Source: Bacteroidales bacterium
GTDB lineage: Bacteria; Bacteroidota; Bacteroidia; Bacteroidales; B18-G4
Length of the DNA stretch: 64,000 nt
Assembly: GCA_018400295.1 (NCBI GenBank)
Contig: JAGYMZ010000003.1
Span: 1 to 64,000, forward strand
Reading direction: 5' to 3'
Shown here piece after piece: positions 1-64,000 of the stretch. The translations under genes and the position numbers were made by a program. Positions within the stretch are counted from its first letter, which is position 1. Each line of letters begins with the position of its first letter. The notes under the pieces are model-generated. The model saw nothing but the letters and a program-made list of their open reading frames with translations. It did not search any database and was not told where the DNA came from.

Positions 1-696
1 ACGTATGAATATAATGTAGCTGACGGTCAGGAAAAAGATCAAAATCAGGGAAATGATGCCGGCCTTTGAGCTGAGCAGGATCACCATGATGCTGAAGAAA
101 AGGATCAGGGCCAGGACCAGGATCTTCCCGCCGGTTTTAATCCTCCGGCCATCCCGGATCAGCAACCAGATCAGGATGGCCTCGGCCAAACACAGGAACA
201 TGGCGGAATAGCTGGGATGATGAAACATGGACAAACGGATGTAATAAAAAGATTCCGGAATATGCGTCGAGGCATATTGTATGGCGGCCCAAACAAGGTT
301 TAACAGGGAAGCCAGAACATTTCCGGCCACAAATGCAAGCAGGATGCAGACCGTCCGGTTGCCCTTCCAGTAATCATACTGCAAAGTAGAGAACACCAAC
401 GGGAAAATAAACATGGGCAGCTTTACCTGCAGACTGAACAGGCCTTCCTGCATATTATCCGTATACATGAGTCCGGCCAGATATACAAAAAATAACCCGG
501 AAAAAAGCAAGGTATCCAACCGGTGATGGGAATGCCGGATGTCCTGAAATTTCTGCAGGAACCTGCCTTCAAGCAACCAGTTTAAAAAAACCAGGACAAT
601 GATATAGGAAGAAATGATCCTGAAAAGAGGGATTGCAAAGGCAAGCCCCAGTAATAAAAAATAAAGGATCCTATTATGTATATTCCTGCGGAACAA
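1..696 (-). CDS. O-antigen ligase/polymerase-like membrane protein (partial, cut by window start)
   Basis: The reverse strand is open for 232 codons from a TTG at 696 to base 1. It translates to a very hydrophobic protein with alternating membrane segments and the stretch SFYYIRLSMFHHPSYSAMF, which resembles the periplasmic loop of Wzy/WaaL (O-antigen ligase) family proteins, followed by more helices. The C-terminal part lies outside the window. An in-frame TAG is 3-4 codons before the first usable codon region, so the start must be near 696; TTG is the only ordinary start codon I see, about 22 bases after the stop of the preceding GT4 gene. Position at the end of a glycan operon fits a role in polymerising repeat units or ligating glycan to a lipid carrier. 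Which of the two roles cannot be told from sequence. Confidence 0.75.
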   Translation of the reverse strand, partial: MFRRNIHNRILYFLLLGLAFAIPLFRIISSYIIVLVFLNWLLEGRFLQKFQDIRHSHHRLDTLLFSGLFFVYLAGLMYTDNMQEGLFSLQVKLPMFIFPLVFSTLQYDYWKGNRTVCILLAFVAGNVLASLLNLVWAAIQYASTHIPESFYYIRLSMFHHPSYSAMFLCLAEAILIWLLIRDGRRIKTGGKILVLALILFFSIMVILLSSKAGIISLILIFFLTVSYIIFIR

Positions 697-717
697 TGCT
701 GCGGGTTTTTCAGTTCT

Positions 718-1974
718 CTAAATTAGCGGTTTTTCTGAAGCCTTTGACATAATATGGCCAAGCAGTTCATCTGCGATCTTCTGCCGGTCGAAATACCGTT
801 CAACGTAAGTCCTGCCGTTTTTACCCAGGCTTCGCAACAGGGAAGGGTTCGAATACAATTCCAGGATCTTGTCTTTCAGCGCATCTGCATTGCCGGGTTC
901 GAAGGATAGGCCGGCCTGTCCTTCCCGGATGAAGAGCTTTTCGGCTTCACCCTCAACACCCAGAATAACCGGCTTTTCCATAGCCAGCACCTCAAATATC
1001 TTTGACGGGATGGCCCCCCTGAACAGGTCCAGTTTTTTCAAAGGTACAACGGATGCATCGCATTCCCGCAAAACAGCCGGGATTTCTTTTTTTGATACCG
1101 GTTCCGGGAAACAAACATTCTGCAGGCCCATTTTTTCTTTCAATTCCACAAGATCCCTCTTTAAGGGACCGCTTCCCAGGATCACAAAATGGATGTTCCG
1201 GTACCCCTTAAGCCTGCCGGCAGCTTCCAGCAAAATTTCAATGCCCTGTGCATGTCCCAGTATCCCGGCATACAACAGGACAAAATCGCTCTCTGACAAA
1301 CCAAGCCGCTTTCTCCATCCCGTTTTTTCCATCTCCGGATGAAACGCACCAGGATCTATGCCGTTCCTGAACCAGAAGACATCCGCCTGCGGAAAACGCC
1401 CTTTGATGTTGTTCACTATGCCCATGGTCTGGCCGGTCACCAGGAAGGACCTGCGGTACAGGAAGGCTTCCAGCTTATAAGAAATCCCCAGGAGGAAACG
1501 CGACCGCACCAGGCCCAGTCTCTCAGCACTTTCAGGCCAGAGGTCTGATACATTGAAGATCAGCTTCGCCCTCTTGAATGCCTTCAGGACCCAGGCTGAA
1601 ATGCCCAAAAAAAGCGGAGGGGACTCACAAAGAATATAATCCTGCCGCCCTGCCATGAACAAACCGGACATCATGGAAGTAAAAACAAAAGAAAAATAAT
1701 TGAGGAGCCTCAAAAATACAGATCTGCTTTTGCTTATAAAAATCCATGACCGGTAAACCGGAAAACCGTCCGGGGATTCCCTGGCAAAACATTTGCGCCG
1801 GTATTCCGGATGCACTTTCATTGCCGGATAATTCGGCATGGCGGTGACCACGCTCACCTGAACACCCTGCTTGTGGAAACGAAGGGCAAGATCATGCAAG
1901 CGGTTCTGTGCTGCCCCGGTTTCCGGAGGATAATACTGGGTAAGGATCAGTATACGCATGGGCGTTTTGCTCAT
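718..1974 (-). CDS. Glycosyltransferase family 4 (WbuB-like)
   Basis: A GT-B fold glycosyltransferase of about 418 residues. The N-terminal Rossmann half begins MRILILTQYYPPETGAAQNR, typical of WbuB-like GT4 enzymes. The C-terminal half has the nucleotide-sugar site with NGIDPGAFHPE and IPSKIFEVLAMEKPVI (the EX7E-type region). It should act at the cytoplasmic membrane, adding a sugar to an undecaprenyl-linked glycan; donor and acceptor are unknown. The reading frame extends up to 2043, but the family's conserved start lies 23-28 codons later, so I prefer MSKTP at 1974. It is the third of three consecutive GT4 genes in a minus-strand operon and is followed by a ligase/polymerase-like gene. Confidence 0.85.
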   Translation of the reverse strand: MSKTPMRILILTQYYPPETGAAQNRLHDLALRFHKQGVQVSVVTAMPNYPAMKVHPEYRRKCFARESPDGFPVYRSWIFISKSRSVFLRLLNYFSFVFTSMMSGLFMAGRQDYILCESPPLFLGISAWVLKAFKRAKLIFNVSDLWPESAERLGLVRSRFLLGISYKLEAFLYRRSFLVTGQTMGIVNNIKGRFPQADVFWFRNGIDPGAFHPEMEKTGWRKRLGLSESDFVLLYAGILGHAQGIEILLEAAGRLKGYRNIHFVILGSGPLKRDLVELKEKMGLQNVCFPEPVSKKEIPAVLRECDASVVPLKKLDLFRGAIPSKIFEVLAMEKPVILGVEGEAEKLFIREGQAGLSFEPGNADALKDKILELYSNPSLLRSLGKNGRTYVERYFDRQKIADELLGHIMSKASEKPLI

Positions 1975-2064
1975 TGTTTTTCCCGATAGGGCCTTCCTTG
2001 GCGCAATGATTGAATGCCGGATCAGAACGGGCGCTTTAACCATTCCTCCGGTGGATATTTCAGA

Positions 2065-3174
2065 TCAAACAAGTTTTTCATAAAAAGAGGACAATACCTC
2101 CTTTTCCTTTTCCCAGGAAAATTCGCTTTGTACCATTTCCCGGGCTTTCAAGCTCATCCGTTGCCTGTTGCCTTCATGCTCCAGGAGTTCATCCAACGCA
2201 GCAGCTATCTCCTCCGGTCTTTCCGGATCGGCAAATAAGGCCACCGGGCTGAAATATGCTTTCCATTTTTCAAAATTGCTCATGACCATGGGCAATCCAC
2301 AAGCCATATATTCAAAAGGTTTGTTCGGCATGGCAAAAATATGGTTGTCCACCGCATAAAAATTGATGACTCCAATATCGGCAGCTTTCATCCATGAATA
2401 GTGCTTCCCGAAAGGCACATTCCCCAGGTAACGGGTTTTCTCCCATCCATCAAGTTCCATGCATTCCTTCCGGAACCTTTCATCTTCCCAGGGCCCCAGA
2501 AGCCACAATTCGGCATTGTTCCGCACGCTGCCTATGGCCATGATAATCTCCCTGATCCCCCGGATCCGGTCCAGTCCGCCTGCAAACAAAACCACCGGAT
2601 GTTCTTTTGTCACCTTTTCTTCCGGAAAACGGTCAATCAGTCCCAAAACCGGATAATTGCTCACCACCACGGTCTTATCAGCCGGAAAACGCGCTGCGAT
2701 CTCAGCGGTTACGGCAATCATCCCGGTGAACAGGGATGCGCCAAGCCATTCGGCAAAAGTCATTATTGCAGCCATACACCGGCGTATTATCAGGGGGCCA
2801 AGCCATGTTTTCGTACGGATCTGGCCGGGATAATCCTCATGCACATCATAAATTACCTTTTTCCCCGACAAACGCAGGAAAATACCTATGGAAATAAGTT
2901 CCGGATCATGGAAATGATATATGTCGGCTTTTATTTTTCGGGCCTTTCGCAATAATTCCATGGATCCTGCCAACATCCTGGGTATCCTTTTCACACGCTT
3001 CCGTATGGGAATGTATGTGATCTCCCCGGACGAAAAATTCTTTTCATACGGAGCGATCAGCGAAACCTCATATCCACATGCTGCCAGAGAGAGGCATTCC
3101 TTCTGGTAGATCCGGACATCATTTGGTTTATGTACGGTAGTCAGATGACAGACCTTCACGTTTTGCTTTTTCAT
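2065..3174 (-). CDS. Glycosyltransferase family 4
   Basis: This 369-residue GT-B glycosyltransferase starts KVCHLTTVHKPNDVRIYQKE, the typical N-terminus of a GT4 group common in Bacteroidota capsule and exopolysaccharide clusters. The C-terminal domain carries GGLDRIRGIREI and MPNKPFEYMACGLPMVMSN, the donor-binding region. A predicted amphipathic stretch in the middle (residues ~120-145) fits membrane association. Its ATG overlaps the stop of the upstream glycosyltransferase by four bases (ATGA), indicating translational coupling. The sugar transferred is unknown. Confidence 0.85.
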   Translation of the reverse strand: MKKQNVKVCHLTTVHKPNDVRIYQKECLSLAACGYEVSLIAPYEKNFSSGEITYIPIRKRVKRIPRMLAGSMELLRKARKIKADIYHFHDPELISIGIFLRLSGKKVIYDVHEDYPGQIRTKTWLGPLIIRRCMAAIMTFAEWLGASLFTGMIAVTAEIAARFPADKTVVVSNYPVLGLIDRFPEEKVTKEHPVVLFAGGLDRIRGIREIIMAIGSVRNNAELWLLGPWEDERFRKECMELDGWEKTRYLGNVPFGKHYSWMKAADIGVINFYAVDNHIFAMPNKPFEYMACGLPMVMSNFEKWKAYFSPVALFADPERPEEIAAALDELLEHEGNRQRMSLKAREMVQSEFSWEKEKEVLSSFYEKLV

Positions 3175-4211
3175 AAGGCCCGGTATATTGCAAGGTATTT
3201 CTCCCTGTTCTTATGCTTATCCGCTTTACCTGCCAGTATTTCCCTGTTTATCCGGGAAATTTTACGTCCATCCAGCGAAAGGGCCTTTCTGAAAGAAGTT
3301 CCGCATATATGTTCGCAGATCACTCCGTTGTATCCGTCGATCACCCATTCATGGTTGGCCGGCAGGTTTGACAAAACCGGAACACACCCAGCGGCCATGG
3401 CTTCGAGCAAACCAACGGAAGTGGCATCAGAAACGGGATTGGAAACATAGATCATGGCCCTGCGATAAAAATCCATGTTTTTTTGCCGGTCAACCCACCC
3501 GGTAAATTCCACCTTTCCATCCATTTTTAATTTGTCCGTCAGGCCCTTTAATGTCACGGTTTGTGGTCCGCTTCCGGCAATGACCAGTTTCCAGCTTTCC
3601 TTTTCCCTTGCTTTGCAAAAATCAGCAAAAGCCCGGATTATTTGATCTATCCGGTACAAGTCATGATGCATCCGGTTGCTGTAGATCATTTTTTCCTTTT
3701 CCGGAAGATCTTTCGGAAGTTCCGTTCCCGGGTGTATGATCTCAACACGTGGACAGCACCCATCCCCGGCCAGGGAATGGATCACGTATGCGACATAGGC
3801 CGAATCACAGATAATCACTTCGGCTTTCTTCAGGATCTCTTTGGTCATCTTGCGGAAAAGCCTGCCTTTCCCAGGGGTTAGCAGAATATCACTGCCCAGG
3901 GCCGAAACCACCAGCGGCTTCATTCCATTATTTGCTTTTACAGCAAGCCATGCTTCTGTGCCTGCCTGCTGGACATGTATTACATCGGGATCGAAAGCCT
4001 TAATGACGGAACGGATTTTCCGGATCGAGGAAGGAATCGAATGTATTTTCCTGACAGAAAGATCCACCGTTTGCATCTTTTCCCATCGTATATGGCCCGT
4101 TTCCCTGTTTGTCAGCACCATCACCTCATCCACCAAAGAGCCAGCCATCTCCAGGAAACCGGCTGTATGTATGGTATTATTCCCTATCAGGAGCAGTTTT
4201 TTCATGATCAT
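3171..4211 (-). CDS. Glycosyltransferase family 4
   Basis: The 346-residue protein has a Rossmann N-terminus (KKLLLIGNNTIHTAGF), the central DPDVIHVQQAGTEAW element typical of GT4 enzymes, and a C-terminal donor site with VSDATSVGLLEAMAAGCVPV followed by HEWVIDGYNGVI. It overlaps the end of the upstream polymerase gene by about 29-35 bases, depending on whether the first or third codon Met is used, so it is almost certainly translationally coupled. It probably adds one sugar of the repeat unit. Specificity cannot be inferred. Confidence 0.83.
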   Translation of the reverse strand: MIMKKLLLIGNNTIHTAGFLEMAGSLVDEVMVLTNRETGHIRWEKMQTVDLSVRKIHSIPSSIRKIRSVIKAFDPDVIHVQQAGTEAWLAVKANNGMKPLVVSALGSDILLTPGKGRLFRKMTKEILKKAEVIICDSAYVAYVIHSLAGDGCCPRVEIIHPGTELPKDLPEKEKMIYSNRMHHDLYRIDQIIRAFADFCKAREKESWKLVIAGSGPQTVTLKGLTDKLKMDGKVEFTGWVDRQKNMDFYRRAMIYVSNPVSDATSVGLLEAMAAGCVPVLSNLPANHEWVIDGYNGVICEHICGTSFRKALSLDGRKISRINREILAGKADKHKNREKYLAIYRAL

Positions 4212-5499
4212 TCAAAGATAAAACATCCGTAAAAAACAGGCCGTTCATAAATGCAAACATCAAAAGTATGCGCTGGTCATTGATCGGATTGTTCATAAGG
4301 GCCGTTATCAAAATAACCGCCACGAACAAAACATACGGGGCAGACCTTCGTATATCCATCCGGTTGAAATAATAGATCAGTGGAAAAACGATCATCAACA
4401 GGTAAAGGACCAACCCGGCAAACCCGTACCTCCACAATATCAGGATGTACTCGTTTTCAGAGTATATCTTATGGCCATAATAATATTCTTTCCATGGGCC
4501 ATGGCCAAAAACCGGTTTGTCCAGAACCATATCCCACAGCATTTTCCAGGTTTCGATCCTTCCGCTGAAGAAACGTTCCGAGATGTCATCTTCCACCACA
4601 TTCGTAAGATACTGAGAAGCCGGGATATAATCCTCCCTGTCCATTTCACTACTTTTTTTGGTCAGCGCTTTCTTGTCTCCGGGACTTAATTCTTTCTGCA
4701 GGCGTATATCCGCAAACTCTACCATATTGATGCCAATGAAAATTACAACAAAACAAATGAGTTGGGCGAATATTTTTCTGTAAGTCAAGCGGTTCAAAAT
4801 TATGTTAAGCAGGGTCAGCACCACAAAGGCAACCATGCCCGTACGGGATTGTGTCAGCAGCAAACCCAGAAAAGAAAGAAAATAAACAACATCATATTTA
4901 CGGAAGGTCTGCTTTGAAGGAGCAAAAATCGCAGCAAAAAACAAGAACAATATTCCGTTATTGTTCGGATTGCTCATGGTTCCCATCATTCGCTTGGTGG
5001 CCGGATCCCCGGCAGAATTTTTCCCAAAGAACATCAAGCGTTCATCCGGCACATAAAAAGGTTCAATGATGTCATTGAACCCAAGGATGTTAAAATAATG
5101 AAAGCAGTTGAATGCCAGCACAACATAAAACAGATATCGGAGGTACTCCTTGAATTCATATTTCCGGATCATGTGATAAAAGAAAAGGAAAAATACAATG
5201 TATTTAAATACTTTATATATTTCAAAAAAATCACGATATGTTGAATACGGATGATTTATCAGTATGGTGAACAACACGTATATGGAAATCGCGCCCAGCA
5301 ATGCTGAATAAGGATTTACATTGTTCTTTTTATTATCCAGCACTACCAGCAAAGCCAGCGGAAACAAAACATCCTCAAGGCGAAACAAAAAATAATCGGG
5401 AAAGAGGCGGAATGGGGGCAACATAAACAGGGAAAACAGGATCACATAAAACAATCCTTTTTCAAAAGAAAACTTTTTAGCGCATGCGTTAAGAACCAT
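4177..5499 (-). CDS. O-antigen polymerase/ligase family membrane protein (Wzy-like)
   Basis: A 440-residue polytopic membrane protein with about ten to twelve hydrophobic helices. It has a large extracytoplasmic loop (about residues 265-320, rich in charged residues) followed by GRIETWKMLWDMVLDKPVFGHGPW, where the G-H-G-P near the end of the loop is typical of the Wzy_C/O-antigen ligase family. It likely polymerises lipid-linked repeat units exported by the Wzx protein encoded two genes upstream. It probably heads its own transcript, because a TATATTTG box lies 45-52 bases upstream on its strand. A second member of the family is encoded at the left edge of the window. Confidence 0.82.
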   Translation of the reverse strand: MVLNACAKKFSFEKGLFYVILFSLFMLPPFRLFPDYFLFRLEDVLFPLALLVVLDNKKNNVNPYSALLGAISIYVLFTILINHPYSTYRDFFEIYKVFKYIVFFLFFYHMIRKYEFKEYLRYLFYVVLAFNCFHYFNILGFNDIIEPFYVPDERLMFFGKNSAGDPATKRMMGTMSNPNNNGILFLFFAAIFAPSKQTFRKYDVVYFLSFLGLLLTQSRTGMVAFVVLTLLNIILNRLTYRKIFAQLICFVVIFIGINMVEFADIRLQKELSPGDKKALTKKSSEMDREDYIPASQYLTNVVEDDISERFFSGRIETWKMLWDMVLDKPVFGHGPWKEYYYGHKIYSENEYILILWRYGFAGLVLYLLMIVFPLIYYFNRMDIRRSAPYVLFVAVILITALMNNPINDQRILLMFAFMNGLFFTDVLSLNDHEKTAPDRE

Positions 5500-5543
5500 A
5501 GTTGTTCATATATGCTTCGGATACCGGAATTTTACTGCTCCTG

Positions 5544-5551
5544 CAAATATA
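5544..5551 (-). promoter_or_regulatory. -7 box for the polymerase/GT4 operon
   Basis: On the minus strand this reads TATATTTG, a perfect match to the Bacteroidota -7 consensus TAnnTTTG. At the expected spacing (19 bases) upstream there is CTTG, close to the TTTG -33 element. Transcription would begin near 5537 and lead into the Wzy-like gene starting at 5499. Confidence 0.6.
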
Positions 5552-5577
5552 CGGGAAATCTGCACTTTTACAAGGGT

Positions 5578-6171
5578 TCAGGAATCATCAATACTCCATG
5601 CATCATACGATCCCTGAAGATCCGGATAATCCCTGAGCAGGTTTTCATCAATGCTGCGTGTATCGCCAATGACTTTGGCGGGGTTCCCGCGTATTATGGA
5701 AAAATCAGGAAAGTCTCCGGCCACATTACTGTAAGCCGCAACGATGGATCCTTTTCCGATATTTGTGTTTGGCATGATCAGGGAATGCGGCCCGATAAAA
5801 GAGTATTTTCCAATGCGAATTTTTCCCCGGACATATCCCTTATGTTCTTTGGTTTCTATATAACGCCTGCCATAAACACGGATGGAATTATGGCTTGAAT
5901 GTGTGGTAAGACTTATGAAATTCGTGACCTGGCATCCCTCTCCGATAAAAACACCCTGACTGGCCTCTATGAAATTGTAATGCCCGATAAAGACATGGTC
6001 GCCCAGACTGAGGCCCTCCGGATGGTCAATAAACACCGTATTACTGATGCGGGTATTTTTTCTCAGCGTCCCGTCAGGGTTTCTGTATCCCCGGACCATC
6101 ATGATCCGGATTTTTCTGTTCCGCAGATCACAGGCACGGTTGTATATTTTTCTCCAGATACGAGCAAGCAT
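5578..6171 (-). CDS. Hexapeptide-repeat acyltransferase (sugar O-acetyltransferase-like)
   Basis: This 197-residue protein has left-handed beta-helix hexapeptide repeats from about residue 45 onward (for example IGEGCQVTNFISLTTHSSHN, IGKYSFIGPHSLIMPNTNIG, GSIVAAYSNVAGD), ending with IIRGNPAKVIGD, the usual end of the LbH fold in acetyltransferases of the WbbJ/LacA group. Two His residues in LTTHSSHNS could supply the catalytic base. The likely role is O- or N-acetylation of a glycan residue. It sits 12 bases after the flippase gene in the same operon. Confidence 0.85.
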   Translation of the reverse strand: MLARIWRKIYNRACDLRNRKIRIMMVRGYRNPDGTLRKNTRISNTVFIDHPEGLSLGDHVFIGHYNFIEASQGVFIGEGCQVTNFISLTTHSSHNSIRVYGRRYIETKEHKGYVRGKIRIGKYSFIGPHSLIMPNTNIGKGSIVAAYSNVAGDFPDFSIIRGNPAKVIGDTRSIDENLLRDYPDLQGSYDAWSIDDS

Positions 6172-6183
6172 GTGGGTATATTT

Positions 6184-7461
6184 TTATTTATATGCATTTC
6201 GGACTCCCTGTCCTGCAATACTATAATACCAATAGATGGCAAAGATCATAACACTGCCGCAGGAAACGCTCATGAGTATGAATGCCAGTTTATAATCCCC
6301 GGTAATGCCACCTATTCCCAAGGAGACCATTCTGAGAACAACATCCACGATGGTGATGAGCATTGCCTCCTTCTGCCGGTTCATCACAACCGTAAGGCAG
6401 GAAGCGGGGGCGGCAATAAAGTTAAGAAATATCCAGGGAATGATGATTTGAGCAATTTCCCCCGACACCCGGTAATCGTCACCAAAAACAAAAGCGAAAA
6501 TATCCGGCGTAAAAATAAAGAGCATCCCGAACAGCGGCAGGCCGATCAGAAAGAGGTCGCGGTAAATCCGAAGCACCATGGGCCTCAGGTTCGTTCCCTC
6601 CTCCACGGCACGGGAAGCCCGCTGATAAAAAACCTGATACAGGGCATTCCCAATGAGTCCCACAGGCGCTTTTAATATGCGGAAGGCAAAACTAAAAGAC
6701 CCCAGTATGGTTTTCGTGAAAAAATAAATAATAACCATCACAATTCCATGGTCTTTCAGCGTATCCATGAATGCATGGGGTGTGTTTATCCGGGGAAAAT
6801 TGCGATAGTCCCGCCCATTTTTTTTTATCCCTGTCCAGGTAACATCACGGCTAAAATCCCTGAAATGCCTCAGTGCTTTCCATGACAATATGATCCCGGC
6901 AGTCAACTGGCCAAGGATCTGACCAAGGATCAGGCCCAGTGGGGTCAGGCGAAAGGCACCGGCGAGAAGCTGCGTGGCCGACAAGGCTCCGGATTGAGAA
7001 ACCCGGCTCACAGCGTTCTTACCAAAGGTTTTGTTCCGGGTAGACCAGTAATTAAAGGTTTGGTAGAGTCCCATCGAAAAAACCATCACAGGTATGAGGA
7101 AGATCCATGGATCCAGCTCCGGGGCATCAAAAAATAATACGATGCCATTCTTGAAAACTGCGATGAGCAGAAGGGATGCCAGGGAAACGGAAGTCGTGAT
7201 CAGCAGGGATAGAACAATGATCTCGCGGGCATCGCGGTCGTGGCGGGGCAACATGATGGCCAGTTCGTAGCGGCCGGTTGAAACTACGCCTAAAACAGCC
7301 GCTATGGACATAAAGGATGCCAGCACCGCAAAGTCTTCGGGAGAATACAAACGGCTGAGAACCGGTGATATCAAGAATGGGATGGCCTGTGCTATTGCCG
7401 TTCCGGTCATCAGCGTAACAACATTCCTCAGAAACTCGGATTTAAAGCGTTTGCTCATCAT
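6184..7461 (-). CDS. Oligosaccharide flippase (Wzx-like, MOP superfamily)
   Basis: A 425-residue membrane protein with about twelve predicted helices in the MOP/MATE arrangement. The N-terminus, NVVTLMTGTAIAQAIPFLISPVL followed by RLYSPEDFAVLASF, is characteristic of Wzx/RfbX proteins. It should flip undecaprenyl-PP-linked repeat units across the inner membrane for the polymerase encoded downstream. The gene starts inside the stop of the upstream DUF4340 gene (TAATG junction), so it is translationally coupled to the Gld-type ABC module rather than heading the glycan cluster with its own promoter. Confidence 0.88.
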   Translation of the reverse strand: MMSKRFKSEFLRNVVTLMTGTAIAQAIPFLISPVLSRLYSPEDFAVLASFMSIAAVLGVVSTGRYELAIMLPRHDRDAREIIVLSLLITTSVSLASLLLIAVFKNGIVLFFDAPELDPWIFLIPVMVFSMGLYQTFNYWSTRNKTFGKNAVSRVSQSGALSATQLLAGAFRLTPLGLILGQILGQLTAGIILSWKALRHFRDFSRDVTWTGIKKNGRDYRNFPRINTPHAFMDTLKDHGIVMVIIYFFTKTILGSFSFAFRILKAPVGLIGNALYQVFYQRASRAVEEGTNLRPMVLRIYRDLFLIGLPLFGMLFIFTPDIFAFVFGDDYRVSGEIAQIIIPWIFLNFIAAPASCLTVVMNRQKEAMLITIVDVVLRMVSLGIGGITGDYKLAFILMSVSCGSVMIFAIYWYYSIAGQGVRNAYK

Positions 7462-8552
7462 TACTTTTCATCAAAAATAGCATGCGGCCTTTCCTCCTCC
7501 AGTCCTTTAAGATAAGAGGCCGTTCTCAGCACGTCGTCAAAAACAAAGTACTGGATCAGCACAAAATCCTGCCGGCCATTGATCAACGCATACAACCGGT
7601 CAAGGTCAAAAGGCACGAGCTGTATGCCCTTTTCCTCATCATACAGTTCACTGAACCCTTTTTTACGGAAGGTAACCATTTCGGTTGTATCGCCGGTCTT
7701 GTCGACCAGGGTAATGATGTGCGCAGGAGGGAGGGATGTGACGGAATCAATATATTCCCGGGGCAGGGAATTGTTCAGGATGGCTTCGTAGTTCAGTTTG
7801 CTGAAGGAAGTAATGAAATTGAGCATACGCAAAGTGTCGTAAGGCTGTTCCTGCCGGTCCAAACCCGCAAGAAGCCTGAATTCTTCGTTCCCTGCATTGA
7901 CAACGGTATAGGATTCCCGGGGGTTTTCTTTAAAGGCAATACTTATCGACCGGATATCCTCCAGCGGTGTATTGAATACCGTATGGTCACGCCAGTCATC
8001 CGCCTTCGTTGAATAGCGTGCGGACACAAATCCACGGAAACTGGGGATAAAGACGATCATAGGCTCATCCTCGCCTTCCATGAGCATATATGTCCCGAGG
8101 TTATCCTGGGTGGGACCGCCCACATAATAGACCTTGGTGCGCTTTTCCCTGGGAAAAAGTTCAAACAGGCCAAAAAAATCAATCCGCGGGACTTCCTGGT
8201 ATACCTCCACCTTAACCCCGGTTGAAGCAAGCCGGGAAAGCACATTGTTCCTTGCTGCTTTGGGTACGGGTGACCGGACTTCCAAATCAGACATGGTCTT
8301 TAACAGATCGCGGGTATGAAAGGGATGCGCATGATGCTTTTTGTTCAATGTCCACCCCTGTTCCCCCCTTTCCAGCAACACACGGTTATTATTCTTATCA
8401 ACCAAAAATACTTTGGTAACCGAGCTTGTGTCTTGCAGGGCAAACTGGGAAACTTCCTTCCGCAGCGATGAGTTACGGTTTGAAACCACCAGTATGCCAG
8501 CGATGATGATAAGTATGATGGTTATAATGAGGGCTGTGCGATTTTTTTTCAT
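7461..8552 (-). CDS. DUF4340 domain protein of the Gld-type ABC module
   Basis: The 363-residue protein has one N-terminal membrane anchor (about residues 7-24, IITIILIIIAGILVVS) and an extracytoplasmic body. The repeated pattern of a threonine/aspartate-rich strand, VFLVDKNNNRVLLERGEQGW, then ETMVTFRKK, is typical of DUF4340. Proteins of this family are regularly encoded next to GldG-like ABC auxiliary proteins, as here. The exact function is unknown; association with the GldF/GldG transporter is inferred from position only. It lies 12 bases downstream of gldG and overlaps the wzx start by one base. Confidence 0.8.
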   Translation of the reverse strand: MKKNRTALIITIILIIIAGILVVSNRNSSLRKEVSQFALQDTSSVTKVFLVDKNNNRVLLERGEQGWTLNKKHHAHPFHTRDLLKTMSDLEVRSPVPKAARNNVLSRLASTGVKVEVYQEVPRIDFFGLFELFPREKRTKVYYVGGPTQDNLGTYMLMEGEDEPMIVFIPSFRGFVSARYSTKADDWRDHTVFNTPLEDIRSISIAFKENPRESYTVVNAGNEEFRLLAGLDRQEQPYDTLRMLNFITSFSKLNYEAILNNSLPREYIDSVTSLPPAHIITLVDKTGDTTEMVTFRKKGFSELYDEEKGIQLVPFDLDRLYALINGRQDFVLIQYFVFDDVLRTASYLKGLEEERPHAIFDEK

Positions 8553-8564
8553 GGTTTTGCCGGA

Positions 8565-10316
8565 TTATTTGGTATGATTACGGGTATACTTCCTTTTTCT
8601 GAACCACAGGATCAGGATCCCGGAAATCAGGATCAATAGAATGGGGGCCATCACATTCAAAAGTTGCCAGAACAATTTATTTTCATTCACTTTGTTCATA
8701 TCCAACAAACGCAGCTTTATGTCCCTGGAACGGATTGAAATCAATCCGGGCCCATCCGTCAGATAATTCATGGAATTTAAAATCAACTCTTTATTGCCAA
8801 AAGTTTCCCGGGTATATTGATCATACCCCAAAGGCAAGGGATACCCCTGGGAATAATGCAGCTGATTCCGGATTATATCGCCATCAGACATGATGATCAT
8901 GCGGTTTTCCTTTTCGGTTTGCGTCAGAAAGCCGATATCTTTGCTTGTTTGTATTTCCGGGGGTATTCGCCGCGCAAATAAAGACGGGAACATGCCTTCC
9001 AGTAAAACAGCCACTGGTTGGGGCGGTTTGTTGTAAAGCCTTTCATCCGGTTCCTTTTGCAGCATATTGAGGTTAATATATACCGGAGCATTGACCGTCC
9101 GTGAATAGGGAGAGGTCTTGAGCAGGATTGTCTTTCGGACAGTAGGTATGCCAATGGTATCCAGACTGCTGATGAATTCCGTTTTGATGGCGTTCAGGTT
9201 TTTTACAATGGGATGATCCGATGTCGGGGTAATTACAGGGAAATAATACCAGGGGTAAAATTCAACCTGAGGCTGGCCGGCAATGGATCCCGTGGTAAGG
9301 GGGATCGGCATTGCATTGAGATCCTGGACCAGGTTGTGGTTCAACCGCACACCGTACTTGAACAACATATCTTCCAGGTTCATATCCTTGGTCACGCCAA
9401 TGGTAGCGCCGCTGTTCTGCAGGCTGTCCATGCTGGTGGTTATGGGATCCAGCAACCACAGGACCTTGCCTCCCCTCATGATAAACTGGTCTATGATGAA
9501 CTTGTCTTTCTCGCTGAACGCCCCGACAGGTTTGGCAATGATAATGGCATCGTATTTATTCCGGATGGCTGTCTTCATCGAATCAATGGGATTTCTTTCG
9601 GTCAGGCTGTTTAATTGCTGGTTTAATTCAAGCCTGTCGACCGAATAATATTCTTTCAGGGCACGGCTGATGTCTGCGGTCTCAACCGCACTTAATTCGC
9701 CATGCCCTTCAATAAAGGCCACACGTTTTCTTTTTTCTGTGGTCAATTGCTTGATCGTGTTGGCCAGGTTGAACTCCAGGGCCTGGATGGAATTGTTCAG
9801 GACTTCCTCCGAAGAGATCCCCATTTGTGAGCGCAGCAATTCAACCGCTTTCTCTTCGCCTCTGTATGAAGCTATGGCACCCGGGAAAATAATTTTTTTT
9901 GAAACACCTTCACTGGTCTTTACCTGCAGATCAGTTGGACTCAATCCTCTTTCCACCAACAAATTATAGGTCCGGTTGTTTTCTTCGGGATCTTCGCTTC
10001 CCGAAGGGTTTATGAATTTATACTCAATATTGCTGCTGTAAGCCCTGAATTCATCCAGCATCTCCCTGGTGGCATTTCTGAGCCTTTTGAAACCGGCCGG
10101 AAAATCCCCTTCGAGATATACCTGAAAATATACGATATCATCCAGTTCCATGAGGATCTGCTTCGTCTGATCCGACAATGAATATCTCTTTTCTGCCGTC
10201 AGGTCGATCCGGGTAAATATATAAGCGCCTATAATGTTCACCAGGATGATGATCAGCACGCCCAGCATCAGTTGAACCAGGCTGGATTGTTTTATATTTC
10301 TTGTTTTTTCCGACAT
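8565..10316 (-). CDS. gldG: Gliding-motility-associated ABC transporter auxiliary protein GldG
   Basis: At 583 residues it has the usual GldG length. It has an N-terminal helix (about 17-37), an ABC-transporter auxiliary (IFT52/GldG-like) body with RKRVAFIEGHGELSAVET and the strand-rich region around AIIIAKPVGAFSEKDKFIID, and a C-terminal helix (about 553-575, followed by WFRKRKYTR). In Flavobacterium GldA/GldF/GldG form an ABC transporter needed for gliding; in Bacteroidales relatives the substrate is unknown. Gene order gldF-gldG-DUF4340 is the common one. No ATPase gene (gldA) is in this window. Confidence 0.88.
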   Translation of the reverse strand: MSEKTRNIKQSSLVQLMLGVLIIILVNIIGAYIFTRIDLTAEKRYSLSDQTKQILMELDDIVYFQVYLEGDFPAGFKRLRNATREMLDEFRAYSSNIEYKFINPSGSEDPEENNRTYNLLVERGLSPTDLQVKTSEGVSKKIIFPGAIASYRGEEKAVELLRSQMGISSEEVLNNSIQALEFNLANTIKQLTTEKRKRVAFIEGHGELSAVETADISRALKEYYSVDRLELNQQLNSLTERNPIDSMKTAIRNKYDAIIIAKPVGAFSEKDKFIIDQFIMRGGKVLWLLDPITTSMDSLQNSGATIGVTKDMNLEDMLFKYGVRLNHNLVQDLNAMPIPLTTGSIAGQPQVEFYPWYYFPVITPTSDHPIVKNLNAIKTEFISSLDTIGIPTVRKTILLKTSPYSRTVNAPVYINLNMLQKEPDERLYNKPPQPVAVLLEGMFPSLFARRIPPEIQTSKDIGFLTQTEKENRMIIMSDGDIIRNQLHYSQGYPLPLGYDQYTRETFGNKELILNSMNYLTDGPGLISIRSRDIKLRLLDMNKVNENKLFWQLLNVMAPILLILISGILILWFRKRKYTRNHTK

Positions 10317-10367
10317 AGATGCAATTAACGAAGCTTTTACATGTATAAGATATCTTCCGGACCGGCC

Positions 10368-11102
10368 TCAATCCCATTTCCTGCTTATAAGCACGAATCG
10401 TGTAAGCAGCAGGAAAAGGGCGATGATGCTGAAAAAGTACAGAAGATCCCTGGTATCTATCACCCCCCGGCTGATGGAAGAGTAATGGGAACTAATGCCC
10501 AGGGAACGGATCAGCAGGTCCCATTCACCAAACCAGTCCAGTGACCAGACAAACTCAAATCCGATATATATAAATCCACTCAGTATGACAGCCAGAATAA
10601 AGGAAATGATCTGATTATCCGTGAGTGAAGATGCGAACAAACCGATGGAAACAAAAGCAGCACCCAGGAACAACAATCCCAGGTAAGACCCCCACATTGC
10701 CCCCTGGTCCATGTTTCCCTCAGGCAAGCCCAGCTGGTATACAGAATAATAATACACCAATGTGGGGAGGAGGGAAAAAACCACCAGAAACACCCCGGCA
10801 AGGTATTTAGCACCAATGATCTGCATATCCGACAAAGGTTGGGTCAACAATTGCTCGATCGTACCGGACCGCTTTTCCTCGGCAAACATACGCATGGTTA
10901 TGGCCGGGATCAAAAAAAGAAATACAAAAGGGGCAATGGTGAACAAACCATCGATGTTGGCATACCCAAAATACAGGACATTGGAATCGAGGGGGAGGAC
11001 CCACAGGAACAGCCCGTTCACCAAAAGAAATACAATGATCACGATGTACCCTATCAATGAGCTTAAAAACCCGCTAACTTCTTTTTTCAACAATGACCAC
11101 AT
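10368..11102 (-). CDS. gldF: Gliding-motility-associated ABC transporter permease GldF
   Basis: A 244-residue ABC-2 type permease with six predicted membrane helices. The FVFLFLIPAITMRMFAEEKR loop followed by SGTIEQLLTQPLSDMQII is the conserved signature of ABC-2 permeases that work with auxiliary proteins of the GldG/NosY group. It is the first gene of the module; gldG follows after about 50 bases. A partner ATPase must be encoded elsewhere. A TAATTTTG box about 95-103 bases upstream is a candidate promoter. Confidence 0.88.
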   Translation of the reverse strand: MWSLLKKEVSGFLSSLIGYIVIIVFLLVNGLFLWVLPLDSNVLYFGYANIDGLFTIAPFVFLFLIPAITMRMFAEEKRSGTIEQLLTQPLSDMQIIGAKYLAGVFLVVFSLLPTLVYYYSVYQLGLPEGNMDQGAMWGSYLGLLFLGAAFVSIGLFASSLTDNQIISFILAVILSGFIYIGFEFVWSLDWFGEWDLLIRSLGISSHYSSISRGVIDTRDLLYFFSIIALFLLLTRFVLISRKWD

Positions 11103-11197
11103 AGAACAATATATAAAACTTTAACAAAATGCCAACGATCAAAAGATAAAAAGACATGCTGCTGAATGAAGATTGTTTCACCAGATCTGTATGGCTG

Positions 11198-11205
11198 CAA
11201 AATTA
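11198..11205 (-). promoter_or_regulatory. -7 box upstream of gldF
   Basis: Minus-strand TAATTTTG matches TAnnTTTG. The corresponding -33 position shows only a partial match. It would give a leader of about 90 bases before gldF. Confidence 0.45.
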
Positions 11206-11248
11206 ATTTTTTTATGGAAACGAAACCGGATCCCCCAATAGTGTGCAA

Positions 11249-12022
11249 TTAATAAAATTCAACCCGGATGGGAGCATCTACGTACAATCCGACCAATCCA
11301 CTGGCATTTCCCTTATTGATGGCAATTTCCATGAGCCCGTTTGAACCGAATAAGGCAACAATGTAACTTACATTAACATCAGCATATGAATCGCTGAGGC
11401 TTTTTATTTCTTCCCCCCTGAAAACGATCCTGTATTTCCTTCCATTCCGGATCCTATCAAAAAGCTCCCGGCTGATGTTCGTAATGGCATTTTCATAATT
11501 ATCCACATAAATGACCATCCCTTTTATGGTATCCTGATCCACCACGGGTTCAAAATGGATCATTTGTGTCAACTCCTCCCTCCCGGTACCGAGCGCTTCG
11601 ATGGGATCATTCCCTGCAAGATGCACAGCCGCCCGGATAAAACGGTCACGGGTGGAGAACGTGAAATAATCTGTATCCTGGGGGATCGTTAACTCGATTA
11701 TTTTCTCCGGGGGATCATCAAATATAAGGCAGAAAATACCATTATCGGAACCAATGAAATAATGCCCATCCTTCAGAACGGCAATATGTGGATGCTCTCC
11801 GGATTCTTCAGTTTCAATACCCAATATGTGCACCGTATCTTTAGGGAAAAAAGTGTAGCTGTTCCTGAAAACAAACGCAGCTTCTTTCAGGCTGAAAGGC
11901 GGGATATCATGAGAAATATCAACAATGTTTGCCTCCGGCATCAGGCTTAGGATCTTTCCTTTCACCGATGCCAGGTAATGATCCCTGGTTCCCCAATCGC
12001 TTGTCAGTGTTATCAAAGGCAT
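11249..12022 (-). CDS. SAM hydrolase (SAM hydroxide adenosyltransferase, DUF62 family)
   Basis: This 257-residue protein belongs to the fluorinase/chlorinase/SAM-hydrolase family. It begins ITLTSDWGTRDHYLASVKG, the diagnostic N-terminal SAM-binding motif with the conserved Asp. It continues with NIVDISHDIPPFSLKEAAF and has the C-terminal domain containing VIYVDNYENAITNI, which contacts adenine. Family members without the halogenase loop hydrolyse S-adenosylmethionine to adenosine and methionine using water. Length and motifs are normal for the hydrolase branch. It is transcribed divergently from phoH. Confidence 0.87.
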   Translation of the reverse strand: MPLITLTSDWGTRDHYLASVKGKILSLMPEANIVDISHDIPPFSLKEAAFVFRNSYTFFPKDTVHILGIETEESGEHPHIAVLKDGHYFIGSDNGIFCLIFDDPPEKIIELTIPQDTDYFTFSTRDRFIRAAVHLAGNDPIEALGTGREELTQMIHFEPVVDQDTIKGMVIYVDNYENAITNISRELFDRIRNGRKYRIVFRGEEIKSLSDSYADVNVSYIVALFGSNGLMEIAINKGNASGLVGLYVDAPIRVEFY

Positions 12023-12073
12023 CGTATCCCTGTCACGCGGTAATTATTAAAAACATTACTGTTAAGCCGGTTT

Positions 12074-12081
12074 CAAAGGTA
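12074..12081 (-). promoter_or_regulatory. -7 box for the SAM hydrolase gene
   Basis: Minus-strand TACCTTTG matches TAnnTTTG, 52 bases before the start codon at 12022. No good -33 element is visible. Confidence 0.5.
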
Positions 12082-12113
12082 CTAATATTTATTCCCACAT
12101 GGATAATTTTTCA

Positions 12114-12121
12114 TAATTTTG
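12114..12121 (+). promoter_or_regulatory. -7 box for phoH
   Basis: TAATTTTG matches TAnnTTTG, about 95 bases before the phoH start. With the box at 12074-12081 on the other strand it makes this a divergent promoter region. Confidence 0.5.
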
Positions 12122-12216
12122 GCTGTTGCAAATGGGTGACGGGTCCCGGGAAATCAATGCATTGCCGTGGCAATTTGTAAATCATCACAAAAGCAGGATG
12201 TCAAAAAAAATACACT

Positions 12217-13203
12217 ATGGGAGAAAGGAAAATTTCCATTGAAAGTTACAGCCCCCTTGAATTATACGGAGTCAACGATGTATATCTGGATCTGATCAAA
12301 AGCATTTTCCCGAAACTCAGGATCATCGCCCGCGGAGATATGATCAAAGCCATAGGCAACGAAAAAGATCTGAACGATTTCGAGCGAAAGTTCGCCCTGC
12401 TTTTACTGAGCTATGACCGCTTTGGCAAAATAAGCGAGCACGATATACGGCAAATCATGCAGGCAGATGAAAAGGAAATATCCGAACCGGACGTGGGAAA
12501 ACCCGGGCAGGATGTACTTGTACACGGGCGCGAAGGAATGATCATAAAAGCCAGAACAAAGAACCAGCGAAAACTGGCATCCTGCGTAGATAAAACCGAC
12601 CTGGTCTTTGCCATAGGGCCGGCAGGGACCGGGAAAACATATACCGCCGTGGCATTGGCAGTCAGGGCCCTGAAAAACAAAACCGTAAAGCGGATCATAT
12701 TGACCAGGCCTGCCGTAGAAGCAGGTGAAAATTTGGGATTCCTTCCCGGCGATCTCAAAGACAAGCTCGACCCTTATCTTCAGCCCCTTTACGATGCCCT
12801 GCGCGATATGCTGCCCACGCAAAAACTACTGTCCTACCTTGAAGACGGGACCATTGAAGTGGCCCCCCTGGCCTTTATGAGAGGGCGGACACTGGACCAT
12901 GCTTTTGCGATCCTGGACGAGGCCCAGAATGCCACCATCCCACAGATCAAAATGTTTCTGACCCGCATGGGAAGATCAGCTAAATTCATTGTGACCGGGG
13001 ATATTACACAGATCGATCTGCCGCCGAGGCAAACCTCCGGACTGATCCATGGGATGAACATTTTAAAAGACACGGCAGGGATCGACATCATTTTCCTGGA
13101 TGAAAAGGACATCATCCGTCACAAACTGGTCAGCTCCATCATAAAAGCATACGACCAGAGCGGGAAATCAGGAACCTCAAAAAACCCGGAAAAAACAGGA
13201 TAA
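12217..13203 (+). CDS. phoH: PhoH family ATPase
   Basis: A 328-residue PhoH/PhoL-type P-loop ATPase. Residues about 1-110 form the N-terminal region (KH-like in this family), and the ATPase domain follows with Walker A GPAGTGKTY (about 134-142) and Walker B AFAILDEAQNAT. The later VTGDITQIDLPPRQTSGL segment is a family signature. PhoH-like proteins are linked to RNA metabolism and phosphate or stress response; the precise role here is not known. The next gene, purC, has its own candidate promoter 28-36 bases upstream of its start. Confidence 0.9.
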   Translation: MGERKISIESYSPLELYGVNDVYLDLIKSIFPKLRIIARGDMIKAIGNEKDLNDFERKFALLLLSYDRFGKISEHDIRQIMQADEKEISEPDVGKPGQDVLVHGREGMIIKARTKNQRKLASCVDKTDLVFAIGPAGTGKTYTAVALAVRALKNKTVKRIILTRPAVEAGENLGFLPGDLKDKLDPYLQPLYDALRDMLPTQKLLSYLEDGTIEVAPLAFMRGRTLDHAFAILDEAQNATIPQIKMFLTRMGRSAKFIVTGDITQIDLPPRQTSGLIHGMNILKDTAGIDIIFLDEKDIIRHKLVSSIIKAYDQSGKSGTSKNPEKTG

Positions 13204-13251
13204 AACCTGAAATGTTCGGAATCCGGCATAAAAAAGTAAGGAAATATTCCT

Positions 13252-13259
13252 TATTTTTG
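13252..13259 (+). promoter_or_regulatory. -7 box for purC
   Basis: TATTTTTG matches TAnnTTTG in the 84-base gap between phoH and purC, 28 bases before the purC ATG. No clear -33 element is seen. Confidence 0.5.
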
Positions 13260-13287
13260 TTCCCTCAGACAGAAAAACACAACCGTT

Positions 13288-14238
13288 ATGCAGGCACTGA
13301 CCAAAACCGCTTTTAATTTCCCGAAGCAAACAAGCGTTTACAAAGGCAAGGTAAGGGATGTTTATACCATAAACAATGAACTCCTGGTCATGGTAGTCAC
13401 CGACAGGATCTCTGCTTTTGATGTTGTATTGCCTGAAGGCATCCCATACAAAGGTCAGGTGCTGAACCAGATCGCATCCAAGTTTCTGGACGCCACCCGG
13501 GATATTGTGCCGAATTGGAAAATGGCCACACCCGACCCCATGGTCATGATCGGAAAATATTGCGAACCCTATCCGGTTGAGATGATCATCCGGGGCTATC
13601 TGACCGGAAGCTCCTGGAGGACATACAAAAAAGGCCATCGCGAAATATGCGGCGTATCCATACCCAACGGTATGCGGGAACATCAAAAGTTTGATCAACC
13701 CATTCTGACCCCTACCACCAAGGCACAGGAAGGACACGATGAAGATATTTCAAGGGAAGAGATCATCCGCCAGAACCTGGTCCCAGAAGATGAATACATG
13801 CACCTGGAACGCTATACCCGTGAGCTTTTTAAGCGGGGGAGCACAATTGCCGGCCAGCACGGGCTTATTCTGGTAGATACCAAGTATGAATTCGGCAGGG
13901 TCGGTAAGAAGATATTCCTGATCGATGAAATTCACACACCGGATTCCTCACGGTATTTTTATAAGGATGGCTATGAGGAGAGGTTCCAAAACGATCAGGC
14001 CCAGCGCCAGCTTTCCAAGGAATTTGTAAGAGAATGGCTTATGGAAAAAGACTTCCAGGGGAAAGAAGGTCAAAAAATCCCCGACTTGCCGGAGGAATTC
14101 ATTGCTTCGGTTTCGGAAAGATATATTGAACTATATGAAAAGATCACGGGCGAAGCATTCGAAAAAGCCGATATATCAAATGTTTCAGAAAGGGTGGAGC
14201 ACAACATCAACGAATTCCTGAAGCAATATTTTTCATAA
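13288..14238 (+). CDS. purC: Phosphoribosylaminoimidazole-succinocarboxamide synthase (SAICAR synthase)
   Basis: The enzyme of de novo purine synthesis that joins CAIR and aspartate with ATP. The 316-residue protein shows the signature motifs [11 protein letters not shown] near the N-terminus, [17 protein letters not shown], and [11 protein letters not shown] followed by [13 protein letters not shown]. It is the long, monofunctional form similar to yeast Ade1 rather than the roughly 240-residue bacterial PurC, as is common in Bacteroidota. It is followed after 26 bases by an aminotransferase gene on the same strand, so those two may be cotranscribed although their functions are unrelated. Confidence 0.93.
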
Positions 14239-14264
14239 ATTAATCATGCCAAAAATCATTTCCG

Positions 14265-15476
14265 TTGATCCCTTTTAGTCCCCCAAGAATCGATCAGAAG
14301 ATCATTGATGAGGTCACCGACACATTGAAGTCCGGCTGGATAACCACAGGTCCGAAGACCAAGCGGTTTGAAAAAAAATTAACCGGATATGCAGGAAACA
14401 AAGCAACCCTTTGCACAAGCTCGGGTTCTGCCGGACTTGAGCTGATGTTGCGCTGGTTTGGGGTGCGTGAAGGCGATGAGGTGATCGTACCGGCATATAC
14501 CTATTCGGCAACAGCCAATGTAGTAGAACATTGCGGGGCCCGCGTTCAAATGGTTGATATAGAAAATGACTTCAACATATCCCTGCCGGCCATACGTAAT
14601 GCCATAACGGAAAAGACCAAGGTCATCATACCGGTCGACCTGGCTGGCTTCCCTTGCGATTACAATGCCATCAATGCCCTGGTCAGGGAAGAAAAAATCA
14701 GGGACCTGTTCAACCCTGCCACCACAGCCCAAAAAAAACTTGGACGGATACTTGTGCTGGCCGATGCAGCACATTCGATCGGAGCAATTTACAAGGGTAA
14801 AAAAAGCGGAAGCCTGACCGATATCAGCGTCTTTTCTTTTCATGCCGTAAAAAACCTTACCACCGCGGAAGGTGGGGCGGTTTGCCTGAATCTGCCAGAA
14901 CCATTCGATCATGAAGCCCTGTACAAATCCCTTTGCATTAAAAGCCTTCACGGACAAACCAAGGATGCACTTTCCAAATCGCAGGTGGGGAACTGGCGCT
15001 ACGATGTCACCGAAGCCGGATTCAAATATAACATGACCGATATACAGGCGGCCATGGGACTGGTTGAGCTGGAACGCTACGATGAGGATATGATCCCCCG
15101 GAGAAAAAAGATCTTTGAAATCTATGACCGGCATTTTTCATCCTGTCCCTGGGCAGAAATCCCGGTCTGTGAAACTGCCATGAAACGGAGCTCTTTCCAT
15201 GCTTACCTGCTCCGGATCCATGGAGTGACGGAAAAACAACGGGACATGATCATACAATCGGTTTTTGAGAAAGGGGTTTCGGTCAATGTCCATTTTATAC
15301 CCCTGCCCATGCTCAGCCATTACCGTGATCAGGGTTATGACATTCATGGATTTCCGGTCAGCTACGACTGCTATTCCCGGGAGATCAGCCTGCCGGTATA
15401 TTACGACCTGACAGATGAACAGGCAGCCCTGGTTGCTGAAACCGTGACCGGCGCCGTCGAAGAGATCTTGCCGTGA
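14265..15476 (+). CDS. DegT/DnrJ/EryC1 sugar aminotransferase
   Basis: A 403-residue PLP-dependent nucleotide-sugar aminotransferase. PLP-site features are CTSSGSAGLELMLRWFG, VLADAAHSIGA and FSFHAVKNLTTAEGG, in which the Lys forms the Schiff base. The N-terminus MIPFSPPRIDQKIIDEV matches the family, but the only in-frame start is TTG at 14265. An out-of-frame ATG at 14246 gives an 11-codon ORF ending at 14278 that overlaps it. It probably makes a 4-amino or 3-amino UDP- or dTDP-sugar. It overlaps the downstream phosphoglycosyl transferase gene, so the two likely make and load the first sugar of a glycan. Confidence 0.88.
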   Translation: MIPFSPPRIDQKIIDEVTDTLKSGWITTGPKTKRFEKKLTGYAGNKATLCTSSGSAGLELMLRWFGVREGDEVIVPAYTYSATANVVEHCGARVQMVDIENDFNISLPAIRNAITEKTKVIIPVDLAGFPCDYNAINALVREEKIRDLFNPATTAQKKLGRILVLADAAHSIGAIYKGKKSGSLTDISVFSFHAVKNLTTAEGGAVCLNLPEPFDHEALYKSLCIKSLHGQTKDALSKSQVGNWRYDVTEAGFKYNMTDIQAAMGLVELERYDEDMIPRRKKIFEIYDRHFSSCPWAEIPVCETAMKRSSFHAYLLRIHGVTEKQRDMIIQSVFEKGVSVNVHFIPLPMLSHYRDQGYDIHGFPVSYDCYSREISLPVYYDLTDEQAALVAETVTGAVEEILP

Positions 15477-16066
15477 TGTGCAGGCGCTTGTTTGATATTA
15501 TGCTATCCCTGTTGGCACTGGCCATCCTGCTGCCTGCTTTCCTGGCCATTTCCCTTGTGATATCGCTCAGCTCCCCCGGCGGGGTGTTTTATCGTCAGAA
15601 ACGTGTGGGGAAGCATAACAAAGACTTTTCCCTGCTCAAATTCCGGACCATGAAAAGGGATTCCGATAAGAAAGGATTGCTGACCATAGGCCGGCAGGAC
15701 CCCCGGGTCACTGCCACAGGTCGGTGGCTGAGGAAACATAAGCTCGACGAACTTCCCCAGCTGATCAACATTCTTGCCGGAGACATGAGTTTTGTGGGGC
15801 CACGGCCGGAAGTCAGGAAGTATGTGGAAATGTACACCGGCGAACAAAAGGAAGTCCTTACGGTCCGTCCGGGCCTTACAGATCTTGCCTCCATTCAGTA
15901 CATCAACGAAAATGAATTGCTTGCGGAAAGCAAGGACCCGGAAAAGACCTATATCGAAAAGATCATGCCGGACAAACTGAAGCTCAACCTCGAATATATC
16001 CGGAACAGGAATGCCCTTACAGATCTTCGCATTGTTCTGATCACCCTGGGAAAGATCCTGCGGTAA
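15473..16066 (+). CDS. Initiating phosphoglycosyl transferase (PglC/WcaJ catalytic-core type)
   Basis: This 197-residue monotopic phosphoglycosyl transferase has an N-terminal re-entrant hydrophobic helix (about 8-32). The conserved core follows: YRQKRVGKHNKDFSLLKFRTM, the Asp-Glu dyad in KHKLDELPQLINI, and GDMSFVGPRPEVRKYV. It transfers sugar-1-phosphate from a UDP-sugar to undecaprenyl phosphate, starting glycan assembly. The size matches the minimal PglC form. The frame can start at GTG 15473 or ATG 15476; both overlap the stop of the aminotransferase, implying coupling. Confidence 0.88.
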   Translation: MMCRRLFDIMLSLLALAILLPAFLAISLVISLSSPGGVFYRQKRVGKHNKDFSLLKFRTMKRDSDKKGLLTIGRQDPRVTATGRWLRKHKLDELPQLINILAGDMSFVGPRPEVRKYVEMYTGEQKEVLTVRPGLTDLASIQYINENELLAESKDPEKTYIEKIMPDKLKLNLEYIRNRNALTDLRIVLITLGKILR

Positions 16067-16091
16067 AGGGTGACGGATCCGGCCTTTTTGC

Positions 16092-16973
16092 TTATCTGAG
16101 TGCCCTTTTCAACAGCTTGAGCTCGGTCACTTTCTTTGAATTGCCGGCTTTGCCATGCGTCAGGATGAGCTCATCAAGCATCCGGGCAATGATGCTGACA
16201 TTGTCGCAGGGCAGATAATTTTTTTTGTCGTTGGACAAGGAAAGCTGTTTTAAATAGAGTTCAATTTCGTTTCGGGTGAACAGGGCCCCTTTATTGAAAG
16301 GATTGATGTAAAACAAAACCTGATCCGTGTGTGTAACCTGCTGACCTTTATCCATAAGCTCATCCACATAGGCAAGAATAAAATGCCCGGGCAGGTCAAT
16401 GCCGAAAACGGGGATCTTAAGACTCTGAGCAACAATTATGTAAAGGGATCCAATGGATAAGGGATTCCCTTTGCCCGTATCCAGCATATTGTTCAGGTAG
16501 TAATGCTCAGGGGCGTTGATATCCAACTTATTACCAGTGAATTCATACACATCAAAAAGAATATGATTGATCACCTTTATTTTTTCCAACGCGGTCAGCC
16601 GGCTGTTCAACTCCAGCCAGATATCCTGTGATATGCTCCCTATTTTCCTGATCACGTAGGTTTCATCCAGGTCAGGGTATTGATATTTTGTCAGGAGTAT
16701 GAATCCTTTTAAGAGGTCATTATCGTTAAAATAGGCCCAGCTGTGCAAGGCAGCATAGAGATCCTTCAACTGGATTTCATGAATAATATCCTCAATACGC
16801 TGCTGAACACGGTCATCAAAAGAATTTTCCCATGCATCTTCCAATAACGGAACAGCATTGATCCCAAAAGAATATATTTTCTGCCGCACCTTTTTGAAAA
16901 TATCCTTATCGGGTTCATCCATCAACCGTATGAGGGCATTTAGTTCTTTATTTTCCTTATTTGCGTTCATCAT
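16092..16973 (-). CDS. SirB1/transglutaminase-like family protein
   Basis: A 293-residue protein of the SirB1 family (transglutaminase-like core 2). The fold signature is the stretch NNMLDTGKGNPLSIGSLYII followed by IPVFGIDLPGHFILAY, where GNPLS and the His of PGHF align with the family's conserved positions; the transglutaminase Cys is not obvious, as is common in this family. The first ~100 residues are helical and resemble HEAT-like repeats. Biochemical function is unknown. It converges on the phosphoglycosyl transferase gene with a 25-base gap. Confidence 0.78.
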   Translation of the reverse strand: MMNANKENKELNALIRLMDEPDKDIFKKVRQKIYSFGINAVPLLEDAWENSFDDRVQQRIEDIIHEIQLKDLYAALHSWAYFNDNDLLKGFILLTKYQYPDLDETYVIRKIGSISQDIWLELNSRLTALEKIKVINHILFDVYEFTGNKLDINAPEHYYLNNMLDTGKGNPLSIGSLYIIVAQSLKIPVFGIDLPGHFILAYVDELMDKGQQVTHTDQVLFYINPFNKGALFTRNEIELYLKQLSLSNDKKNYLPCDNVSIIARMLDELILTHGKAGNSKKVTELKLLKRALR

Positions 16974-17101
16974 CTTTTATCCGGTAAGATCAAAGATAAC
17001 CCTAAAGATTGTATCCGGCCATAGAATTTTTATATTTTTACGGCGTGCAACGGTTGAACAAATTCCTTCCGCAAAATGCTGGCCACTGTATTTGTGGTGC
17101 A

Positions 17102-17884
17102 ATGGTCATGCTGATCATCACAGTGATCCTTTTCCCCCTGAATTCCTGCAGGAAAACATCCGAACCTGTCCGCTATGTTATTGAAGCGGACAAGATCAGC
17201 ACACACAAACCCATTAGCGACAAACAAAAACAATTCCTGGCGGATTTCATCCCCAGGATTACATATGAAAACGATTGTATTCGCCTCCAGCGAAGCCAAT
17301 TATTGGATCTTATCCAGGAACTGCAAAACGGCAAATCACCAGATGATAAAGAAAAACGCAAGATCAACGCATTGCTCAGGAATTACGACAAACAACCTTT
17401 CGTGTGGGAAGATGGACCGCCGGACTCAACGGTCCATAACCGGCTGATAGATCTGAAGGCCAATGTTGATGTCATTCCCGTCAAGCTTGTCATGGCCCAG
17501 GCAATTATTGAGTCTGCCTGGGGAACATCCCGTTTTGCCCGGAAAGGAAATAATTATTTCGGCATTCATTGCTATAAGGAAGGTTGCGGAATGAAGCCCT
17601 CGGATGTACCCGAAGCAACCTTCGAAGTAAAGGTATTCGACACTCCGGATGAAGCCATATCCACGTACCTGCATATCCTGAATACAGGATATGCTTACAA
17701 GAAACTTCGCAAACTCCGTGCGGAAATGAGAAGGAACAACGAGCCGCTTGAACCGGAAAAACTGGCCACCGGACTTGAACATTACGCACAAATAGGGGAC
17801 AAATATATAACCCTGATCCACAAAATAATCGATGAATACCTGCCGGAAGATATACCGGCCCTGCTGACAGAGGCCAGGGATTAG
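17102..17884 (+). CDS. Glucosaminidase-domain lipoprotein (peptidoglycan hydrolase, Bax-like)
   Basis: The protein is a predicted outer-envelope lipoprotein. The ATG at 17102 gives a short signal peptide, MVMLIITVILFPLNSC, with a lipobox Cys at about residue 16; the longer open frame from TTG 17009 would bury this signal and is rejected. The C-terminal glucosaminidase domain has AQAIIESAWGTSRFARKGNN followed by YFGIHCY, the conserved active-site Glu region of GH73/Bax-like enzymes, and later LATGLEHYAQIGDKYI. It likely cleaves peptidoglycan glycan strands. Its stop overlaps the stop of the convergent nucleoside phosphorylase gene by three bases. Confidence 0.85.
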   Translation: MVMLIITVILFPLNSCRKTSEPVRYVIEADKISTHKPISDKQKQFLADFIPRITYENDCIRLQRSQLLDLIQELQNGKSPDDKEKRKINALLRNYDKQPFVWEDGPPDSTVHNRLIDLKANVDVIPVKLVMAQAIIESAWGTSRFARKGNNYFGIHCYKEGCGMKPSDVPEATFEVKVFDTPDEAISTYLHILNTGYAYKKLRKLRAEMRRNNEPLEPEKLATGLEHYAQIGDKYITLIHKIIDEYLPEDIPALLTEARD

Positions 17885-18741
17885 ACCAGTGCCAGGACCT
17901 GGTCAATAACCTCATCGATAACCCGCCGTGGATCCTGGATATATTCCCCCGTTATGCGGTTGGCCAGCACAGTGCAAACGACGATGGCCTCGTGGTTCAG
18001 CAAAGTAGCCAGGCCGTAAAGGGCGGATGTTTCCATTTCCATATTCAATACCTTGTACCAGTCCATCTCAATATCGCTCAGTACCTTTATCAGTTCACCG
18101 TACAATGGTTCCATGGAAAGAAAACGGCCCTGCGGGGCATAAAATCCAGGGGCGGTCACGGTAATGCCGGTCATAAATGCTTGTTCAAACGCTGACAGAA
18201 ACCGTCCCGGTGCCCTGACAATATATGGCTCGGGTAAACCGGGCAAAAAATCGGCAAAAACCTCACTGATGATCTTGTCCCGGAATTGCCCACCCCCCTT
18301 ATAAAAATACAACAAGCTGTCCAGTCCCAATCCGTAAGAAGATGCAATGCCCGTACCCGGTTTCACATCCGGCTGCAAGGCTCCGGAAGTGCCTATGCGT
18401 ATAAGCCTCAGACTGGTACGTTTTTCCTTGCGTGTGCGTGTTTTCAAATCAATATTGAACAATGCATCCAGTTCGTTCAAAACAATATCAATATTATCCG
18501 TTCCCATGCCTGTCGAAACGACTGACAATCGCCGACCATTAAAGATCCCTGTGTGGAAATGGATCTCACGGTTTTCTCTTCGGATTTCCGTTTTGTGAAA
18601 CCGTTTGGAAATCAGCGGAACCCGGCCCGGATCGCCCACCAGGATGATGGTTTCCGCCATTTCACCTGCTGCGGCATTCAAGTGGTAAATGTTGCCGTCT
18701 GAGTTCAGTATTAATTCCGAAGGACGTAAATTTTTCATCAA
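17881..18741 (-). CDS. udp: Nucleoside phosphorylase (uridine phosphorylase-like)
   Basis: The 286-residue protein is a member of the PNP/UDP (NP-I) phosphorylase family. Phosphate-site residues lie in ILVGDPGRVPLISKRF, the middle motif is VVSTGMGTDNIDIVLNELD, and the nucleoside-site region contains RIGTSGALQPDVKPGT and VLNMEMETSALYGLATLL. The second Met-Glu-Met-Glu motif favours a uridine phosphorylase-type activity: nucleoside plus phosphate gives base plus ribose-1-phosphate. Substrate preference is not certain. Its promoter overlaps that of the divergently transcribed stress-protein gene. Confidence 0.82.
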   Translation of the reverse strand: MMKNLRPSELILNSDGNIYHLNAAAGEMAETIILVGDPGRVPLISKRFHKTEIRRENREIHFHTGIFNGRRLSVVSTGMGTDNIDIVLNELDALFNIDLKTRTRKEKRTSLRLIRIGTSGALQPDVKPGTGIASSYGLGLDSLLYFYKGGGQFRDKIISEVFADFLPGLPEPYIVRAPGRFLSAFEQAFMTGITVTAPGFYAPQGRFLSMEPLYGELIKVLSDIEMDWYKVLNMEMETSALYGLATLLNHEAIVVCTVLANRITGEYIQDPRRVIDEVIDQVLALV

Positions 18742-18748
18742 TAAATAA

Positions 18749-18756
18749 TATCTTTG
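18749..18756 (+). promoter_or_regulatory. -7 box for the universal stress protein gene
   Basis: TATCTTTG matches TAnnTTTG. Transcription would start near 18763, some 17 bases before the ATG at 18780. The upstream half of this promoter lies inside the first codons of udp. Confidence 0.55.
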
Positions 18757-18763
18757 CGCAATA

Positions 18764-18771
18764 CAAACTTA
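18764..18771 (-). promoter_or_regulatory. -7 box for the nucleoside phosphorylase gene
   Basis: Minus-strand TAAGTTTG matches TAnnTTTG. Transcription would start near 18757. It lies only seven bases from the opposing -7 box, and the upstream half of this promoter lies inside the first codons of usp. Confidence 0.5.
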
Positions 18772-18779
18772 CTCAAATT

Positions 18780-19679
18780 ATGAAAAGAAATTTCCATACC
18801 ATTCTTGTGCCTACGGACTTTTCCGACAAATCACTGGCAGCACTGGAAGAATCCCATAATCTTGCCAAGCTCACCGGGCTCAACATCACACTGATGCATG
18901 TCATCAGGGATACAGGCCACAACATCTTTTCCCTGTTCGATCCCATTCAGTCCGACAAGCTTAAAAAGGAATATGAAGATCAGTTCCGGAATAAAATGTC
19001 CAAAATCGCTCAGGATGCAGCGGATAGAAGCGGCGTTCAGGTCAATGCCATCATATCCCGGGGTAAAGAATACGACAAGATCCTTAAAGCCTCGCAACTG
19101 CTGGAATCAAGGTTTATCGTAATGGGTGTCAACGGAGAACCCTTTGAAGACAACAAAGATTATATAGGATCCAATACGGCCCGGATCATCCGCAAAGCCA
19201 ATTGTCCCGTCATAACCATCAACCATAAGCATGACCATGACGGATGCCGCAGCATCTTACTCCCGCTCGATTTGACCCACGAAACCCGTCAAAAAGTTAC
19301 CAATGCCATTGAACTGGCCAGGCTGTTTGGATCCACCATCAAGGTAATTTCTATCAATACGGATCCAAGGAACAAGGAAATAGAAAGCATGTTGCGAAGA
19401 CAGCTGGAACAGGTCAGCAATTTCATATCCAAAAACGACATCAGGGTAGAAGCCGAACTGATCGAAAAACCCGCCCACATTAAATCTCCTGCACCCATGA
19501 TCGTTGAATACGCGAAAGACCGGAAGGATGTTGATCTGATCATGATCATGACCCAACAGGAAAGCGGATTGTTCGAACTGTTCATCGGCTCATCTGCCCA
19601 GGAGATCATCAGCAAAGCCAAAGTACCCGTGATGTCCATAATCCCAAAACAACTGGGTTTCATTTCGATCATGTCCTGA
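18780..19679 (+). CDS. Universal stress protein, tandem UspA domains
   Basis: The 299-residue protein has two Usp domains. The first (about 1-150) runs from FHTILVPTDFSDKSLAALEE to VMGVNGEPFEDNKDYIGSNT, close to the ATP-binding G-2x-G-9x-G(S/T) motif. The second (about 155-295) starts SILLPLDLTHETRQK and ends IMTQQESGLFELFIGSSAQE. Tandem Usp proteins act as small-molecule-responsive stress factors; the ligand is not known. The cinA ATG follows its TGA directly with no intervening base, so translation is probably coupled. Confidence 0.88.
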   Translation: MKRNFHTILVPTDFSDKSLAALEESHNLAKLTGLNITLMHVIRDTGHNIFSLFDPIQSDKLKKEYEDQFRNKMSKIAQDAADRSGVQVNAIISRGKEYDKILKASQLLESRFIVMGVNGEPFEDNKDYIGSNTARIIRKANCPVITINHKHDHDGCRSILLPLDLTHETRQKVTNAIELARLFGSTIKVISINTDPRNKEIESMLRRQLEQVSNFISKNDIRVEAELIEKPAHIKSPAPMIVEYAKDRKDVDLIMIMTQQESGLFELFIGSSAQEIISKAKVPVMSIIPKQLGFISIMS

Positions 19680-20918
19680 ATGCTTGCGGAAATCATAAAT
19701 ATTGGGGATGAGCTGCTCATCGGACAGGTGGTCAATACCAATGCCGCATGGTTGGGTGAGGAACTCACCGCAACCGGCATAGCCGTGTTGCGCTCGAATA
19801 TGATCCGGGATGATCGCGAACAGATCATCCAGGCCCTCACGGAAGCCCGGAAAAGAGCAGACATCATAATTTTAACCGGCGGTCTGGGCCCTACAAAGGA
19901 CGATATCACCAAACAAACCCTGTGTGATCATTTTGAGAGCACTTTGGTTTTTCACCCGGAAACTTACGGCAATATTGTACGGCTTTTGGGTGCCAGAGGT
20001 CGCAAAGTCATGGAAAGAAACCGTAAGCAGGCCGAAATACCGGAAGCCTGCACTCCGATCCCCAACGAGCATGGGACGGCCCCCGGTATGTGGTTTGAAA
20101 ACAATGGAAAGATCATCGTTTCCCTGCCCGGTGTGCCCTACGAGCTCAAGCCCATGATCACAGGGTATGTAATACCGCGATTGTCGGAAAGGTTTGACCT
20201 CCATAGGATTTATCAAAAAACCGTTCTGACACAAGGAATGGGCGAATCATCCATTGCCGATGCAATTTCAGAATGGGAAAGCGCGTTGCCCGGCAATATC
20301 AGTCTGGCCTATTTGCCCCAGCCTGGGATCGTCCGTCTCAGGATCACAGCCGTGGGTGATGACAGGGAAAATCTAAAAACACAGGTCGAAAGGCAAATAT
20401 TGAAATTGCATTCCTTCATCCCAAACATTATTTTTGGCTATAACCACGATACCCTGGAAGAAGTTGTCGGGTCCCTTCTGAACAAGAACGGAGCAACCGT
20501 ATCGACGGCTGAAAGTTGCACGGGCGGATACATTGCCCACCTGCTGACTTCCATACCGGGGAGCTCGGATTATTTTGCCGGCTCCGTGGTGGCTTATGCC
20601 AACCGTATAAAAGCATCGGAACTCGGAGTGAGCCAACATACACTGAGATCTGAAGGCGCGGTGAGCGAAGCAACGGTGAGGGAAATGGCCCGGGGCATTA
20701 AAAAACGTTTTAACACCGCTTATGCCATTGCCGTATCCGGCATCGCCGGCCCAACAGGGTCAACCCCGGACAAACCGGTAGGAACGACCTGGATCGCCAT
20801 AGCTGGGCCCGGCCAAATCCGCACCCGGAAGTTTCTCTTCGGAGAACACCGCATGAGAAACATACGTAAGGCCGCACTGACATCCCTGCAAATGCTGCGC
20901 TGGGAACTTGCCGGATGA
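19680..20918 (+). CDS. cinA: CinA family protein (competence/damage-inducible; NMN deamidase-type)
   Basis: A 412-residue two-domain CinA. The N-terminal MoCF-like domain shows MLAEIINIGDELLIGQVVNT and IILTGGLGPTKDDITKQ. The C-terminal CinA domain (about 255-412) has STAESCTGGYIAHLLTSIPG and AIAVSGIAGPTGSTPDKPVG. Family members have NMN deamidase and/or ADP-ribose pyrophosphatase activity in pyridine-nucleotide recycling. The gene directly abuts usp and precedes rpmB, as it does in many Bacteroidota. Confidence 0.92.
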   Translation: MLAEIINIGDELLIGQVVNTNAAWLGEELTATGIAVLRSNMIRDDREQIIQALTEARKRADIIILTGGLGPTKDDITKQTLCDHFESTLVFHPETYGNIVRLLGARGRKVMERNRKQAEIPEACTPIPNEHGTAPGMWFENNGKIIVSLPGVPYELKPMITGYVIPRLSERFDLHRIYQKTVLTQGMGESSIADAISEWESALPGNISLAYLPQPGIVRLRITAVGDDRENLKTQVERQILKLHSFIPNIIFGYNHDTLEEVVGSLLNKNGATVSTAESCTGGYIAHLLTSIPGSSDYFAGSVVAYANRIKASELGVSQHTLRSEGAVSEATVREMARGIKKRFNTAYAIAVSGIAGPTGSTPDKPVGTTWIAIAGPGQIRTRKFLFGEHRMRNIRKAALTSLQMLRWELAG

Positions 20919-20963
20919 ACCACTTAGCTCTCCGGCCCGCACATAAATTTTATTTTGCGAAAA

Positions 20964-20995
20964 TTTGAATAATTCCAAAAAAATTCCGTTCTTTG
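20964..20995 (+). promoter_or_regulatory. Probable promoter of rpmB
   Basis: TTTG at 20964-20967 and GTTCTTTG at 20988-20995 are separated by 20 bases, an imperfect but well-placed match to the Bacteroidota -33/-7 pattern. Start of transcription would be near 21001, about 35 bases before the rpmB ATG. Confidence 0.4.
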
Positions 20996-20997
20996 CA

Positions 20998-21011
20998 CTC
21001 CATTTTTGGAG
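20998..21011 (+). other. Small hairpin in the rpmB leader
   Basis: CTCCA and TGGAG pair around a TTTT loop, five base pairs, immediately at or after the predicted transcription start. It is too short to be called a known ribosomal leader; no function is assigned. Confidence 0.3.
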
Positions 21012-21034
21012 AAGAACCGTTAAAGAACAGGGAA

Positions 21035-21274
21035 ATGGCAAAAACATGTGAAGTAACAGGCAAAAAGGCCATGGTGGGACATTCAGTATCCCACTCCAAT
21101 GTGAAGAATAAACGTAGGTTTTATCCCAATCTTCAGGTGAAGAAATTTTATATCCCTGAAAAAAATAAATGGATCACGCTCCGGGTATCGGCGGATGGCA
21201 TCCGCCTGATAAACAAGCTCGGTATTTCAGCGGCGCTCAAAAGAGCAAAAGATAAAGGATTTTACCAGGAATAA
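21035..21274 (+). CDS. rpmB: 50S ribosomal protein L28
   Basis: This 79-residue L28 begins MAKTCEVTGKKAMVGHSVSH, with the family's conserved N-terminus, followed by KRRFYPNLQVKKFY. The frame is open from a TTG at 20993, but the ATG at 21035 is the family start. It ends with LKRAKDKGF, a typical L28 end. It is monocistronic: a strong intrinsic terminator follows within 25 bases, and no L33 gene follows, which in most Bacteroidota it would. Confidence 0.95.
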   Translation: MAKTCEVTGKKAMVGHSVSHSNVKNKRRFYPNLQVKKFYIPEKNKWITLRVSADGIRLINKLGISAALKRAKDKGFYQE

Positions 21275-21296
21275 CATGTGTGGATATATGATACAG

Positions 21297-21332
21297 GTGC
21301 TGTTATCCGAAAGGGTAACAGCACTTTTTTTT
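21297..21332 (+). terminator. Intrinsic terminator after rpmB
   Basis: A 12-base-pair stem (GTGCTGTTATCC with GGGTAACAGCAC, one G-T pair) closes a GAAA tetraloop and is followed by eight T residues. This is a textbook rho-independent terminator. Confidence 0.93.
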
Positions 21333-21411
21333 ATCGCTCCCTTACAAAAATAAAGTTGACCGCACAACGTTTTGATTCTTTGGGTAACTTTATGGCAGAA
21401 CAGAAAACTTT

Positions 21412-22068
21412 ATGAGGAATAGAGCTGCATCCATACTCATGGCATTCATAACCTGCGCTGCCCCTGTCATGTCGCAAGATACAAGCGAACGCCGCACATA
21501 CAGCAACAAGGACCTGATCCAATTCTCCGGGGTGATCATTACCTCCGACAGCCTCAATCCCATCCCCTTTGCCCATATCGTCGTTCTCAACGACCACCGG
21601 GGGACGGTCAGCGATTATAACGGGTATTTCTCCTTTGTTGCCAAAAAGAAGGATTCCATTAAAATTACTGCCGTTGGCTTTAAAGATGAAATTTTCATCA
21701 TCCCCGATACCATCCTGAACAACCGTTATTCTATGATCCAGGTCATGGCCACCGATACGGTCTATCTATCGGAAACCGTCATCTATCCCTGGCCAACCAG
21801 GGAGCAATTCAGGGAAGCTTTTCTGATGCTGGATATTCCGGACGATGACCTGGAGCTTGCGCGCAAAAACCTTGACCAGAAAGAACTGTCACGGCGTGCA
21901 GAACATATGAAAACCGACGGCAGCATGACGTATAAATTCATGTATAACGACTATGTAGATAAACTATACTACAACGGGCAAACCCAGCCCATAACCATTC
22001 TGAATCCATTCGCATGGGCGAAATTCATACAGGCCTGGAAGGAGGGTAAATTCAAGAAACAGGACTAA
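21412..22068 (+). CDS. Exported protein with carboxypeptidase-regulatory-like (CarboxypepD_reg) domain
   Basis: A 218-residue exported protein. It has a signal peptide (about 1-21, ending VMSQD), then one carboxypeptidase-regulatory-like beta-sandwich (about 35-120): FSGVIITSDSLNPIPFAHIV followed by GTVSDYNGYFSFVAKKKDSI and ITAVGFKDE. The C-terminal 90 residues are charged and helical with no family I recognise. Such proteins are typically periplasmic or outer-membrane associated in Bacteroidota. It lies 16 bases before the TonB receptor gene, whose N-terminus carries the same domain, so the two may work together. Confidence 0.8.
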   Translation: MRNRAASILMAFITCAAPVMSQDTSERRTYSNKDLIQFSGVIITSDSLNPIPFAHIVVLNDHRGTVSDYNGYFSFVAKKKDSIKITAVGFKDEIFIIPDTILNNRYSMIQVMATDTVYLSETVIYPWPTREQFREAFLMLDIPDDDLELARKNLDQKELSRRAEHMKTDGSMTYKFMYNDYVDKLYYNGQTQPITILNPFAWAKFIQAWKEGKFKKQD

Positions 22069-22084
22069 TACAATCTGAACATAC

Positions 22085-24535
22085 ATGAGGATATTGCTTC
22101 GCACACTTTTAACAGCAAGTATATGTATTTCTTCCCTTTTTCTTTCAGGCCAGGAAAAAGCCAAAGTGACGGGAAAGATCCTCAATGCAATAAACCAGCC
22201 CATTGAGTTTGCAAACATATCGGTGCTGGGATACCCCGGAGGCACCATTTCAGATTCCAAAGGAAATTTCCGTCTTGCGGTACCCTCCGGCAAGCGATTC
22301 ATCCTTACCGTTTCTTTCATCGGTTATCGACGGGAATCCCTATCCATGAAACTGACACCCGGGGAAACCCGGGAAATCAACCTGATCCTTCAGCAGGTGG
22401 CAACAGAGCTGGAGAATGTTGAAATTATAGACCGGCAGGTCAGAAATACCAACCTGATAAGACTGGATCCTAAAATAGCGACAAAAATACCTACCATTTC
22501 CGGGGGCATTGAAGAAATGCTCAAGACCATGCCCGGCGTATCTTCTACCAATGAATTGAGTTCACAATACTCCGTACGGGGCGGAAACTATGATGAAAAC
22601 CTGGTTTACGTCAACGATATCGAGATCTACCGCCCTTTCCTCATACGGGCCAGCCAGCAGGAAGGGCTCAGTTTCGTGAATTCCGCACTGGTTTCTTCCA
22701 TCCTGTTCTCAGCAGGAGGATTCGAAGCCAAATACGGAGATAAAATGTCATCGGTCCTGGATATACAATATAAAAGGCCCGTAAGCTTTGGTGCATCGGT
22801 CAATCTTAGTTTGCTCGGTGCTCAGGCCCATGTGGAGGGTTCCCCGGGAAATAAACGGTTCGGATATTTGGTCGGGGCACGGTACAAAACCAATAAGTAT
22901 ATCCTGAAAGGACTTCAGACCAAAGGGGCATACGAACCCAATTTCGGGGATGTACAAACCCTGTTTCTCTATGATGTCAATCCCAAATTGAAAATTTCTT
23001 TCCTGGGAAATTATTCCTTGAATTCATACAAATTGGTGCCTGAAGACCGGGAAACCAATTTCGGGACGATCAATGAGGCATACCGGCTTAAGATCTTTTT
23101 TGAAGGTCAGGAGATAGACCGCTATGAAACCATGATGGGTGCCTTGTCCGTTAATTACAGGCCCATGAAAGATCTGAACCTGAAATTTATCACTTCTGCT
23201 TTCCAAACTTACGAAACCGAAACCTACGACTTGCTGGGCCAGTATTGGATCGGCAGGCTGGAAACCGGGATGGGTGAAGAACAATTCGGTGACGTGGTGG
23301 AAGTACAGGGGGTCGGAAGTTATTTGGATCATGCCAGGAATTCATTGCAGGCAAGTGTTTTTACCTTTCAACACAAAGGGGCCCGTGAAAGGGACAATCA
23401 ATACCTCCAATGGGGGGTCAAATACCAATATGAAGTGATCAACGATCAACTCAGCGAATGGGAGCTTATTGATTCGGCCGGGTTTTCCATTCCCTCCGTT
23501 CCCTTCTCGGTTGGAAGCCCGAATCCCCGGAATCCTGAATTTGACTTGTTCTATAGCCTGAAATCCGATGACATCAACATATCCTCCAGCAGATTCACCG
23601 GCTTTGTGCAAAATGCATGGCGTTTTTTTCCGGCTGAAAAAGGGCGGCTAAATACAACACTGGGCTTACGGTATAATTACTGGGACATGAACGGCCAATT
23701 TTTGGTCAGCCCCCGGGGGTCGATCTCATACAAACCCATGTGGGAAAGCGATGTCCTGTTCCGGGTCTCTGCCGGATACTATTACCAGCCACCATTCTAT
23801 AAGGAAATGCGTGATTTGCAGGGCAATATTAACAAAAACATCAAAGCACAGAAATCCATCCACTTCGTTGCCGGCTTGGATTGGAACCTTAAGATGTGGG
23901 ACCGCCCCTTTAAATTCATCACAGAAGCGTATTATAAATACATGGACGACCTGATCCCTTATATCATTGATAATGTGCGCATCAGGTATCTGGCTGACAA
24001 CAGTGCGCAGGGATTTGCTTACGGACTGGATATGAAACTGAACGGAGAATTTATCAACGGAGTGGAATCCTGGGCAAGCCTTTCCCTGCTGAGGACAGCA
24101 GAAAAAATCGAGGGAAGCCGGGAAGGTTACACGCCCAGGCCTACCGACCAGCTTCTGAACTTCGCCCTGTTCTTCCAGGACTATATCCCGAACAACCCAA
24201 GCTATTCCATGTACCTCAAGCTTTTGTATGGTACCGGACTTCCGTTTGCACAGCCCGGCGGCGGCAGTTTTTCCGACGACAACCGCTTCCCTTCCTATAA
24301 ACGGGTCGATATTGGATTTTCCAAGCAGATCATCAGCGAAGCATCATCCTTCAAATCCAAAAATCCGCTGAAATATTTCAAGGAACTTTGGATCAACCTG
24401 GAAGTCCTGAACCTGTTTCAAATACGGAACACCATTTCCTACCTGTGGATCAAGGATGTAAATGGACGTCAATACGGCATCCCCAACTATTTAACGCCAC
24501 GCCAGCTGAATGTCAAACTGATGGCATCATTCTGA
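22085..24535 (+). CDS. TonB-dependent outer-membrane receptor with N-terminal CarboxypepD_reg domain
   Basis: The 816-residue receptor has a signal peptide (about 1-22), a carboxypeptidase-regulatory-like domain (about 25-110, KVTGKILNAINQPIEFANIS), a plug domain (about 125-235, with MLKTMPGVSSTNELSSQYSV, then RGGNYDENLVYVNDIEIYRP) and a beta-barrel running to a C-terminal Phe (QLNVKLMASF), the usual signal for barrel assembly. No SusD-like gene is adjacent, so it is not a typical starch-utilisation pair. The substrate is unknown. It is probably cotranscribed with the preceding gene. Confidence 0.9.
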   Translation: MRILLRTLLTASICISSLFLSGQEKAKVTGKILNAINQPIEFANISVLGYPGGTISDSKGNFRLAVPSGKRFILTVSFIGYRRESLSMKLTPGETREINLILQQVATELENVEIIDRQVRNTNLIRLDPKIATKIPTISGGIEEMLKTMPGVSSTNELSSQYSVRGGNYDENLVYVNDIEIYRPFLIRASQQEGLSFVNSALVSSILFSAGGFEAKYGDKMSSVLDIQYKRPVSFGASVNLSLLGAQAHVEGSPGNKRFGYLVGARYKTNKYILKGLQTKGAYEPNFGDVQTLFLYDVNPKLKISFLGNYSLNSYKLVPEDRETNFGTINEAYRLKIFFEGQEIDRYETMMGALSVNYRPMKDLNLKFITSAFQTYETETYDLLGQYWIGRLETGMGEEQFGDVVEVQGVGSYLDHARNSLQASVFTFQHKGARERDNQYLQWGVKYQYEVINDQLSEWELIDSAGFSIPSVPFSVGSPNPRNPEFDLFYSLKSDDINISSSRFTGFVQNAWRFFPAEKGRLNTTLGLRYNYWDMNGQFLVSPRGSISYKPMWESDVLFRVSAGYYYQPPFYKEMRDLQGNINKNIKAQKSIHFVAGLDWNLKMWDRPFKFITEAYYKYMDDLIPYIIDNVRIRYLADNSAQGFAYGLDMKLNGEFINGVESWASLSLLRTAEKIEGSREGYTPRPTDQLLNFALFFQDYIPNNPSYSMYLKLLYGTGLPFAQPGGGSFSDDNRFPSYKRVDIGFSKQIISEASSFKSKNPLKYFKELWINLEVLNLFQIRNTISYLWIKDVNGRQYGIPNYLTPRQLNVKLMASF

Positions 24536-24715
24536 CCCACACCCTCCACAGATGATCTTTGCAGGGATATAACAACCCTTTCCAATACCTGTTTCCGATT
24601 CACAAAGGATCGATGAACTGAAGACATTCTCCATGCCCACCCAGGATAATCCCTTAATGGATGCATCTGAACCCAAGGGAATACCTGTCCTGGCACTGGA
24701 CGTTTGGAAACATAC
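24536..24715. other. Gap between convergent TonB receptor and rocD genes
   Basis: This 180-base stretch lies between the ends of two convergent genes. It contains no convincing ORF and no strong hairpin; a weak AGGG/CCCT pairing near 24569-24585 is the only structure seen. Confidence 0.4.
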
Positions 24716-25954
24716 CTATTCGAAAGACAAGACAGATTTCCGGATAATTTCCATGGCTTCCATGATCTGCTCCCGGTTAATAACCAGCGGGGGAGCCAGA
24801 CGGATGATGTGATCATGCGTGGGTTTGGCAAGAAGCCCGTTGTCTTTCATGGTCACACACACATCCCAGGCGGTCTTTCCTTCCCTGGGCTTGATCACAA
24901 TGGCATTCAACAACCCTTTACCCCTGACCAGCTCAATGCGGTCAGATTTGATAGCCTCCAATTCCTTCCTGAATATTTCCCCAAGTTTCATGGCATTTTC
25001 GGCCAGGTTTTCATCTTTAATAACTTCCAGTGCAGTAATGGCAACCCTTGCAGCTATAGGATTCCCGCCAAAGGTAGATCCGTGCTGTCCCGGTTTGATG
25101 GTTAGCATGATGTCGTCATCAGCGAGCACTGCAGAAACCGGATAAACACCCCCCGACAATGCCTTTCCAAGGATCAATACATCCGGATGCACATTTTCAT
25201 GATCACAGGCAAGCAATTTACCTGTGCGTGCTATTCCCGTTTGGACTTCATCGGCAATGAAAAGGATATCTTTCGATTTACACATTTCATACGCCCTGGC
25301 AACATATCCATCGTCCGGAACGAACACACCGGCCTCACCCTGTATGGGCTCCACCATAAATCCGGCCACATCAGGCTCATTGAGCGCTTTCTCCAGCGCA
25401 TCCAGATCGTTGTAAGGAATGGTAATAAATCCCGGTGTATACGGCCCAAACCCCCCTTTGGCATCCGGATCGGTGGACATGGAAATGATGGTGATGGTAC
25501 GCCCGTGAAAATTGCTCTCGCAGACAATGATTTTAGCCTTGTCTGCCGGTATGCCTTTTTTATCATACCCCCACCGGCGGGCGAGTTTCATGGCCGTTTC
25601 AACGGCTTCTGCACCCGTATTCATGGGAAGTACCTTATCATACCCAAAATATTCCGTCACAAACTTTTCATACACGCCCAGGGCGTCGCTGTGAAATGCC
25701 CTGGATGTAAGCGTCAGGGTCTTGGCCTGCCGGACCATTGTGTCAATGATGCGGGGATGGCAATGCCCCTGGTTGATCGCTGAATACGCAGAGAGGAAGT
25801 CAAAATATTTTTTTCCTTCAACATCCCATACATGGACACCTTCGCCACGTGAAAGCACGACCGGCAAGGGATGATAATTATGTGCCCCGTATTGGTCTTC
25901 CAGTTCTATGGCCATTTTAGATGTCATCTTTTCAATCATTTCTTCTGTTCTCAT
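24716..25954 (-). CDS. rocD: Ornithine--oxo-acid aminotransferase
   Basis: A 412-residue class-III PLP aminotransferase converting ornithine and 2-oxoglutarate to glutamate-5-semialdehyde and glutamate. Family features are [69 protein letters not shown] and the PLP lysine in [17 protein letters not shown]. The [12 protein letters not shown]-terminus is characteristic of OAT rather than acetylornithine aminotransferase. No other arginine or proline catabolism gene is adjacent. A TATCTTTG -7 box lies just upstream. Confidence 0.92.
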
Positions 25955-25985
25955 AAAATCAACGTTTTTGTGGGTTCCAACTACA

Positions 25986-25993
25986 CAAAGATA
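25986..25993 (-). promoter_or_regulatory. -7 box for rocD
   Basis: Minus-strand TATCTTTG matches TAnnTTTG, 32 bases before the start codon. Confidence 0.55.
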
Positions 25994-26033
25994 TAATAAT
26001 TAAGACAACTTTGCCGGACGGATTCTATACAAT

Positions 26034-27107
26034 TCAGAATAGATGGCGGAACGGAAGGAATATCCACTCGATGAGCCGCTGGATAAACGGTCTCTTTCGC
26101 CAATCCTCGTAATCAAAAGGTTCGCAGTGAGACAGGGTTTCTTGGATATGTTCTTTCACCTGCCGGATTATCTCTTTTCGTGTCCCCTGGAGCATAATCT
26201 CATGCTGGTACCTGAAACTCCGATAATCAAAATTGGAGGAACCAATGCAAAAGATTTTTTCATCAACAAGTACAAGTTTCGAATGCAGGTTGCCCGGGAT
26301 ATAATACCAGATACTGATCCCGCTTTTATGCAGACTACCCAAATAGCGGTTCCGTATCACATCAACCAACCCGATATCTGAACGCAACGGAAAAATGACA
26401 TTGACATTGACCCCGCGTTTGGATGCATTGGCCATGATCTTCCGCAGCATATATCCCGGAAGGAAATAGGGGGATTCTATGTAAACCGATGAAGTGGACC
26501 GTTTAAAAAGCCATTCATAACGGTTCTTTATCCTTTGTTTGGTTATGCTCGGTACATCCCTTAATATTTCAAATTCCCCGGACCGGATCGAGCTGTAATG
26601 GACGGGCTGGTTGAAAACGTAATTGCTGTAATTCTGATAATCATCAAGGAAAACTTTCTTGAATGCCCTGGCCAACCTACCTTCTACACGAAGCATGGAC
26701 TCCCGCCAGTTCATGGAATAACCGGTGATATTCGCGGAACCTATATACCCTATCCGGTCATCAATGATCAGTAACTTGCGATGATTCCGCCGGTGATTTT
26801 TTGTGAAAAAATCCAGGAAAAACTTGATCTTCTTGAAAAACCTTACCTCTCCCCCGGCCTCGGTCAGCTCCCTGAAAAAGGCCCCGGAAACATACGATCC
26901 CCAGGAATCGATCAGCAGTCTGACATCAATCCCCTCCCCGGCCTTTTTTGCCAGACTGTTCCTGAAGCGCTCCCCGATGCTTCCATGATCAAATTTATAG
27001 ATTTCAATGTAAACATATTTTTGGGCTTTCTCGATATCTTCCAGCATGGCATTGAGAAACTGCCAGGGATCACTGCTGAGGGAGTATGATGATCCGGGAT
27101 GCTGCAT
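26034..27107 (-). CDS. Phospholipase D-like / cardiolipin synthase-type protein
   Basis: The 357-residue protein has two HKD motifs: HRKLLIIDDRIGYIGSANIT (about 124-145) and LHSKLVLVDEKIFCIGSSNF (about 270-290). These mark the phospholipase D superfamily and are arranged as in bacterial cardiolipin synthases, but the two N-terminal membrane helices of ClsA are missing; only a short hydrophobic amphipathic tail (IEWIFLPFRHLF) ends the protein. It could transfer phosphatidyl groups or hydrolyse phosphodiesters. It lies 15 bases after the LytTR regulator gene and is thus the last gene of a kinase-regulator-PLD operon. Confidence 0.85.
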   Translation of the reverse strand: MQHPGSSYSLSSDPWQFLNAMLEDIEKAQKYVYIEIYKFDHGSIGERFRNSLAKKAGEGIDVRLLIDSWGSYVSGAFFRELTEAGGEVRFFKKIKFFLDFFTKNHRRNHRKLLIIDDRIGYIGSANITGYSMNWRESMLRVEGRLARAFKKVFLDDYQNYSNYVFNQPVHYSSIRSGEFEILRDVPSITKQRIKNRYEWLFKRSTSSVYIESPYFLPGYMLRKIMANASKRGVNVNVIFPLRSDIGLVDVIRNRYLGSLHKSGISIWYYIPGNLHSKLVLVDEKIFCIGSSNFDYRSFRYQHEIMLQGTRKEIIRQVKEHIQETLSHCEPFDYEDWRKRPFIQRLIEWIFLPFRHLF

Positions 27108-27122
27108 TGGCGTGCCTGGGAA

Positions 27123-27875
27123 TTATAGTTTTTTGAAGACTTTCATCAGTTCGTCCTTCTTCCTGAAAGAAACCGGAACCCTGGTATCATCTTTCATAAC
27201 AAGAAAACCGCCATCAGATTTATCGTAACGCTTAATGTAATCCAGGTTGATAAGGTGAGACTGGTGTACGCGGAAAAAGTCAAATTCGCTTAATAACTCA
27301 TCAAATTCCTTTAAGGTTTTGGAAACCACGATGTGCTCGCCATCGCTTGTAAAAAAATGCGTGTAATTCTTATCGGACTGACAACGGATCACATTTGCAA
27401 GATCAACTACGTGGACATTTCCGGTTGTTTTCAGCACCAGCTTTTTCCGTTTATCCTGATTGATATTCCGGAGATTGTCAAAAAGTGTGTTTATCCGGAG
27501 CTCAAGGTTGTTCTGACCGATGAGTGTTTTTGCCTTTTGGATGGCTGCAGTGAGTTCTTCGGGGTCGATCGGCTTCAGCAAATAATCGAGTGCACTGAAC
27601 TTAAAAGCTTGAATGGCATATTCCTCGAAGGCGGTGATAAAAATTACATGGAAGTTTATGGTCTCAAATTTATTTAACAAGTCAAACCCGGTTCCGTCAC
27701 CCATTTTGATATCCAGAAGGACCAGGTCCGGCTTATGGTGATTTATGATCTCATATCCTGTATTAACACCTGAGGCTTCACCGATAACCTCAACATCCCC
27801 GCAAAACAGATTGAGCATATCAATGATCGTTTCCCGGGCCATAACTTCATCATCAACAACAACAGTTCTTAACAT
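27123..27875 (-). CDS. LytTR-family response regulator
   Basis: A 250-residue regulator. The receiver domain (about 1-120) has the acidic pocket VVVDDE, phospho-acceptor Asp55 in LVLLDIKMGDGTGFDLL, Thr in FITAFEEYAIQAF and Lys in LLKPID. The C-terminal LytTR DNA-binding domain (about 145-250) has LVLKTTGNVHVVDLANVIRC, DKNYTHFFTSDG and FFRVHQSHLINLDYIKRYDK. It is the cognate regulator of the kinase encoded 103 bases upstream. Target genes are unknown; the phospholipase-D-like gene in the same operon is the nearest candidate. Confidence 0.92.
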   Translation of the reverse strand: MLRTVVVDDEVMARETIIDMLNLFCGDVEVIGEASGVNTGYEIINHHKPDLVLLDIKMGDGTGFDLLNKFETINFHVIFITAFEEYAIQAFKFSALDYLLKPIDPEELTAAIQKAKTLIGQNNLELRINTLFDNLRNINQDKRKKLVLKTTGNVHVVDLANVIRCQSDKNYTHFFTSDGEHIVVSKTLKEFDELLSEFDFFRVHQSHLINLDYIKRYDKSDGGFLVMKDDTRVPVSFRKKDELMKVFKKL

Positions 27876-27978
27876 AGCATCCGTTCTTTGATGGGATAAA
27901 TATAGCAGTTATTGACATAATATTCTAATTAAATGCCATTAATTTATGCCGGAAGGTTGATCAGGGGGTTGCACAATC

Positions 27979-28917
27979 TCAGGATCCGGCCTCTTTCACA
28001 GGGATCAGGATTTCCACCAGGGTACCGGAAGCTTGCTTCATTTCATCATGCAGGTCATGGATGCGCAACTCGATGTTGTCTTCAAGAAGCTGGTTCAACA
28101 ATTCAATTCTTTCCATCATGATCTTTGTTCCGTATGACCGGTGTTGCAATAATTGTTTTTTATATACCCCGGCCGATTTCATCCTGCCAATGCCATCATC
28201 GCTTATGGCCACCTTCAGAAAATTGCGTATCATGCTAATGTTTACGGCAATGTGACCCCGGCCTTCCTTATGCTGAACCCCATGCTCAATTGCGTTTTCA
28301 ATGAAAGGCTGTGTCATCATTGGCGGGATCAGGATCTTTCCCGGATCGATCCCCTCTTCAACGTCCAATGCATACGCAAACTTATCATCAAGCCGCAACT
28401 TCTGCATGTCAAGATAATTACGAATAAAAACCAGTTCCTTGTCGAGCGGAACATATTCTTCCTGGGAAATAGAAAACAAATACCGCATCATTTTAGAAAA
28501 CACCGTCAGGTATTTCACCGCTTCATGGTTTTTTTTCTTAAAAATAAAGCCTTGTATGGCGAGCAGTGAATTAAAAATAAAATGCGGATTAAGCTGGGAT
28601 CTAAAATACTTTTGTTCCAGCTTGATCAGGTCTTTTCTTTTTTCCTCCCTTTTGCGAAAATACATGATCAGGCCGCGGACAAGCAGTATTAACGCTACAA
28701 CAACACCCAGGATAACAAGCAGGTAAAAAGCGGGGGTCTCTGTAAGGGAAGGTGCGAAATATACACCGGCACCAAGGGTGGAATGAATGGGAAGGCCATT
28801 CTGAACAGAAATATCCGGATGGTAAATTTCCCGTGAATAGGACTGAACCCCGAAAAACAGGCACAACAATACCACAAGCACATATTCTGTGCTTTTACAA
28901 AAAATACCAGAATGCAT
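27979..28917 (-). CDS. LytS-type sensor histidine kinase with a very short sensor region
   Basis: A His_kinase (LytS/YehU) family kinase of about 312 residues. From the preferred start at 28917 (MHSGIFCKS) the order is: signal peptide or first helix (about 8-26), an extracytoplasmic stretch of only about 35 residues, one membrane helix (about 64-88), and the kinase region with phospho-accepting His in FRSQLNPHFIFNSLLAIQGF (about residue 112). An ATPase domain follows (PPMMTQPFIENAIEHGV, DDGIGR). The extracytoplasmic piece reads DISVQNGLPIHST and the junction to the helix reads TETPAFYLLVILG, resembling the two ends of propeller/Y_Y_Y sensors with the body missing. The open frame extends 11 codons further upstream. 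Confidence 0.87.
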   Translation of the reverse strand: MHSGIFCKSTEYVLVVLLCLFFGVQSYSREIYHPDISVQNGLPIHSTLGAGVYFAPSLTETPAFYLLVILGVVVALILLVRGLIMYFRKREEKRKDLIKLEQKYFRSQLNPHFIFNSLLAIQGFIFKKKNHEAVKYLTVFSKMMRYLFSISQEEYVPLDKELVFIRNYLDMQKLRLDDKFAYALDVEEGIDPGKILIPPMMTQPFIENAIEHGVQHKEGRGHIAVNISMIRNFLKVAISDDGIGRMKSAGVYKKQLLQHRSYGTKIMMERIELLNQLLEDNIELRIHDLHDEMKQASGTLVEILIPVKEAGS

Positions 28918-29011
28918 AACCAAACCTTTTCTGGCGTAAATATACATCAATAAAACAAAGCATCAAAAAAAGCCCCCTAAATATACCCCGATTTCACACC
29001 TGAACAAAACC

Positions 29012-29042
29012 TTTGTTTAACTATTGTACATTCGTATATTTG
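29012..29042 (+). promoter_or_regulatory. Consensus Bacteroidota promoter of yicC
   Basis: TTTG at 29012-29015 and TATATTTG at 29035-29042 are separated by exactly 19 bases, a full match to the TTTG-N19-TAnnTTTG pattern. Transcription would start about nine bases before the ATG at 29058. This is the best promoter in the window. Confidence 0.8.
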
Positions 29043-29057
29043 TGCAAAATATCCGTA

Positions 29058-29933
29058 ATGATAAAGTCCATGACCGGTTTTGGTAAGCATGTTATTGACT
29101 TACCCGACAAGCATGTTGTCATTGAAATCCGATCCCTGAACGGAAAACAACTTGACATACACCTGCGTATCCCCAACCTTTACAAGGAAAAAGAATCGGA
29201 GATCAGGCAAATTGCCTCAAAGTTGCTGGTCAGGGGGAAAATTGAATTGACCATAACGGTGGAGAACACCGGGGAAAGCACAAATTATTCGATCAATAAG
29301 GCCCTGGCCGCCAGGTATGGTGAGGAGCTCAGGGAACTTTCGCGTTCCCTGGACAAAAACGGGAACCCGGAACTGCTCCCTTTGATCATTAAGCTTCCGG
29401 AAGTTCTGACCTCTAAAATAGAAATGCTGGAAGACAAGGAATGGACAAAAGTACGGGCAGGACTGGAAAAAGCCATGCAGCAGGTTGACCAGTTCCGTGA
29501 AGAAGAGGGCCAGGCATTGTTCAAAGATTTTCAGAAAAGGATAGGACTGATCAACGGCCATCACCAACACATTGAGCCATTGGAAAAATCCCGGGAAGAA
29601 CACATAAAGGAAAAGATCCTTGTCCGGATGAAAGAAGTGGCCGACAACAATCAGATGGATGAAAACCGTTTCGAACAGGAGCTGATCTATTACCTGGAAA
29701 GAATGGATATTACCGAGGAGCGGGTGCGTTTGCAAAAGCATTGCGACTATTTTTTGCATACGCTCGACACCCCGGAATCTTCCGGTCGCAAATTATCCTT
29801 CATATCTCAGGAGATAGGAAGGGAGATCAATACCATAGGTTCCAAAGCCAACGATGCCGGGATACAAAAAAAGGTCATCCTCATGAAGGATGAACTGGAA
29901 AAGATCAAGGAGCAACTGTACAATGTGCTGTAA
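29058..29933 (+). CDS. yicC: YicC family endoribonuclease
   Basis: The 291-residue YicC family protein begins MIKSMTGFGKH, the conserved N-terminus. It has IEIRSLNGKQLDIHLRIP near residues 25-45 and the C-terminal family signature with RKLSFISQEIGREINTIGSK near the end (about residues 250-270). YicC proteins are RNA endonucleases linked to stress and sRNA turnover. The frame is open from 29013, but that region contains the promoter; the ATG at 29058 is the family start. gmk follows after 50 bases, the usual arrangement. Confidence 0.92.
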   Translation: MIKSMTGFGKHVIDLPDKHVVIEIRSLNGKQLDIHLRIPNLYKEKESEIRQIASKLLVRGKIELTITVENTGESTNYSINKALAARYGEELRELSRSLDKNGNPELLPLIIKLPEVLTSKIEMLEDKEWTKVRAGLEKAMQQVDQFREEEGQALFKDFQKRIGLINGHHQHIEPLEKSREEHIKEKILVRMKEVADNNQMDENRFEQELIYYLERMDITEERVRLQKHCDYFLHTLDTPESSGRKLSFISQEIGREINTIGSKANDAGIQKKVILMKDELEKIKEQLYNVL

Positions 29934-29983
29934 GGGATAAAGGGCACCAAAAGACAGAACGGCGCCTTTATTTTGAAAACATC

Positions 29984-30556
29984 ATGAAAGGAAAAGTGAT
30001 CATCATATCAGCACCTTCGGGTGCTGGTAAAACGAGCATTATCAGGGAAATACTGAACTCCGGACTGAATTTGGAATTCAGTGTTTCTGCATGCAGCCGT
30101 CCCAAAAGAAAAGGTGAAGTTAACGGAAAGGATTACTGGTTCCTTTCGCCGGATGATTTTAAGCACAAGATTGAAAAAGATGAATTCCTGGAATGGGAAG
30201 AAGTATACAAAGATCATTATTACGGTACACTGAAGTCGGAGATCCAACGGATCTGGGATAAAGGCAAACATGTCCTGGTAGAAGCCGATGTATACGGCGG
30301 AATGAATATCAAATCGCATTTCCCCGAACGGTCGCTGAGCCTTTTCATCATGCCCCCTTCGATCGAAGCCCTGAAAACCAGACTAATCAAACGGTCGACC
30401 GACAATCCGGAGAACATAAAGACCCGTGTAGAAAAGGCAAAGGAGGAGATCAGCCTGGCCAAAAAGTTTGATGCGGTGGTTGTAAACGACACACTTTCAA
30501 AAGCAATACGGGATACACAGCATGCGATCAGGAGCTTTCTTCAGCAAGGGGACTAG
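29984..30556 (+). CDS. gmk: Guanylate kinase
   Basis: A 190-residue guanylate kinase, which phosphorylates GMP to GDP with ATP. It has the P-loop ISAPSGAGKTSIIREIL (about 8-24), the GMP-binding SVSACSRPKRKGEVNGKDYW and LEWEEVYKDHYYGTLKSEI, and the lid region with IKRSTDNPENIKTRVEKAK. Length and motifs are normal. It lies in the operon yicC-gmk-nadD. Confidence 0.95.
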   Translation: MKGKVIIISAPSGAGKTSIIREILNSGLNLEFSVSACSRPKRKGEVNGKDYWFLSPDDFKHKIEKDEFLEWEEVYKDHYYGTLKSEIQRIWDKGKHVLVEADVYGGMNIKSHFPERSLSLFIMPPSIEALKTRLIKRSTDNPENIKTRVEKAKEEISLAKKFDAVVVNDTLSKAIRDTQHAIRSFLQQGD

Positions 30557-30592
30557 CTCCGGGTATGTTGTCAGACATTTCCCGAAAAAATA

Positions 30593-30607
30593 CAGCCCGG
30601 AAAAACC
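30593..30607 (+). other. Hairpin just upstream of nadD
   Basis: CCCGG and CCGGG flank an AAAAA loop, 12 bases before the nadD ATG. It could affect translation start of nadD. There is no T-run, so it is not a terminator. Confidence 0.35.
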
Positions 30608-30619
30608 GGGACCTGCAAC

Positions 30620-31204
30620 ATGAAAAAAAGAATTAAAACCGGACTCTTCTTCGGATCGTTCAACCCGATCCATATCGGACATATGATCATCGGACAATAC
30701 TTTAACGAATTTACCGATCTGGACGAAGTATGGTTCGTGGTATCCCCCCATAATCCTCTCAAGGAAAAGAAAACCCTTTTGGACGACAACCACAGGCTTT
30801 ATATGGTCAATATTGCCGTGGAAGACGACCCGCGGCTACGATCCTGCAATATCGAATTCGGCATGCCCAAACCATCCTATACCATCGACACCCTCACCTA
30901 CCTCTCGGAAAAATATCCACACAAGAAGTTTGTATTGATCGGGGGGTCGGATATATTGCCTTCCTTCCACAAATGGAAAAATCACCAGGAAATCCTGAAC
31001 AATTACACACTGTACATTTACAATCGTCCGGGATATCATCCGGGTGAGTATTCATGCCATCCGGCCATACGGTTTTTTAATGCCCCCCAGATTGAACTAT
31101 CGGCCAGTTTTATCCGGAAGGCATTGGCGAAAGGAAAGGATGTCAGTTATATGCTCCCGGCGAAAGTTTGGGAACACATCCAGGAAATGCTTTTTTACAG
31201 GTAA
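30620..31204 (+). CDS. nadD: Nicotinate-nucleotide adenylyltransferase
   Basis: The 194-residue enzyme forms nicotinic acid adenine dinucleotide from NaMN and ATP in NAD synthesis. It has the nucleotidyltransferase signature GLFFGSFNPIHIGHMIIGQY at the N-terminus and the later ISASFIRKALAKGK-type motif (here ELSASFIRKALAKGKDVSYM) that binds ATP. FNEFTDLDEVWFVVSPHNP matches the family. It ends the yicC-gmk-nadD operon. Confidence 0.94.
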   Translation: MKKRIKTGLFFGSFNPIHIGHMIIGQYFNEFTDLDEVWFVVSPHNPLKEKKTLLDDNHRLYMVNIAVEDDPRLRSCNIEFGMPKPSYTIDTLTYLSEKYPHKKFVLIGGSDILPSFHKWKNHQEILNNYTLYIYNRPGYHPGEYSCHPAIRFFNAPQIELSASFIRKALAKGKDVSYMLPAKVWEHIQEMLFYR

Positions 31205-31234
31205 GCAAACAAAACGCATTCCAACCAGCCGGTT

Positions 31235-31275
31235 ATGCGAACGGAATACAGCAACTCCGTTCCGGGATCGCATAC
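31235..31275 (+). other. Long hairpin after nadD
   Basis: GAACGGA (31239-31245) and TCCGTTC (31256-31262) pair perfectly around a 10-base loop, and ATGCG/CGCAT can extend the stem across a bulge. It lies 31 bases after the nadD stop. No T-run follows, so it is not a standard intrinsic terminator; it may stabilise or end the transcript in another way. Confidence 0.4.
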
Positions 31276-31316
31276 AGAAGGCAGCCAGACAGAAGTGCTG
31301 AAAAATATTTTATGCT

Positions 31317-31324
31317 TACTTTTG
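31317..31324 (+). promoter_or_regulatory. -7 box for the downstream lipoprotein gene
   Basis: TACTTTTG matches TAnnTTTG, about 68 bases before the ATG at 31392. The -33 region is weak. Confidence 0.5.
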
Positions 31325-31342
31325 CATTGGGTTTAATGTGAA

Positions 31343-31365
31343 AGCCACCTTCTAAGAAGATGGCT
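31343..31365 (+). other. Leader hairpin of the lipoprotein gene
   Basis: AGCCA and TGGCT plus CTTC and GAAG form an interrupted 9-base-pair stem with a TAA loop, located inside the predicted 5' leader, about 26 bases before the start codon. No known riboswitch matches it by eye. Confidence 0.4.
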
Positions 31366-31391
31366 GTTTAGGATTAGGAACTTTAAAGGAA

Positions 31392-32204
31392 ATGCAGAAC
31401 TGCCTGAATAAAAAAGACCATTTGCGCCTCTTTTCGGTCGTCTTCGCCGTGGCCGGGATACTCATCACGACGGGATGTAAAAAAACACCCCTTCATAAGT
31501 CCTGCTGGAAAGGCACCCTGAACCAACAGGAAAATGTTTCCCCGGGCTACGATAAGCAATCCGGCATACAATGGCTCGCAACCAATGACAGCACCCACCT
31601 GTTCATCACATTTCAAACCAGTAAAAAACATATACACCGGAATGTTTTCCTGAACGGTGTCCGGATATACCTGGACACCACGAACAAAAAGAAAAAAAGC
31701 GTATACCTGGAATATCCGCATGCATCGGAAACCGACCGGGGCAAGCCTGGCATACGGGGAAACCGCGAAGGAGCAACGGTTGCCGGGCGCAATATGACCA
31801 TTTCCATGCCCAGCCAGGCAGTTTGGGTATCGGGCGAAAGGGAATACTTTATGGACCTGCAAATTGACAAAACCAACTTCATCTGTTCCATCTCCCTGGA
31901 TTCCACGGGCTTTATGGATTATTCCGCCGGAATTCCCATCCGGTATTTTTTAAATGGCGGACACGACACCATACCGGAATTTTCGGTTGCCATTTCCATT
32001 GCCGGCCTCTCTCAACCGGCGAGCATGAACGGGGTGGATCACAGAGGAAACCCGTCTTCCGTGAACCGAAGTTATAACCGCTCCGGGATGCAGCCCGGAA
32101 GCGTTTCGCACAGGGCAGGAAACCAAACACGTATGCCTTCTTCGCAGGGCAGCACGAAAACAGAGATATGGTTCAAAACCAGGCTGTCCGGACCATCCCC
32201 ATAA
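31392..32204 (+). CDS. Hypothetical lipoprotein
   Basis: I do not recognise the family of this 270-residue protein. An N-terminal hydrophobic segment (about 12-28) ends in ILITTGC, a convincing lipobox with Cys29. The next ~180 residues look beta-rich, with alternating hydrophobic strands such as THLFITFQTSKKHIHRNVFL and VRIYLDTTNKKKKSVYLEYP, which recalls DOMON or carbohydrate-binding sandwiches; this is only impression. The C-terminal 60 residues are rich in Ser, Gly, Asn and Arg and are probably disordered. Probably exported to the outer membrane. Confidence 0.7.
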   Translation: MQNCLNKKDHLRLFSVVFAVAGILITTGCKKTPLHKSCWKGTLNQQENVSPGYDKQSGIQWLATNDSTHLFITFQTSKKHIHRNVFLNGVRIYLDTTNKKKKSVYLEYPHASETDRGKPGIRGNREGATVAGRNMTISMPSQAVWVSGEREYFMDLQIDKTNFICSISLDSTGFMDYSAGIPIRYFLNGGHDTIPEFSVAISIAGLSQPASMNGVDHRGNPSSVNRSYNRSGMQPGSVSHRAGNQTRMPSSQGSTKTEIWFKTRLSGPSP

Positions 32205-32242
32205 ACATGCCGCCGGATCTTATGCCTTGAGTACCGGATGGA

Positions 32243-33370
32243 TTACAAGAAAAATTCCCTGACTTTCCCGGCGACATGTTCCACATCAGAAAGCGTGAGG
32301 TCATAATAAAATGGAAGCCGGACAATCGTTTCTGAAAATCGGACAGCATTGGGCAGCTCCCGGCCATCATGCCGTTTCTTATAAAAAGGGCTTATATGCA
32401 AGGGCAGGTAATGAAATACGGCCTGGATCCCCTGCTTATTTAAATAAGAAAGAAGTTCATCCCGTTGCTTTCGGTTATCCACGGTAAAGAAAAACATGCT
32501 GCCGTTAATGGTCGCATGCTCCGGAATAACCGGCAGGTGTATGAGCCCTTTTTCATCCAGGGATCTCAGCTGCGCATAATAATGATGCCAGATCTGCACC
32601 CGGCGCTTCTGAATATCTTCCAGGCTGCCCAGCTGGGCATATAATCCGGCAGCCGTGATCTCGGAAGGCAAATAGGAGGACCCCACATCCACCCATTCGT
32701 ATTTCCGGACATCCCCTCTCTTGAAAGCTGCCCGGTTGGTCCCCTTTTCCCATATGATCTCCGCCCTTTCCTCCAGTGCGCTATCATTAACAGCCAGCAT
32801 CCCCCCTTCTCCGGTAATGAGGTTCTTGGTTTCGTGATAGGAAAAACCCGCCAAATGTCCGATGCTTCCAAGAGCCCGCCTTTTATAATACGCATCGATA
32901 GCCAGGGCGGCATCCTCTATGACGATCAGGTTATGCCTGGAAGCAATATCTGTGATCCTATCCATATCACAGGCCATGCCTCCGTAATGCATGGCAATAA
33001 TGGCCCGGGTCCGGGGAGTGATCAGTCCCTCGATCTTCGATGCATCAACATTTGGGTGCTCCGGACGGCTGTCCGCAAACCGGATGGCAGCACCATGCAG
33101 TACAAAAGAAGCGGCGGTGGAGACAAAGGTGTAGGAAGGGCAGATCACTTCGTCGCCGGGTTTAAGATCAAGCAGTACCGCAGCCATTTCCAGGGCATCG
33201 GTACAGGAACTTGTGAGAAATGCCTTGCCAAAACCGTACTTTTTCTCAAGGAAACGATGGCATTTCCTTGTAAAGTGGCCATTGCCAGATATCTGGCCGG
33301 TCATCGCTGCCTGGATGATATGCTTTATCTCGTTATTTGTAAAATGTGGCTTATTGAACGGAATTTTCAT
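32243..33370 (-). CDS. wecE: dTDP-4-amino-4,6-dideoxygalactose transaminase-like (WecE/RffA) aminotransferase
   Basis: A 375-residue DegT-family PLP aminotransferase with the WecE/RffA-specific features MKIPFNKPHFTNNEIKHI, VICPSYTFVSTAASFVLHG, MHYGGMACDMDRI, VIEDAALAIDAYYKRRALG and the PLP lysine in SYHETKNLITGEGG. It would aminate dTDP-4-keto-6-deoxy-glucose to dTDP-Fuc4N for a surface glycan. The frame is open to 33448, but the family N-terminus begins at 33370. No other gene for this sugar pathway is adjacent. Confidence 0.87.
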   Translation of the reverse strand: MKIPFNKPHFTNNEIKHIIQAAMTGQISGNGHFTRKCHRFLEKKYGFGKAFLTSSCTDALEMAAVLLDLKPGDEVICPSYTFVSTAASFVLHGAAIRFADSRPEHPNVDASKIEGLITPRTRAIIAMHYGGMACDMDRITDIASRHNLIVIEDAALAIDAYYKRRALGSIGHLAGFSYHETKNLITGEGGMLAVNDSALEERAEIIWEKGTNRAAFKRGDVRKYEWVDVGSSYLPSEITAAGLYAQLGSLEDIQKRRVQIWHHYYAQLRSLDEKGLIHLPVIPEHATINGSMFFFTVDNRKQRDELLSYLNKQGIQAVFHYLPLHISPFYKKRHDGRELPNAVRFSETIVRLPFYYDLTLSDVEHVAGKVREFFL

Positions 33371-33390
33371 CGCAGTTGTCTTGACAGCAT

Positions 33391-33398
33391 CAAAAGTA
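33391..33398 (-). promoter_or_regulatory. -7 box for the WecE-like gene
   Basis: Minus-strand TACTTTTG matches TAnnTTTG, 21 bases before the preferred start at 33370. It supports the later start, since it lies inside the longer open frame. Confidence 0.5.
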
Positions 33399-33466
33399 AG
33401 GGAAATATGTGATATGAGATGTTTTGTCGTATCAAAACCTCCATACACAATACCGATCAGGCAACA

Positions 33467-35428
33467 CTATTTCTGCGGCCTGCCTGCTTCTTTGGTCACC
33501 TTTTTCCGGTAAAATTCTGCTTTGGACTCGTTGCCGCGTTCACGGAAAAATTTGCTCAGGAACATGCTGACCTGCATGGGGGCATCCAATTCCACAGCCT
33601 GTTCATAAAACCTGATCCCCTTAAGGGTATCTCCCATACTCATATAATAATTGCCGAAATTTAAATACGGCAATGGCTCATCAGGGTCCAGCTCCATGAT
33701 CTCTTCATTCAGCCGGATGGCTTTCTGGAAGTACCCTTTCAAAAACAGGGCATTGGCCAGTCTGGACCTCGGATTGATAATGTCCGGGTCCAGTTCTATG
33801 CATTTTTCATAAAGCAGAATGGCAGAATCTGTCTTACCCAACTGCTCCAGGGTAACCCCGTAATTGAAAAGGGCCTTGCCATGATCCGGCTTTATCCGAA
33901 TAGCCTTACGGTAGTCCCGGGCAGCTTTTTCATACGCTTTAAAGACACGGGCATGCACAATGCCCATATTGGTCCAGGATGAATAATGTCCCGGATAGAT
34001 CTCAACAGCTTTTTCCCAATGCCGCATGGCTTTTTCCACCGAAGGCCGGACAAATTTCGTAACGTCCACCGGCTTGCTGAGTTCCCGGTAAACCCTTTTC
34101 ATGAGTTCATCAGCCAACAGGTCATGAGCTTTCACAGAATTCCCCAAATGACGAATGTCCGTTTTATACAATGTGTAACTTGTCCTCCATGCTTTGTTCC
34201 TGCTGTATGTTTTTACCGAATACGGGATCAATATTAAAATGATGGCCACCAGGATCCCCGCCAAACTGAACCGGGACACCGGCACTTCCTGTTCTTTCCC
34301 GGCACCGAACAACCGGAAAATTCCGTAAACCAACGCAATAACAAATCCCAGGGAAGGAATAAAAAGAAAACGTTCGCCGATAATGCCCGGCACAAATTTC
34401 AGTATATTCGAATACGCTGCGATGGTCGTAAGGTAATACAGAATAGCAAAAGACAGAATATGCCGGCTTTTGAATTTCCATACAGCCACCGCAAATAATC
34501 CGCCATGGATCAGCAGAGACAGGACCGGCCATATATTATCCATACCCATGATGGGGACGGTGTCATAACCATAATAGTACACCAGGGGATGGGGGAAAAT
34601 CAATAAGCGCAAGTAATAAAGCAATACATAAAACCCGGTCCCGAGGATTGTCCAGAATTCCCCTTCATAAACCAAGGGGTTTTCTATGTACTGGTAGCTC
34701 CGGTTAAGATCCGGCAACCATAACAAGTAAGCGACCCTTGACAAAACAACGGCAAGAATAATGAAAAGAGACAAATACAGGATCTTTCGCGGTTTTAATT
34801 CCGTGAAGAAGTAAAAGGCAAGGGGGAAAACCAGCAAGGTTGTAATGACGGAAACTTTGGACATCAACGCAAGCAAATAAAACAATACGCCCCAGAAAAT
34901 ATGGATGTTTCTACGCAGATCTGCATAACGGATCATGGAATGCAGGGAAAGAACAAAAAAGCCAAAAGCCATGATCTCATCCCGGTTTTTCAGACTGGCA
35001 ACCACTTCCGTATGGATGGGGTGGGCAATGAACAGAAGGGTGATAAAGAAAGGAAGATACACCGTATAATTATTCAGCAAACGCCTCAACAGCTTAAACA
35101 GGAACAATCCGGAGAGAAAATAAAACAATACATTGATCAGGTGGCTGACCATTGGATCCCCTTTGGTAAATTCGTATTCGATCGCATAGGTCATGCTCAT
35201 TACAGGCCGGTAGCCATAGCTCAGGTTGTTCTCCTCACCTGTGGAATACAAGTTTGTAAATATCTCCGGTATGCCATTTATGCCTTGCTGTATGAACGCA
35301 TCATCCGGTGAAATGTGATGGTCGTCCAGGGAATAATCATTAAACATGGTATTGCCGTACAAAGCAAAAGTGATGATGAACAAAATGGCATAAAATAACC
35401 AGTTGCGTTTCTTAATGTTGTTTGCCAT
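33467..35428 (-). CDS. Multi-pass membrane protein with C-terminal TPR repeats (TMTC/O-mannosyltransferase-like)
   Basis: The 653-residue protein has about ten to twelve membrane helices in residues 10-420 and a C-terminal array of four or five tetratricopeptide repeats (about 465-630: WTNMGIVHARVFKAYEKAAR, ALFNYGVTLEQLGKTDSAIL, PYLNFGNYYMSMGDTLKGIR). The first extracytoplasmic loop has DYSLDDHHISPDDAFIQQG, in which an acidic pair after the first helix recalls the catalytic region of GT-C glycosyltransferases such as PMT and TMTC proteins. It may glycosylate exported proteins or lipids. The activity is inferred from architecture only. Confidence 0.72.
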   Translation of the reverse strand: MANNIKKRNWLFYAILFIITFALYGNTMFNDYSLDDHHISPDDAFIQQGINGIPEIFTNLYSTGEENNLSYGYRPVMSMTYAIEYEFTKGDPMVSHLINVLFYFLSGLFLFKLLRRLLNNYTVYLPFFITLLFIAHPIHTEVVASLKNRDEIMAFGFFVLSLHSMIRYADLRRNIHIFWGVLFYLLALMSKVSVITTLLVFPLAFYFFTELKPRKILYLSLFIILAVVLSRVAYLLWLPDLNRSYQYIENPLVYEGEFWTILGTGFYVLLYYLRLLIFPHPLVYYYGYDTVPIMGMDNIWPVLSLLIHGGLFAVAVWKFKSRHILSFAILYYLTTIAAYSNILKFVPGIIGERFLFIPSLGFVIALVYGIFRLFGAGKEQEVPVSRFSLAGILVAIILILIPYSVKTYSRNKAWRTSYTLYKTDIRHLGNSVKAHDLLADELMKRVYRELSKPVDVTKFVRPSVEKAMRHWEKAVEIYPGHYSSWTNMGIVHARVFKAYEKAARDYRKAIRIKPDHGKALFNYGVTLEQLGKTDSAILLYEKCIELDPDIINPRSRLANALFLKGYFQKAIRLNEEIMELDPDEPLPYLNFGNYYMSMGDTLKGIRFYEQAVELDAPMQVSMFLSKFFRERGNESKAEFYRKKVTKEAGRPQK

Positions 35429-35481
35429 AGGTTAACGCTGTCAGGATTTCAATTAAACGATTGTATACAGAACTGAGCACA

Positions 35482-35489
35482 CAAAAATA
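35482..35489 (-). promoter_or_regulatory. -7 box for the TPR membrane protein gene
   Basis: Minus-strand TATTTTTG matches TAnnTTTG, 54 bases before the start codon at 35428. Confidence 0.5.
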
Positions 35490-35496
35490 GGAATAT

Positions 35497-36291
35497 TCAC
35501 CATATTCTGCCGGCGAATCCTTTTATTGCCTTCAGGGTATGCTTTCTTGACTCAATAAAACCCATATGTCCAACATTTGCAAGCAAAAGCATTTCCGCAT
35601 GCCCTGGCTTGACCACCTGGTCGAGAAGAAGATCCAGGGGTATCCTGCTGTCCTTTTTACCGGCAATGAATAAAACAGGGAAACCAGCATTTTCCAATAC
35701 ATCCCGCTTGTCAGTCCGCCGCTTCATGCCTTCCAGGGCGGCGGTAATACCTTCCACGGGGGTTTTGGAAGCAGCAGATCGCAGTTTCCCGATCTTCTTT
35801 GCAAACTTTTCCCTGTTTTCCGGGGCAAAAAGTCCGGGTATAAACTCTTTTATAAAGTCCGTATGACCGCTTTCCACGATATTGATCAGCCGGTCGCGGT
35901 TCATTTTCCCTTCAGGGGTATCCGCAAGGGCGTGGGAATGAAACAAAACCAATCCTTTTAGTTTGCCGGCATATTTTTCGGCAAATGACAGCGCCACATA
36001 TCCGCCAAGGGAATGTCCCACCATAACACATTTCTTCACTTCCAGGGCATTCAGCACCTTATTCACAATGTCTGCCATAAGATCCATGGTATGTATGGAT
36101 TCAAAAACCTCACTTTTACCGAATCCGGGAAGATCAATGCATACCACAGAAAAATGATCCGACAGATCATCCGAGAACACATTCCAAATGTCCATGGATT
36201 CCAGAAAACCATGAAGCAATACAATGGTCCTGCCTTTGCCCTTTATCCGGTACCGGACCTTTTTGCCCCTGAATATCCCTGTACTTTCCAT
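35497..36291 (-). CDS. Alpha/beta hydrolase
   Basis: A 264-residue alpha/beta-hydrolase fold protein. It has the oxyanion motif IVLLHGFLESMDIW, VVCIDLPGFGKSE, the nucleophile elbow VGHSLGGYVALSF (Ser), the acid region VLFIAGKKDSRIPL (Asp) and the catalytic His in LLANVGHMGFIES. The preferred start is MESTGIFRG at 36291; the frame is open 19 codons further. The substrate is not predictable; carboxylesterase or C-C hydrolase are both possible. Confidence 0.85.
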   Translation of the reverse strand: MESTGIFRGKKVRYRIKGKGRTIVLLHGFLESMDIWNVFSDDLSDHFSVVCIDLPGFGKSEVFESIHTMDLMADIVNKVLNALEVKKCVMVGHSLGGYVALSFAEKYAGKLKGLVLFHSHALADTPEGKMNRDRLINIVESGHTDFIKEFIPGLFAPENREKFAKKIGKLRSAASKTPVEGITAALEGMKRRTDKRDVLENAGFPVLFIAGKKDSRIPLDLLLDQVVKPGHAEMLLLANVGHMGFIESRKHTLKAIKGFAGRIW

Positions 36292-36352
36292 ACCATCCTG
36301 ATTTATGAATAAACGGTATTTAACCCCAAGGTAGAACCCTGGACCCATTTTT

Positions 36353-36420
36353 TCCGATGCAGAGCATCGGGGAATTAAACCATATTTTCTCGTCCGCCAC
36401 AGCGAACGCGAAGGCGGATT
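36353..36420. repeat. Palindromic REP-like intergenic element
   Basis: Two adjacent inverted repeats lie between convergently-ordered minus genes: CCGATGC-AGA-GCATCGG (perfect 7-base-pair stem) followed about 30 bases later by GTCCGCC with GGCGGAT around a 14-base GC-rich loop (36392-36419). This kind of paired palindrome looks like a dispersed intergenic repeat unit. I find only one copy in this window. Confidence 0.45.
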
Positions 36421-36465
36421 AAAAAAGATGGATGCGATTTTGTTCCTGACAACCCATAAATGCTG

Positions 36466-37383
36466 TTAATACCGAACGATACTGACGCTGGAAATTGCGG
36501 ATTCCAGGGTAACTTTCATCTTTTTTCCGTCATCATGAAAGTTCCCGGTACGGTACAAACCGCGTTCGATTTTCTCAAACCCCCTGAAGTTACGGCTTGT
36601 CAGAAATGATTCAGAACGCACCTCGCAAGCAACCGACTCAGGAATTCTTAAGGTAAGCGCAGTCGCACCGGCATCGATGGTAACCTCTGTATCATCAAAT
36701 GCCTCACCAAACGTAATATCAATGGAAGCAGCGCCCCCTTCGAGCTCCAATGCTTTTATCTTATACGGGCTCAGATCAAGATCAATTTTTGCAGCGCCGG
36801 CATCAATATCGATGGTCCATACCGGATCTGTATGCAGCATCATTTCGGTCGTATTGCGCACCCGCGCGATACCGGAGACTGAATTTTCCAGGCCGAGGGT
36901 AATGCTTTTCCTTTCTTCTGTTCCGGATATTTTCATGGCATATGGCCCTATATTCCCTTTATGATCAAAAGAAAACAGGTCTTCCGTTGAATTTTTTATG
37001 CGAAAGGTACCGGCAGCAGCCTCCAGGTTCAGGTCCACAAATCTGACGGCAGGATCATAAGGTTCTGTAACAAATTGATCGGACCAATGCGCATCGCCTT
37101 CTTCCATGTGGGAATATTCATCACGGTCACAGGAATATCGGTCATTCCAGTGCCAGGAATCCCCGCCCACCATCCAAAGGGTTATGATAATGGCCAGGGC
37201 AGACAGGATTAGTTTCCAAACCGATTTCACCGGAAGGATCGACAGGCCCCATAAAATCAGAAGCAGCGGCCATAGCTGCCACAAATCACGCCAGCTGAAA
37301 TAAAGGACATCCAGGTTTTTAAGAAAAAGGAGGACACCCAGGACAACGAGGATCAATCCCCAAAAAATATTTTTATAGTTCAT
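36466..37383 (-). CDS. LiaF-like membrane protein (LiaI/LiaF transmembrane region plus toast-rack domain)
   Basis: The 305-residue protein has an N-terminal LiaI/LiaF-type membrane region (IFWGLILVVLGVLLFLKNL, LLLILWGLSILPVKSV and a third helix, all within residues 5-72). After an acidic linker comes a beta-rich extracytoplasmic/cytoplasmic body with repeated short strands (DLNLEAAAGTFRIKNS, TIDIDAGAAKIDLDLS, ELEGGAASIDITFGEA, VTIDAGATALTLRIPE), the toast-rack (DUF2154) fold. LiaF proteins regulate cell-envelope stress responses in Firmicutes; here it follows the pspC gene by four bases. Confidence 0.8.
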   Translation of the reverse strand: MNYKNIFWGLILVVLGVLLFLKNLDVLYFSWRDLWQLWPLLLILWGLSILPVKSVWKLILSALAIIITLWMVGGDSWHWNDRYSCDRDEYSHMEEGDAHWSDQFVTEPYDPAVRFVDLNLEAAAGTFRIKNSTEDLFSFDHKGNIGPYAMKISGTEERKSITLGLENSVSGIARVRNTTEMMLHTDPVWTIDIDAGAAKIDLDLSPYKIKALELEGGAASIDITFGEAFDDTEVTIDAGATALTLRIPESVACEVRSESFLTSRNFRGFEKIERGLYRTGNFHDDGKKMKVTLESAISSVSIVRY

Positions 37384-37387
37384 GGCG

Positions 37388-37843
37388 TCAGTGTTTTTTA
37401 CTTTTTGTAATGCTTGACCAGATCAGGGCAATACCAGCCACCAACAATATGACGGGCCAGAGGTCGCCGAACTCTATCCGGGGAACAAACCTGATGATCA
37501 GAAAAATTATGCCCAGTGCGATCAGGATCAGTCCGGCAATAAGATTTCCGTCATTCCTGGATTTTTCCCAGGGCTTTTGGGGATGCTCCTTTTCGGGTTT
37601 CCCCTCCGTAAAATTCTTCTGTTCATTTTCCATATATTTAAGTTTTTCGGGTGAAAATTCCTCCAGGGGTAAGACAATCCATAAAATAATATACAGCAGG
37701 ATGCCACCTCCCCAGAGTGCCATCAACACAAATAATAGTCGGATGATGAGCGGATCAATGTTCAGATATTCAGCGATCCCGCCTGCCACCCCTCCAAAAA
37801 TGCTGTTGAACCTGCTTCGGTATAATCCGGATTGATTTGCCAT
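37388..37843 (-). CDS. PspC domain protein
   Basis: This 151-residue PspC-type protein begins GLYRSRFNSIFGGVAGGIAE, the conserved PspC start, and continues YLNIDPLIIRLLFVLMALWG with the first membrane helix. A charged linker (EQKNFTEGKPEKEHPQKPWE) separates it from two further C-terminal helices that resemble the LiaI/LiaF segment (GNLIAGLILIALGIIFLIIR). The true start is the ATG at 37843; the open frame is six codons longer. PspC senses membrane stress in other bacteria. The LiaF-like gene follows immediately. Confidence 0.88.
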   Translation of the reverse strand: MANQSGLYRSRFNSIFGGVAGGIAEYLNIDPLIIRLLFVLMALWGGGILLYIILWIVLPLEEFSPEKLKYMENEQKNFTEGKPEKEHPQKPWEKSRNDGNLIAGLILIALGIIFLIIRFVPRIEFGDLWPVILLVAGIALIWSSITKSKKH

Positions 37844-37858
37844 AATGAAAAGTTTTAA

Positions 37859-37866
37859 CAAATATA
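37859..37866 (-). promoter_or_regulatory. -7 box for the pspC/liaF-like pair
   Basis: Minus-strand TATATTTG matches TAnnTTTG, 16 bases before the pspC ATG. It favours the start at 37843. Confidence 0.55.
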
Positions 37867-37884
37867 ATCAAAAGCAAAAAAGAT

Positions 37885-38301
37885 CTACACGCGTTGGTCA
37901 AATCCGTGAAAACGTTTTTCCCATCCCCGGGGTGGCAACGGACATTCTTCCTTCCGGCCGAACCATTGATACCGGTTGGCGGCAACCCGGTCGTATACCC
38001 AATTCCTGAATCCGGCCGGGAGGAACCTGAGCAGGTAAAATAGACGAAAGCCCCCGCCCATATCCCTGAGAAGATGCAACACAGCATCGGATCTCAAATA
38101 CATATCCCCTCCGCGAATATAGACCGCCGTATCTATATTCCGTGATCTCCCGCCTGTGATGCGGGCTGCAAAATGTGACTCCAGGGGGGCAAAATGGACA
38201 CGTCCCCTCCTGTCATTTCTGAACACAAAGGCAACAAGCCCATTACATAAATTGCAAACCCCATCATACAAAAGCAACTTATCAGGGACCATATCCGGCA
38301 T
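37885..38301 (-). CDS. DCC family thiol-disulfide oxidoreductase-like protein (DUF393)
   Basis: A 138-residue member of the DUF393/DCC family, named after the DxxCxxC motif, here LLYDGVCNLCNGLVAFVFRN (Cys16, Cys19). It has a thioredoxin-like fold and probable redox activity; substrates are unknown. The rest (HFAPLESHFAARITGG, LRSDAVLHLLRDMGGGFRLF, GFRNWVYDRVAANRY) is family-typical. It lies 40 bases upstream of pspC on the same strand, with its own -7 box, so any operon link is uncertain. Confidence 0.88.
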   Translation of the reverse strand: MPDMVPDKLLLYDGVCNLCNGLVAFVFRNDRRGRVHFAPLESHFAARITGGRSRNIDTAVYIRGGDMYLRSDAVLHLLRDMGGGFRLFYLLRFLPAGFRNWVYDRVAANRYQWFGRKEECPLPPRGWEKRFHGFDQRV

Positions 38302-38319
38302 ACACTTTTATTCTACAAA

Positions 38320-38327
38320 CAAAAATA
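38320..38327 (-). promoter_or_regulatory. -7 box for the DCC protein gene
   Basis: Minus-strand TATTTTTG matches TAnnTTTG, 19 bases before the start codon at 38301. Confidence 0.5.
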
Positions 38328-38482
38328 AAAACCATTTGTTTGTTTAGTGATCATTCGTAAATACGCAATGGTCTTCATATCGCATTTTCTTTATATATTT
38401 ACCATGTATTGTTTGCGCATCAGGCGCCAACAGAGAGTAAGAGATATGTTCGGTGAATTTCTGCAGAACAACCGTTTGATAT

Positions 38483-39850
38483 ATGGAACATAAAATCACC
38501 AAATCAGGAACGCAGCTTATCGTACCGGACAATCCGGTCATCCCTTTTATCCGGGGCGACGGGACCGGTCCCGATATATGGAATGCTTCCCGGAAAGTTT
38601 TTGATGCCGCCGTGGACAAAGCATACAAAGGAAAAAGGCGGATAAGCTGGAAAGAAGTATTTGCCGGGGAAACTTCATTCAACCGCAGCGGCGAATGGCT
38701 GCCCGGGGAAACCATTGATGCCTTCCGGGAATATCTCGTAGGCATTAAAGGCCCCCTGACCACACCGGTCGGCGGTGGCATTCGTTCCCTGAATGTTGCC
38801 CTCAGGCAAATCCTGGATCTATATGTATGCCTTCGCCCGGTTAAATATATCAGGGGCGTACCTTCACCGGTAAAGAAGCCCTGGGATGTGGACATAACCA
38901 TTTTCAGGGAAAATACGGAAGACATCTATGCCGGCATTGAATGGAAGGAAGGCAGCCGGGAAGTCCGGAAAGTCATTAATTTCATAGAAAACGAAATGGG
39001 TATCCGGAAGATCCGCTTTCCGGAGACTTCCGGCATTGGGATCAAGCCTATTTCCAGGGAAGGCAGCGTGCGCCTGGTCCGCGCAGCCATAAAATTCGCC
39101 CTGAAAGAGGGGAAAAGATCCGTCACCCTTGTTCACAAAGGCAACATCATGAAATATACGGAAGGCGCCTTTAAAAACTGGGGCTATGAACTTGCCGCAA
39201 AAGAATTCAGGGACCGGATCGTTACACAGCGGGAAAGCTGGATAATTGGCAATTATGAAGACAATCCCGGCATTTCAACAGAAGAGAACGCAGCGAAACT
39301 GGAGCCCGGTTATGAACGCATGACCCCAGACCAGCAGAAAGAAATACGCGCAGAGGTTGAACAGGCCCTAACGCTCCTACCCACCCATGGAAATGGAAAA
39401 TGGAAAGAAAAACTCCTGATCCGGGACGCCATTGCAGATATTGCTTTGCAACAAGTACTCACACGCGCCGATGATTTCGATGTGGTAGCTACCATGAACC
39501 TGAACGGGGATTATTTGTCCGATGCCCTGGCCGCCCAGGTAGGCGGCATTGGCATTGCCCCCGGAGCCAACATCAATTACGATACCGGCCATGCCATCTT
39601 TGAAGCCACACATGGTACGGCACCAAAATATGCCGGTCTCGACAAGGTCAATCCCAGCTCCGTCATCCTTTCCGGCGCCCTGATGTTCAAGTATATGGGA
39701 TGGGATGAGGCACATGATCTCATTTGGCAGGGAACAGAAAAAGCGGTAGCCCGGAAAAAGGTAACATACGATTACCACCGGATGATGGATGGCGCGACCT
39801 TGCTCAAGTGTTCTGAATTCGGGGATGCCATTATTAAAAACATGCTTTGA
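38483..39850 (+). CDS. icd: NADP-dependent isocitrate dehydrogenase
   Basis: A 455-residue type-I isocitrate dehydrogenase that oxidises isocitrate to 2-oxoglutarate. The substrate site is in [20 protein letters not shown], where Ser102 corresponds to the residue phosphorylated by AceK in E. coli; metal and substrate residues lie in the later [20 protein letters not shown]. Cofactor specificity is indicated by [16 protein letters not shown], whose Lys-Tyr pair is the NADP-binding signature. It is about 40 residues longer than E. coli Icd, with extra sequence near the middle ([16 protein letters not shown]). gltA follows after 37 bases. Confidence 0.93.
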
Positions 39851-39887
39851 TAAAGAAAATCACCAACCATAACATATTTATTATCCT

Positions 39888-41240
39888 ATGGCAACACTCA
39901 AATCGACATTACATGACAAAATAGAAGAATGGAGGCCCAGGACCAAAAGGCTTATGCAGGAATACGCGGATATTGAAGTGGATAAAGTAACCATCTCCAA
40001 GATCCTTGGCGGCATGCGCGGATTGAAATGCCTGGTCACCGACATTTCATACCTGGACCCCAATGAAGGCATACGGTACCGGGGATATACCCTGCATGAA
40101 GTATTCCAAAAGCTCCCCAGGCCTGCGAATGCTGAAATACCTTATGTCGAAGGACTTTTATACCTTTTGCTTACGGGAGACATACCCTCCGAAAGCGATG
40201 TATCCGATGTGGTGGATGAATTCAGCAAACGCAGGATCCTGCCCAGGTATGTTTATGAAGTAATTGATGCTTTCCCTTGTTGCAGTCACCCCATGACCAT
40301 CTTCTCCTCGGCCATCCTGACCATGCACCGGGAATCCTTTTTCAATAAAAAATACCATGCAGGCATCAACAAGCTCGATTATTGGGAACCCATGTTTGAA
40401 GATTCCCTGAACCTTTTGGCCAAATTACCTGAAATCGCCTCATATATCTATGCAAAATTATACATGGATGGAAAAGAGATACAATCCAACCCATCCCTGG
40501 ATATGGGCGGCAACTTTGCATTCATGATGGGGAAAGATAAGCCTTACGATGATGTGTCCCGCTTGCATTTCATATTACACAGCGACCACGAAAGCGGAAA
40601 TGTCAGCGCCCACACCGGGCATCTTGTGGCCAGCTCACTGTCCGATATTTACCTCAGCACATCTGCCATGATCAACGGACTGGCCGGTCCATTGCACGGC
40701 CTGGCCAACCAGGAAGTACTCCGCTGGCTACGTGAGCTCATAGACCGCATGGGCGGCGCTGAGCCAACCGAAGCCGAACTGAAACAATATGTATGGGATA
40801 CCCTGAACTCCGGACTGGTGGTTCCGGGTTATGGACACGCAGTGCTCCGGAAAACAGACCCACGGTATCTGATCCAGAGGGAATTCAGCCTTAAGCACCT
40901 TCCGGAAGATCCCATTTTTAAATACGTGGACATGCTTTATAAAATCGTGCCCCCCATTCTGATGGAACAAGGCAAGGCCAAAAATCCCTGGCCCAATGTC
41001 GATGCTCAATCCGGAGTGATCCAGTGGCATTACGGGGTCAGGGAATACGATTTTTACACGGTCCTTTTCGGAATAGGCAGGGCCATCGGTATCGCGGCCA
41101 ATGTCATCTGGGACAGGGCCCTTCTGTATCCGCTGGAAAGGCCAAAATCACTGACAACCGCTATGCTCGAAGAAATTGCCGGGATAAAGCCGCCGGCAGC
41201 ACAAACCCGGGGCAGGCATGGAAAAAGTGACGATGTATAA
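39888..41240 (+). CDS. gltA: Citrate synthase (eukaryotic-type)
   Basis: The 450-residue citrate synthase is of the type similar to mitochondrial enzymes. The catalytic residues sit in LHFILHSDHESGNVSAHTGH, MINGLAGPLHGLANQEVLRW (His) and VDAQSGVIQWHYGV (Asp). GMRGLKCLVTDISYLDPNEG followed by IRYRGYTLHEVFQKLP is the conserved N-terminal oxaloacetate-site region. It condenses acetyl-CoA with oxaloacetate. With icd directly upstream it forms the oxidative branch that leads to 2-oxoglutarate and glutamate; no aconitase gene is in the window. Confidence 0.93.
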   Translation: MATLKSTLHDKIEEWRPRTKRLMQEYADIEVDKVTISKILGGMRGLKCLVTDISYLDPNEGIRYRGYTLHEVFQKLPRPANAEIPYVEGLLYLLLTGDIPSESDVSDVVDEFSKRRILPRYVYEVIDAFPCCSHPMTIFSSAILTMHRESFFNKKYHAGINKLDYWEPMFEDSLNLLAKLPEIASYIYAKLYMDGKEIQSNPSLDMGGNFAFMMGKDKPYDDVSRLHFILHSDHESGNVSAHTGHLVASSLSDIYLSTSAMINGLAGPLHGLANQEVLRWLRELIDRMGGAEPTEAELKQYVWDTLNSGLVVPGYGHAVLRKTDPRYLIQREFSLKHLPEDPIFKYVDMLYKIVPPILMEQGKAKNPWPNVDAQSGVIQWHYGVREYDFYTVLFGIGRAIGIAANVIWDRALLYPLERPKSLTTAMLEEIAGIKPPAAQTRGRHGKSDDV

Positions 41241-41255
41241 GGTCATGGATTGATT

Positions 41256-41291
41256 GGCCAGACCTCCGGGAACCGATGCCCGGACCTGGCC
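41256..41291. terminator. Strong hairpin between convergent gltA and DUF5723 genes
   Basis: GGCCAG/CTGGCC and TCCGGG/CCCGGA stack into a 12-base-pair stem with a 3/1 internal loop and an 8-base loop. It sits exactly between two convergent stop codons and probably acts on both transcripts. No T-run is present on either side, so termination may not be simply intrinsic. Confidence 0.55.
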
Positions 41292-41298
41292 GGCTGAT

Positions 41299-42795
41299 TT
41301 ACCTGCGATAACGCCCGTACTCCTGGTTCAGGCACTCGTCGGGACTCCGGAGAAAAGGACATATTCCCTTGCTGAAATTGATCTTAATGGAAAAATAAAT
41401 GTCCATGCCTTCAAAATCGCTTAAACCCAGAAATCCACCAAGTTTATCTGTCCCAACCGTCAAAAAAGCCAGCCTCGCCGCAAGGCCGATCCTGGGATAT
41501 CGCATTTCATAGAGAGAGACGGGCAGGGCAATTTCATACAAGCGATTTTCATAGCGGGGTGTAAAGGACAATTGCATTGGCCTCCGGATATAATTCTGAC
41601 CCAGTTTCAGGGGCATGATCCCTGTGGCATTCACATACCAATCCGGCCTGAACTGATAGTCAAGCTGGACTGAAAAGGCCGAGGGCAGGATCATTTTGAA
41701 CTTTTCGCCGGTTTCAGCCGCGTCCGGGTCGTTGTAAAACCGGTTGTTGATGATATCCATCATCTGGTTCAAGTCGGAATAATTGATCGTTTTCAAATCC
41801 TCCCAATAGGTATTCACATTGTCGTATGCATAAGCCCGGGCATTTTCGGTAAAATTGATGCTTCCAATGTCCAGTAAGGAAAATCCGACCCGGTAGAAAT
41901 AATCCGGGTACCGTTGTTCACACAGATGATCAAAGCGGCTTTTCTGGGCTTGCCTCTTCGTCCGGGAATACGTCACACCAACATCTGCCCCGATCCCCCG
42001 GCCCTTGAATAAGGGACCATCGTCAGGAATGTCGTTGTTATCGTAATTCAGCGGCAGGGAATATCCGGCACGGGCATCAAGGTTTAAAATATTAATGGTG
42101 CTGTCGTTCAATACAATATAATCCACATGATCCAGATCAAGATAACCGCTGGCAACCCCGCTCAGGTACTTCAGCGTAATCCCCCCGGTAATGCGGTCCA
42201 TCCCATATTTATACAGAACACCGGAATAAGTCAATCCGATCTCCCCCCATTCCAGGTTGGAAAGATAGGCATCATGATCGTTGTAATTAATGTTATGCTG
42301 TGGCGCGTATTCCAGTCCCTCATACAAAAAATTGGCAACGTCGTACGGCATGCGGTACATCGACATATTGGACCTCAATGCCGTATGCAGGCCAAAGGCA
42401 TGGTCACCCACGACGATCATGAAAGACGGCCCCTGCATGCGTATGTTCATATAGGCATGCTTCAGGTCTTTATTGCGGTACCGGTCAAACAAATTCTCAT
42501 CATCGCCATATGCAGGAATATGTCCATCCGGGCCCAGTATCTTAAACAGCCCATAATCCTCTTTGTGAATGTGCAGATAATTGTTTTCCGCAAAAATATC
42601 CCCGGTAAGGAGATTCACGTCCATATATAATTTGGAATTGACAAGGGAGGAGGGATTTATGGCGATGCCTGCAGAACCGGAATAATTACTATTGACTGTT
42701 CCCCACATTTCCTGAGCTCCGGATGTTACCGTCAGCCCCATCAAAATTAAGGACAGATATACAGAAAATAATTTTGATGCTCGTCGATCAATCAT
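41299..42795 (-). CDS. DUF5723 family exported protein (probable outer-membrane beta-barrel)
   Basis: A 498-residue protein of a Bacteroidota-specific family. It has a signal peptide (about 8-27, ending TSGAQ), then EMWGTVNSNYSGSAGIAINP followed by SSLVNSKLYMDVNLLTGD, the family's N-terminal motif (WGLxNSNYAG). The remainder shows alternating hydrophobic and aromatic strands expected of an outer-membrane barrel (YGMDRITGGITLKYLSG, PSAFSVQLDYQFRPDWYVNA, PRIGLAARLAFLTVGTDKLG). Function is unknown. Confidence 0.78.
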   Translation of the reverse strand: MIDRRASKLFSVYLSLILMGLTVTSGAQEMWGTVNSNYSGSAGIAINPSSLVNSKLYMDVNLLTGDIFAENNYLHIHKEDYGLFKILGPDGHIPAYGDDENLFDRYRNKDLKHAYMNIRMQGPSFMIVVGDHAFGLHTALRSNMSMYRMPYDVANFLYEGLEYAPQHNINYNDHDAYLSNLEWGEIGLTYSGVLYKYGMDRITGGITLKYLSGVASGYLDLDHVDYIVLNDSTINILNLDARAGYSLPLNYDNNDIPDDGPLFKGRGIGADVGVTYSRTKRQAQKSRFDHLCEQRYPDYFYRVGFSLLDIGSINFTENARAYAYDNVNTYWEDLKTINYSDLNQMMDIINNRFYNDPDAAETGEKFKMILPSAFSVQLDYQFRPDWYVNATGIMPLKLGQNYIRRPMQLSFTPRYENRLYEIALPVSLYEMRYPRIGLAARLAFLTVGTDKLGGFLGLSDFEGMDIYFSIKINFSKGICPFLRSPDECLNQEYGRYRR

Positions 42796-42837
42796 TGATT
42801 AAAGCCGGGTTTTTTGCCAGGTTTTTAAACAAAGGCA

Positions 42838-42845
42838 CAAATTTA
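42838..42845 (-). promoter_or_regulatory. -7 box for the DUF5723 gene
   Basis: Minus-strand TAAATTTG matches TAnnTTTG, 43 bases before the start codon at 42795. Confidence 0.5.
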
Positions 42846-43040
42846 AACAATCGTAGCAGTATCGCTGTATAGAATCAAATTTTTTATTCATCATAATTAC
42901 CCGGCGGCAACATCTTACAGAAAGAATAACTGGAAAAACCCGGAAATATTATATTCCGAAACCCCCAAGCATCATTTTCCGGAAAAATGCCGTCCCCACC
43001 CACATACCCAGAATTTTTAGGAATAAATGAGGATTTTATA

Positions 43041-43048
43041 TATCTTTG
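43041..43048 (+). promoter_or_regulatory. -7 box for tRNA-Leu
   Basis: TATCTTTG matches TAnnTTTG, 16 bases before the tRNA 5' end. The -33 position has only TTTTTAGG-like sequence. The rest of the 42796-43040 gap shows no gene. Confidence 0.6.
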
Positions 43049-43063
43049 CAGGGATAAATCCGG

Positions 43064-43145
43064 GCGGATGTGGCGTAATTGGTAGCCGCGCCAGACTTAG
43101 GATCTGGTGCCTCACGGCGTGGGGGTTCGAGTCCCTCCATCCGCA
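43064..43145 (+). tRNA. tRNA-Leu (anticodon UAG)
   Basis: A complete cloverleaf is visible. The acceptor stem is GCGGATG with CATCCGC. The anticodon stem CCAGA/TCTGG encloses loop CTTAGGA, giving anticodon TAG (UAG, Leu). The long variable arm (about TGCC-TCAC-GGCG) is typical of class II Leu tRNAs, and the T-arm is GGGGG-TTCGAGT-CCCTC. The discriminator A is at 43145; CCA is not encoded. Confidence 0.95.
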
Positions 43146-43236
43146 CAGGCCAAATCTTATGACCAGATTGCCGGACGGAGAACAACCGGTTATTAAAAAG
43201 CAACAAGGGGGAGCCCTTATAATCCATTCGTGTTTT

Positions 43237-45558
43237 ATGCCAGGAATGCCGAAATGCATACATGTACTTCTGCTTGTTTTCATATTCCATTTAGGTTACG
43301 GACAAGCCGGCAAAGTCGACAGCCTGCTGAACGCCTTGCCCGATGAGAACATTCAAAACAAGATCAACATATATATCGAGCTTTCCGACCTTCACATACA
43401 TACCAATGAGGATTCCTCGCAAAAATTCGGCATGAGAGCCCTGGAAATGGCTGATTCCATCGGATCAGAGGATCAATTGGCACTGGCCCGGTTCCAGCTC
43501 GGAAAATTATATTATCACAAAGACAGCCTGGACCGTGCCCTCCACTACCTGCTGCAAGCCTTGCCCGTATTTGAAGAAAGAAAGGACAGCACCAGGCTGT
43601 TCAATATATACAATTATCTGGGGTATACGTATTTTGAGAAATCCGATTTTACGAACGCCCTCAAATACCAAAACCGCTCATTCAATATTGAAAAAGAGAT
43701 CAGCAGCAAAGAGGATATGATCAGCAGACTATCCGATATCGGGATGGTCTATGAATATACCGGGGATTACGATAAAGCCCTTGCCTATTATAACCAGGCC
43801 ATGAAATTACTCAGGGAAACCAATGATAAAGAAGGCCTTGGCAATATGCTGAACAATCTCGGAAATATTTATTACAATTGGAACAATTACGAGAGATCAC
43901 TGGATTACTACCTGGAATCACTGTCCATCTATGAAGCGCTGGACGATCAAAGAGGCATTGCCGTGATCAATAACAACATCGGCATCGTTTATCACGACTG
44001 GGGACAGTACGACAAGGCACTTGAATATTACGAAAAAGGACTGGAAATAGAGAAAATACTGGAGAACAAACGCGGCATAGCGCAATCGCTGATCAACATA
44101 GGAATTATATATGCCGACAAGGATGAATATGAGAAGGCTTACGAACATTACCGGCGCTCCATCGAAATGGCAGAAGAATTAAACGATAAGGTAAGCCTCG
44201 CCATTGCCCTCAGCAACATGGGTGACTACTATGTACAGACCGGGGAATTCGACAAGGCCCTGAAAAGCCACAAACGCTCTATCCGGCTGGATGAGGAAAT
44301 GGGCAACATGATCAGCGTCGGGGCATCGTATTCTATGCTGGGGGACTTGTATAAAAAGATGGGAGATTACCGACAAGCCCTGGATTATTACTTTAAAAGC
44401 AATGAGATCATCCGGCCCCAGAAGCTAATTCTGAACATGGCGGAAAACTATAAAGGCATTTCGGAGTCGTATGCGAACCTTGGAAATTATAAAAAAGCCT
44501 ATGAATACCATTTGCAGTATTATGATATTAACGACTCCCTGTTCAACGAATCCATGGCCAGAAAACTGAACATGCTGCAAACCGGGTATGAAATAAAAAG
44601 CAGGGAACAGGAAATTGAATTGCTGAACCAGGAAAAAGACAAAAAGGAACTTCAGCTACAGATCAAACAGCAACAGTTGAAAAGACAACACCTTATCGGC
44701 ATCGGGTTCATCGCGGCCTTTGCTTTGTTCACCCTGCTCAGCCTGCTCTTGTTCAAACAATACAGGCAGAAAAAGTCAGCCCTGGAAAATCTTGAAAAAC
44801 AACATAGGGAAATCAAAAGAAAACGGGAGGAGCTGATCATAGCCAAAGAAAAAGCGGAAGAATCGGACCAGCTGAAATCCGCTTTCCTGGTGAACCTTTC
44901 GCATGAGATCCGGACGCCCATCAATGGAATTGTTGGCTTCTCCAACATCCTTGAAAAAAACAAAACATCCCCTGAAGAAAAAAAAGAGTACCTCGCCGGC
45001 ATTTATTCCAATACTCAGCAATTGCTCAACCTGATCAACAACATCATCGATATTTCTTCCATTGAAACCGGCCAGATCAGCATTCATAAAACCAAAACCG
45101 ACCTGCAATCCATGATAAAGGAAGTCTGTGAGGAAGCCCGGGCCGAACGGGCAAACCTGAACAAAACACATATTGACTTTCAGCTAAAGATGGACGTGGA
45201 CATGGAATATAAATACATCAACACAGATGCCGGCAGGTTGAAACAAATTTTACAAAACCTGATCTATAATGCCTTCAAATATACAAACGAAGGCCGGGTA
45301 GTGCTGTCGTGCTGGAATGAACACGGAAACATCCGGTTTTCAGTCAGCGACAGCGGAATTGGTATACCAAAAGACAAGTTCGGGATCATATTCGATAAAT
45401 TCCGTCAACTCGACCATTCTTCAACCAGGCAATATGGGGGCACAGGCCTTGGCCTTTCCATCTCCCGTGAATTGCTCAAACTGATGGGCGGGAAGATATG
45501 GCTTGAATCTGAAACAGGCAAAGGATCAACCTTTTACGTTGAGATTCCCGCGCATTGA
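43237..45558 (+). CDS. TPR-repeat sensor histidine kinase
   Basis: A 773-residue exported-domain sensor kinase. From the ATG at 43237 it has a signal peptide (MPGMPKCIHVLLLVFIFHLG, then YGQ), about eight to nine tetratricopeptide repeats (about 25-430, such as ALAYYNQAMKLLRETNDKEG, ALEYYEKGLEIEKILENKRG), a coiled coil (about 455-495), one membrane helix (about 497-517), a second coiled coil, a HisKA domain with His556 in FLVNLSHEIRTPINGIVGFS, and an HATPase domain (IYNAFKYTNEGRV, GTGLGLSISRELLKLMGGKI). No receiver domain or adjacent regulator is present. The open frame extends upstream through the tRNA gene; that part is not coding. Confidence 0.88.
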   Translation: MPGMPKCIHVLLLVFIFHLGYGQAGKVDSLLNALPDENIQNKINIYIELSDLHIHTNEDSSQKFGMRALEMADSIGSEDQLALARFQLGKLYYHKDSLDRALHYLLQALPVFEERKDSTRLFNIYNYLGYTYFEKSDFTNALKYQNRSFNIEKEISSKEDMISRLSDIGMVYEYTGDYDKALAYYNQAMKLLRETNDKEGLGNMLNNLGNIYYNWNNYERSLDYYLESLSIYEALDDQRGIAVINNNIGIVYHDWGQYDKALEYYEKGLEIEKILENKRGIAQSLINIGIIYADKDEYEKAYEHYRRSIEMAEELNDKVSLAIALSNMGDYYVQTGEFDKALKSHKRSIRLDEEMGNMISVGASYSMLGDLYKKMGDYRQALDYYFKSNEIIRPQKLILNMAENYKGISESYANLGNYKKAYEYHLQYYDINDSLFNESMARKLNMLQTGYEIKSREQEIELLNQEKDKKELQLQIKQQQLKRQHLIGIGFIAAFALFTLLSLLLFKQYRQKKSALENLEKQHREIKRKREELIIAKEKAEESDQLKSAFLVNLSHEIRTPINGIVGFSNILEKNKTSPEEKKEYLAGIYSNTQQLLNLINNIIDISSIETGQISIHKTKTDLQSMIKEVCEEARAERANLNKTHIDFQLKMDVDMEYKYINTDAGRLKQILQNLIYNAFKYTNEGRVVLSCWNEHGNIRFSVSDSGIGIPKDKFGIIFDKFRQLDHSSTRQYGGTGLGLSISRELLKLMGGKIWLESETGKGSTFYVEIPAH

Positions 45559-45632
45559 CCCGCAACACCCGGGAAAATCAGCCAGGTTTCACAATACATG
45601 CGCCCACCATCCCCGGGTTCCCAATTAATGTG

Positions 45633-45640
45633 TATATTTG
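45633..45640 (+). promoter_or_regulatory. -7 box for tig-clpP-clpX
   Basis: TATATTTG matches TAnnTTTG, 36 bases before the trigger factor ATG. It lies within the longer open frame, supporting the downstream start. The -33 site is poor. Confidence 0.55.
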
Positions 45641-45675
45641 CAGCCCTGAAATCAAATCATAATTTATTGAATTCG

Positions 45676-47031
45676 ATGAACATTACACAAGAAAACACAG
45701 GCAATCTGACCGCAACCCTTAAGGTAGAACTTGAGAAGAAAGATTATCAGCAAAAGGTAGACCAAATCCTGAAAGATCATCAGAAAAAATCCAATATGCC
45801 CGGGTTCCGGCCGGGCAAAGTCCCGATGGGAATGATCAGAAAGATGTTTGGTAAATCGATCGTCGCCGATGAAGTGAACAAGATCATTTCAGAATCCCTG
45901 CAAAATTATATCGTGGACAACAATGTAAAGATCCTGGGGCATCCATTGCCGAGCAAAGAAAAATCCCCCACGGTCGACTTTGAATCGGATGAGGATATGG
46001 TTTTCTATTTCGACATTGGCTTATCGCCCGATCCCGATATTGAATTATCCGAAAAAATCAAAATACCTTATTACGACATACAGATCGATGACAAAACCAT
46101 TGACAAGCAAATATCTGATGTGAAGAAACGGCATGGCCAAAGTGAAACACCGGAAGAAGCAGGCCCGGAAGACATCCTGAGGGGGCAGATCGTCCCGGCC
46201 GATGATCCGGGAACCGGATCATCGGATGACGAACCCAAAGAAACAACCATTTCCTTACCCCACATCAAGGATAAAAAGCAACAATCGAAATTTATCGGGG
46301 CAAAAAAAGGTGAACAGGTGGTTTTCAATCCCCTGAAGGCTACAGGAAATGAAGCAGAAGCCGGTTATATCGCCGGGAATAAGGCGGGGGAAGAAATAAA
46401 TACGGATCAGGATTTCCGGTTTACGGTCAATGAGATCGTCAGGATCATACCGGCGGAAATGAACCAGGAGCTCTTCGATAAGACCTTTCCTCAACAAGGC
46501 ATTCAAACAGAAGAAGCATTCAGGGAAAAGATCGCAGAAGAAATGGCCCGTAATTTTCAAAACCAGAGCGACCAGCAATTCATGAAGGATGCCATAGATA
46601 AGCTGATTGAAGAATCCGGTATGGATTTGCCGGATGAGTTCCTGAAACGCTGGTTGCTGGAAAGCAATGAAAATAAGATCACGAAAGAACAGGTTGAAAA
46701 AGAATACAGCGATTATTCCAAAGCCATGCGCTGGCAACTGCTGGAAAATAAGATCGCAAAAGATTACAACCTGCAGGTCGGTGACGATGAGGTCAGGGCC
46801 TATATCCGGAATTACTTCATCGGACAAATGGGTGCCCTGCCCGATGACCCGGAAGCAGATCAGAGAATGGAAAGCATCATAGACTCGGTGATGCAAAACA
46901 AAGAAGAAGTGGATAAAGTCTATGAACAGCTTTTGAATGAAAAAGTCAAAAATGAAATAAAAGAAAAAATCAAGCTAAAAAATAAAAAGATCAGCCATGA
47001 TGATTTTATTAAATTAGCTACAAAAAAATAA
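45676..47031 (+). CDS. tig: Trigger factor (ribosome-associated chaperone)
   Basis: The 451-residue trigger factor begins MNITQENTGNLTATLKVELE. The ribosome-binding loop shows the signature MPGFRPGKVPMGMI (GFRxGxxP). The middle part (about 160-265), where E. coli has its FKBP-type PPIase, is diverged and contains an acidic insertion (PADDPGTGSSDDEPKETTIS) without the usual PPIase active-site residues, as seen in other Bacteroidota. The C-terminal helical arms follow. The frame is open 26 codons further upstream, but the family start is 45676. clpP follows after six bases. Confidence 0.9.
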   Translation: MNITQENTGNLTATLKVELEKKDYQQKVDQILKDHQKKSNMPGFRPGKVPMGMIRKMFGKSIVADEVNKIISESLQNYIVDNNVKILGHPLPSKEKSPTVDFESDEDMVFYFDIGLSPDPDIELSEKIKIPYYDIQIDDKTIDKQISDVKKRHGQSETPEEAGPEDILRGQIVPADDPGTGSSDDEPKETTISLPHIKDKKQQSKFIGAKKGEQVVFNPLKATGNEAEAGYIAGNKAGEEINTDQDFRFTVNEIVRIIPAEMNQELFDKTFPQQGIQTEEAFREKIAEEMARNFQNQSDQQFMKDAIDKLIEESGMDLPDEFLKRWLLESNENKITKEQVEKEYSDYSKAMRWQLLENKIAKDYNLQVGDDEVRAYIRNYFIGQMGALPDDPEADQRMESIIDSVMQNKEEVDKVYEQLLNEKVKNEIKEKIKLKNKKISHDDFIKLATKK

Positions 47032-47037
47032 CAACAT

Positions 47038-47715
47038 ATGAACGACAACGAATTCAGGAAATACGCCACAAAGCACATGGGCATCAGTTCACTGACCCTG
47101 GACGCATACGCATCCGTACACTCGAATTACATCTCTCCCACCATCATAGAGGAAAGACAAATGAATATAGCCACCATGGACGTTTTTTCCAGGCTTATGA
47201 TGGACCGCATTATTTTTCTGGGAGTACCCATCAATGATTATGTCGCCAACATCATCCAGGCCCAGTTGCTCTTTCTGGAATCCGTGGACGCCAAAAAGGA
47301 CATCCAGATCTATCTGAATACACCCGGCGGTGCTGTATATGCCGGATTAGGGATTTACGATACCATGCAGTACATTGTCCCTGACGTAGCAACCATTTGT
47401 ACAGGGGTGGCCGCATCCATGGGCGCGGTATTGCTCTGTGCCGGTGAAAAGAACAAGCGGACAGCCCTGAAGCATTCCCGCATACTCATCCATCAACCGA
47501 TGGGGGGAGCGACCGGTCAGGCATCCGACATTGAGATCACGGCCAGGGAGATCATGAAGATCAAAAAGGAACTCTATGAGATCATTGCCAAACACAGCGG
47601 ACAAACCTATAAAAAGATCTGGAAGGATTCGGACCGTGATTACTGGATGACAGCCGAAGAAGCACGGGACTATGGAATGCTGGATGAAGTGTTGGAAAAG
47701 AACCAAAATAAATAA
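47038..47715 (+). CDS. clpP: ATP-dependent Clp protease proteolytic subunit
   Basis: A 225-residue ClpP, forming the tetradecameric serine peptidase. Catalytic Ser127 is in CTGVAASMGAVLLCAG and His152 in SRILIHQPMGGATGQASDIE; the Asp is expected in the C-terminal part. The N-terminal IEERQMNIATMDVFSRLMMD is slightly longer than in E. coli ClpP, as is common in this phylum. It sits between tig and clpX, the standard arrangement for a proteostasis operon. Confidence 0.95.
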   Translation: MNDNEFRKYATKHMGISSLTLDAYASVHSNYISPTIIEERQMNIATMDVFSRLMMDRIIFLGVPINDYVANIIQAQLLFLESVDAKKDIQIYLNTPGGAVYAGLGIYDTMQYIVPDVATICTGVAASMGAVLLCAGEKNKRTALKHSRILIHQPMGGATGQASDIEITAREIMKIKKELYEIIAKHSGQTYKKIWKDSDRDYWMTAEEARDYGMLDEVLEKNQNK

Positions 47716-47742
47716 GATACGTAGAAAAGGATAAAGTTCGCT

Positions 47743-48972
47743 ATGGCAAAAATGCAGCAAAAATGCTCCTTCTGTGGCAGAGAGAAATCTCAGGTAAAAC
47801 TGCTCATCTCAGGTATTGACGCACATATCTGTGATGGCTGCGTTGCCCAGGCCCAGTCAATTCTCCAGGAAGAGCTGGCTTCCAGGCATCAGGCAAAACT
47901 GGAAAACATTGAGCTCAAAAAACCACCACAGATCAAATTTTACCTGGACCAGTATGTCATCGGCCAGGAAACAGCCAAAAAAGTGCTTTCGGTTGCAGTG
48001 TACAATCATTATAAAAGGGTCATGCAGCCACAGAGCAACGATGATGTTGAAATTGAAAAATCCAACATCATCATACTGGGCGAGACCGGTACGGGAAAAA
48101 CCCTGCTGGCCAGGACGATAGCCAGGATGCTCCACGTACCTTTTTGCATTGCCGATGCAACGGTACTGACCGAAGCAGGATACGTCGGAGAAGATGTCGA
48201 AAGCATATTATCCAGGTTATTGCAGGCAGCGGATTATAACGTAAAAGCTGCCGAAATGGGCATTGTTTTCATCGATGAGATCGATAAAATAGCCAGGAAA
48301 AGCGACAATCCCTCGATAACCAGGGATGTGTCCGGAGAAGGCGTACAGCAGGCATTGCTGAAACTTCTTGAAGGCACCACTGTAAACGTACCCCCGCAGG
48401 GCGGCCGCAAGCATCCGGAACAAAAAATGATCGCCATCAATACGCAAAACATATTGTTCATATCCGGAGGTGCATTCAACTCCATTGATAAGATCATTGC
48501 TTCAAGACTGAGCACCAATATTATCGGATACAATTTCGATAAGGAGAAACAACGCATTGACAAGGAAAACCTGCTTCAGTATATATCCCCGACCGACCTG
48601 AAAAAATTTGGACTGATCCCGGAAATTGTCGGGAGATTCCCCGTTACCACGCACCTGAACCCTCTGAGCCCGGATATCCTGAAAAAGATACTTCTGGAAC
48701 CCAGGAATTCGCTCATTAAGCAGTTTGTCAAGCTGTTCGATATGGACAACATTGAACTTTCCTTCGACGATGAAGTCCTGGATTTCATCGTGGAAAAATC
48801 CACCGAATTCAAACTCGGGGCCCGCGGGCTACGGTCCATACTGGAAGCCATCCTTACCGATGCCATGTATGAGCTGCCCTCAAAATCCAGAACGAAAAAA
48901 TTCAGGGTGACACTGGATTATGCAAGGAAAAAATTTGACATGGCCGGCATATCCAAATTAAAGGTGGCGTAA
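47743..48972 (+). CDS. clpX: ATP-dependent Clp protease ATP-binding subunit ClpX
   Basis: The 409-residue AAA+ unfoldase has an N-terminal zinc-binding domain with Cys8, Cys11, Cys30 and Cys33 ([11 protein letters not shown] and HICDGC). The AAA+ domain has Walker [16 protein letters not shown] (about 111-125), Walker [13 protein letters not shown] and the [20 protein letters not shown] pore-loop/sensor region. The C-terminal AAA domain ends with [20 protein letters not shown]. It unfolds substrates and feeds them into ClpP, encoded 27 bases upstream. Confidence 0.95.
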
Positions 48973-49038
48973 CAAAAAACATTTTTTTTTGAAGCTGCGC
49001 TTTGATCAGGCATGAAATTGGTATACACTGCTTACGGT

Positions 49039-49623
49039 ATGAAAAGCCATATACTGATTCCGGTAATTTTACCATTCCTCTTTCTGGGGCTTCAGGCGCA
49101 GGAACAGGAAAGGATCGTCGTTCGCGCCGAAGTAGTGAATGGTGATACAATTCCCATTGTCCCGCTGAAAGAAATAAACATATACGCTTTTAAGATCATC
49201 AAAAGCAAACGTCAGGCACGGAGGTTGAGCAAACTGATCCGGAATGTGAAGAAAGTCTACCCCTTCGCCAAGTTGGCCGGCATCAAACTAAAGGAATACG
49301 AAAACCGGCTGATGCAGGCCTCAACGGATAAAGAAAGGCGTCAGATCATGAAGCAGGCCGAAGCGGAGATCAAGGAAAAATACGGCAACGACCTCAAAAA
49401 ACTGAACTTTTCTCAGGGCAAGATCCTGATCAAACTCATCGACCGTGAAACCGGCAACACATCCTATGCCCTGGTATCGGAACTGAGGGGAAAATTCATT
49501 GCCTTTTTCTGGCAGGCATTTGCCCGGGTATTTGGCTACGATTTAAAGATCAACTATGATCCGGAAGGCAAGGATAAAGACATTGAAACCATTGTAAGGA
49601 TGATCGAAAACGGCCAGATCTGA
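49039..49623 (+). CDS. DUF4294 domain exported protein
   Basis: A 194-residue protein (from the second Met at 49039; the frame opens at 49012). It has a signal peptide (about 1-20, MKSHILIPVILPFLFLGLQA). The DUF4294 body is recognised by the motif GDTIPIVPLKEINIYAF followed by LSKLIRNVKKVYPFAKLAGI, then QGKILIKLIDRETGNTSYAL. Function is unknown; the family is essentially confined to Bacteroidota. It follows clpX by 66 bases and converges with the WcaJ-like gene, leaving only eight bases between stops. Confidence 0.8.
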   Translation: MKSHILIPVILPFLFLGLQAQEQERIVVRAEVVNGDTIPIVPLKEINIYAFKIIKSKRQARRLSKLIRNVKKVYPFAKLAGIKLKEYENRLMQASTDKERRQIMKQAEAEIKEKYGNDLKKLNFSQGKILIKLIDRETGNTSYALVSELRGKFIAFFWQAFARVFGYDLKINYDPEGKDKDIETIVRMIENGQI

Positions 49624-49630
49624 GACATGG

Positions 49631-51046
49631 TCACTTACCCCTGCCCTGCACAACGATCAGCGCCGTGTAGATCAAAATCTTAAAATCCATGGCCAGGGAC
49701 ATGTTCTCAATATACAGCAGATCGTATTTCAACCGCTCGATCATTTCCTCCACCGTAGAAGCATAGCCATATTTAACCTGCCCCCAGCTGGTGATCCCTG
49801 GCTTCACCTTATGAAGCAGACGGTAATGGGGCGCCTTCTGCACGATACGCTCAATAAAATACCGTCTTTCCGGACGGGGGCCCACCAACGACATATCCCC
49901 TTTCAGCACGGTATAGAACTGGGGGATCTCATCCAGCCGAACCTTTCTCAGGAAGCGGCCAAAAGGCGTGATCCTCGGATCATTGTCAGAAGAAAGCTGT
50001 GGCCCGTTCTTTTCTGCATCCGCATACATTGACCGGAACTTATGCATCTTGAACGGGGCCCCGTTCAATCCGATCCGCTCCTGGGAATAAATGACCGGTC
50101 CCCGGGAAGTCAGGATAATGCCAACAGCAACAAATAAATACACGGGTATGAGCAGGATCATTGCGATGATGGAAGCGATCACATCAATGATGCGCTTGAT
50201 GGAATACTGCCATGGAGGCATCAGCTCGGGTGAAACCTGAATAAGAGGGGTGTGAAAAACGGACGACATTTTCACGCTGCCCAGCAGAATATCCTGCATG
50301 TCCGGAATGACTTTTATAAGGACATTCGTGTCTTCCAAAAGGGTGATGATCTCTTCAATGGTTTTTCTTTCCGAACGTTCTATGGCTATGATCACTTCTT
50401 CCACATTGTGCTCGCGGATGATCCTCTTGAGGTCACGGTAATTCCCGAGATGAGGTATGTATTGCTTAATTTTATAGGTATCGTAATCAAAAACATTGAC
50501 AAATCCAACAAATCTGTTCCCAGACGACCTTTCCTGTTGTTCGATCTCACGATAAATGGCAAGGGCATTCCCGTTACTTCCAACAATGACGGTATTAAAG
50601 CCAAGCTTCTTTTTGTGGATCTTTCTTACGGTGATGGTGGTCAGGATCAACCGGAACGAATACGTGAAAAAGAAATGCAATCCGAATAATACGATAAACG
50701 ACTGGTAATAGGATCTGTAAGATGTAATGATATCGTCCAGGATAAGGGCAAAAAAGATCGCCACCGTACCGATCAACGTGATCAGCAGGGTCTGCCCCAA
50801 TTCCCTGAGCCTGGATTTCCGGTATATTTTCCTGTAGGTCCCAACCAATGTGTATAATACAAGCCAGAAAAGAGGTATAAAAGTGATGCCCAGATAAAGG
50901 TTGTCGTCCCGGAAAACTTCATCAATATGTTCCAGAAAATTCGGTTCAATCACGTACTTCCTGTAAATGAAAAACAAACTCCACGCAATGGCGGCAGCCA
51001 GAAAATCCAGTATGACGTACTTAAGAACCTGTAAGTTTTTATTCAT
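49631..51046 (-). CDS. Undecaprenyl-phosphate glucose-phosphotransferase (WcaJ-type)
   Basis: The 471-residue polyprenyl-phosphate hexose-1-phosphate transferase has an N-terminal region with four membrane helices (about 10-150), a CoA-binding-like soluble domain (TVIVGSNGNALAIYREIEQQ, about 155-250) and a C-terminal bacterial sugar transferase core: KRIIDVIASIIAMILLIPVY, MHKFRSMYADAEKNGPQLSS, the Asp-Glu dyad in KVRLDEIPQFYTVLKGDMSL and VGPRPERRYF. It initiates exopolysaccharide or capsule repeat assembly. It is the downstream partner of a lipoprotein gene six bases away. Confidence 0.9.
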   Translation of the reverse strand: MNKNLQVLKYVILDFLAAAIAWSLFFIYRKYVIEPNFLEHIDEVFRDDNLYLGITFIPLFWLVLYTLVGTYRKIYRKSRLRELGQTLLITLIGTVAIFFALILDDIITSYRSYYQSFIVLFGLHFFFTYSFRLILTTITVRKIHKKKLGFNTVIVGSNGNALAIYREIEQQERSSGNRFVGFVNVFDYDTYKIKQYIPHLGNYRDLKRIIREHNVEEVIIAIERSERKTIEEIITLLEDTNVLIKVIPDMQDILLGSVKMSSVFHTPLIQVSPELMPPWQYSIKRIIDVIASIIAMILLIPVYLFVAVGIILTSRGPVIYSQERIGLNGAPFKMHKFRSMYADAEKNGPQLSSDNDPRITPFGRFLRKVRLDEIPQFYTVLKGDMSLVGPRPERRYFIERIVQKAPHYRLLHKVKPGITSWGQVKYGYASTVEEMIERLKYDLLYIENMSLAMDFKILIYTALIVVQGRGK

Positions 51047-51052
51047 CCGGAA

Positions 51053-51964
51053 TTACTTAAAATGTATTAACTTGATATTATCCAGGTATATATATGCTTC
51101 ATTCACACCGGTATTCAAATGACCTTCAAAGAAAATATTGAAGTCCACAGCTCCAACGGCAGCATTGACCACAGGTTTCAGGTTGACATATATTTTATTC
51201 CATTCTTCGGACGGATTAACGTTCACAACAGAACGCTGAACGATCTGTGAAATACCATTTATGTAAACGCCAACCGTAAATCCGTTGTTGCATTTGAAAT
51301 TGAACTCCAGGAAAACAGGGTTGTTATCCCCCTGCGGCAGATCAAACCCTTCTTCCGAACCTGCATTCGTAGCCAGCAGAAAGAAATCTTTTTCCGGGGT
51401 CAGCCGGACAACACCTGAATAACGGGAGTTTTCGCTCAGAAAGGCTTCCGGGTTATCCTCGGGATGGGTTCTGTGAACATCCACCTTGCTTTGCCCTATG
51501 CTATCCAGGGACACACTGGGATCCTCGAAATCCACCATCCAGACAAAATCACATGCTTCCTTGTAGGTGGTTGTCAGGGTGTCTTTAAGATCGATGGACT
51601 GGCCTGGTATGAATTCTTCTTCCAGTATTATGGGTTCATAGAAAGGATAAGGGACCCGGAGGGCTTTGATGCCGCTCATATAGATCCCGGGATCAATCCT
51701 CAGCTCATGATTGCCTTCAAAAAGAACCGGTGCAAAAACCGGCAGCTCATAAATGCCTGCAAGCTGACCATCCACATAAAACCAAAGGGTCGTTATCTTG
51801 TGGGAAGTGGATCCCATCTGGGAATATTCTGTTTGCACGGAAAGGGAATCGACCGATACATAGGCCGGAACATCCTGGTCACCATCAAATTTCCTGCATG
51901 AAGAAAAAATCAAAAAAATAAACAGTAACGCCAATACGCAGGATAACCGGGCAGATATTATCAT
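51053..51964 (-). CDS. Hypothetical lipoprotein
   Basis: I do not recognise this family. The ATG at 51964 gives MIISARLSCVLALLFIFLIF followed by SSC, a clean lipoprotein signal with Cys23; the open frame runs to 52132, but the extra part is not needed and overlaps the next gene. The mature 280 residues look like a beta-rich envelope protein with two sandwich-like regions (YVSVDSLSVQTEYSQMGSTS and VFLEFNFKCNNGFTVGVYIN, ending EAYIYLDNIKLIHFK), similar in feel to carbohydrate-binding jelly rolls. It lies directly upstream of the WcaJ-type gene. Confidence 0.72.
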   Translation of the reverse strand: MIISARLSCVLALLFIFLIFSSCRKFDGDQDVPAYVSVDSLSVQTEYSQMGSTSHKITTLWFYVDGQLAGIYELPVFAPVLFEGNHELRIDPGIYMSGIKALRVPYPFYEPIILEEEFIPGQSIDLKDTLTTTYKEACDFVWMVDFEDPSVSLDSIGQSKVDVHRTHPEDNPEAFLSENSRYSGVVRLTPEKDFFLLATNAGSEEGFDLPQGDNNPVFLEFNFKCNNGFTVGVYINGISQIVQRSVVNVNPSEEWNKIYVNLKPVVNAAVGAVDFNIFFEGHLNTGVNEAYIYLDNIKLIHFK

Positions 51965-52058
51965 GTAAATAACTTTTGTGTTAGGGCGCTTACAAAATTG
52001 AAACGTACAAGCATCCTGAATATTGTTATACAATCCTGGTATCATCAGAAGGATGGCA

Positions 52059-53045
52059 TTATAAATTACCGGGCAGGTTATGGAACTTTTCCATGATCTT
52101 ATGAGCCACTTCCAGGGCATAATGCCCATCAAAAATGGTCACCGGCGGGGACACATCCTTTTGTATGGCATCGTAAAAACTTTCCAGTTCCTTTTGAATG
52201 GCATTCACGGGCCTGACTTCCGGTTTGTCAAAAAAAACTTGTTTTTCACCCTTGCCCCCGCCAGGGTCCAGTATCATTGCAAAAGGATCGGGCCCGGATT
52301 TATCAACATCCTTTATCCGAATAATTTCCACCTTTTTCTCCAGGAAATCTATAGATATGTACGCATCCTTTTGAAAAAACCGGGTTTTTCTCATGTTCTT
52401 CATGGAGATCCTGGAAGCGGTCAGATTGGCCACACAACCATTATCAAACTCGATGCGGGCGTTGGCAATGTCGGGGGTATCGCTGACCACAGGAACACCA
52501 CTGGCACTGATGCGTTTGATCCCCGAATCCACCGTGCTTAACACAATGTCAATATCATGGATCATCAGATCGAGTACAACCGGTACGTCGGTACCACGGG
52601 GGTTGAATTGCGCAAGCCTGTGGGTTTCAATAAACATGGGGGAGGTAACGTATGGCCGGGCCGTCAAAAAAGCCGGGTTGAACCGTTCAACATGTCCCAC
52701 CTGTACTTTGATATCCGCTTCCTCGGCCAGCTCAATCAGTTTTTTGGCTTCCGGGATGGAGGCAACAACGGGCTTTTCAATGAAAACATGTTTGAATTTC
52801 CTCAGGGCCATGGAAGCGCAGTCAAAGTGAGAAACCGTGGGGGTTACGATATCCACAACGTCCACATCATCGATCAGTTGTTCGATCGTTTCGTAACCGG
52901 GAATATCAAATTCCTGTCTGACTTGCCTGGCTTTTTCTTCATCGGGATCGTAAAAACCCATCAATTGATATTCTTTTATCAATTGAATGCATTTGAGGTG
53001 GATTTTCCCCAAATGACCAGCGCCAAGCACTCCGATTTTCAGCAT
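52059..53045 (-). CDS. Gfo/Idh/MocA family oxidoreductase
   Basis: A 328-residue NAD(P)-dependent oxidoreductase of the Gfo/Idh/MocA superfamily. The Rossmann GxGxxG is in LKIGVLGAGHLGKIHLK, the conserved catalytic Lys in KHVFIEKPVVASIPEA, and a His-containing C-terminal domain begins near DLMIHDIDIVLSTVDSGIKR, a family motif. It probably acts on a sugar-nucleotide or inositol-type substrate; the WcaJ-type gene in the same direction suggests a glycan precursor, but this is inference. The family start is at 53045, with a TACTTTTG box just upstream. Confidence 0.87.
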   Translation of the reverse strand: MLKIGVLGAGHLGKIHLKCIQLIKEYQLMGFYDPDEEKARQVRQEFDIPGYETIEQLIDDVDVVDIVTPTVSHFDCASMALRKFKHVFIEKPVVASIPEAKKLIELAEEADIKVQVGHVERFNPAFLTARPYVTSPMFIETHRLAQFNPRGTDVPVVLDLMIHDIDIVLSTVDSGIKRISASGVPVVSDTPDIANARIEFDNGCVANLTASRISMKNMRKTRFFQKDAYISIDFLEKKVEIIRIKDVDKSGPDPFAMILDPGGGKGEKQVFFDKPEVRPVNAIQKELESFYDAIQKDVSPPVTIFDGHYALEVAHKIMEKFHNLPGNL

Positions 53046-53060
53046 GTTTTCAAATTTTTG

Positions 53061-53068
53061 CAAAAGTA
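53061..53068 (-). promoter_or_regulatory. -7 box for the Gfo/Idh/MocA gene
   Basis: Minus-strand TACTTTTG matches TAnnTTTG, 16 bases before the preferred ATG at 53045. Confidence 0.5.
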
Positions 53069-53101
53069 AACCATTTCCTCAAACATCCCAGCCGAATTTC
53101 G

Positions 53102-53109
53102 TACTTTCG
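53102..53109 (+). promoter_or_regulatory. Possible -7 box for pcm
   Basis: TACTTTCG differs from TAnnTTTG at one position, about 33 bases before the pcm ATG. It is divergent to the box at 53061-53068. Confidence 0.35.
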
Positions 53110-53141
53110 CACCACTTTGAAAACAAGATCCAATTAAGCGA

Positions 53142-53792
53142 ATGATGCAGGATACCTTCAGACATAAAGGGCTGCGCAAGAAACTGGTGGAGGAAATTAA
53201 GGCCAAAGGCATAAAAAACCCGAAAGTACTGGAAGCCATCGGCAAGGTACCGAGGCATTTATTCATGGATTCCTCATTCCTGGAGTTTGCATACCAGGAC
53301 AAGGCATTCCCGATCGGCTCCGGACAAACCATTTCACAACCTTATACCGTTGCTTTCCAGACAGAACTCCTTAAGCCAAACGAAAACGAAAAGGTACTGG
53401 AAATCGGTACCGGATCGGGTTATCAGGCATGCGTTTTATTGGAAACAGGCGCCAGGGTATATTCTGTGGAGCGTCAAAAAAAACTATTCGACAAAGCCTC
53501 CAGACTTCTCCCCGGGATCGGCTACCGGCCAAAGCTCTTTTATGGCGATGGGTATGCCGGCCTGCCCACCTTTGCCCCTTTTGACAAGATCCTCATCACA
53601 GCATCCGTATCAAAAATTCCACAAGCCCTTTTAAGCCAGCTGAATACCGGCGGCACGCTGGTTGCCCCTGTTGGAAGTGAAAACATTCAGGTTATGCAGT
53701 CCATTTGCAAATCCGGACCGGAAGAATATGAAATACAGCATCACGGTACCTTCCGTTTTGTTCCAATGCTCTCCAATACTGCAAACGACTGA
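53142..53792 (+). CDS. pcm: Protein-L-isoaspartate O-methyltransferase
   Basis: A 216-residue enzyme that methylates isoaspartyl residues in damaged proteins using SAM. It has the PCMT signature FPIGSGQTISQPYTVAFQTE, the SAM-binding motif VLEIGTGSGYQACVLLETGA and the later FYGDGYAGLPTFAPFDKILI. Length is normal for the family. It starts with ATG at 53142; no obvious operon partner exists. Confidence 0.93.
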   Translation: MMQDTFRHKGLRKKLVEEIKAKGIKNPKVLEAIGKVPRHLFMDSSFLEFAYQDKAFPIGSGQTISQPYTVAFQTELLKPNENEKVLEIGTGSGYQACVLLETGARVYSVERQKKLFDKASRLLPGIGYRPKLFYGDGYAGLPTFAPFDKILITASVSKIPQALLSQLNTGGTLVAPVGSENIQVMQSICKSGPEEYEIQHHGTFRFVPMLSNTAND

Positions 53793-53841
53793 ACCATATA
53801 TCCGGAACAGCCTTTATGACAAATATGCTTGTATGTTTTTG

Positions 53842-53849
53842 TACCTTTG
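53842..53849 (+). promoter_or_regulatory. -7 box for the downstream lipoprotein gene
   Basis: TACCTTTG matches TAnnTTTG, 56 bases before the ATG at 53905. Confidence 0.5.
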
Positions 53850-53904
53850 GCATAAATTATGCAGTTGAAAACAAATCATATTGTTCACATAAAAGAGTTT
53901 TGCC

Positions 53905-54807
53905 ATGAAAAAAACGATTAAACGCTTTGCATTTTTCATTCTGGCCGGGTCCATGATCTTGTCGTCCTGCAGCAAGGATGATGACGATGATGACAAACCC
54001 ATCAATGAAAATCCAACCATCAATTTTCTTGTAGAGCAGGGGTATATTTCTTCGGATGCGACCCTGAACACAGACCAGCCATTTAAGGTCAAGGTGTTAG
54101 CCCGGGAAAACCCCACAACCAAGAAAAACATCGACCACATTAATGTACGCAGGATACATAATGACCAAACCATTGCAGATACAACCTTTGACGTGGGCCA
54201 GCCGGAAATAACACTGCAGGTCGATTTCACATCCCTGCCATACGCCGGGGAGGAGAACATTGAATTCGAAGCTGTCGACAATGCCGGCAAGAAAGCAATG
54301 ATCAGTTTGAAGATCACTACCATCATGATCGGGGATTCCGTGGTTTCATACACAGACGTTACCCTGGGATCTTTCAATGAACAGAATTTTGGCAGTTTCT
54401 TCTCTGCTTCCAACGGTCAGGTATATTTCATAGATGAGGCCTTTCAAAACCAGGACCTGATCGATGTCGCATTTTTCCTGGGAACAACAAGCGGTGCATC
54501 CCTGGGGGCCCCGTCCAACAACACCGTTATCGATGTGTTTGATCTGGATCAGGCGCCCAATGCCTGGACGACTTTTAACCAAACGGTATTTGTCAGTCCG
54601 GCGCCCATAGATGCCACGGAATTTGATCAGATCGGTGATACTTATGATTTCCCTGCTTTTTCCGGTTCGGACGACCTGGTAACACAACTTGCAGACAATG
54701 ACATCATTTATTTCAGCACCATAGATTTCAAACTTGGCTTCATAAAGGTCAACGCCATAAACCCCCGCGGCGACATCATCAACATCGATGTAAAAGTGCA
54801 GAAATAG
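53905..54807 (+). CDS. Hypothetical lipoprotein with an Ig-like fold region
   Basis: I do not recognise the family of this 300-residue lipoprotein. The signal peptide (KRFAFFILAGSMILSSC) ends at lipobox Cys22, followed by an Asp run (KDDDDDDKP), a common outer-surface export-like spacer in Bacteroidota lipoproteins. The first half (about 35-140) looks like an Ig/Big-like domain (EITLQVDFTSLPYAGEENIE, FEAVDNAGKKAMISLKITTI). The second half repeats a similar strand pattern with VTLGSFNEQNFGSFFSASNG. It is ended by a very strong terminator and shows no functional clue beyond surface localisation. Confidence 0.7.
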   Translation: MKKTIKRFAFFILAGSMILSSCSKDDDDDDKPINENPTINFLVEQGYISSDATLNTDQPFKVKVLARENPTTKKNIDHINVRRIHNDQTIADTTFDVGQPEITLQVDFTSLPYAGEENIEFEAVDNAGKKAMISLKITTIMIGDSVVSYTDVTLGSFNEQNFGSFFSASNGQVYFIDEAFQNQDLIDVAFFLGTTSGASLGAPSNNTVIDVFDLDQAPNAWTTFNQTVFVSPAPIDATEFDQIGDTYDFPAFSGSDDLVTQLADNDIIYFSTIDFKLGFIKVNAINPRGDIINIDVKVQK

Positions 54808-54825
54808 ATTTCACGGCATTTTATG

Positions 54826-54861
54826 AAAAATACCACCCCCCGGGTTGGGGGTGGTATTTTT
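54826..54861. terminator. Bidirectional intrinsic terminator
   Basis: A perfect 15-base-pair stem AAAAATACCACCCCC / GGGGGTGGTATTTTT encloses a 6-base loop. Both strands carry A or T tracts at the stem edge, so it can stop the plus-strand lipoprotein transcript and the minus-strand miaA transcript. Confidence 0.92.
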
Positions 54862-54881
54862 CCCCCTGTTGGGGCGGATCT

Positions 54882-55811
54882 TCAAACCCCGGATTTCAAC
54901 CGTTCCGAAACGACCTTCACTTTATCATGCAGGTCCATATCGCCATCGAGCCAACAAATATAGAAGCCCCGCCGTTCCATTCTCCGGAACCAGGTCATTT
55001 GGCGCTTGGCAAACTGATGTATGGCCGTGTTGAGCTTTTGGAAGAGGCCGGCATGGGTTAATTCCCCTTCCAGGAACCATGTGATCATCCTGTATTCCAA
55101 TCCGTAGCACTTGAGCATTCCGGGATCCACCCCTTCCCGGAGCAATGACCTCACCTCATCGATCATTCCGCATGACATCCGTTTGGCAAGACGCTCCGTG
55201 ATCCGCTTACGTATTGTATTCCGGTCATAACGAATACCCATGATCAGGGGATTGATCCGGGGAAAATCCCGCCGTGGATGATCCTTCATGAATTCCTGGA
55301 TCTCCAGGGCACGGATCAACCGTTCCCTGGATCCGGTATCGGTAACATTATGCAATCTCCTGAAAGACCGCAACCGCCCGGTGAGTTCCTCCATGGGCAT
55401 ATGCGCCCACTGCTTTCTCTTAACCGGGTTTTCAGGCACTTCCGGATAAAGGGTCTTGCCCAGGGCCGCTTCAATGTATAATCCGGTGCCGCCACATAAC
55501 ACTGGCAGCTTATCCCTGCCTGTAATATCGCGGAATGTACGCAGGAAATCCTGCTGATATTTGAAAACATTGTATTCCTGTCCGGGTTCCGCGATATCGA
55601 TCAGGTGATACGGAACAGCTTTCCCATCCACGGTATAGTCCTCATAATCCTTACCTGTACCCAGGTCCATTCCTTTGTAAACCTGCCTGGAATCCGCACT
55701 GATGACCTCGCCATGATGAAGGGCGGCAACATGGGCGGCCAGCTGCGTCTTACCCGTCGCAGTTGGGCCCAGGATAACAACCATGACTGCATGTTTCTGT
55801 TCGTTATTCAT
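54882..55811 (-). CDS. miaA: tRNA dimethylallyltransferase
   Basis: This 309-residue MiaA adds a dimethylallyl group to A37 of tRNAs reading UNN codons. It has the P-loop VVILGPTATGKTQLA (about 12-26), EVISADSRQVYKGMDLGTGK, LPVLCGGTGLYIEAALGKTL (the family GGTGLY motif) and RQMTWFRRMERRGFYICWLD near the C-terminus. Its ATG lies inside the end of the upstream GT2 gene (8-base overlap), so it is translationally coupled to a glycosyltransferase. Confidence 0.93.
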   Translation of the reverse strand: MNNEQKHAVMVVILGPTATGKTQLAAHVAALHHGEVISADSRQVYKGMDLGTGKDYEDYTVDGKAVPYHLIDIAEPGQEYNVFKYQQDFLRTFRDITGRDKLPVLCGGTGLYIEAALGKTLYPEVPENPVKRKQWAHMPMEELTGRLRSFRRLHNVTDTGSRERLIRALEIQEFMKDHPRRDFPRINPLIMGIRYDRNTIRKRITERLAKRMSCGMIDEVRSLLREGVDPGMLKCYGLEYRMITWFLEGELTHAGLFQKLNTAIHQFAKRQMTWFRRMERRGFYICWLDGDMDLHDKVKVVSERLKSGV

Positions 55812-57054
55812 GTGCCGGTGTATATACCGATTTTTGTTGTATGTTCCACTCCTGCTCCATCATAAAATCCCGGATCCTGTTCAGGATCTCTATGGATGTT
55901 GTTTTGAAATTCAAGCGGTTCAGGTCTTCTTCCAGCAAGGCATCCCGGATCCCCCCGGGGAACAGATGCGTTAAATTTTCTCTCAGGCACTGTTCTCCGG
56001 GTATGTTCAGTTTTTTTTGTTCCGTTTTAAGATATTGCAGGATGCGCAATGCATCTACTTTTTCATGGCATGCGCGGACAAAACGGCGGGATTCGCGGCT
56101 ATTGCGGCGCAAGGCCTGCCATATATCCGCAGTTCCGAAAACATCCCTGAAAAAATCATCCATGGGCGTTGTCCGGCACCCGCCAAACAATTCAGGGAAC
56201 AGATCGTATGTTGCCCGGATGTTTTGAAAAAGCATATGATGATATACCGGGTAGCTGGACCAGTCACCCCGGCTACCCTTAATGAGGGCCGGTCCGGTAC
56301 CAAAAAAAACCCGGTCGGAAAACCGTGTCCCGGGAAACACCCTTTCCGGGTTCCAAACGATCAGGTCCCCGGCCTTCCTCATTTTCTGAAGGAAATAGAA
56401 ATCTTCCCCGCTTTTTCTGGGCGACATCCCGCCAATCTTTTGGTATGCCCGAACAGGCAACGCAATTGCCGATCCCAATGCGGTGAAGGAATATGGGCAA
56501 CGGATATTCCAAAGGTTCAGCGCATAGTTGCGCATGTATATTTCATACCTGAGCATCGCACGGTCTATCAGACCGTTACCGGTAACCCGGTGATAGTAGG
56601 GTACCGAAATGCCCATGGCGCCGGGAAATCGATTCAGGTTTGCCAGGATGGAAGAAAAATACTCCGGACCGTATTGTGTGTCGCCGTCCAGACTGATAAT
56701 GACATCCTCCTCCCTGGCCAGATCCCGGATGGAGTCCATGATCACTTTTCTTGCCCGGCCCACCCCCTGGCTTCTGTGCAACCATCCCTTGCCGGGCGAG
56801 CTTCTGTCCAGAAGGATCATTTCATCGCCAAACAACGCTTTCAAAGATCCTATGGTTTCCTGGTTACGCTCACAAACACCCTTTTTGGAAACATCCTGCC
56901 ACCAGGCCTCCGGTTGGTTCACGCATACAACCAGCCGAAAATCCACGCATTTCTGACCCAGCAGGCAATCATGGATCAGGGTCAGGTTCTCCAGCTCATC
57001 CATCAAGGGAAGAGCCACCCATATTTTCCTGTATTTTCCGGCAGGATCTGACAT
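55804..57054 (-). CDS. Glycosyltransferase family 2-like protein
   Basis: A 416-residue GT-A glycosyltransferase with no membrane segments. It begins IWVALPLMDELENLTLIHDC, where the family normally has a VPxxNE-like start. The DxD-type donor motif is in EEDVIISLDGDTQYGPEYFS, and the later segments PYSFTALGSAIALPVRAYQK and GEDFYFLQKMRKAGDLIVWN fit the acceptor side, with Glu-Asp as catalytic base candidates. The C-terminal ~130 residues are helical and unusual for this group. The substrate is unknown. A TAAATTTG box ends eight bases before the ATG, giving nearly leaderless transcription. Confidence 0.82.
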   Translation of the reverse strand: MSDPAGKYRKIWVALPLMDELENLTLIHDCLLGQKCVDFRLVVCVNQPEAWWQDVSKKGVCERNQETIGSLKALFGDEMILLDRSSPGKGWLHRSQGVGRARKVIMDSIRDLAREEDVIISLDGDTQYGPEYFSSILANLNRFPGAMGISVPYYHRVTGNGLIDRAMLRYEIYMRNYALNLWNIRCPYSFTALGSAIALPVRAYQKIGGMSPRKSGEDFYFLQKMRKAGDLIVWNPERVFPGTRFSDRVFFGTGPALIKGSRGDWSSYPVYHHMLFQNIRATYDLFPELFGGCRTTPMDDFFRDVFGTADIWQALRRNSRESRRFVRACHEKVDALRILQYLKTEQKKLNIPGEQCLRENLTHLFPGGIRDALLEEDLNRLNFKTTSIEILNRIRDFMMEQEWNIQQKSVYTPAHE

Positions 57055-57061
57055 TGCGCAG

Positions 57062-57069
57062 CAAATTTA
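57062..57069 (-). promoter_or_regulatory. -7 box for the GT2-miaA transcript
   Basis: Minus-strand TAAATTTG matches TAnnTTTG and ends eight bases before the ATG at 57054, leaving almost no leader. Confidence 0.45.
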
Positions 57070-57215
57070 AGCATTTAAGCACAAGGAGTTAACAGCGGAG
57101 AACATTTATTTTATTATTGCACAGGCCGGACCATGCTGTATGGTAATGCGCCACGAGGAGGAAAAAACCGGGAATATGTTGTATCTTCCCCTGGAAAATT
57201 TAAGACCACAGAACC

Positions 57216-58022
57216 ATGAAACAGGCAGGATTGCTTTTATTAAACAGCATCACGTTAGCTGCAGCGCTTGTCATGAACTACCTGAGCGGATTGGGCAAAT
57301 TGAACGGAAACACGGTAAGCGATATCAGCAAGCGGTACGAAACACTATTCACCCCTGCGGGATATGCTTTTGCTATATGGGGGATCATATATATATTTTT
57401 GATCGCTTTCGTAATCCATCAATGGTATGCATGGTACAGAAAAAAAGACGATCAGGATCTCAGGCGAACAGGGGTTTGGTTTGCCATTGGAAATATTGCG
57501 AACGGGTTGTGGATATGGGCCTGGACCGGCGACAGCATTGGCTGGTCTGTCCTTTTGATAATCCTGCTGCTTTTATCCCTGGCCATTCTTGTGGTCAGGC
57601 TCAGATTGGAAATCCCGGATGCCCCCTTACGCATCATAGCCTTCGTCTGGTGGCCGGTTTGCATATATCTTGGATGGATCGTGGTTGCAAGCGCAGCCAA
57701 CATCGCGGTTTATTTGAAAAGCACCAACCAAACCTTTTTCCTTACCGAAGAAACCCGCGCCATTGCGCTGATCATTCTGGCAGCGCTGATATACATATTG
57801 TTAATATACTTCAGAAATATGAGAGAGGCGGCCCTTGTGGGGATCTGGGCCTTTATTGCCATAGCGATGAGGCAATGGGAACATCACATACACATCAGTT
57901 TCGCAGCCATTCTTGCCTCAGTCATCCTGTTCATTTATGTGGGTTACCATGGCTACAAAAACAGAGAAACCTCACCGTTCCGAAAGATCCAAAGCAGCGG
58001 GAACCCCATGCCGGGCACCTAA
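57216..58022 (+). CDS. TspO/MBR-related tryptophan-rich membrane protein
   Basis: The 268-residue membrane protein has seven or eight hydrophobic helices and many Trp residues. The motif LFTPAGYAFAIWGIIYIFLI (about 44-63) is the hallmark of the extended tryptophan-rich sensory (TspO-related) family, which is longer than classic TspO (about 160 residues). AIGNIANGLWIWAWTGDSIG and AFVWWPVCIYLGWIVVASAA also fit. Binding of tetrapyrroles or other small molecules is known for TspO proper; for this long branch function is not established. Its stop overlaps that of the convergent DHODH-like gene by four bases. Confidence 0.78.
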   Translation: MKQAGLLLLNSITLAAALVMNYLSGLGKLNGNTVSDISKRYETLFTPAGYAFAIWGIIYIFLIAFVIHQWYAWYRKKDDQDLRRTGVWFAIGNIANGLWIWAWTGDSIGWSVLLIILLLLSLAILVVRLRLEIPDAPLRIIAFVWWPVCIYLGWIVVASAANIAVYLKSTNQTFFLTEETRAIALIILAALIYILLIYFRNMREAALVGIWAFIAIAMRQWEHHIHISFAAILASVILFIYVGYHGYKNRETSPFRKIQSSGNPMPGT

Positions 58023-59005
58023 TCAATCCCCGAAAAATGCTTCATAAACTGCACCCTCATGTACCCTGCAGGATTATCGGTTCCTTTGATGCTCATTTTT
58101 CCGTTGAAATCCGGGACAGATGAAAAATGATGTTTCTCCATCCATTCTTCCATCTCTTTGAGCATAACGGGGATCTGTTCAAATCCTTTATTGTATAAAA
58201 CCGAGCTGATCTGAACGGCTTTCGCACCGGCGAGCAGCTGTTTGATCAATGCACGGCCATCGTGAACACCGGTGGAAGCAGCAATGTCACAATGCAGGCG
58301 ATCTGAAAGCAGGGCTACCCATCGCAAGGACATGGACAATTCCTCGGGAGTGCTGAAAACATGGCTTGCCGTGATCGTCATCTTGTCTATATCAATATCC
58401 GGTGAAAAAAACCGGTTGAACAATACCATCCCCGAAATACCTGTCCAGGAAAGCTTCAATGCAGTTTTTGCAAGACCACTGAAATAATGGCTGATTTTTA
58501 AACTGATGGGTATGGATACGATCCGCCGGACATTATCGACAATGTCAAAATATACGGCTTCATTTTCCTCACCACTTCTGCGGGGATCAGATGGCAATAT
58601 GAAAACATTGAGTTCCAGTCCATCGGCACCAGCTTCCTGTATCTTTTTCGCAAAAGATGTCCACTCCTGCGCAGAAACACAGTTTATGCTTGCAATCACC
58701 GGGATGGAAACCCCGGATTTGGCATCCCGTATCAGGTTCAAATATTGTTCCACTTCATTTTGCCGGGAATAATGGCCAATGTAATCCTGGGCCTCAGGAT
58801 AGGGATAATGCTCATCACCCTGGCTGAATGCCTGATCGGCCTGGTAATTGATCTGTTCTTCAAACAAGGATTTCAATACCACAGCAGCACCGCCATTCTC
58901 TTCAATGGCCTTTATATTTTCCAGGGAATTCGTAAGCCCGGAACTGCCTGCAATAATTGGATTTTTTAATTCCAACCCCATATATTTGGTTGATAAATTC
59001 ACCAT
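58019..59005 (-). CDS. Dihydroorotate dehydrogenase-like FMN protein
   Basis: A 328-residue TIM-barrel protein of the DHODH-like group. The N-terminus MVNLSTKYMGLELKNPIIAG and the FMN-site segments IPVIASINCVSAQEWTSFAK, GADGLELNVFILPSDPRR, IPISLKISHYFSGL and IAASTGVHDGRALIKQLLAG fit the FMN-oxidoreductase fold. The segment corresponding to the PyrD active site reads NVFILP rather than a standard Cys/Ser loop, so true dihydroorotate dehydrogenase activity is uncertain. The preferred start is 59005; the frame is six codons longer. No pyrimidine genes are nearby. Confidence 0.82.
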   Translation of the reverse strand: MVNLSTKYMGLELKNPIIAGSSGLTNSLENIKAIEENGGAAVVLKSLFEEQINYQADQAFSQGDEHYPYPEAQDYIGHYSRQNEVEQYLNLIRDAKSGVSIPVIASINCVSAQEWTSFAKKIQEAGADGLELNVFILPSDPRRSGEENEAVYFDIVDNVRRIVSIPISLKISHYFSGLAKTALKLSWTGISGMVLFNRFFSPDIDIDKMTITASHVFSTPEELSMSLRWVALLSDRLHCDIAASTGVHDGRALIKQLLAGAKAVQISSVLYNKGFEQIPVMLKEMEEWMEKHHFSSVPDFNGKMSIKGTDNPAGYMRVQFMKHFSGID

Positions 59006-59073
59006 AAAGCCTGATTTTTTCAATGTTTATAGACCATACAAATTTATGGAATTAATCCCGAAAAACCCTGCCG

Positions 59074-60675
59074 TCAGGGATGAATTTTCAATTCCAGGAA
59101 TAAGGATCCGTCACTGAGTATTTCAATGGCCTTTTGAAGTGCATCATCGGTCTCAGAAAACACAGCATAGGAAGCACCGACATCCCAAAGGTTCCGGGCC
59201 ATCCATGCTTTTATCTGGGAACGCAGAACCCGCCCGGATTTTTCAAACCCTTCCTCATCATATTCCACGCCTTCTTTTTCAGCGATCTCAAAAAATTCCT
59301 GAAGGATCTCATCGCTAACATTGAAATCTTGCTTATAATCCTCAAATTCCGGATATTTATCCAGGATTTCCGTGCGGTTATCGTTGACATATTTTACGGT
59401 GAACTGATTTAAGACCCCATTTTTCCGGAGATCAATATAATAATCCGAGATCCATGTAGAATCCCAGGGAATAAAAATATCCGGCATAATGCCCCCACCG
59501 CCGTATACTACCCGGTTACCCGGGGTATAGTATTTGAGAGAGTCGGGAAAATGGATGCTGTCTGCATGAACCATCTCCCCCATTTCCCACCGTTCCAGGA
59601 AATCCTTGTAATATTCTTCATATCCCTTATTGTAGGGCCGCTGAATGCTCCGGCCCGTAGGGGTGTGGTAGCGGGCCGTGGTAAGCCGCAGTACCGAACC
59701 ATCGGTCAAGGGGAACGGTCGCTGAACCAATCCCTTTCCAAAAGACCTGCGGCCCAGGATCAATCCCCTGTCCCAATCCTGAACAGCACCGGATACAATT
59801 TCACTCGCGGAAGCAGAGCCTTCATCGATCATTATCACCAGCGGTCCCTGCTCAAAGCTGCCTTTTTGGGTAGCGTCAAATTCTTCCCTGGGACTCTTGT
59901 GGCCCTTCGTATAAACGATCATGCGCCCCTCCGGCAAAAATTCATCCGCAAGTTCAACAGCAATGCCCAGATAACCTCCGGAATTACCACGCAAATCAAG
60001 AATGAGTTTCTCCATTCCCTGCTGTTTAAGACTGCTTATCCCATCCCTGAATTCTTCCATTGCGTTTTTTGAAAAGCGGTTTAGCTTAATATAACCGATC
60101 TCCGGAGTCAGCATGAATGTGGCATCGATACTGTGAATGGGTATTTCATCCCGGACAATGGTATATTCGATCAGTTCCTTCCGGCCCTGGCGGTAAATAC
60201 TGACATCCACCTTTGAACCTTTCTCGCCCCGCAATTTATCCATAACAAATTTATTGGTAATATCGGGACCATGGGCTTTTTCACCATTGATCCTTACGAT
60301 CTTGTCTCCTGCCATGATGCCAAGTTTTTCCGAAGGACCTCCCGGTACGGGTGAGATAACCAGAATGGTATCCCTGAAAATCTGAAATGTGACGCCAATC
60401 CCTTCGAAGCTGCCTTCAAGTTGCTCTTCGGACCGCTCCAGTTCTTTCTTCGGTATATATGCCGAATGGGGGTCAAGATCCTTCAGGGTTTCAGCAATGG
60501 CATTATCCACCACATCTTGTATCTCTACAGGATCGACATAGGCATAGTCGATCAATTGCATAACCGTTGCCAGTTTTTGTATGTTCTCCCTGGTTTCTTT
60601 TGACTGTGAAAAGGATGACAGGAAAAGACAACCGAACATGGCGGTCAGCAGGGCACTTTTTAATAAATGTTTCAT
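59074..60675 (-). CDS. S41 family carboxy-terminal processing protease (CtpA/Tsp-like)
   Basis: A 533-residue exported serine protease. It has a signal peptide (about 1-23), a PDZ domain (about 90-175, GIGVTFQIFRDTILVISPVP then GDKIVRINGEKAHGPDI), and a catalytic core with LILDLRGNSGGYLGIAVELA, the nucleophile Ser in MIDEGSASASEIVSGAVQDW and the general-base Lys in GRRSFGKGLVQRPFPL. It cleaves C-termini of periplasmic proteins. The C-terminal ~110 residues are the helical extension seen in Bacteroidota members. It lies 45 bases downstream of the E1 gene. Confidence 0.92.
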   Translation of the reverse strand: MKHLLKSALLTAMFGCLFLSSFSQSKETRENIQKLATVMQLIDYAYVDPVEIQDVVDNAIAETLKDLDPHSAYIPKKELERSEEQLEGSFEGIGVTFQIFRDTILVISPVPGGPSEKLGIMAGDKIVRINGEKAHGPDITNKFVMDKLRGEKGSKVDVSIYRQGRKELIEYTIVRDEIPIHSIDATFMLTPEIGYIKLNRFSKNAMEEFRDGISSLKQQGMEKLILDLRGNSGGYLGIAVELADEFLPEGRMIVYTKGHKSPREEFDATQKGSFEQGPLVIMIDEGSASASEIVSGAVQDWDRGLILGRRSFGKGLVQRPFPLTDGSVLRLTTARYHTPTGRSIQRPYNKGYEEYYKDFLERWEMGEMVHADSIHFPDSLKYYTPGNRVVYGGGGIMPDIFIPWDSTWISDYYIDLRKNGVLNQFTVKYVNDNRTEILDKYPEFEDYKQDFNVSDEILQEFFEIAEKEGVEYDEEGFEKSGRVLRSQIKAWMARNLWDVGASYAVFSETDDALQKAIEILSDGSLFLELKIHP

Positions 60676-60720
60676 CAGGTTTTTTGTTTGCTGTTGTGCA
60701 ATTATTTAAAGACCTCCGGG

Positions 60721-62796
60721 CTAATAAGATAAAAGCTCCATGGCCGCTTGATTAACTTTGTTTTCGTCAGGAAGTATCGCTTGCTCCAGTATTGGATTAA
60801 AGCCAACGGGCGTGAATTCAGATCCCACCCGTTTGACCGGTGCATCAAGATATTCAAAAAGTTCATCTGAAACAATGCCGGCCAGCTCCCCACCAAAACC
60901 CCCAAAAACCTTATCTTCGTGGACGATCAGTACCCGGCTTGTCTTTCTTACCGATGCCAGGATGGATGCTTTATCCAACGGGATAAGAGAACGGAGGTCG
61001 ATCACTTCGATCTCTTTTTCTTTTTCAGAGGCTATTTTTTCTGCGGCACGCAACGACAAGTGCGTGGCATTGCCATAGGTCAGAATGGTCATATCGTTTC
61101 CTTCCCTGCGTTTCCGGGCCGAACCAAAAGGCACTTCAAAATCTTCCGGAACATGTGCCTCCGCAGCAGGAGCATTATACAGGGCTTTTGGCTCCAGGAA
61201 AAGGGTTGGCCCCTCTGAACGCATGCTTGTTCTCAAAAGACCGGCAGCATCGTCCGCAAAAGACGGATAAACGACCCGCAGCCCCGGAAGCGTTGTCAGG
61301 ACCCCTTCAATGGTTTGCGAGTGGTAAAGTCCTCCGCCGATATAACCGCCCGAGGCCAGCCTGATGGTTACATTGGGGGCAAATTGACCATTGGACCTCC
61401 AGTAATCGTGCGACATTTCAATCAACTGCTCCATGGCCGGCCAGAAATAATCGGCAAATTCGGCCCCTTCAATAACGATCCGGATCTTCCTGTTAAAACG
61501 GCTCATGCCATTGGCGGTACCAACAATATAATCCTCAGCAATGGGCGCATTGAACACCCGCTTCGCACCGAATTCCTGCTGCATACCCTTGGTCACATTG
61601 AATATTCCGCCCTTTTCCTTGTTTGCAACATCCTGACCCCAGATGAAGGTATCTTCATTGTGCCTGAATTCCGATTTTAAGGTTGTATTCAGCGCCTGGA
61701 TCAAACGCATTTTATCACCGGAATCCCCGGCCGGTATCCCCTCCGGGTACTTTTCCGTCACATATGCATCCGGTATAACGAAATCATAGATGGATGCCGG
61801 ATCCGGATCCTCCATTTTTATGACTTTCTTGTGGGCGTTTGAAATGTCTTTGCTGACGTCAGCATCGATCTCCTTCAGTTCATCTTCCGTAAACCGCTCT
61901 GAGTAAATAAGCCGTTGCCTGAACTTTTTCAAGGGGTCCTGTCCCTGAACACTCAGCAATTCGTTCATATCCCTGTACAGATCCTGGCGGTCCGAGTTGG
62001 AATGAGCACCTATCCGAACACAATTGGCATGGACGATCACCGGAATGCCCTCCTCTTTGACACGTTTTTTTGCCAGGGTCATGGCATTCATGGAATTAAT
62101 GACATCCAGGCCATTACAATAAATAATATCCAGGTTTTTCATCCCCTCGAAATTCGTCGCTGCCCTGGGGTTGGCAGTCTGATCCTTCTTGTGGACAGAA
62201 ATGCCATAATCGTTATCCTGCAATACGAAGATCACCGGGAGCCTTTCGGTGGAAGCTCCGTTAATGGCTTCATATACATAACCTTCCGATGTGGAAGACT
62301 CTCCCTGGGAAGAAATGGCTACGGCATCCTCGCCGTAATAGTTGATTGCGCGGGCTACACCGGCAGCATGCAGTGCATGGTTCCCCGTACAGGAAGATAC
62401 GTTATGGATGTTCCATTCCGGCTTGGCAAAATGGTTCGACATATGCCGGCCACCGCTGGCGATATCCCCTTTCTTGGATAAACCATTGAGAATGATCTCC
62501 TCAGCGGTCAGGCCTGCAGATATGGCGGTAAGCATATCTCGGTAGTACGGGAACAAATGGTCCTTTCCCTTTTCAAAAACCTGGCCGATGGCCAGCTGGA
62601 TACCATCATGGCCTGCATATGGGGCATGATACGACCATCCCAATGCCTGTTTTAAATAATTTGGGGCTTTATTATCAAGTTTCCTGCCCAGGGTCAGAAG
62701 ATAATACCATTTTTTGAGCACATCCCTGTCTATCTCCTTTAACCGGTATACCTTGTCTTCTTTCCTGATCTTTAAACGTTTGTTTCGGTACATCAT
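60721..62796 (-). CDS. Fused alpha/beta E1 of a 2-oxoacid (branched-chain type) dehydrogenase
   Basis: The 691-residue thiamine-diphosphate enzyme combines the E1 alpha part (about 1-345) and beta part (about 365-691) in one chain, a form common in Bacteroidota. The alpha part has the substrate region HAPYAGHDGIQLAIG and the ThDP motif ISSQGESSTSEGYVYEAING with the paired Asn in IFVLQDNDYGIS. The beta part has FIWGQDVANKEKGGIFNVTK, VFNAPIAEDYIVGTANGMSR and VLIVHEDKVFGGFGGELAGI. It decarboxylates branched-chain or related 2-oxoacids and passes the acyl group to a lipoyl E2, which is not encoded here. Confidence 0.88.
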   Translation of the reverse strand: MMYRNKRLKIRKEDKVYRLKEIDRDVLKKWYYLLTLGRKLDNKAPNYLKQALGWSYHAPYAGHDGIQLAIGQVFEKGKDHLFPYYRDMLTAISAGLTAEEIILNGLSKKGDIASGGRHMSNHFAKPEWNIHNVSSCTGNHALHAAGVARAINYYGEDAVAISSQGESSTSEGYVYEAINGASTERLPVIFVLQDNDYGISVHKKDQTANPRAATNFEGMKNLDIIYCNGLDVINSMNAMTLAKKRVKEEGIPVIVHANCVRIGAHSNSDRQDLYRDMNELLSVQGQDPLKKFRQRLIYSERFTEDELKEIDADVSKDISNAHKKVIKMEDPDPASIYDFVIPDAYVTEKYPEGIPAGDSGDKMRLIQALNTTLKSEFRHNEDTFIWGQDVANKEKGGIFNVTKGMQQEFGAKRVFNAPIAEDYIVGTANGMSRFNRKIRIVIEGAEFADYFWPAMEQLIEMSHDYWRSNGQFAPNVTIRLASGGYIGGGLYHSQTIEGVLTTLPGLRVVYPSFADDAAGLLRTSMRSEGPTLFLEPKALYNAPAAEAHVPEDFEVPFGSARKRREGNDMTILTYGNATHLSLRAAEKIASEKEKEIEVIDLRSLIPLDKASILASVRKTSRVLIVHEDKVFGGFGGELAGIVSDELFEYLDAPVKRVGSEFTPVGFNPILEQAILPDENKVNQAAMELLSY

Positions 62797-62941
62797 TCGA
62801 ATAAATCAATTAAAAATCCCATGCTTTGTCCTGTGATGGGTTCACAGGTTCAATAACCGGAAAACGGAAGATCCGGCCATTCACACAGGATGTCCCCACC
62901 ATGTTCCGCCAGCGGCCCGTCAACCATTTTTCCTCAAAGAA

Positions 62942-62989
62942 TAAAAAAATCGGCAAAAGCACCAAAGTTCCGTCATGTGTCTTTGGCGC
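62942..62989 (-). terminator. Intrinsic terminator after the nitrilase gene
   Basis: On the minus strand GCGCCAAAG pairs with CTTTGGTGC (9 base pairs, one G-U) around a 13-base loop and is followed by TTTT and then, four bases later, seven T residues. It begins about 12 bases after the nitrilase stop. Confidence 0.8.
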
Positions 62990-63000
62990 CTGCCATCTAC

Positions 63001-63804
63001 TTAACAATCCATTAATTTGTATTGTTCAGGCCTTCTGTCCCGGAACACATGATTGCGGGAAGTTATAAATTTATTTCTTGACCGGTCAATATGTAAGGAG
63101 GAAATCTGTATTTCCGTTCCCTTCTCTCCGGCCCTGGCCAGGATATCGCCTTCCGGGTCACTGATGAACGACCGGCCGGTAAATTCCAGGTCTTTTTCCC
63201 GGCCAGTACGGTTGGCGGTTACAATATAAAACCTGTTGCTTATTCCCTGAGCCGGAACCACCTTTTGAGCATACTGCATGACCAGATTAGAGGGATGGGC
63301 AACAACATCAGCCTTTTTCAGTCCCAACACCCTCCATGTTTCCGGAAAAACATAATCAAAACATATCAATATGCCAATGCGGGCCCCTTTCCACTCAAAA
63401 ACCTGAAAACCCGTATCCCCGGGTTGAAAATAATCCTTTTCATTCATAAACAGGTGGCTTTTCCGGTATTTTCCAACAATCCCCCCTGGATCAATCAGGA
63501 AGGCAGTGTTGAACAAGCGGTTCCCATCCCGCTCATTGAACCCGGTAACGATCGCAGCGTTTTTCTCCGCCGCAAGTTCCCTGATAAATTCGATATAATC
63601 GCTTTCTCCGGGAATTTCCGAGCAGGCATAGGCTTCTTCCATGGATGAAAAATTATACCCTGAACCGGCAAGTTCAGGAAGGACCAGCAGGTCAAACTGG
63701 TGTTTATCCTGTATTGCATCCCGGATGGTCCGCATGGACCCGGTGGGATCACCAAAAGTAGGAGTGAATTGCAAAAACCCAACCCTGAGCACAAGTTCTT
63801 TCAT
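63001..63804 (-). CDS. Nitrilase superfamily amidohydrolase
   Basis: A 267-residue carbon-nitrogen hydrolase. The catalytic triad is Glu44 (LLVLPELAGSGYNF), Lys115 (GKYRKSHLFMNEKDYF) and Cys148 (IGILICFDYVFPETW), the standard C-N hydrolase signature. It likely hydrolyses an omega-amide or a carbamoyl-type substrate; the exact one cannot be predicted. Its ATG overlaps the stop of the upstream Sua5/YrdC gene by four bases (ATGA), so they are cotranscribed, and a terminator follows. Confidence 0.9.
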   Translation of the reverse strand: MKELVLRVGFLQFTPTFGDPTGSMRTIRDAIQDKHQFDLLVLPELAGSGYNFSSMEEAYACSEIPGESDYIEFIRELAAEKNAAIVTGFNERDGNRLFNTAFLIDPGGIVGKYRKSHLFMNEKDYFQPGDTGFQVFEWKGARIGILICFDYVFPETWRVLGLKKADVVAHPSNLVMQYAQKVVPAQGISNRFYIVTANRTGREKDLEFTGRSFISDPEGDILARAGEKGTEIQISSLHIDRSRNKFITSRNHVFRDRRPEQYKLMDC

Positions 63805-64000
63805 TGTCTTATCACGTTAAATTCCCCGCCCTGCTCCAGTTTGATGATCTTGCTGGGCTTAAATAACTTCACCCGGTTCCGGTAAAGCGGGACAATGTAA
63901 TCTACTTCATTTTTGATTATATTGGAAATATCGCTGTAAACCACAGGATTAGGCTCTCCGGATATGTTCGCCGATGTTGATACGATCGGTTTGCCAAATG
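63801..64000 (-). CDS. Sua5/YciO/YrdC family threonylcarbamoyl-AMP synthase (partial, 5' end cut)
   Basis: The reverse strand of the window edge encodes the last 65 residues of a Sua5/YrdC protein. The diagnostic IVSTSANISGEPNP lies at the left edge of the visible part, followed by a tail ending IIKLEQGGEFNVIRQ. The enzyme makes threonylcarbamoyl-AMP for the t6A modification of tRNA. The rest of the gene is outside the window. Confidence 0.85.
   Translation of the reverse strand, partial: FGKPIVSTSANISGEPNPVVYSDISNIIKNEVDYIVPLYRNRVKLFKPSKIIKLEQGGEFNVIRQ

Follow-up and report, generated by a model that had tools for sequence, protein, structure and literature searches.

Sensor gain and loss are among the main ways in which two-component systems change. 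BT4663-type sensors carry two seven-bladed propellers and a Y_Y_Y domain; in BT4663, ligands bind to the propellers and the Y_Y_Y domain acts as a spacer engaged in dimerization (PMC5121618), and a scissor-like movement has been reported for signaling (PMC8534201). Another known group, the intramembrane-sensing kinases, has no sensor outside the cell membrane and perceives its signals within it, and many of its members rely on accessory transporters or membrane proteins (PMC8534201).

Here, we describe a LytS-type kinase gene in a 64,000-nucleotide stretch of Bacteroidales DNA (the whole stretch analyzed, referred to as the window). Comparison of sequences and gene order shows the gene to be an ortholog of a propeller and Y_Y_Y LytS-type kinase of approximately 980 amino acids. 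It likely encodes a signal-independent or membrane-tuned kinase that would give its regulator a fixed tone.

A short kinase gene between yicC and a LytTR regulator

The kinase is encoded on the minus strand by an open reading frame of 312 amino acids (ATG at 28917, stop at 27979). The features of the gene, the protein, and the surrounding locus are as follows (evidence in parentheses).

24716..25954, minus strand: ornithine aminotransferase, syntenic neighbor (TIGR01885 above cut-off)
26034..27107, minus strand: cardiolipin-synthase-like PLD protein, 15 bases past the regulator (NCBIfam)
27123..27875, minus strand: LytTR response regulator, partner of the kinase (Pfam)
27979..28917, minus strand: histidine kinase of the LytS type, 312 aa, which has lost its propeller sensor (open reading frame, Pfam, synteny, tree)
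27982..28656, minus strand: cytoplasmic kinase half (Pfam and ortholog alignment)
28657..28731, minus strand: membrane helix, residues 63 to 87 (sequence and alignment to the ortholog helix)
28732..28833, minus strand: outer stub of 34 residues (29 to 62), remnant of a sensor of ~704 residues (profile comparison with orthologs)
28834..28917, minus strand: hydrophobic N-terminal stretch of residues 1 to 28, either a signal peptide or a first helix (sequence and alignment to ortholog signal peptides)
29058..29933, plus strand: YicC family endoribonuclease, divergent neighbor (NCBIfam)

The protein matched the Pfam model His_kinase (PF06580; E value, 2.3e-21), with HATPase_c below the cut-off. 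It carries the motifs LNPHFIFNSL (residue 109), PFIENAIEHG (residue 204), and DDGIGR (residue 240), which we take to be the H, N, and G boxes, so that all of the kinase boxes are present. Together with the adjoining regulator, which has Response_reg and LytTR domains, these features place the gene in the class of LytS-type kinases paired with LytTR regulators. The stub, REIYHPDISVQNGLPIHSTLGAGVYFAPSLTETP, lies between the likely end of the signal peptide and the membrane helix, and its 34 residues agree with the original prediction of a LytS-type kinase with an outer part of only about 35 residues. Cleavage of the signal peptide is placed provisionally after SYS, by likeness to the site between S and Q in the orthologs. 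Scans of the short protein with Pfam and NCBIfam returned no sensor domain; neither Reg_prop nor Y_Y_Y was matched by Pfam in the stub, which at 34 residues is too short for those models.

The regulator is 60 to 73% identical to its counterparts at the locus in seven relatives. For the PLD protein, the best NCBIfam model was TIGR04265 (E value, 3.8e-64), below its curated cut-off. As only ~140 bases separate yicC from the kinase gene, the space upstream is too small for a displaced sensor. A search for a detached sensor elsewhere in the window genome found none, the only matches being two paralogous kinases.

Full-length orthologs at the same locus

The family comprises nine genomes of the resource, the window genome included, and its conserved locus order runs from nadD, gmk, and yicC to the kinase, the LytTR regulator, and the cardiolipin-synthase-like gene. 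Whole kinases are present in six relatives (G001, G004, G005, G006, G007, and G008), of which G001 belongs to the same genus as the window genome. All six are of the ~980-amino-acid propeller type (983 to 1,061 amino acids as stop-to-stop frames), and each lies beside yicC. Five of these genomes (G001, G004, G006, G007, and G008) have yicC, kinase, regulator, and PLD gene in this order, with the regulator on the same contig, and in G005 the locus is spread over two contigs, the regulator and PLD gene being apart from the contig with yicC and the kinase. Reg_prop and Y_Y_Y domains were found in all three orthologs scanned by Pfam (G001, G004, and G005), and the kinases of G006, G007, and G008 align with these three along the entire sensor. 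The G001 protein also matches PDB entries 4a2l and 3v9f. The check proposed with the original prediction thus came out in its favor: relatives have full-length propeller kinases at this locus, and the stub aligns at each end with the corresponding end of the sensor of these kinases.

In G002, also of the same genus, the gene is divided between contig ends. Its start contains EGLPASNVY, a first blade, and its kinase begins a different contig from this propeller start, the middle lying outside the sequence seen. In G003 (contig C50, locus L072, positions 1149 to 1482), yicC directly adjoins the PLD gene, with no kinase or regulator between them. G005, in addition to its whole kinase on contig C193, has a second C-terminal kinase piece at the end of the contig with the regulator and PLD gene (contig C162, locus L055, positions 7294 to 7617) that is 41% identical to the window kinase and adjoins the regulator; the contamination value of this genome is 7, and the extra piece possibly reflects strain mixture or mis-binning.

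In a tree of the kinase half, the window kinase and those of seven relatives formed one clade (bootstrap support, 99), with the window kinase beside G001 and G002. Because it lies inside the full-length clade, the loss of the sensor falls on the window's own branch, and this would be the simplest history of the sequences compared. A kinase search of the contig collection gave one distant clostridial match only; the species was not represented there by a further genome. By domain content, the window kinase falls outside the Reg_prop/Y_Y_Y class, and by shared descent of kinase and locus it belongs with it; it is a descendant of that family and no longer a propeller sensor.

The outer stub is a mosaic of sensor remnants

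A mosaic origin of the stub was first indicated by a MAFFT alignment and then confirmed by a separate test, in which the profile was built from the six full-length orthologs and excluded the window protein. The best ungapped piece of the stub, STLGAGVYFAPSL, fell on STTGDGVFFTPNM at about positions 326 to 338 of the 989 in the G001 frame. Its score of 39.3 compares with a mean of 19.5 (standard deviation, 2.8) for shuffled sequences, none of which scored as high in 1,000 trials. When several pieces were placed along a colinear path with penalized jumps, the score of the stub was reached by none of 2,000 shuffles and by none of 2,000 natural 34-mers drawn from 24 other window proteins, with the same null result at each jump penalty (6, 8, 10, and 14). 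Three remnants were recognized.

28774..28821, minus strand: blade-start remnant HPDISVQNGLPIHSTL, fitting blade 2 or a fusion of blades 1 and 2 (colinear path)
28744..28773, minus strand: GAGVYFAPSL, mid-propeller island, matched without gaps as STLGAGVYFAPSL (MAFFT and profile)
28732..28743, minus strand: TETP, juxtamembrane piece left from the end of the Y_Y_Y region (MAFFT and profile)

The colinear path placed HPDISVQNGLPIHSTL on blade 2 (positions 83 to 98), GAGVYFAPSL on positions 329 to 338 (an island of 10 to 13 residues), and TETP on TDTT (positions 738 to 741). It also put RE at positions 38 and 39 and IY at positions 56 and 57, matches that are too short for meaning. The start of the stub had been likened to the first blade of a propeller sensor. 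The likeness to a blade holds, but the N-terminal piece through IHSTL fits blade 2 better than blade 1 (31.2 versus 16.7 over 14 residues); over DISVQNGLP alone, the two blades are nearly equal (22.3 versus 20.5). The end of the stub had been read as that of a Y_Y_Y domain running into the membrane helix, and TETP indeed aligns to the juxtamembrane TET motif of the orthologs. The middle, which had been taken as a mere join of these two ends, is itself a propeller remnant.

Since a mid-propeller island survives between the two ends of the stub, at least two in-frame deletions are required. The in-frame internal deletion originally proposed is thus borne out by the full-length orthologs at the locus as a deletion, but not as a single one. 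The alignments suggest deletions of roughly 230 and 400 residues, perhaps together with a third deletion, or with one blade fused to another, close to the start; the net change reduced a sensor of ~704 residues to 34 (about −670 amino acids). With relatives only ~50% identical to the window in the kinase, the exact number and sites of the deletions cannot be read. When the blades of G001 are counted by eye, there are about fourteen, and the island closes the seventh; if this count holds, then by comparison with BT4663-type sensors one deletion would correspond to propeller 1 and the other to propeller 2 plus the Y_Y_Y domain.

Short kinases elsewhere in the order

In a survey of the order (an even draw of 393 genomes; E value of ≤1e-48), at least 78 genomes contained a kinase match. 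Thirteen rows among the matches listed were under 400 amino acids, including the window kinase and the contig-edge piece of G002. Six others (in G164, G216, G259, G311, G054, and contig C130 of G347) were rejected as true short kinases, as they run off a contig end, and that of G091 was rejected as a sensorless kinase on account of PAS-like sequence, judged by eye. The remaining 4 of these 13 listed rows are genuine one-helix kinases of 247 to 264 amino acids; they all come from family f25, and each has a LytTR regulator next to it. Three of them form a group with support of 100, and all four lie outside the window's clade. These kinases show that the LytS-type class can persist without a sensor. 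A family of close homologs sharing the short form, which the original prediction had named as evidence against it, was not found: none of the close homologs is short, and the other short kinases found form a separate family.

At the f25 loci (L056, positions 7551 to 8309 and 6823 to 7551; L079; L080; and L081), the kinases have no outer domain. At L056, a single base is shared by the kinase frame and that of the LytTR regulator, and a TAA was flagged within the matched span of the kinase in G317.

Alternative explanations for the short form

The draft assembly, which is in 91 contigs, could have misjoined the gene ends of an organism that has a full-length kinase; propeller blades are repeats. 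We consider this highly unlikely, as the locus lies inside a contig of 134,961 bases, at least two wrong joins would be needed, each in frame and sparing the mid-propeller island, and the absent sensor is on no other contig, although the genome is rated 92% complete. The chance that the short form is ancestral, or that the long kinase gave way to an unrelated short one, is slighter still. One-helix short kinases do occur in another family, but these group elsewhere in the tree, whereas the window kinase lies within the full-length clade (support, 99) and its stub has pieces from three separate parts of the sensor. Loss of the sensor by deletion is the reading preferred here, and the locus is a clear natural case of it, the mid-propeller island and the several deletions being additions to the first reading.

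Whether the short kinase is being kept is a separate matter. Relative-rate tests of the kinase half with two sisters and five outgroups gave chi-square values of 0.02 to 1.72 in all ten comparisons, none of them significant. For the regulator, the sole value above 3.84 was 5.00 (G002, with G005 as the outgroup), where G002 and not the window was the faster. The stub is identical to each ortholog at 13 to 15 of 30 positions, and intact orthologs are mutually identical at 11 to 23 of 30 in the same columns; by this measure, the stub has not diverged beyond what intact orthologs show. The reading frame was kept through each deletion, leaving 312 codons open, and the gene has none of the marks of a pseudogene, having lost neither its frame nor its catalytic residues and showing no faster change. 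All of these observations fit retention, although they would be no different after a recent loss; if the deletions are recent, the intact boxes and normal rates carry no information on function. It is possible, although on the whole rather unlikely, that the signal has gone from the niche, the sensor has been lost, and a useless short kinase is on its way out together with its regulator. The absence of both genes from G003, in which the PLD gene is still kept beside yicC, shows the two-component pair to be dispensable in the family, so the window may represent the first step in the decay of the system; moreover, the kinase finds 6 matches in the window genome, versus 12 in G001 and 8 in G002. 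Against such decay stand the frame, open through two or more frame-keeping deletions, and the retention of every kinase box, as well as the lack of a rate increase in kinase and regulator and the ordinary divergence of the stub, all of which would be compatible with a recent loss too.

Proposed function of the short kinase

Our favored model, which we hold to be somewhat probable, is that at least two in-frame deletions took ~670 sensor residues and that the resulting kinase sets a fixed or a membrane- or partner-tuned regulator tone. What remains after the deletions is a signal peptide, the mosaic stub, a helix, and a kinase that is intact, as is the LytTR regulator beside it. As the ligand-binding propellers and the Y_Y_Y spacer and dimerization domain are missing, the ligand-driven switch would be lost and the ancestral ligand no longer answered. 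The output of the one-helix kinase may be fixed, or it may be tuned by the membrane helix, the stub, or a partner, and the kinase would thereby set a steady phosphorylation level of the regulator. The spacing of 15 bases between the regulator and the PLD gene suggests the latter as a candidate target, and the regulator probably controls this cardiolipin-synthase-like gene.

A bolder proposal, which we regard as quite unlikely, is that stepwise in-frame propeller loss made a minimal membrane-reporting kinase that would read the inner membrane via its helix and stub and adjust its own cardiolipin-synthase-like neighbor. If true, a sensor of outer ligands would here have been turned in nature into a sensor of the membrane. 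In any case, the scraps of a lost sensor domain are still readable here, and a single locus within one family shows three states of the kinase: the long form in G001 and others, the sensorless form in the window, and absence in G003. Should the short kinase be active, it raises the question of what a propeller kinase puts out by default without its propeller, for which a natural pair is available.

Comparison with known systems

Intramembrane-sensing kinases belong to other kinase families and are recognized by two membrane helices with a loop of under about 25 residues. The window kinase is also membrane anchored, with an outer loop that is almost nil in that group and is 34 residues here, and its first helix, read from sequence, resembles a cleavable signal peptide. 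No gene for an accessory transporter or membrane protein, on which many intramembrane-sensing kinases depend, is adjacent. The sensorless outcome is not unique, as the f25 kinases of the same class (G032, G240, G317, and G145) likewise combine one helix and no outer domain with an adjoining LytTR regulator. However, no signal peptide or stub was seen in these kinases, which form a separate clade and were found in four genomes, versus one for the window form. Hybrid-type Reg_prop/Y_Y_Y proteins such as BT4663 differ in the kinase half. The closest likeness is to the LytS-type Reg_prop/Y_Y_Y relatives such as that of G001, with which the window kinase has in common the locus, the position of the signal peptide, the kinase, and the regulator. 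In place of their whole propellers and Y_Y_Y domain, it keeps blade and juxtamembrane pieces, with 34 outer residues versus ~704 in these relatives.
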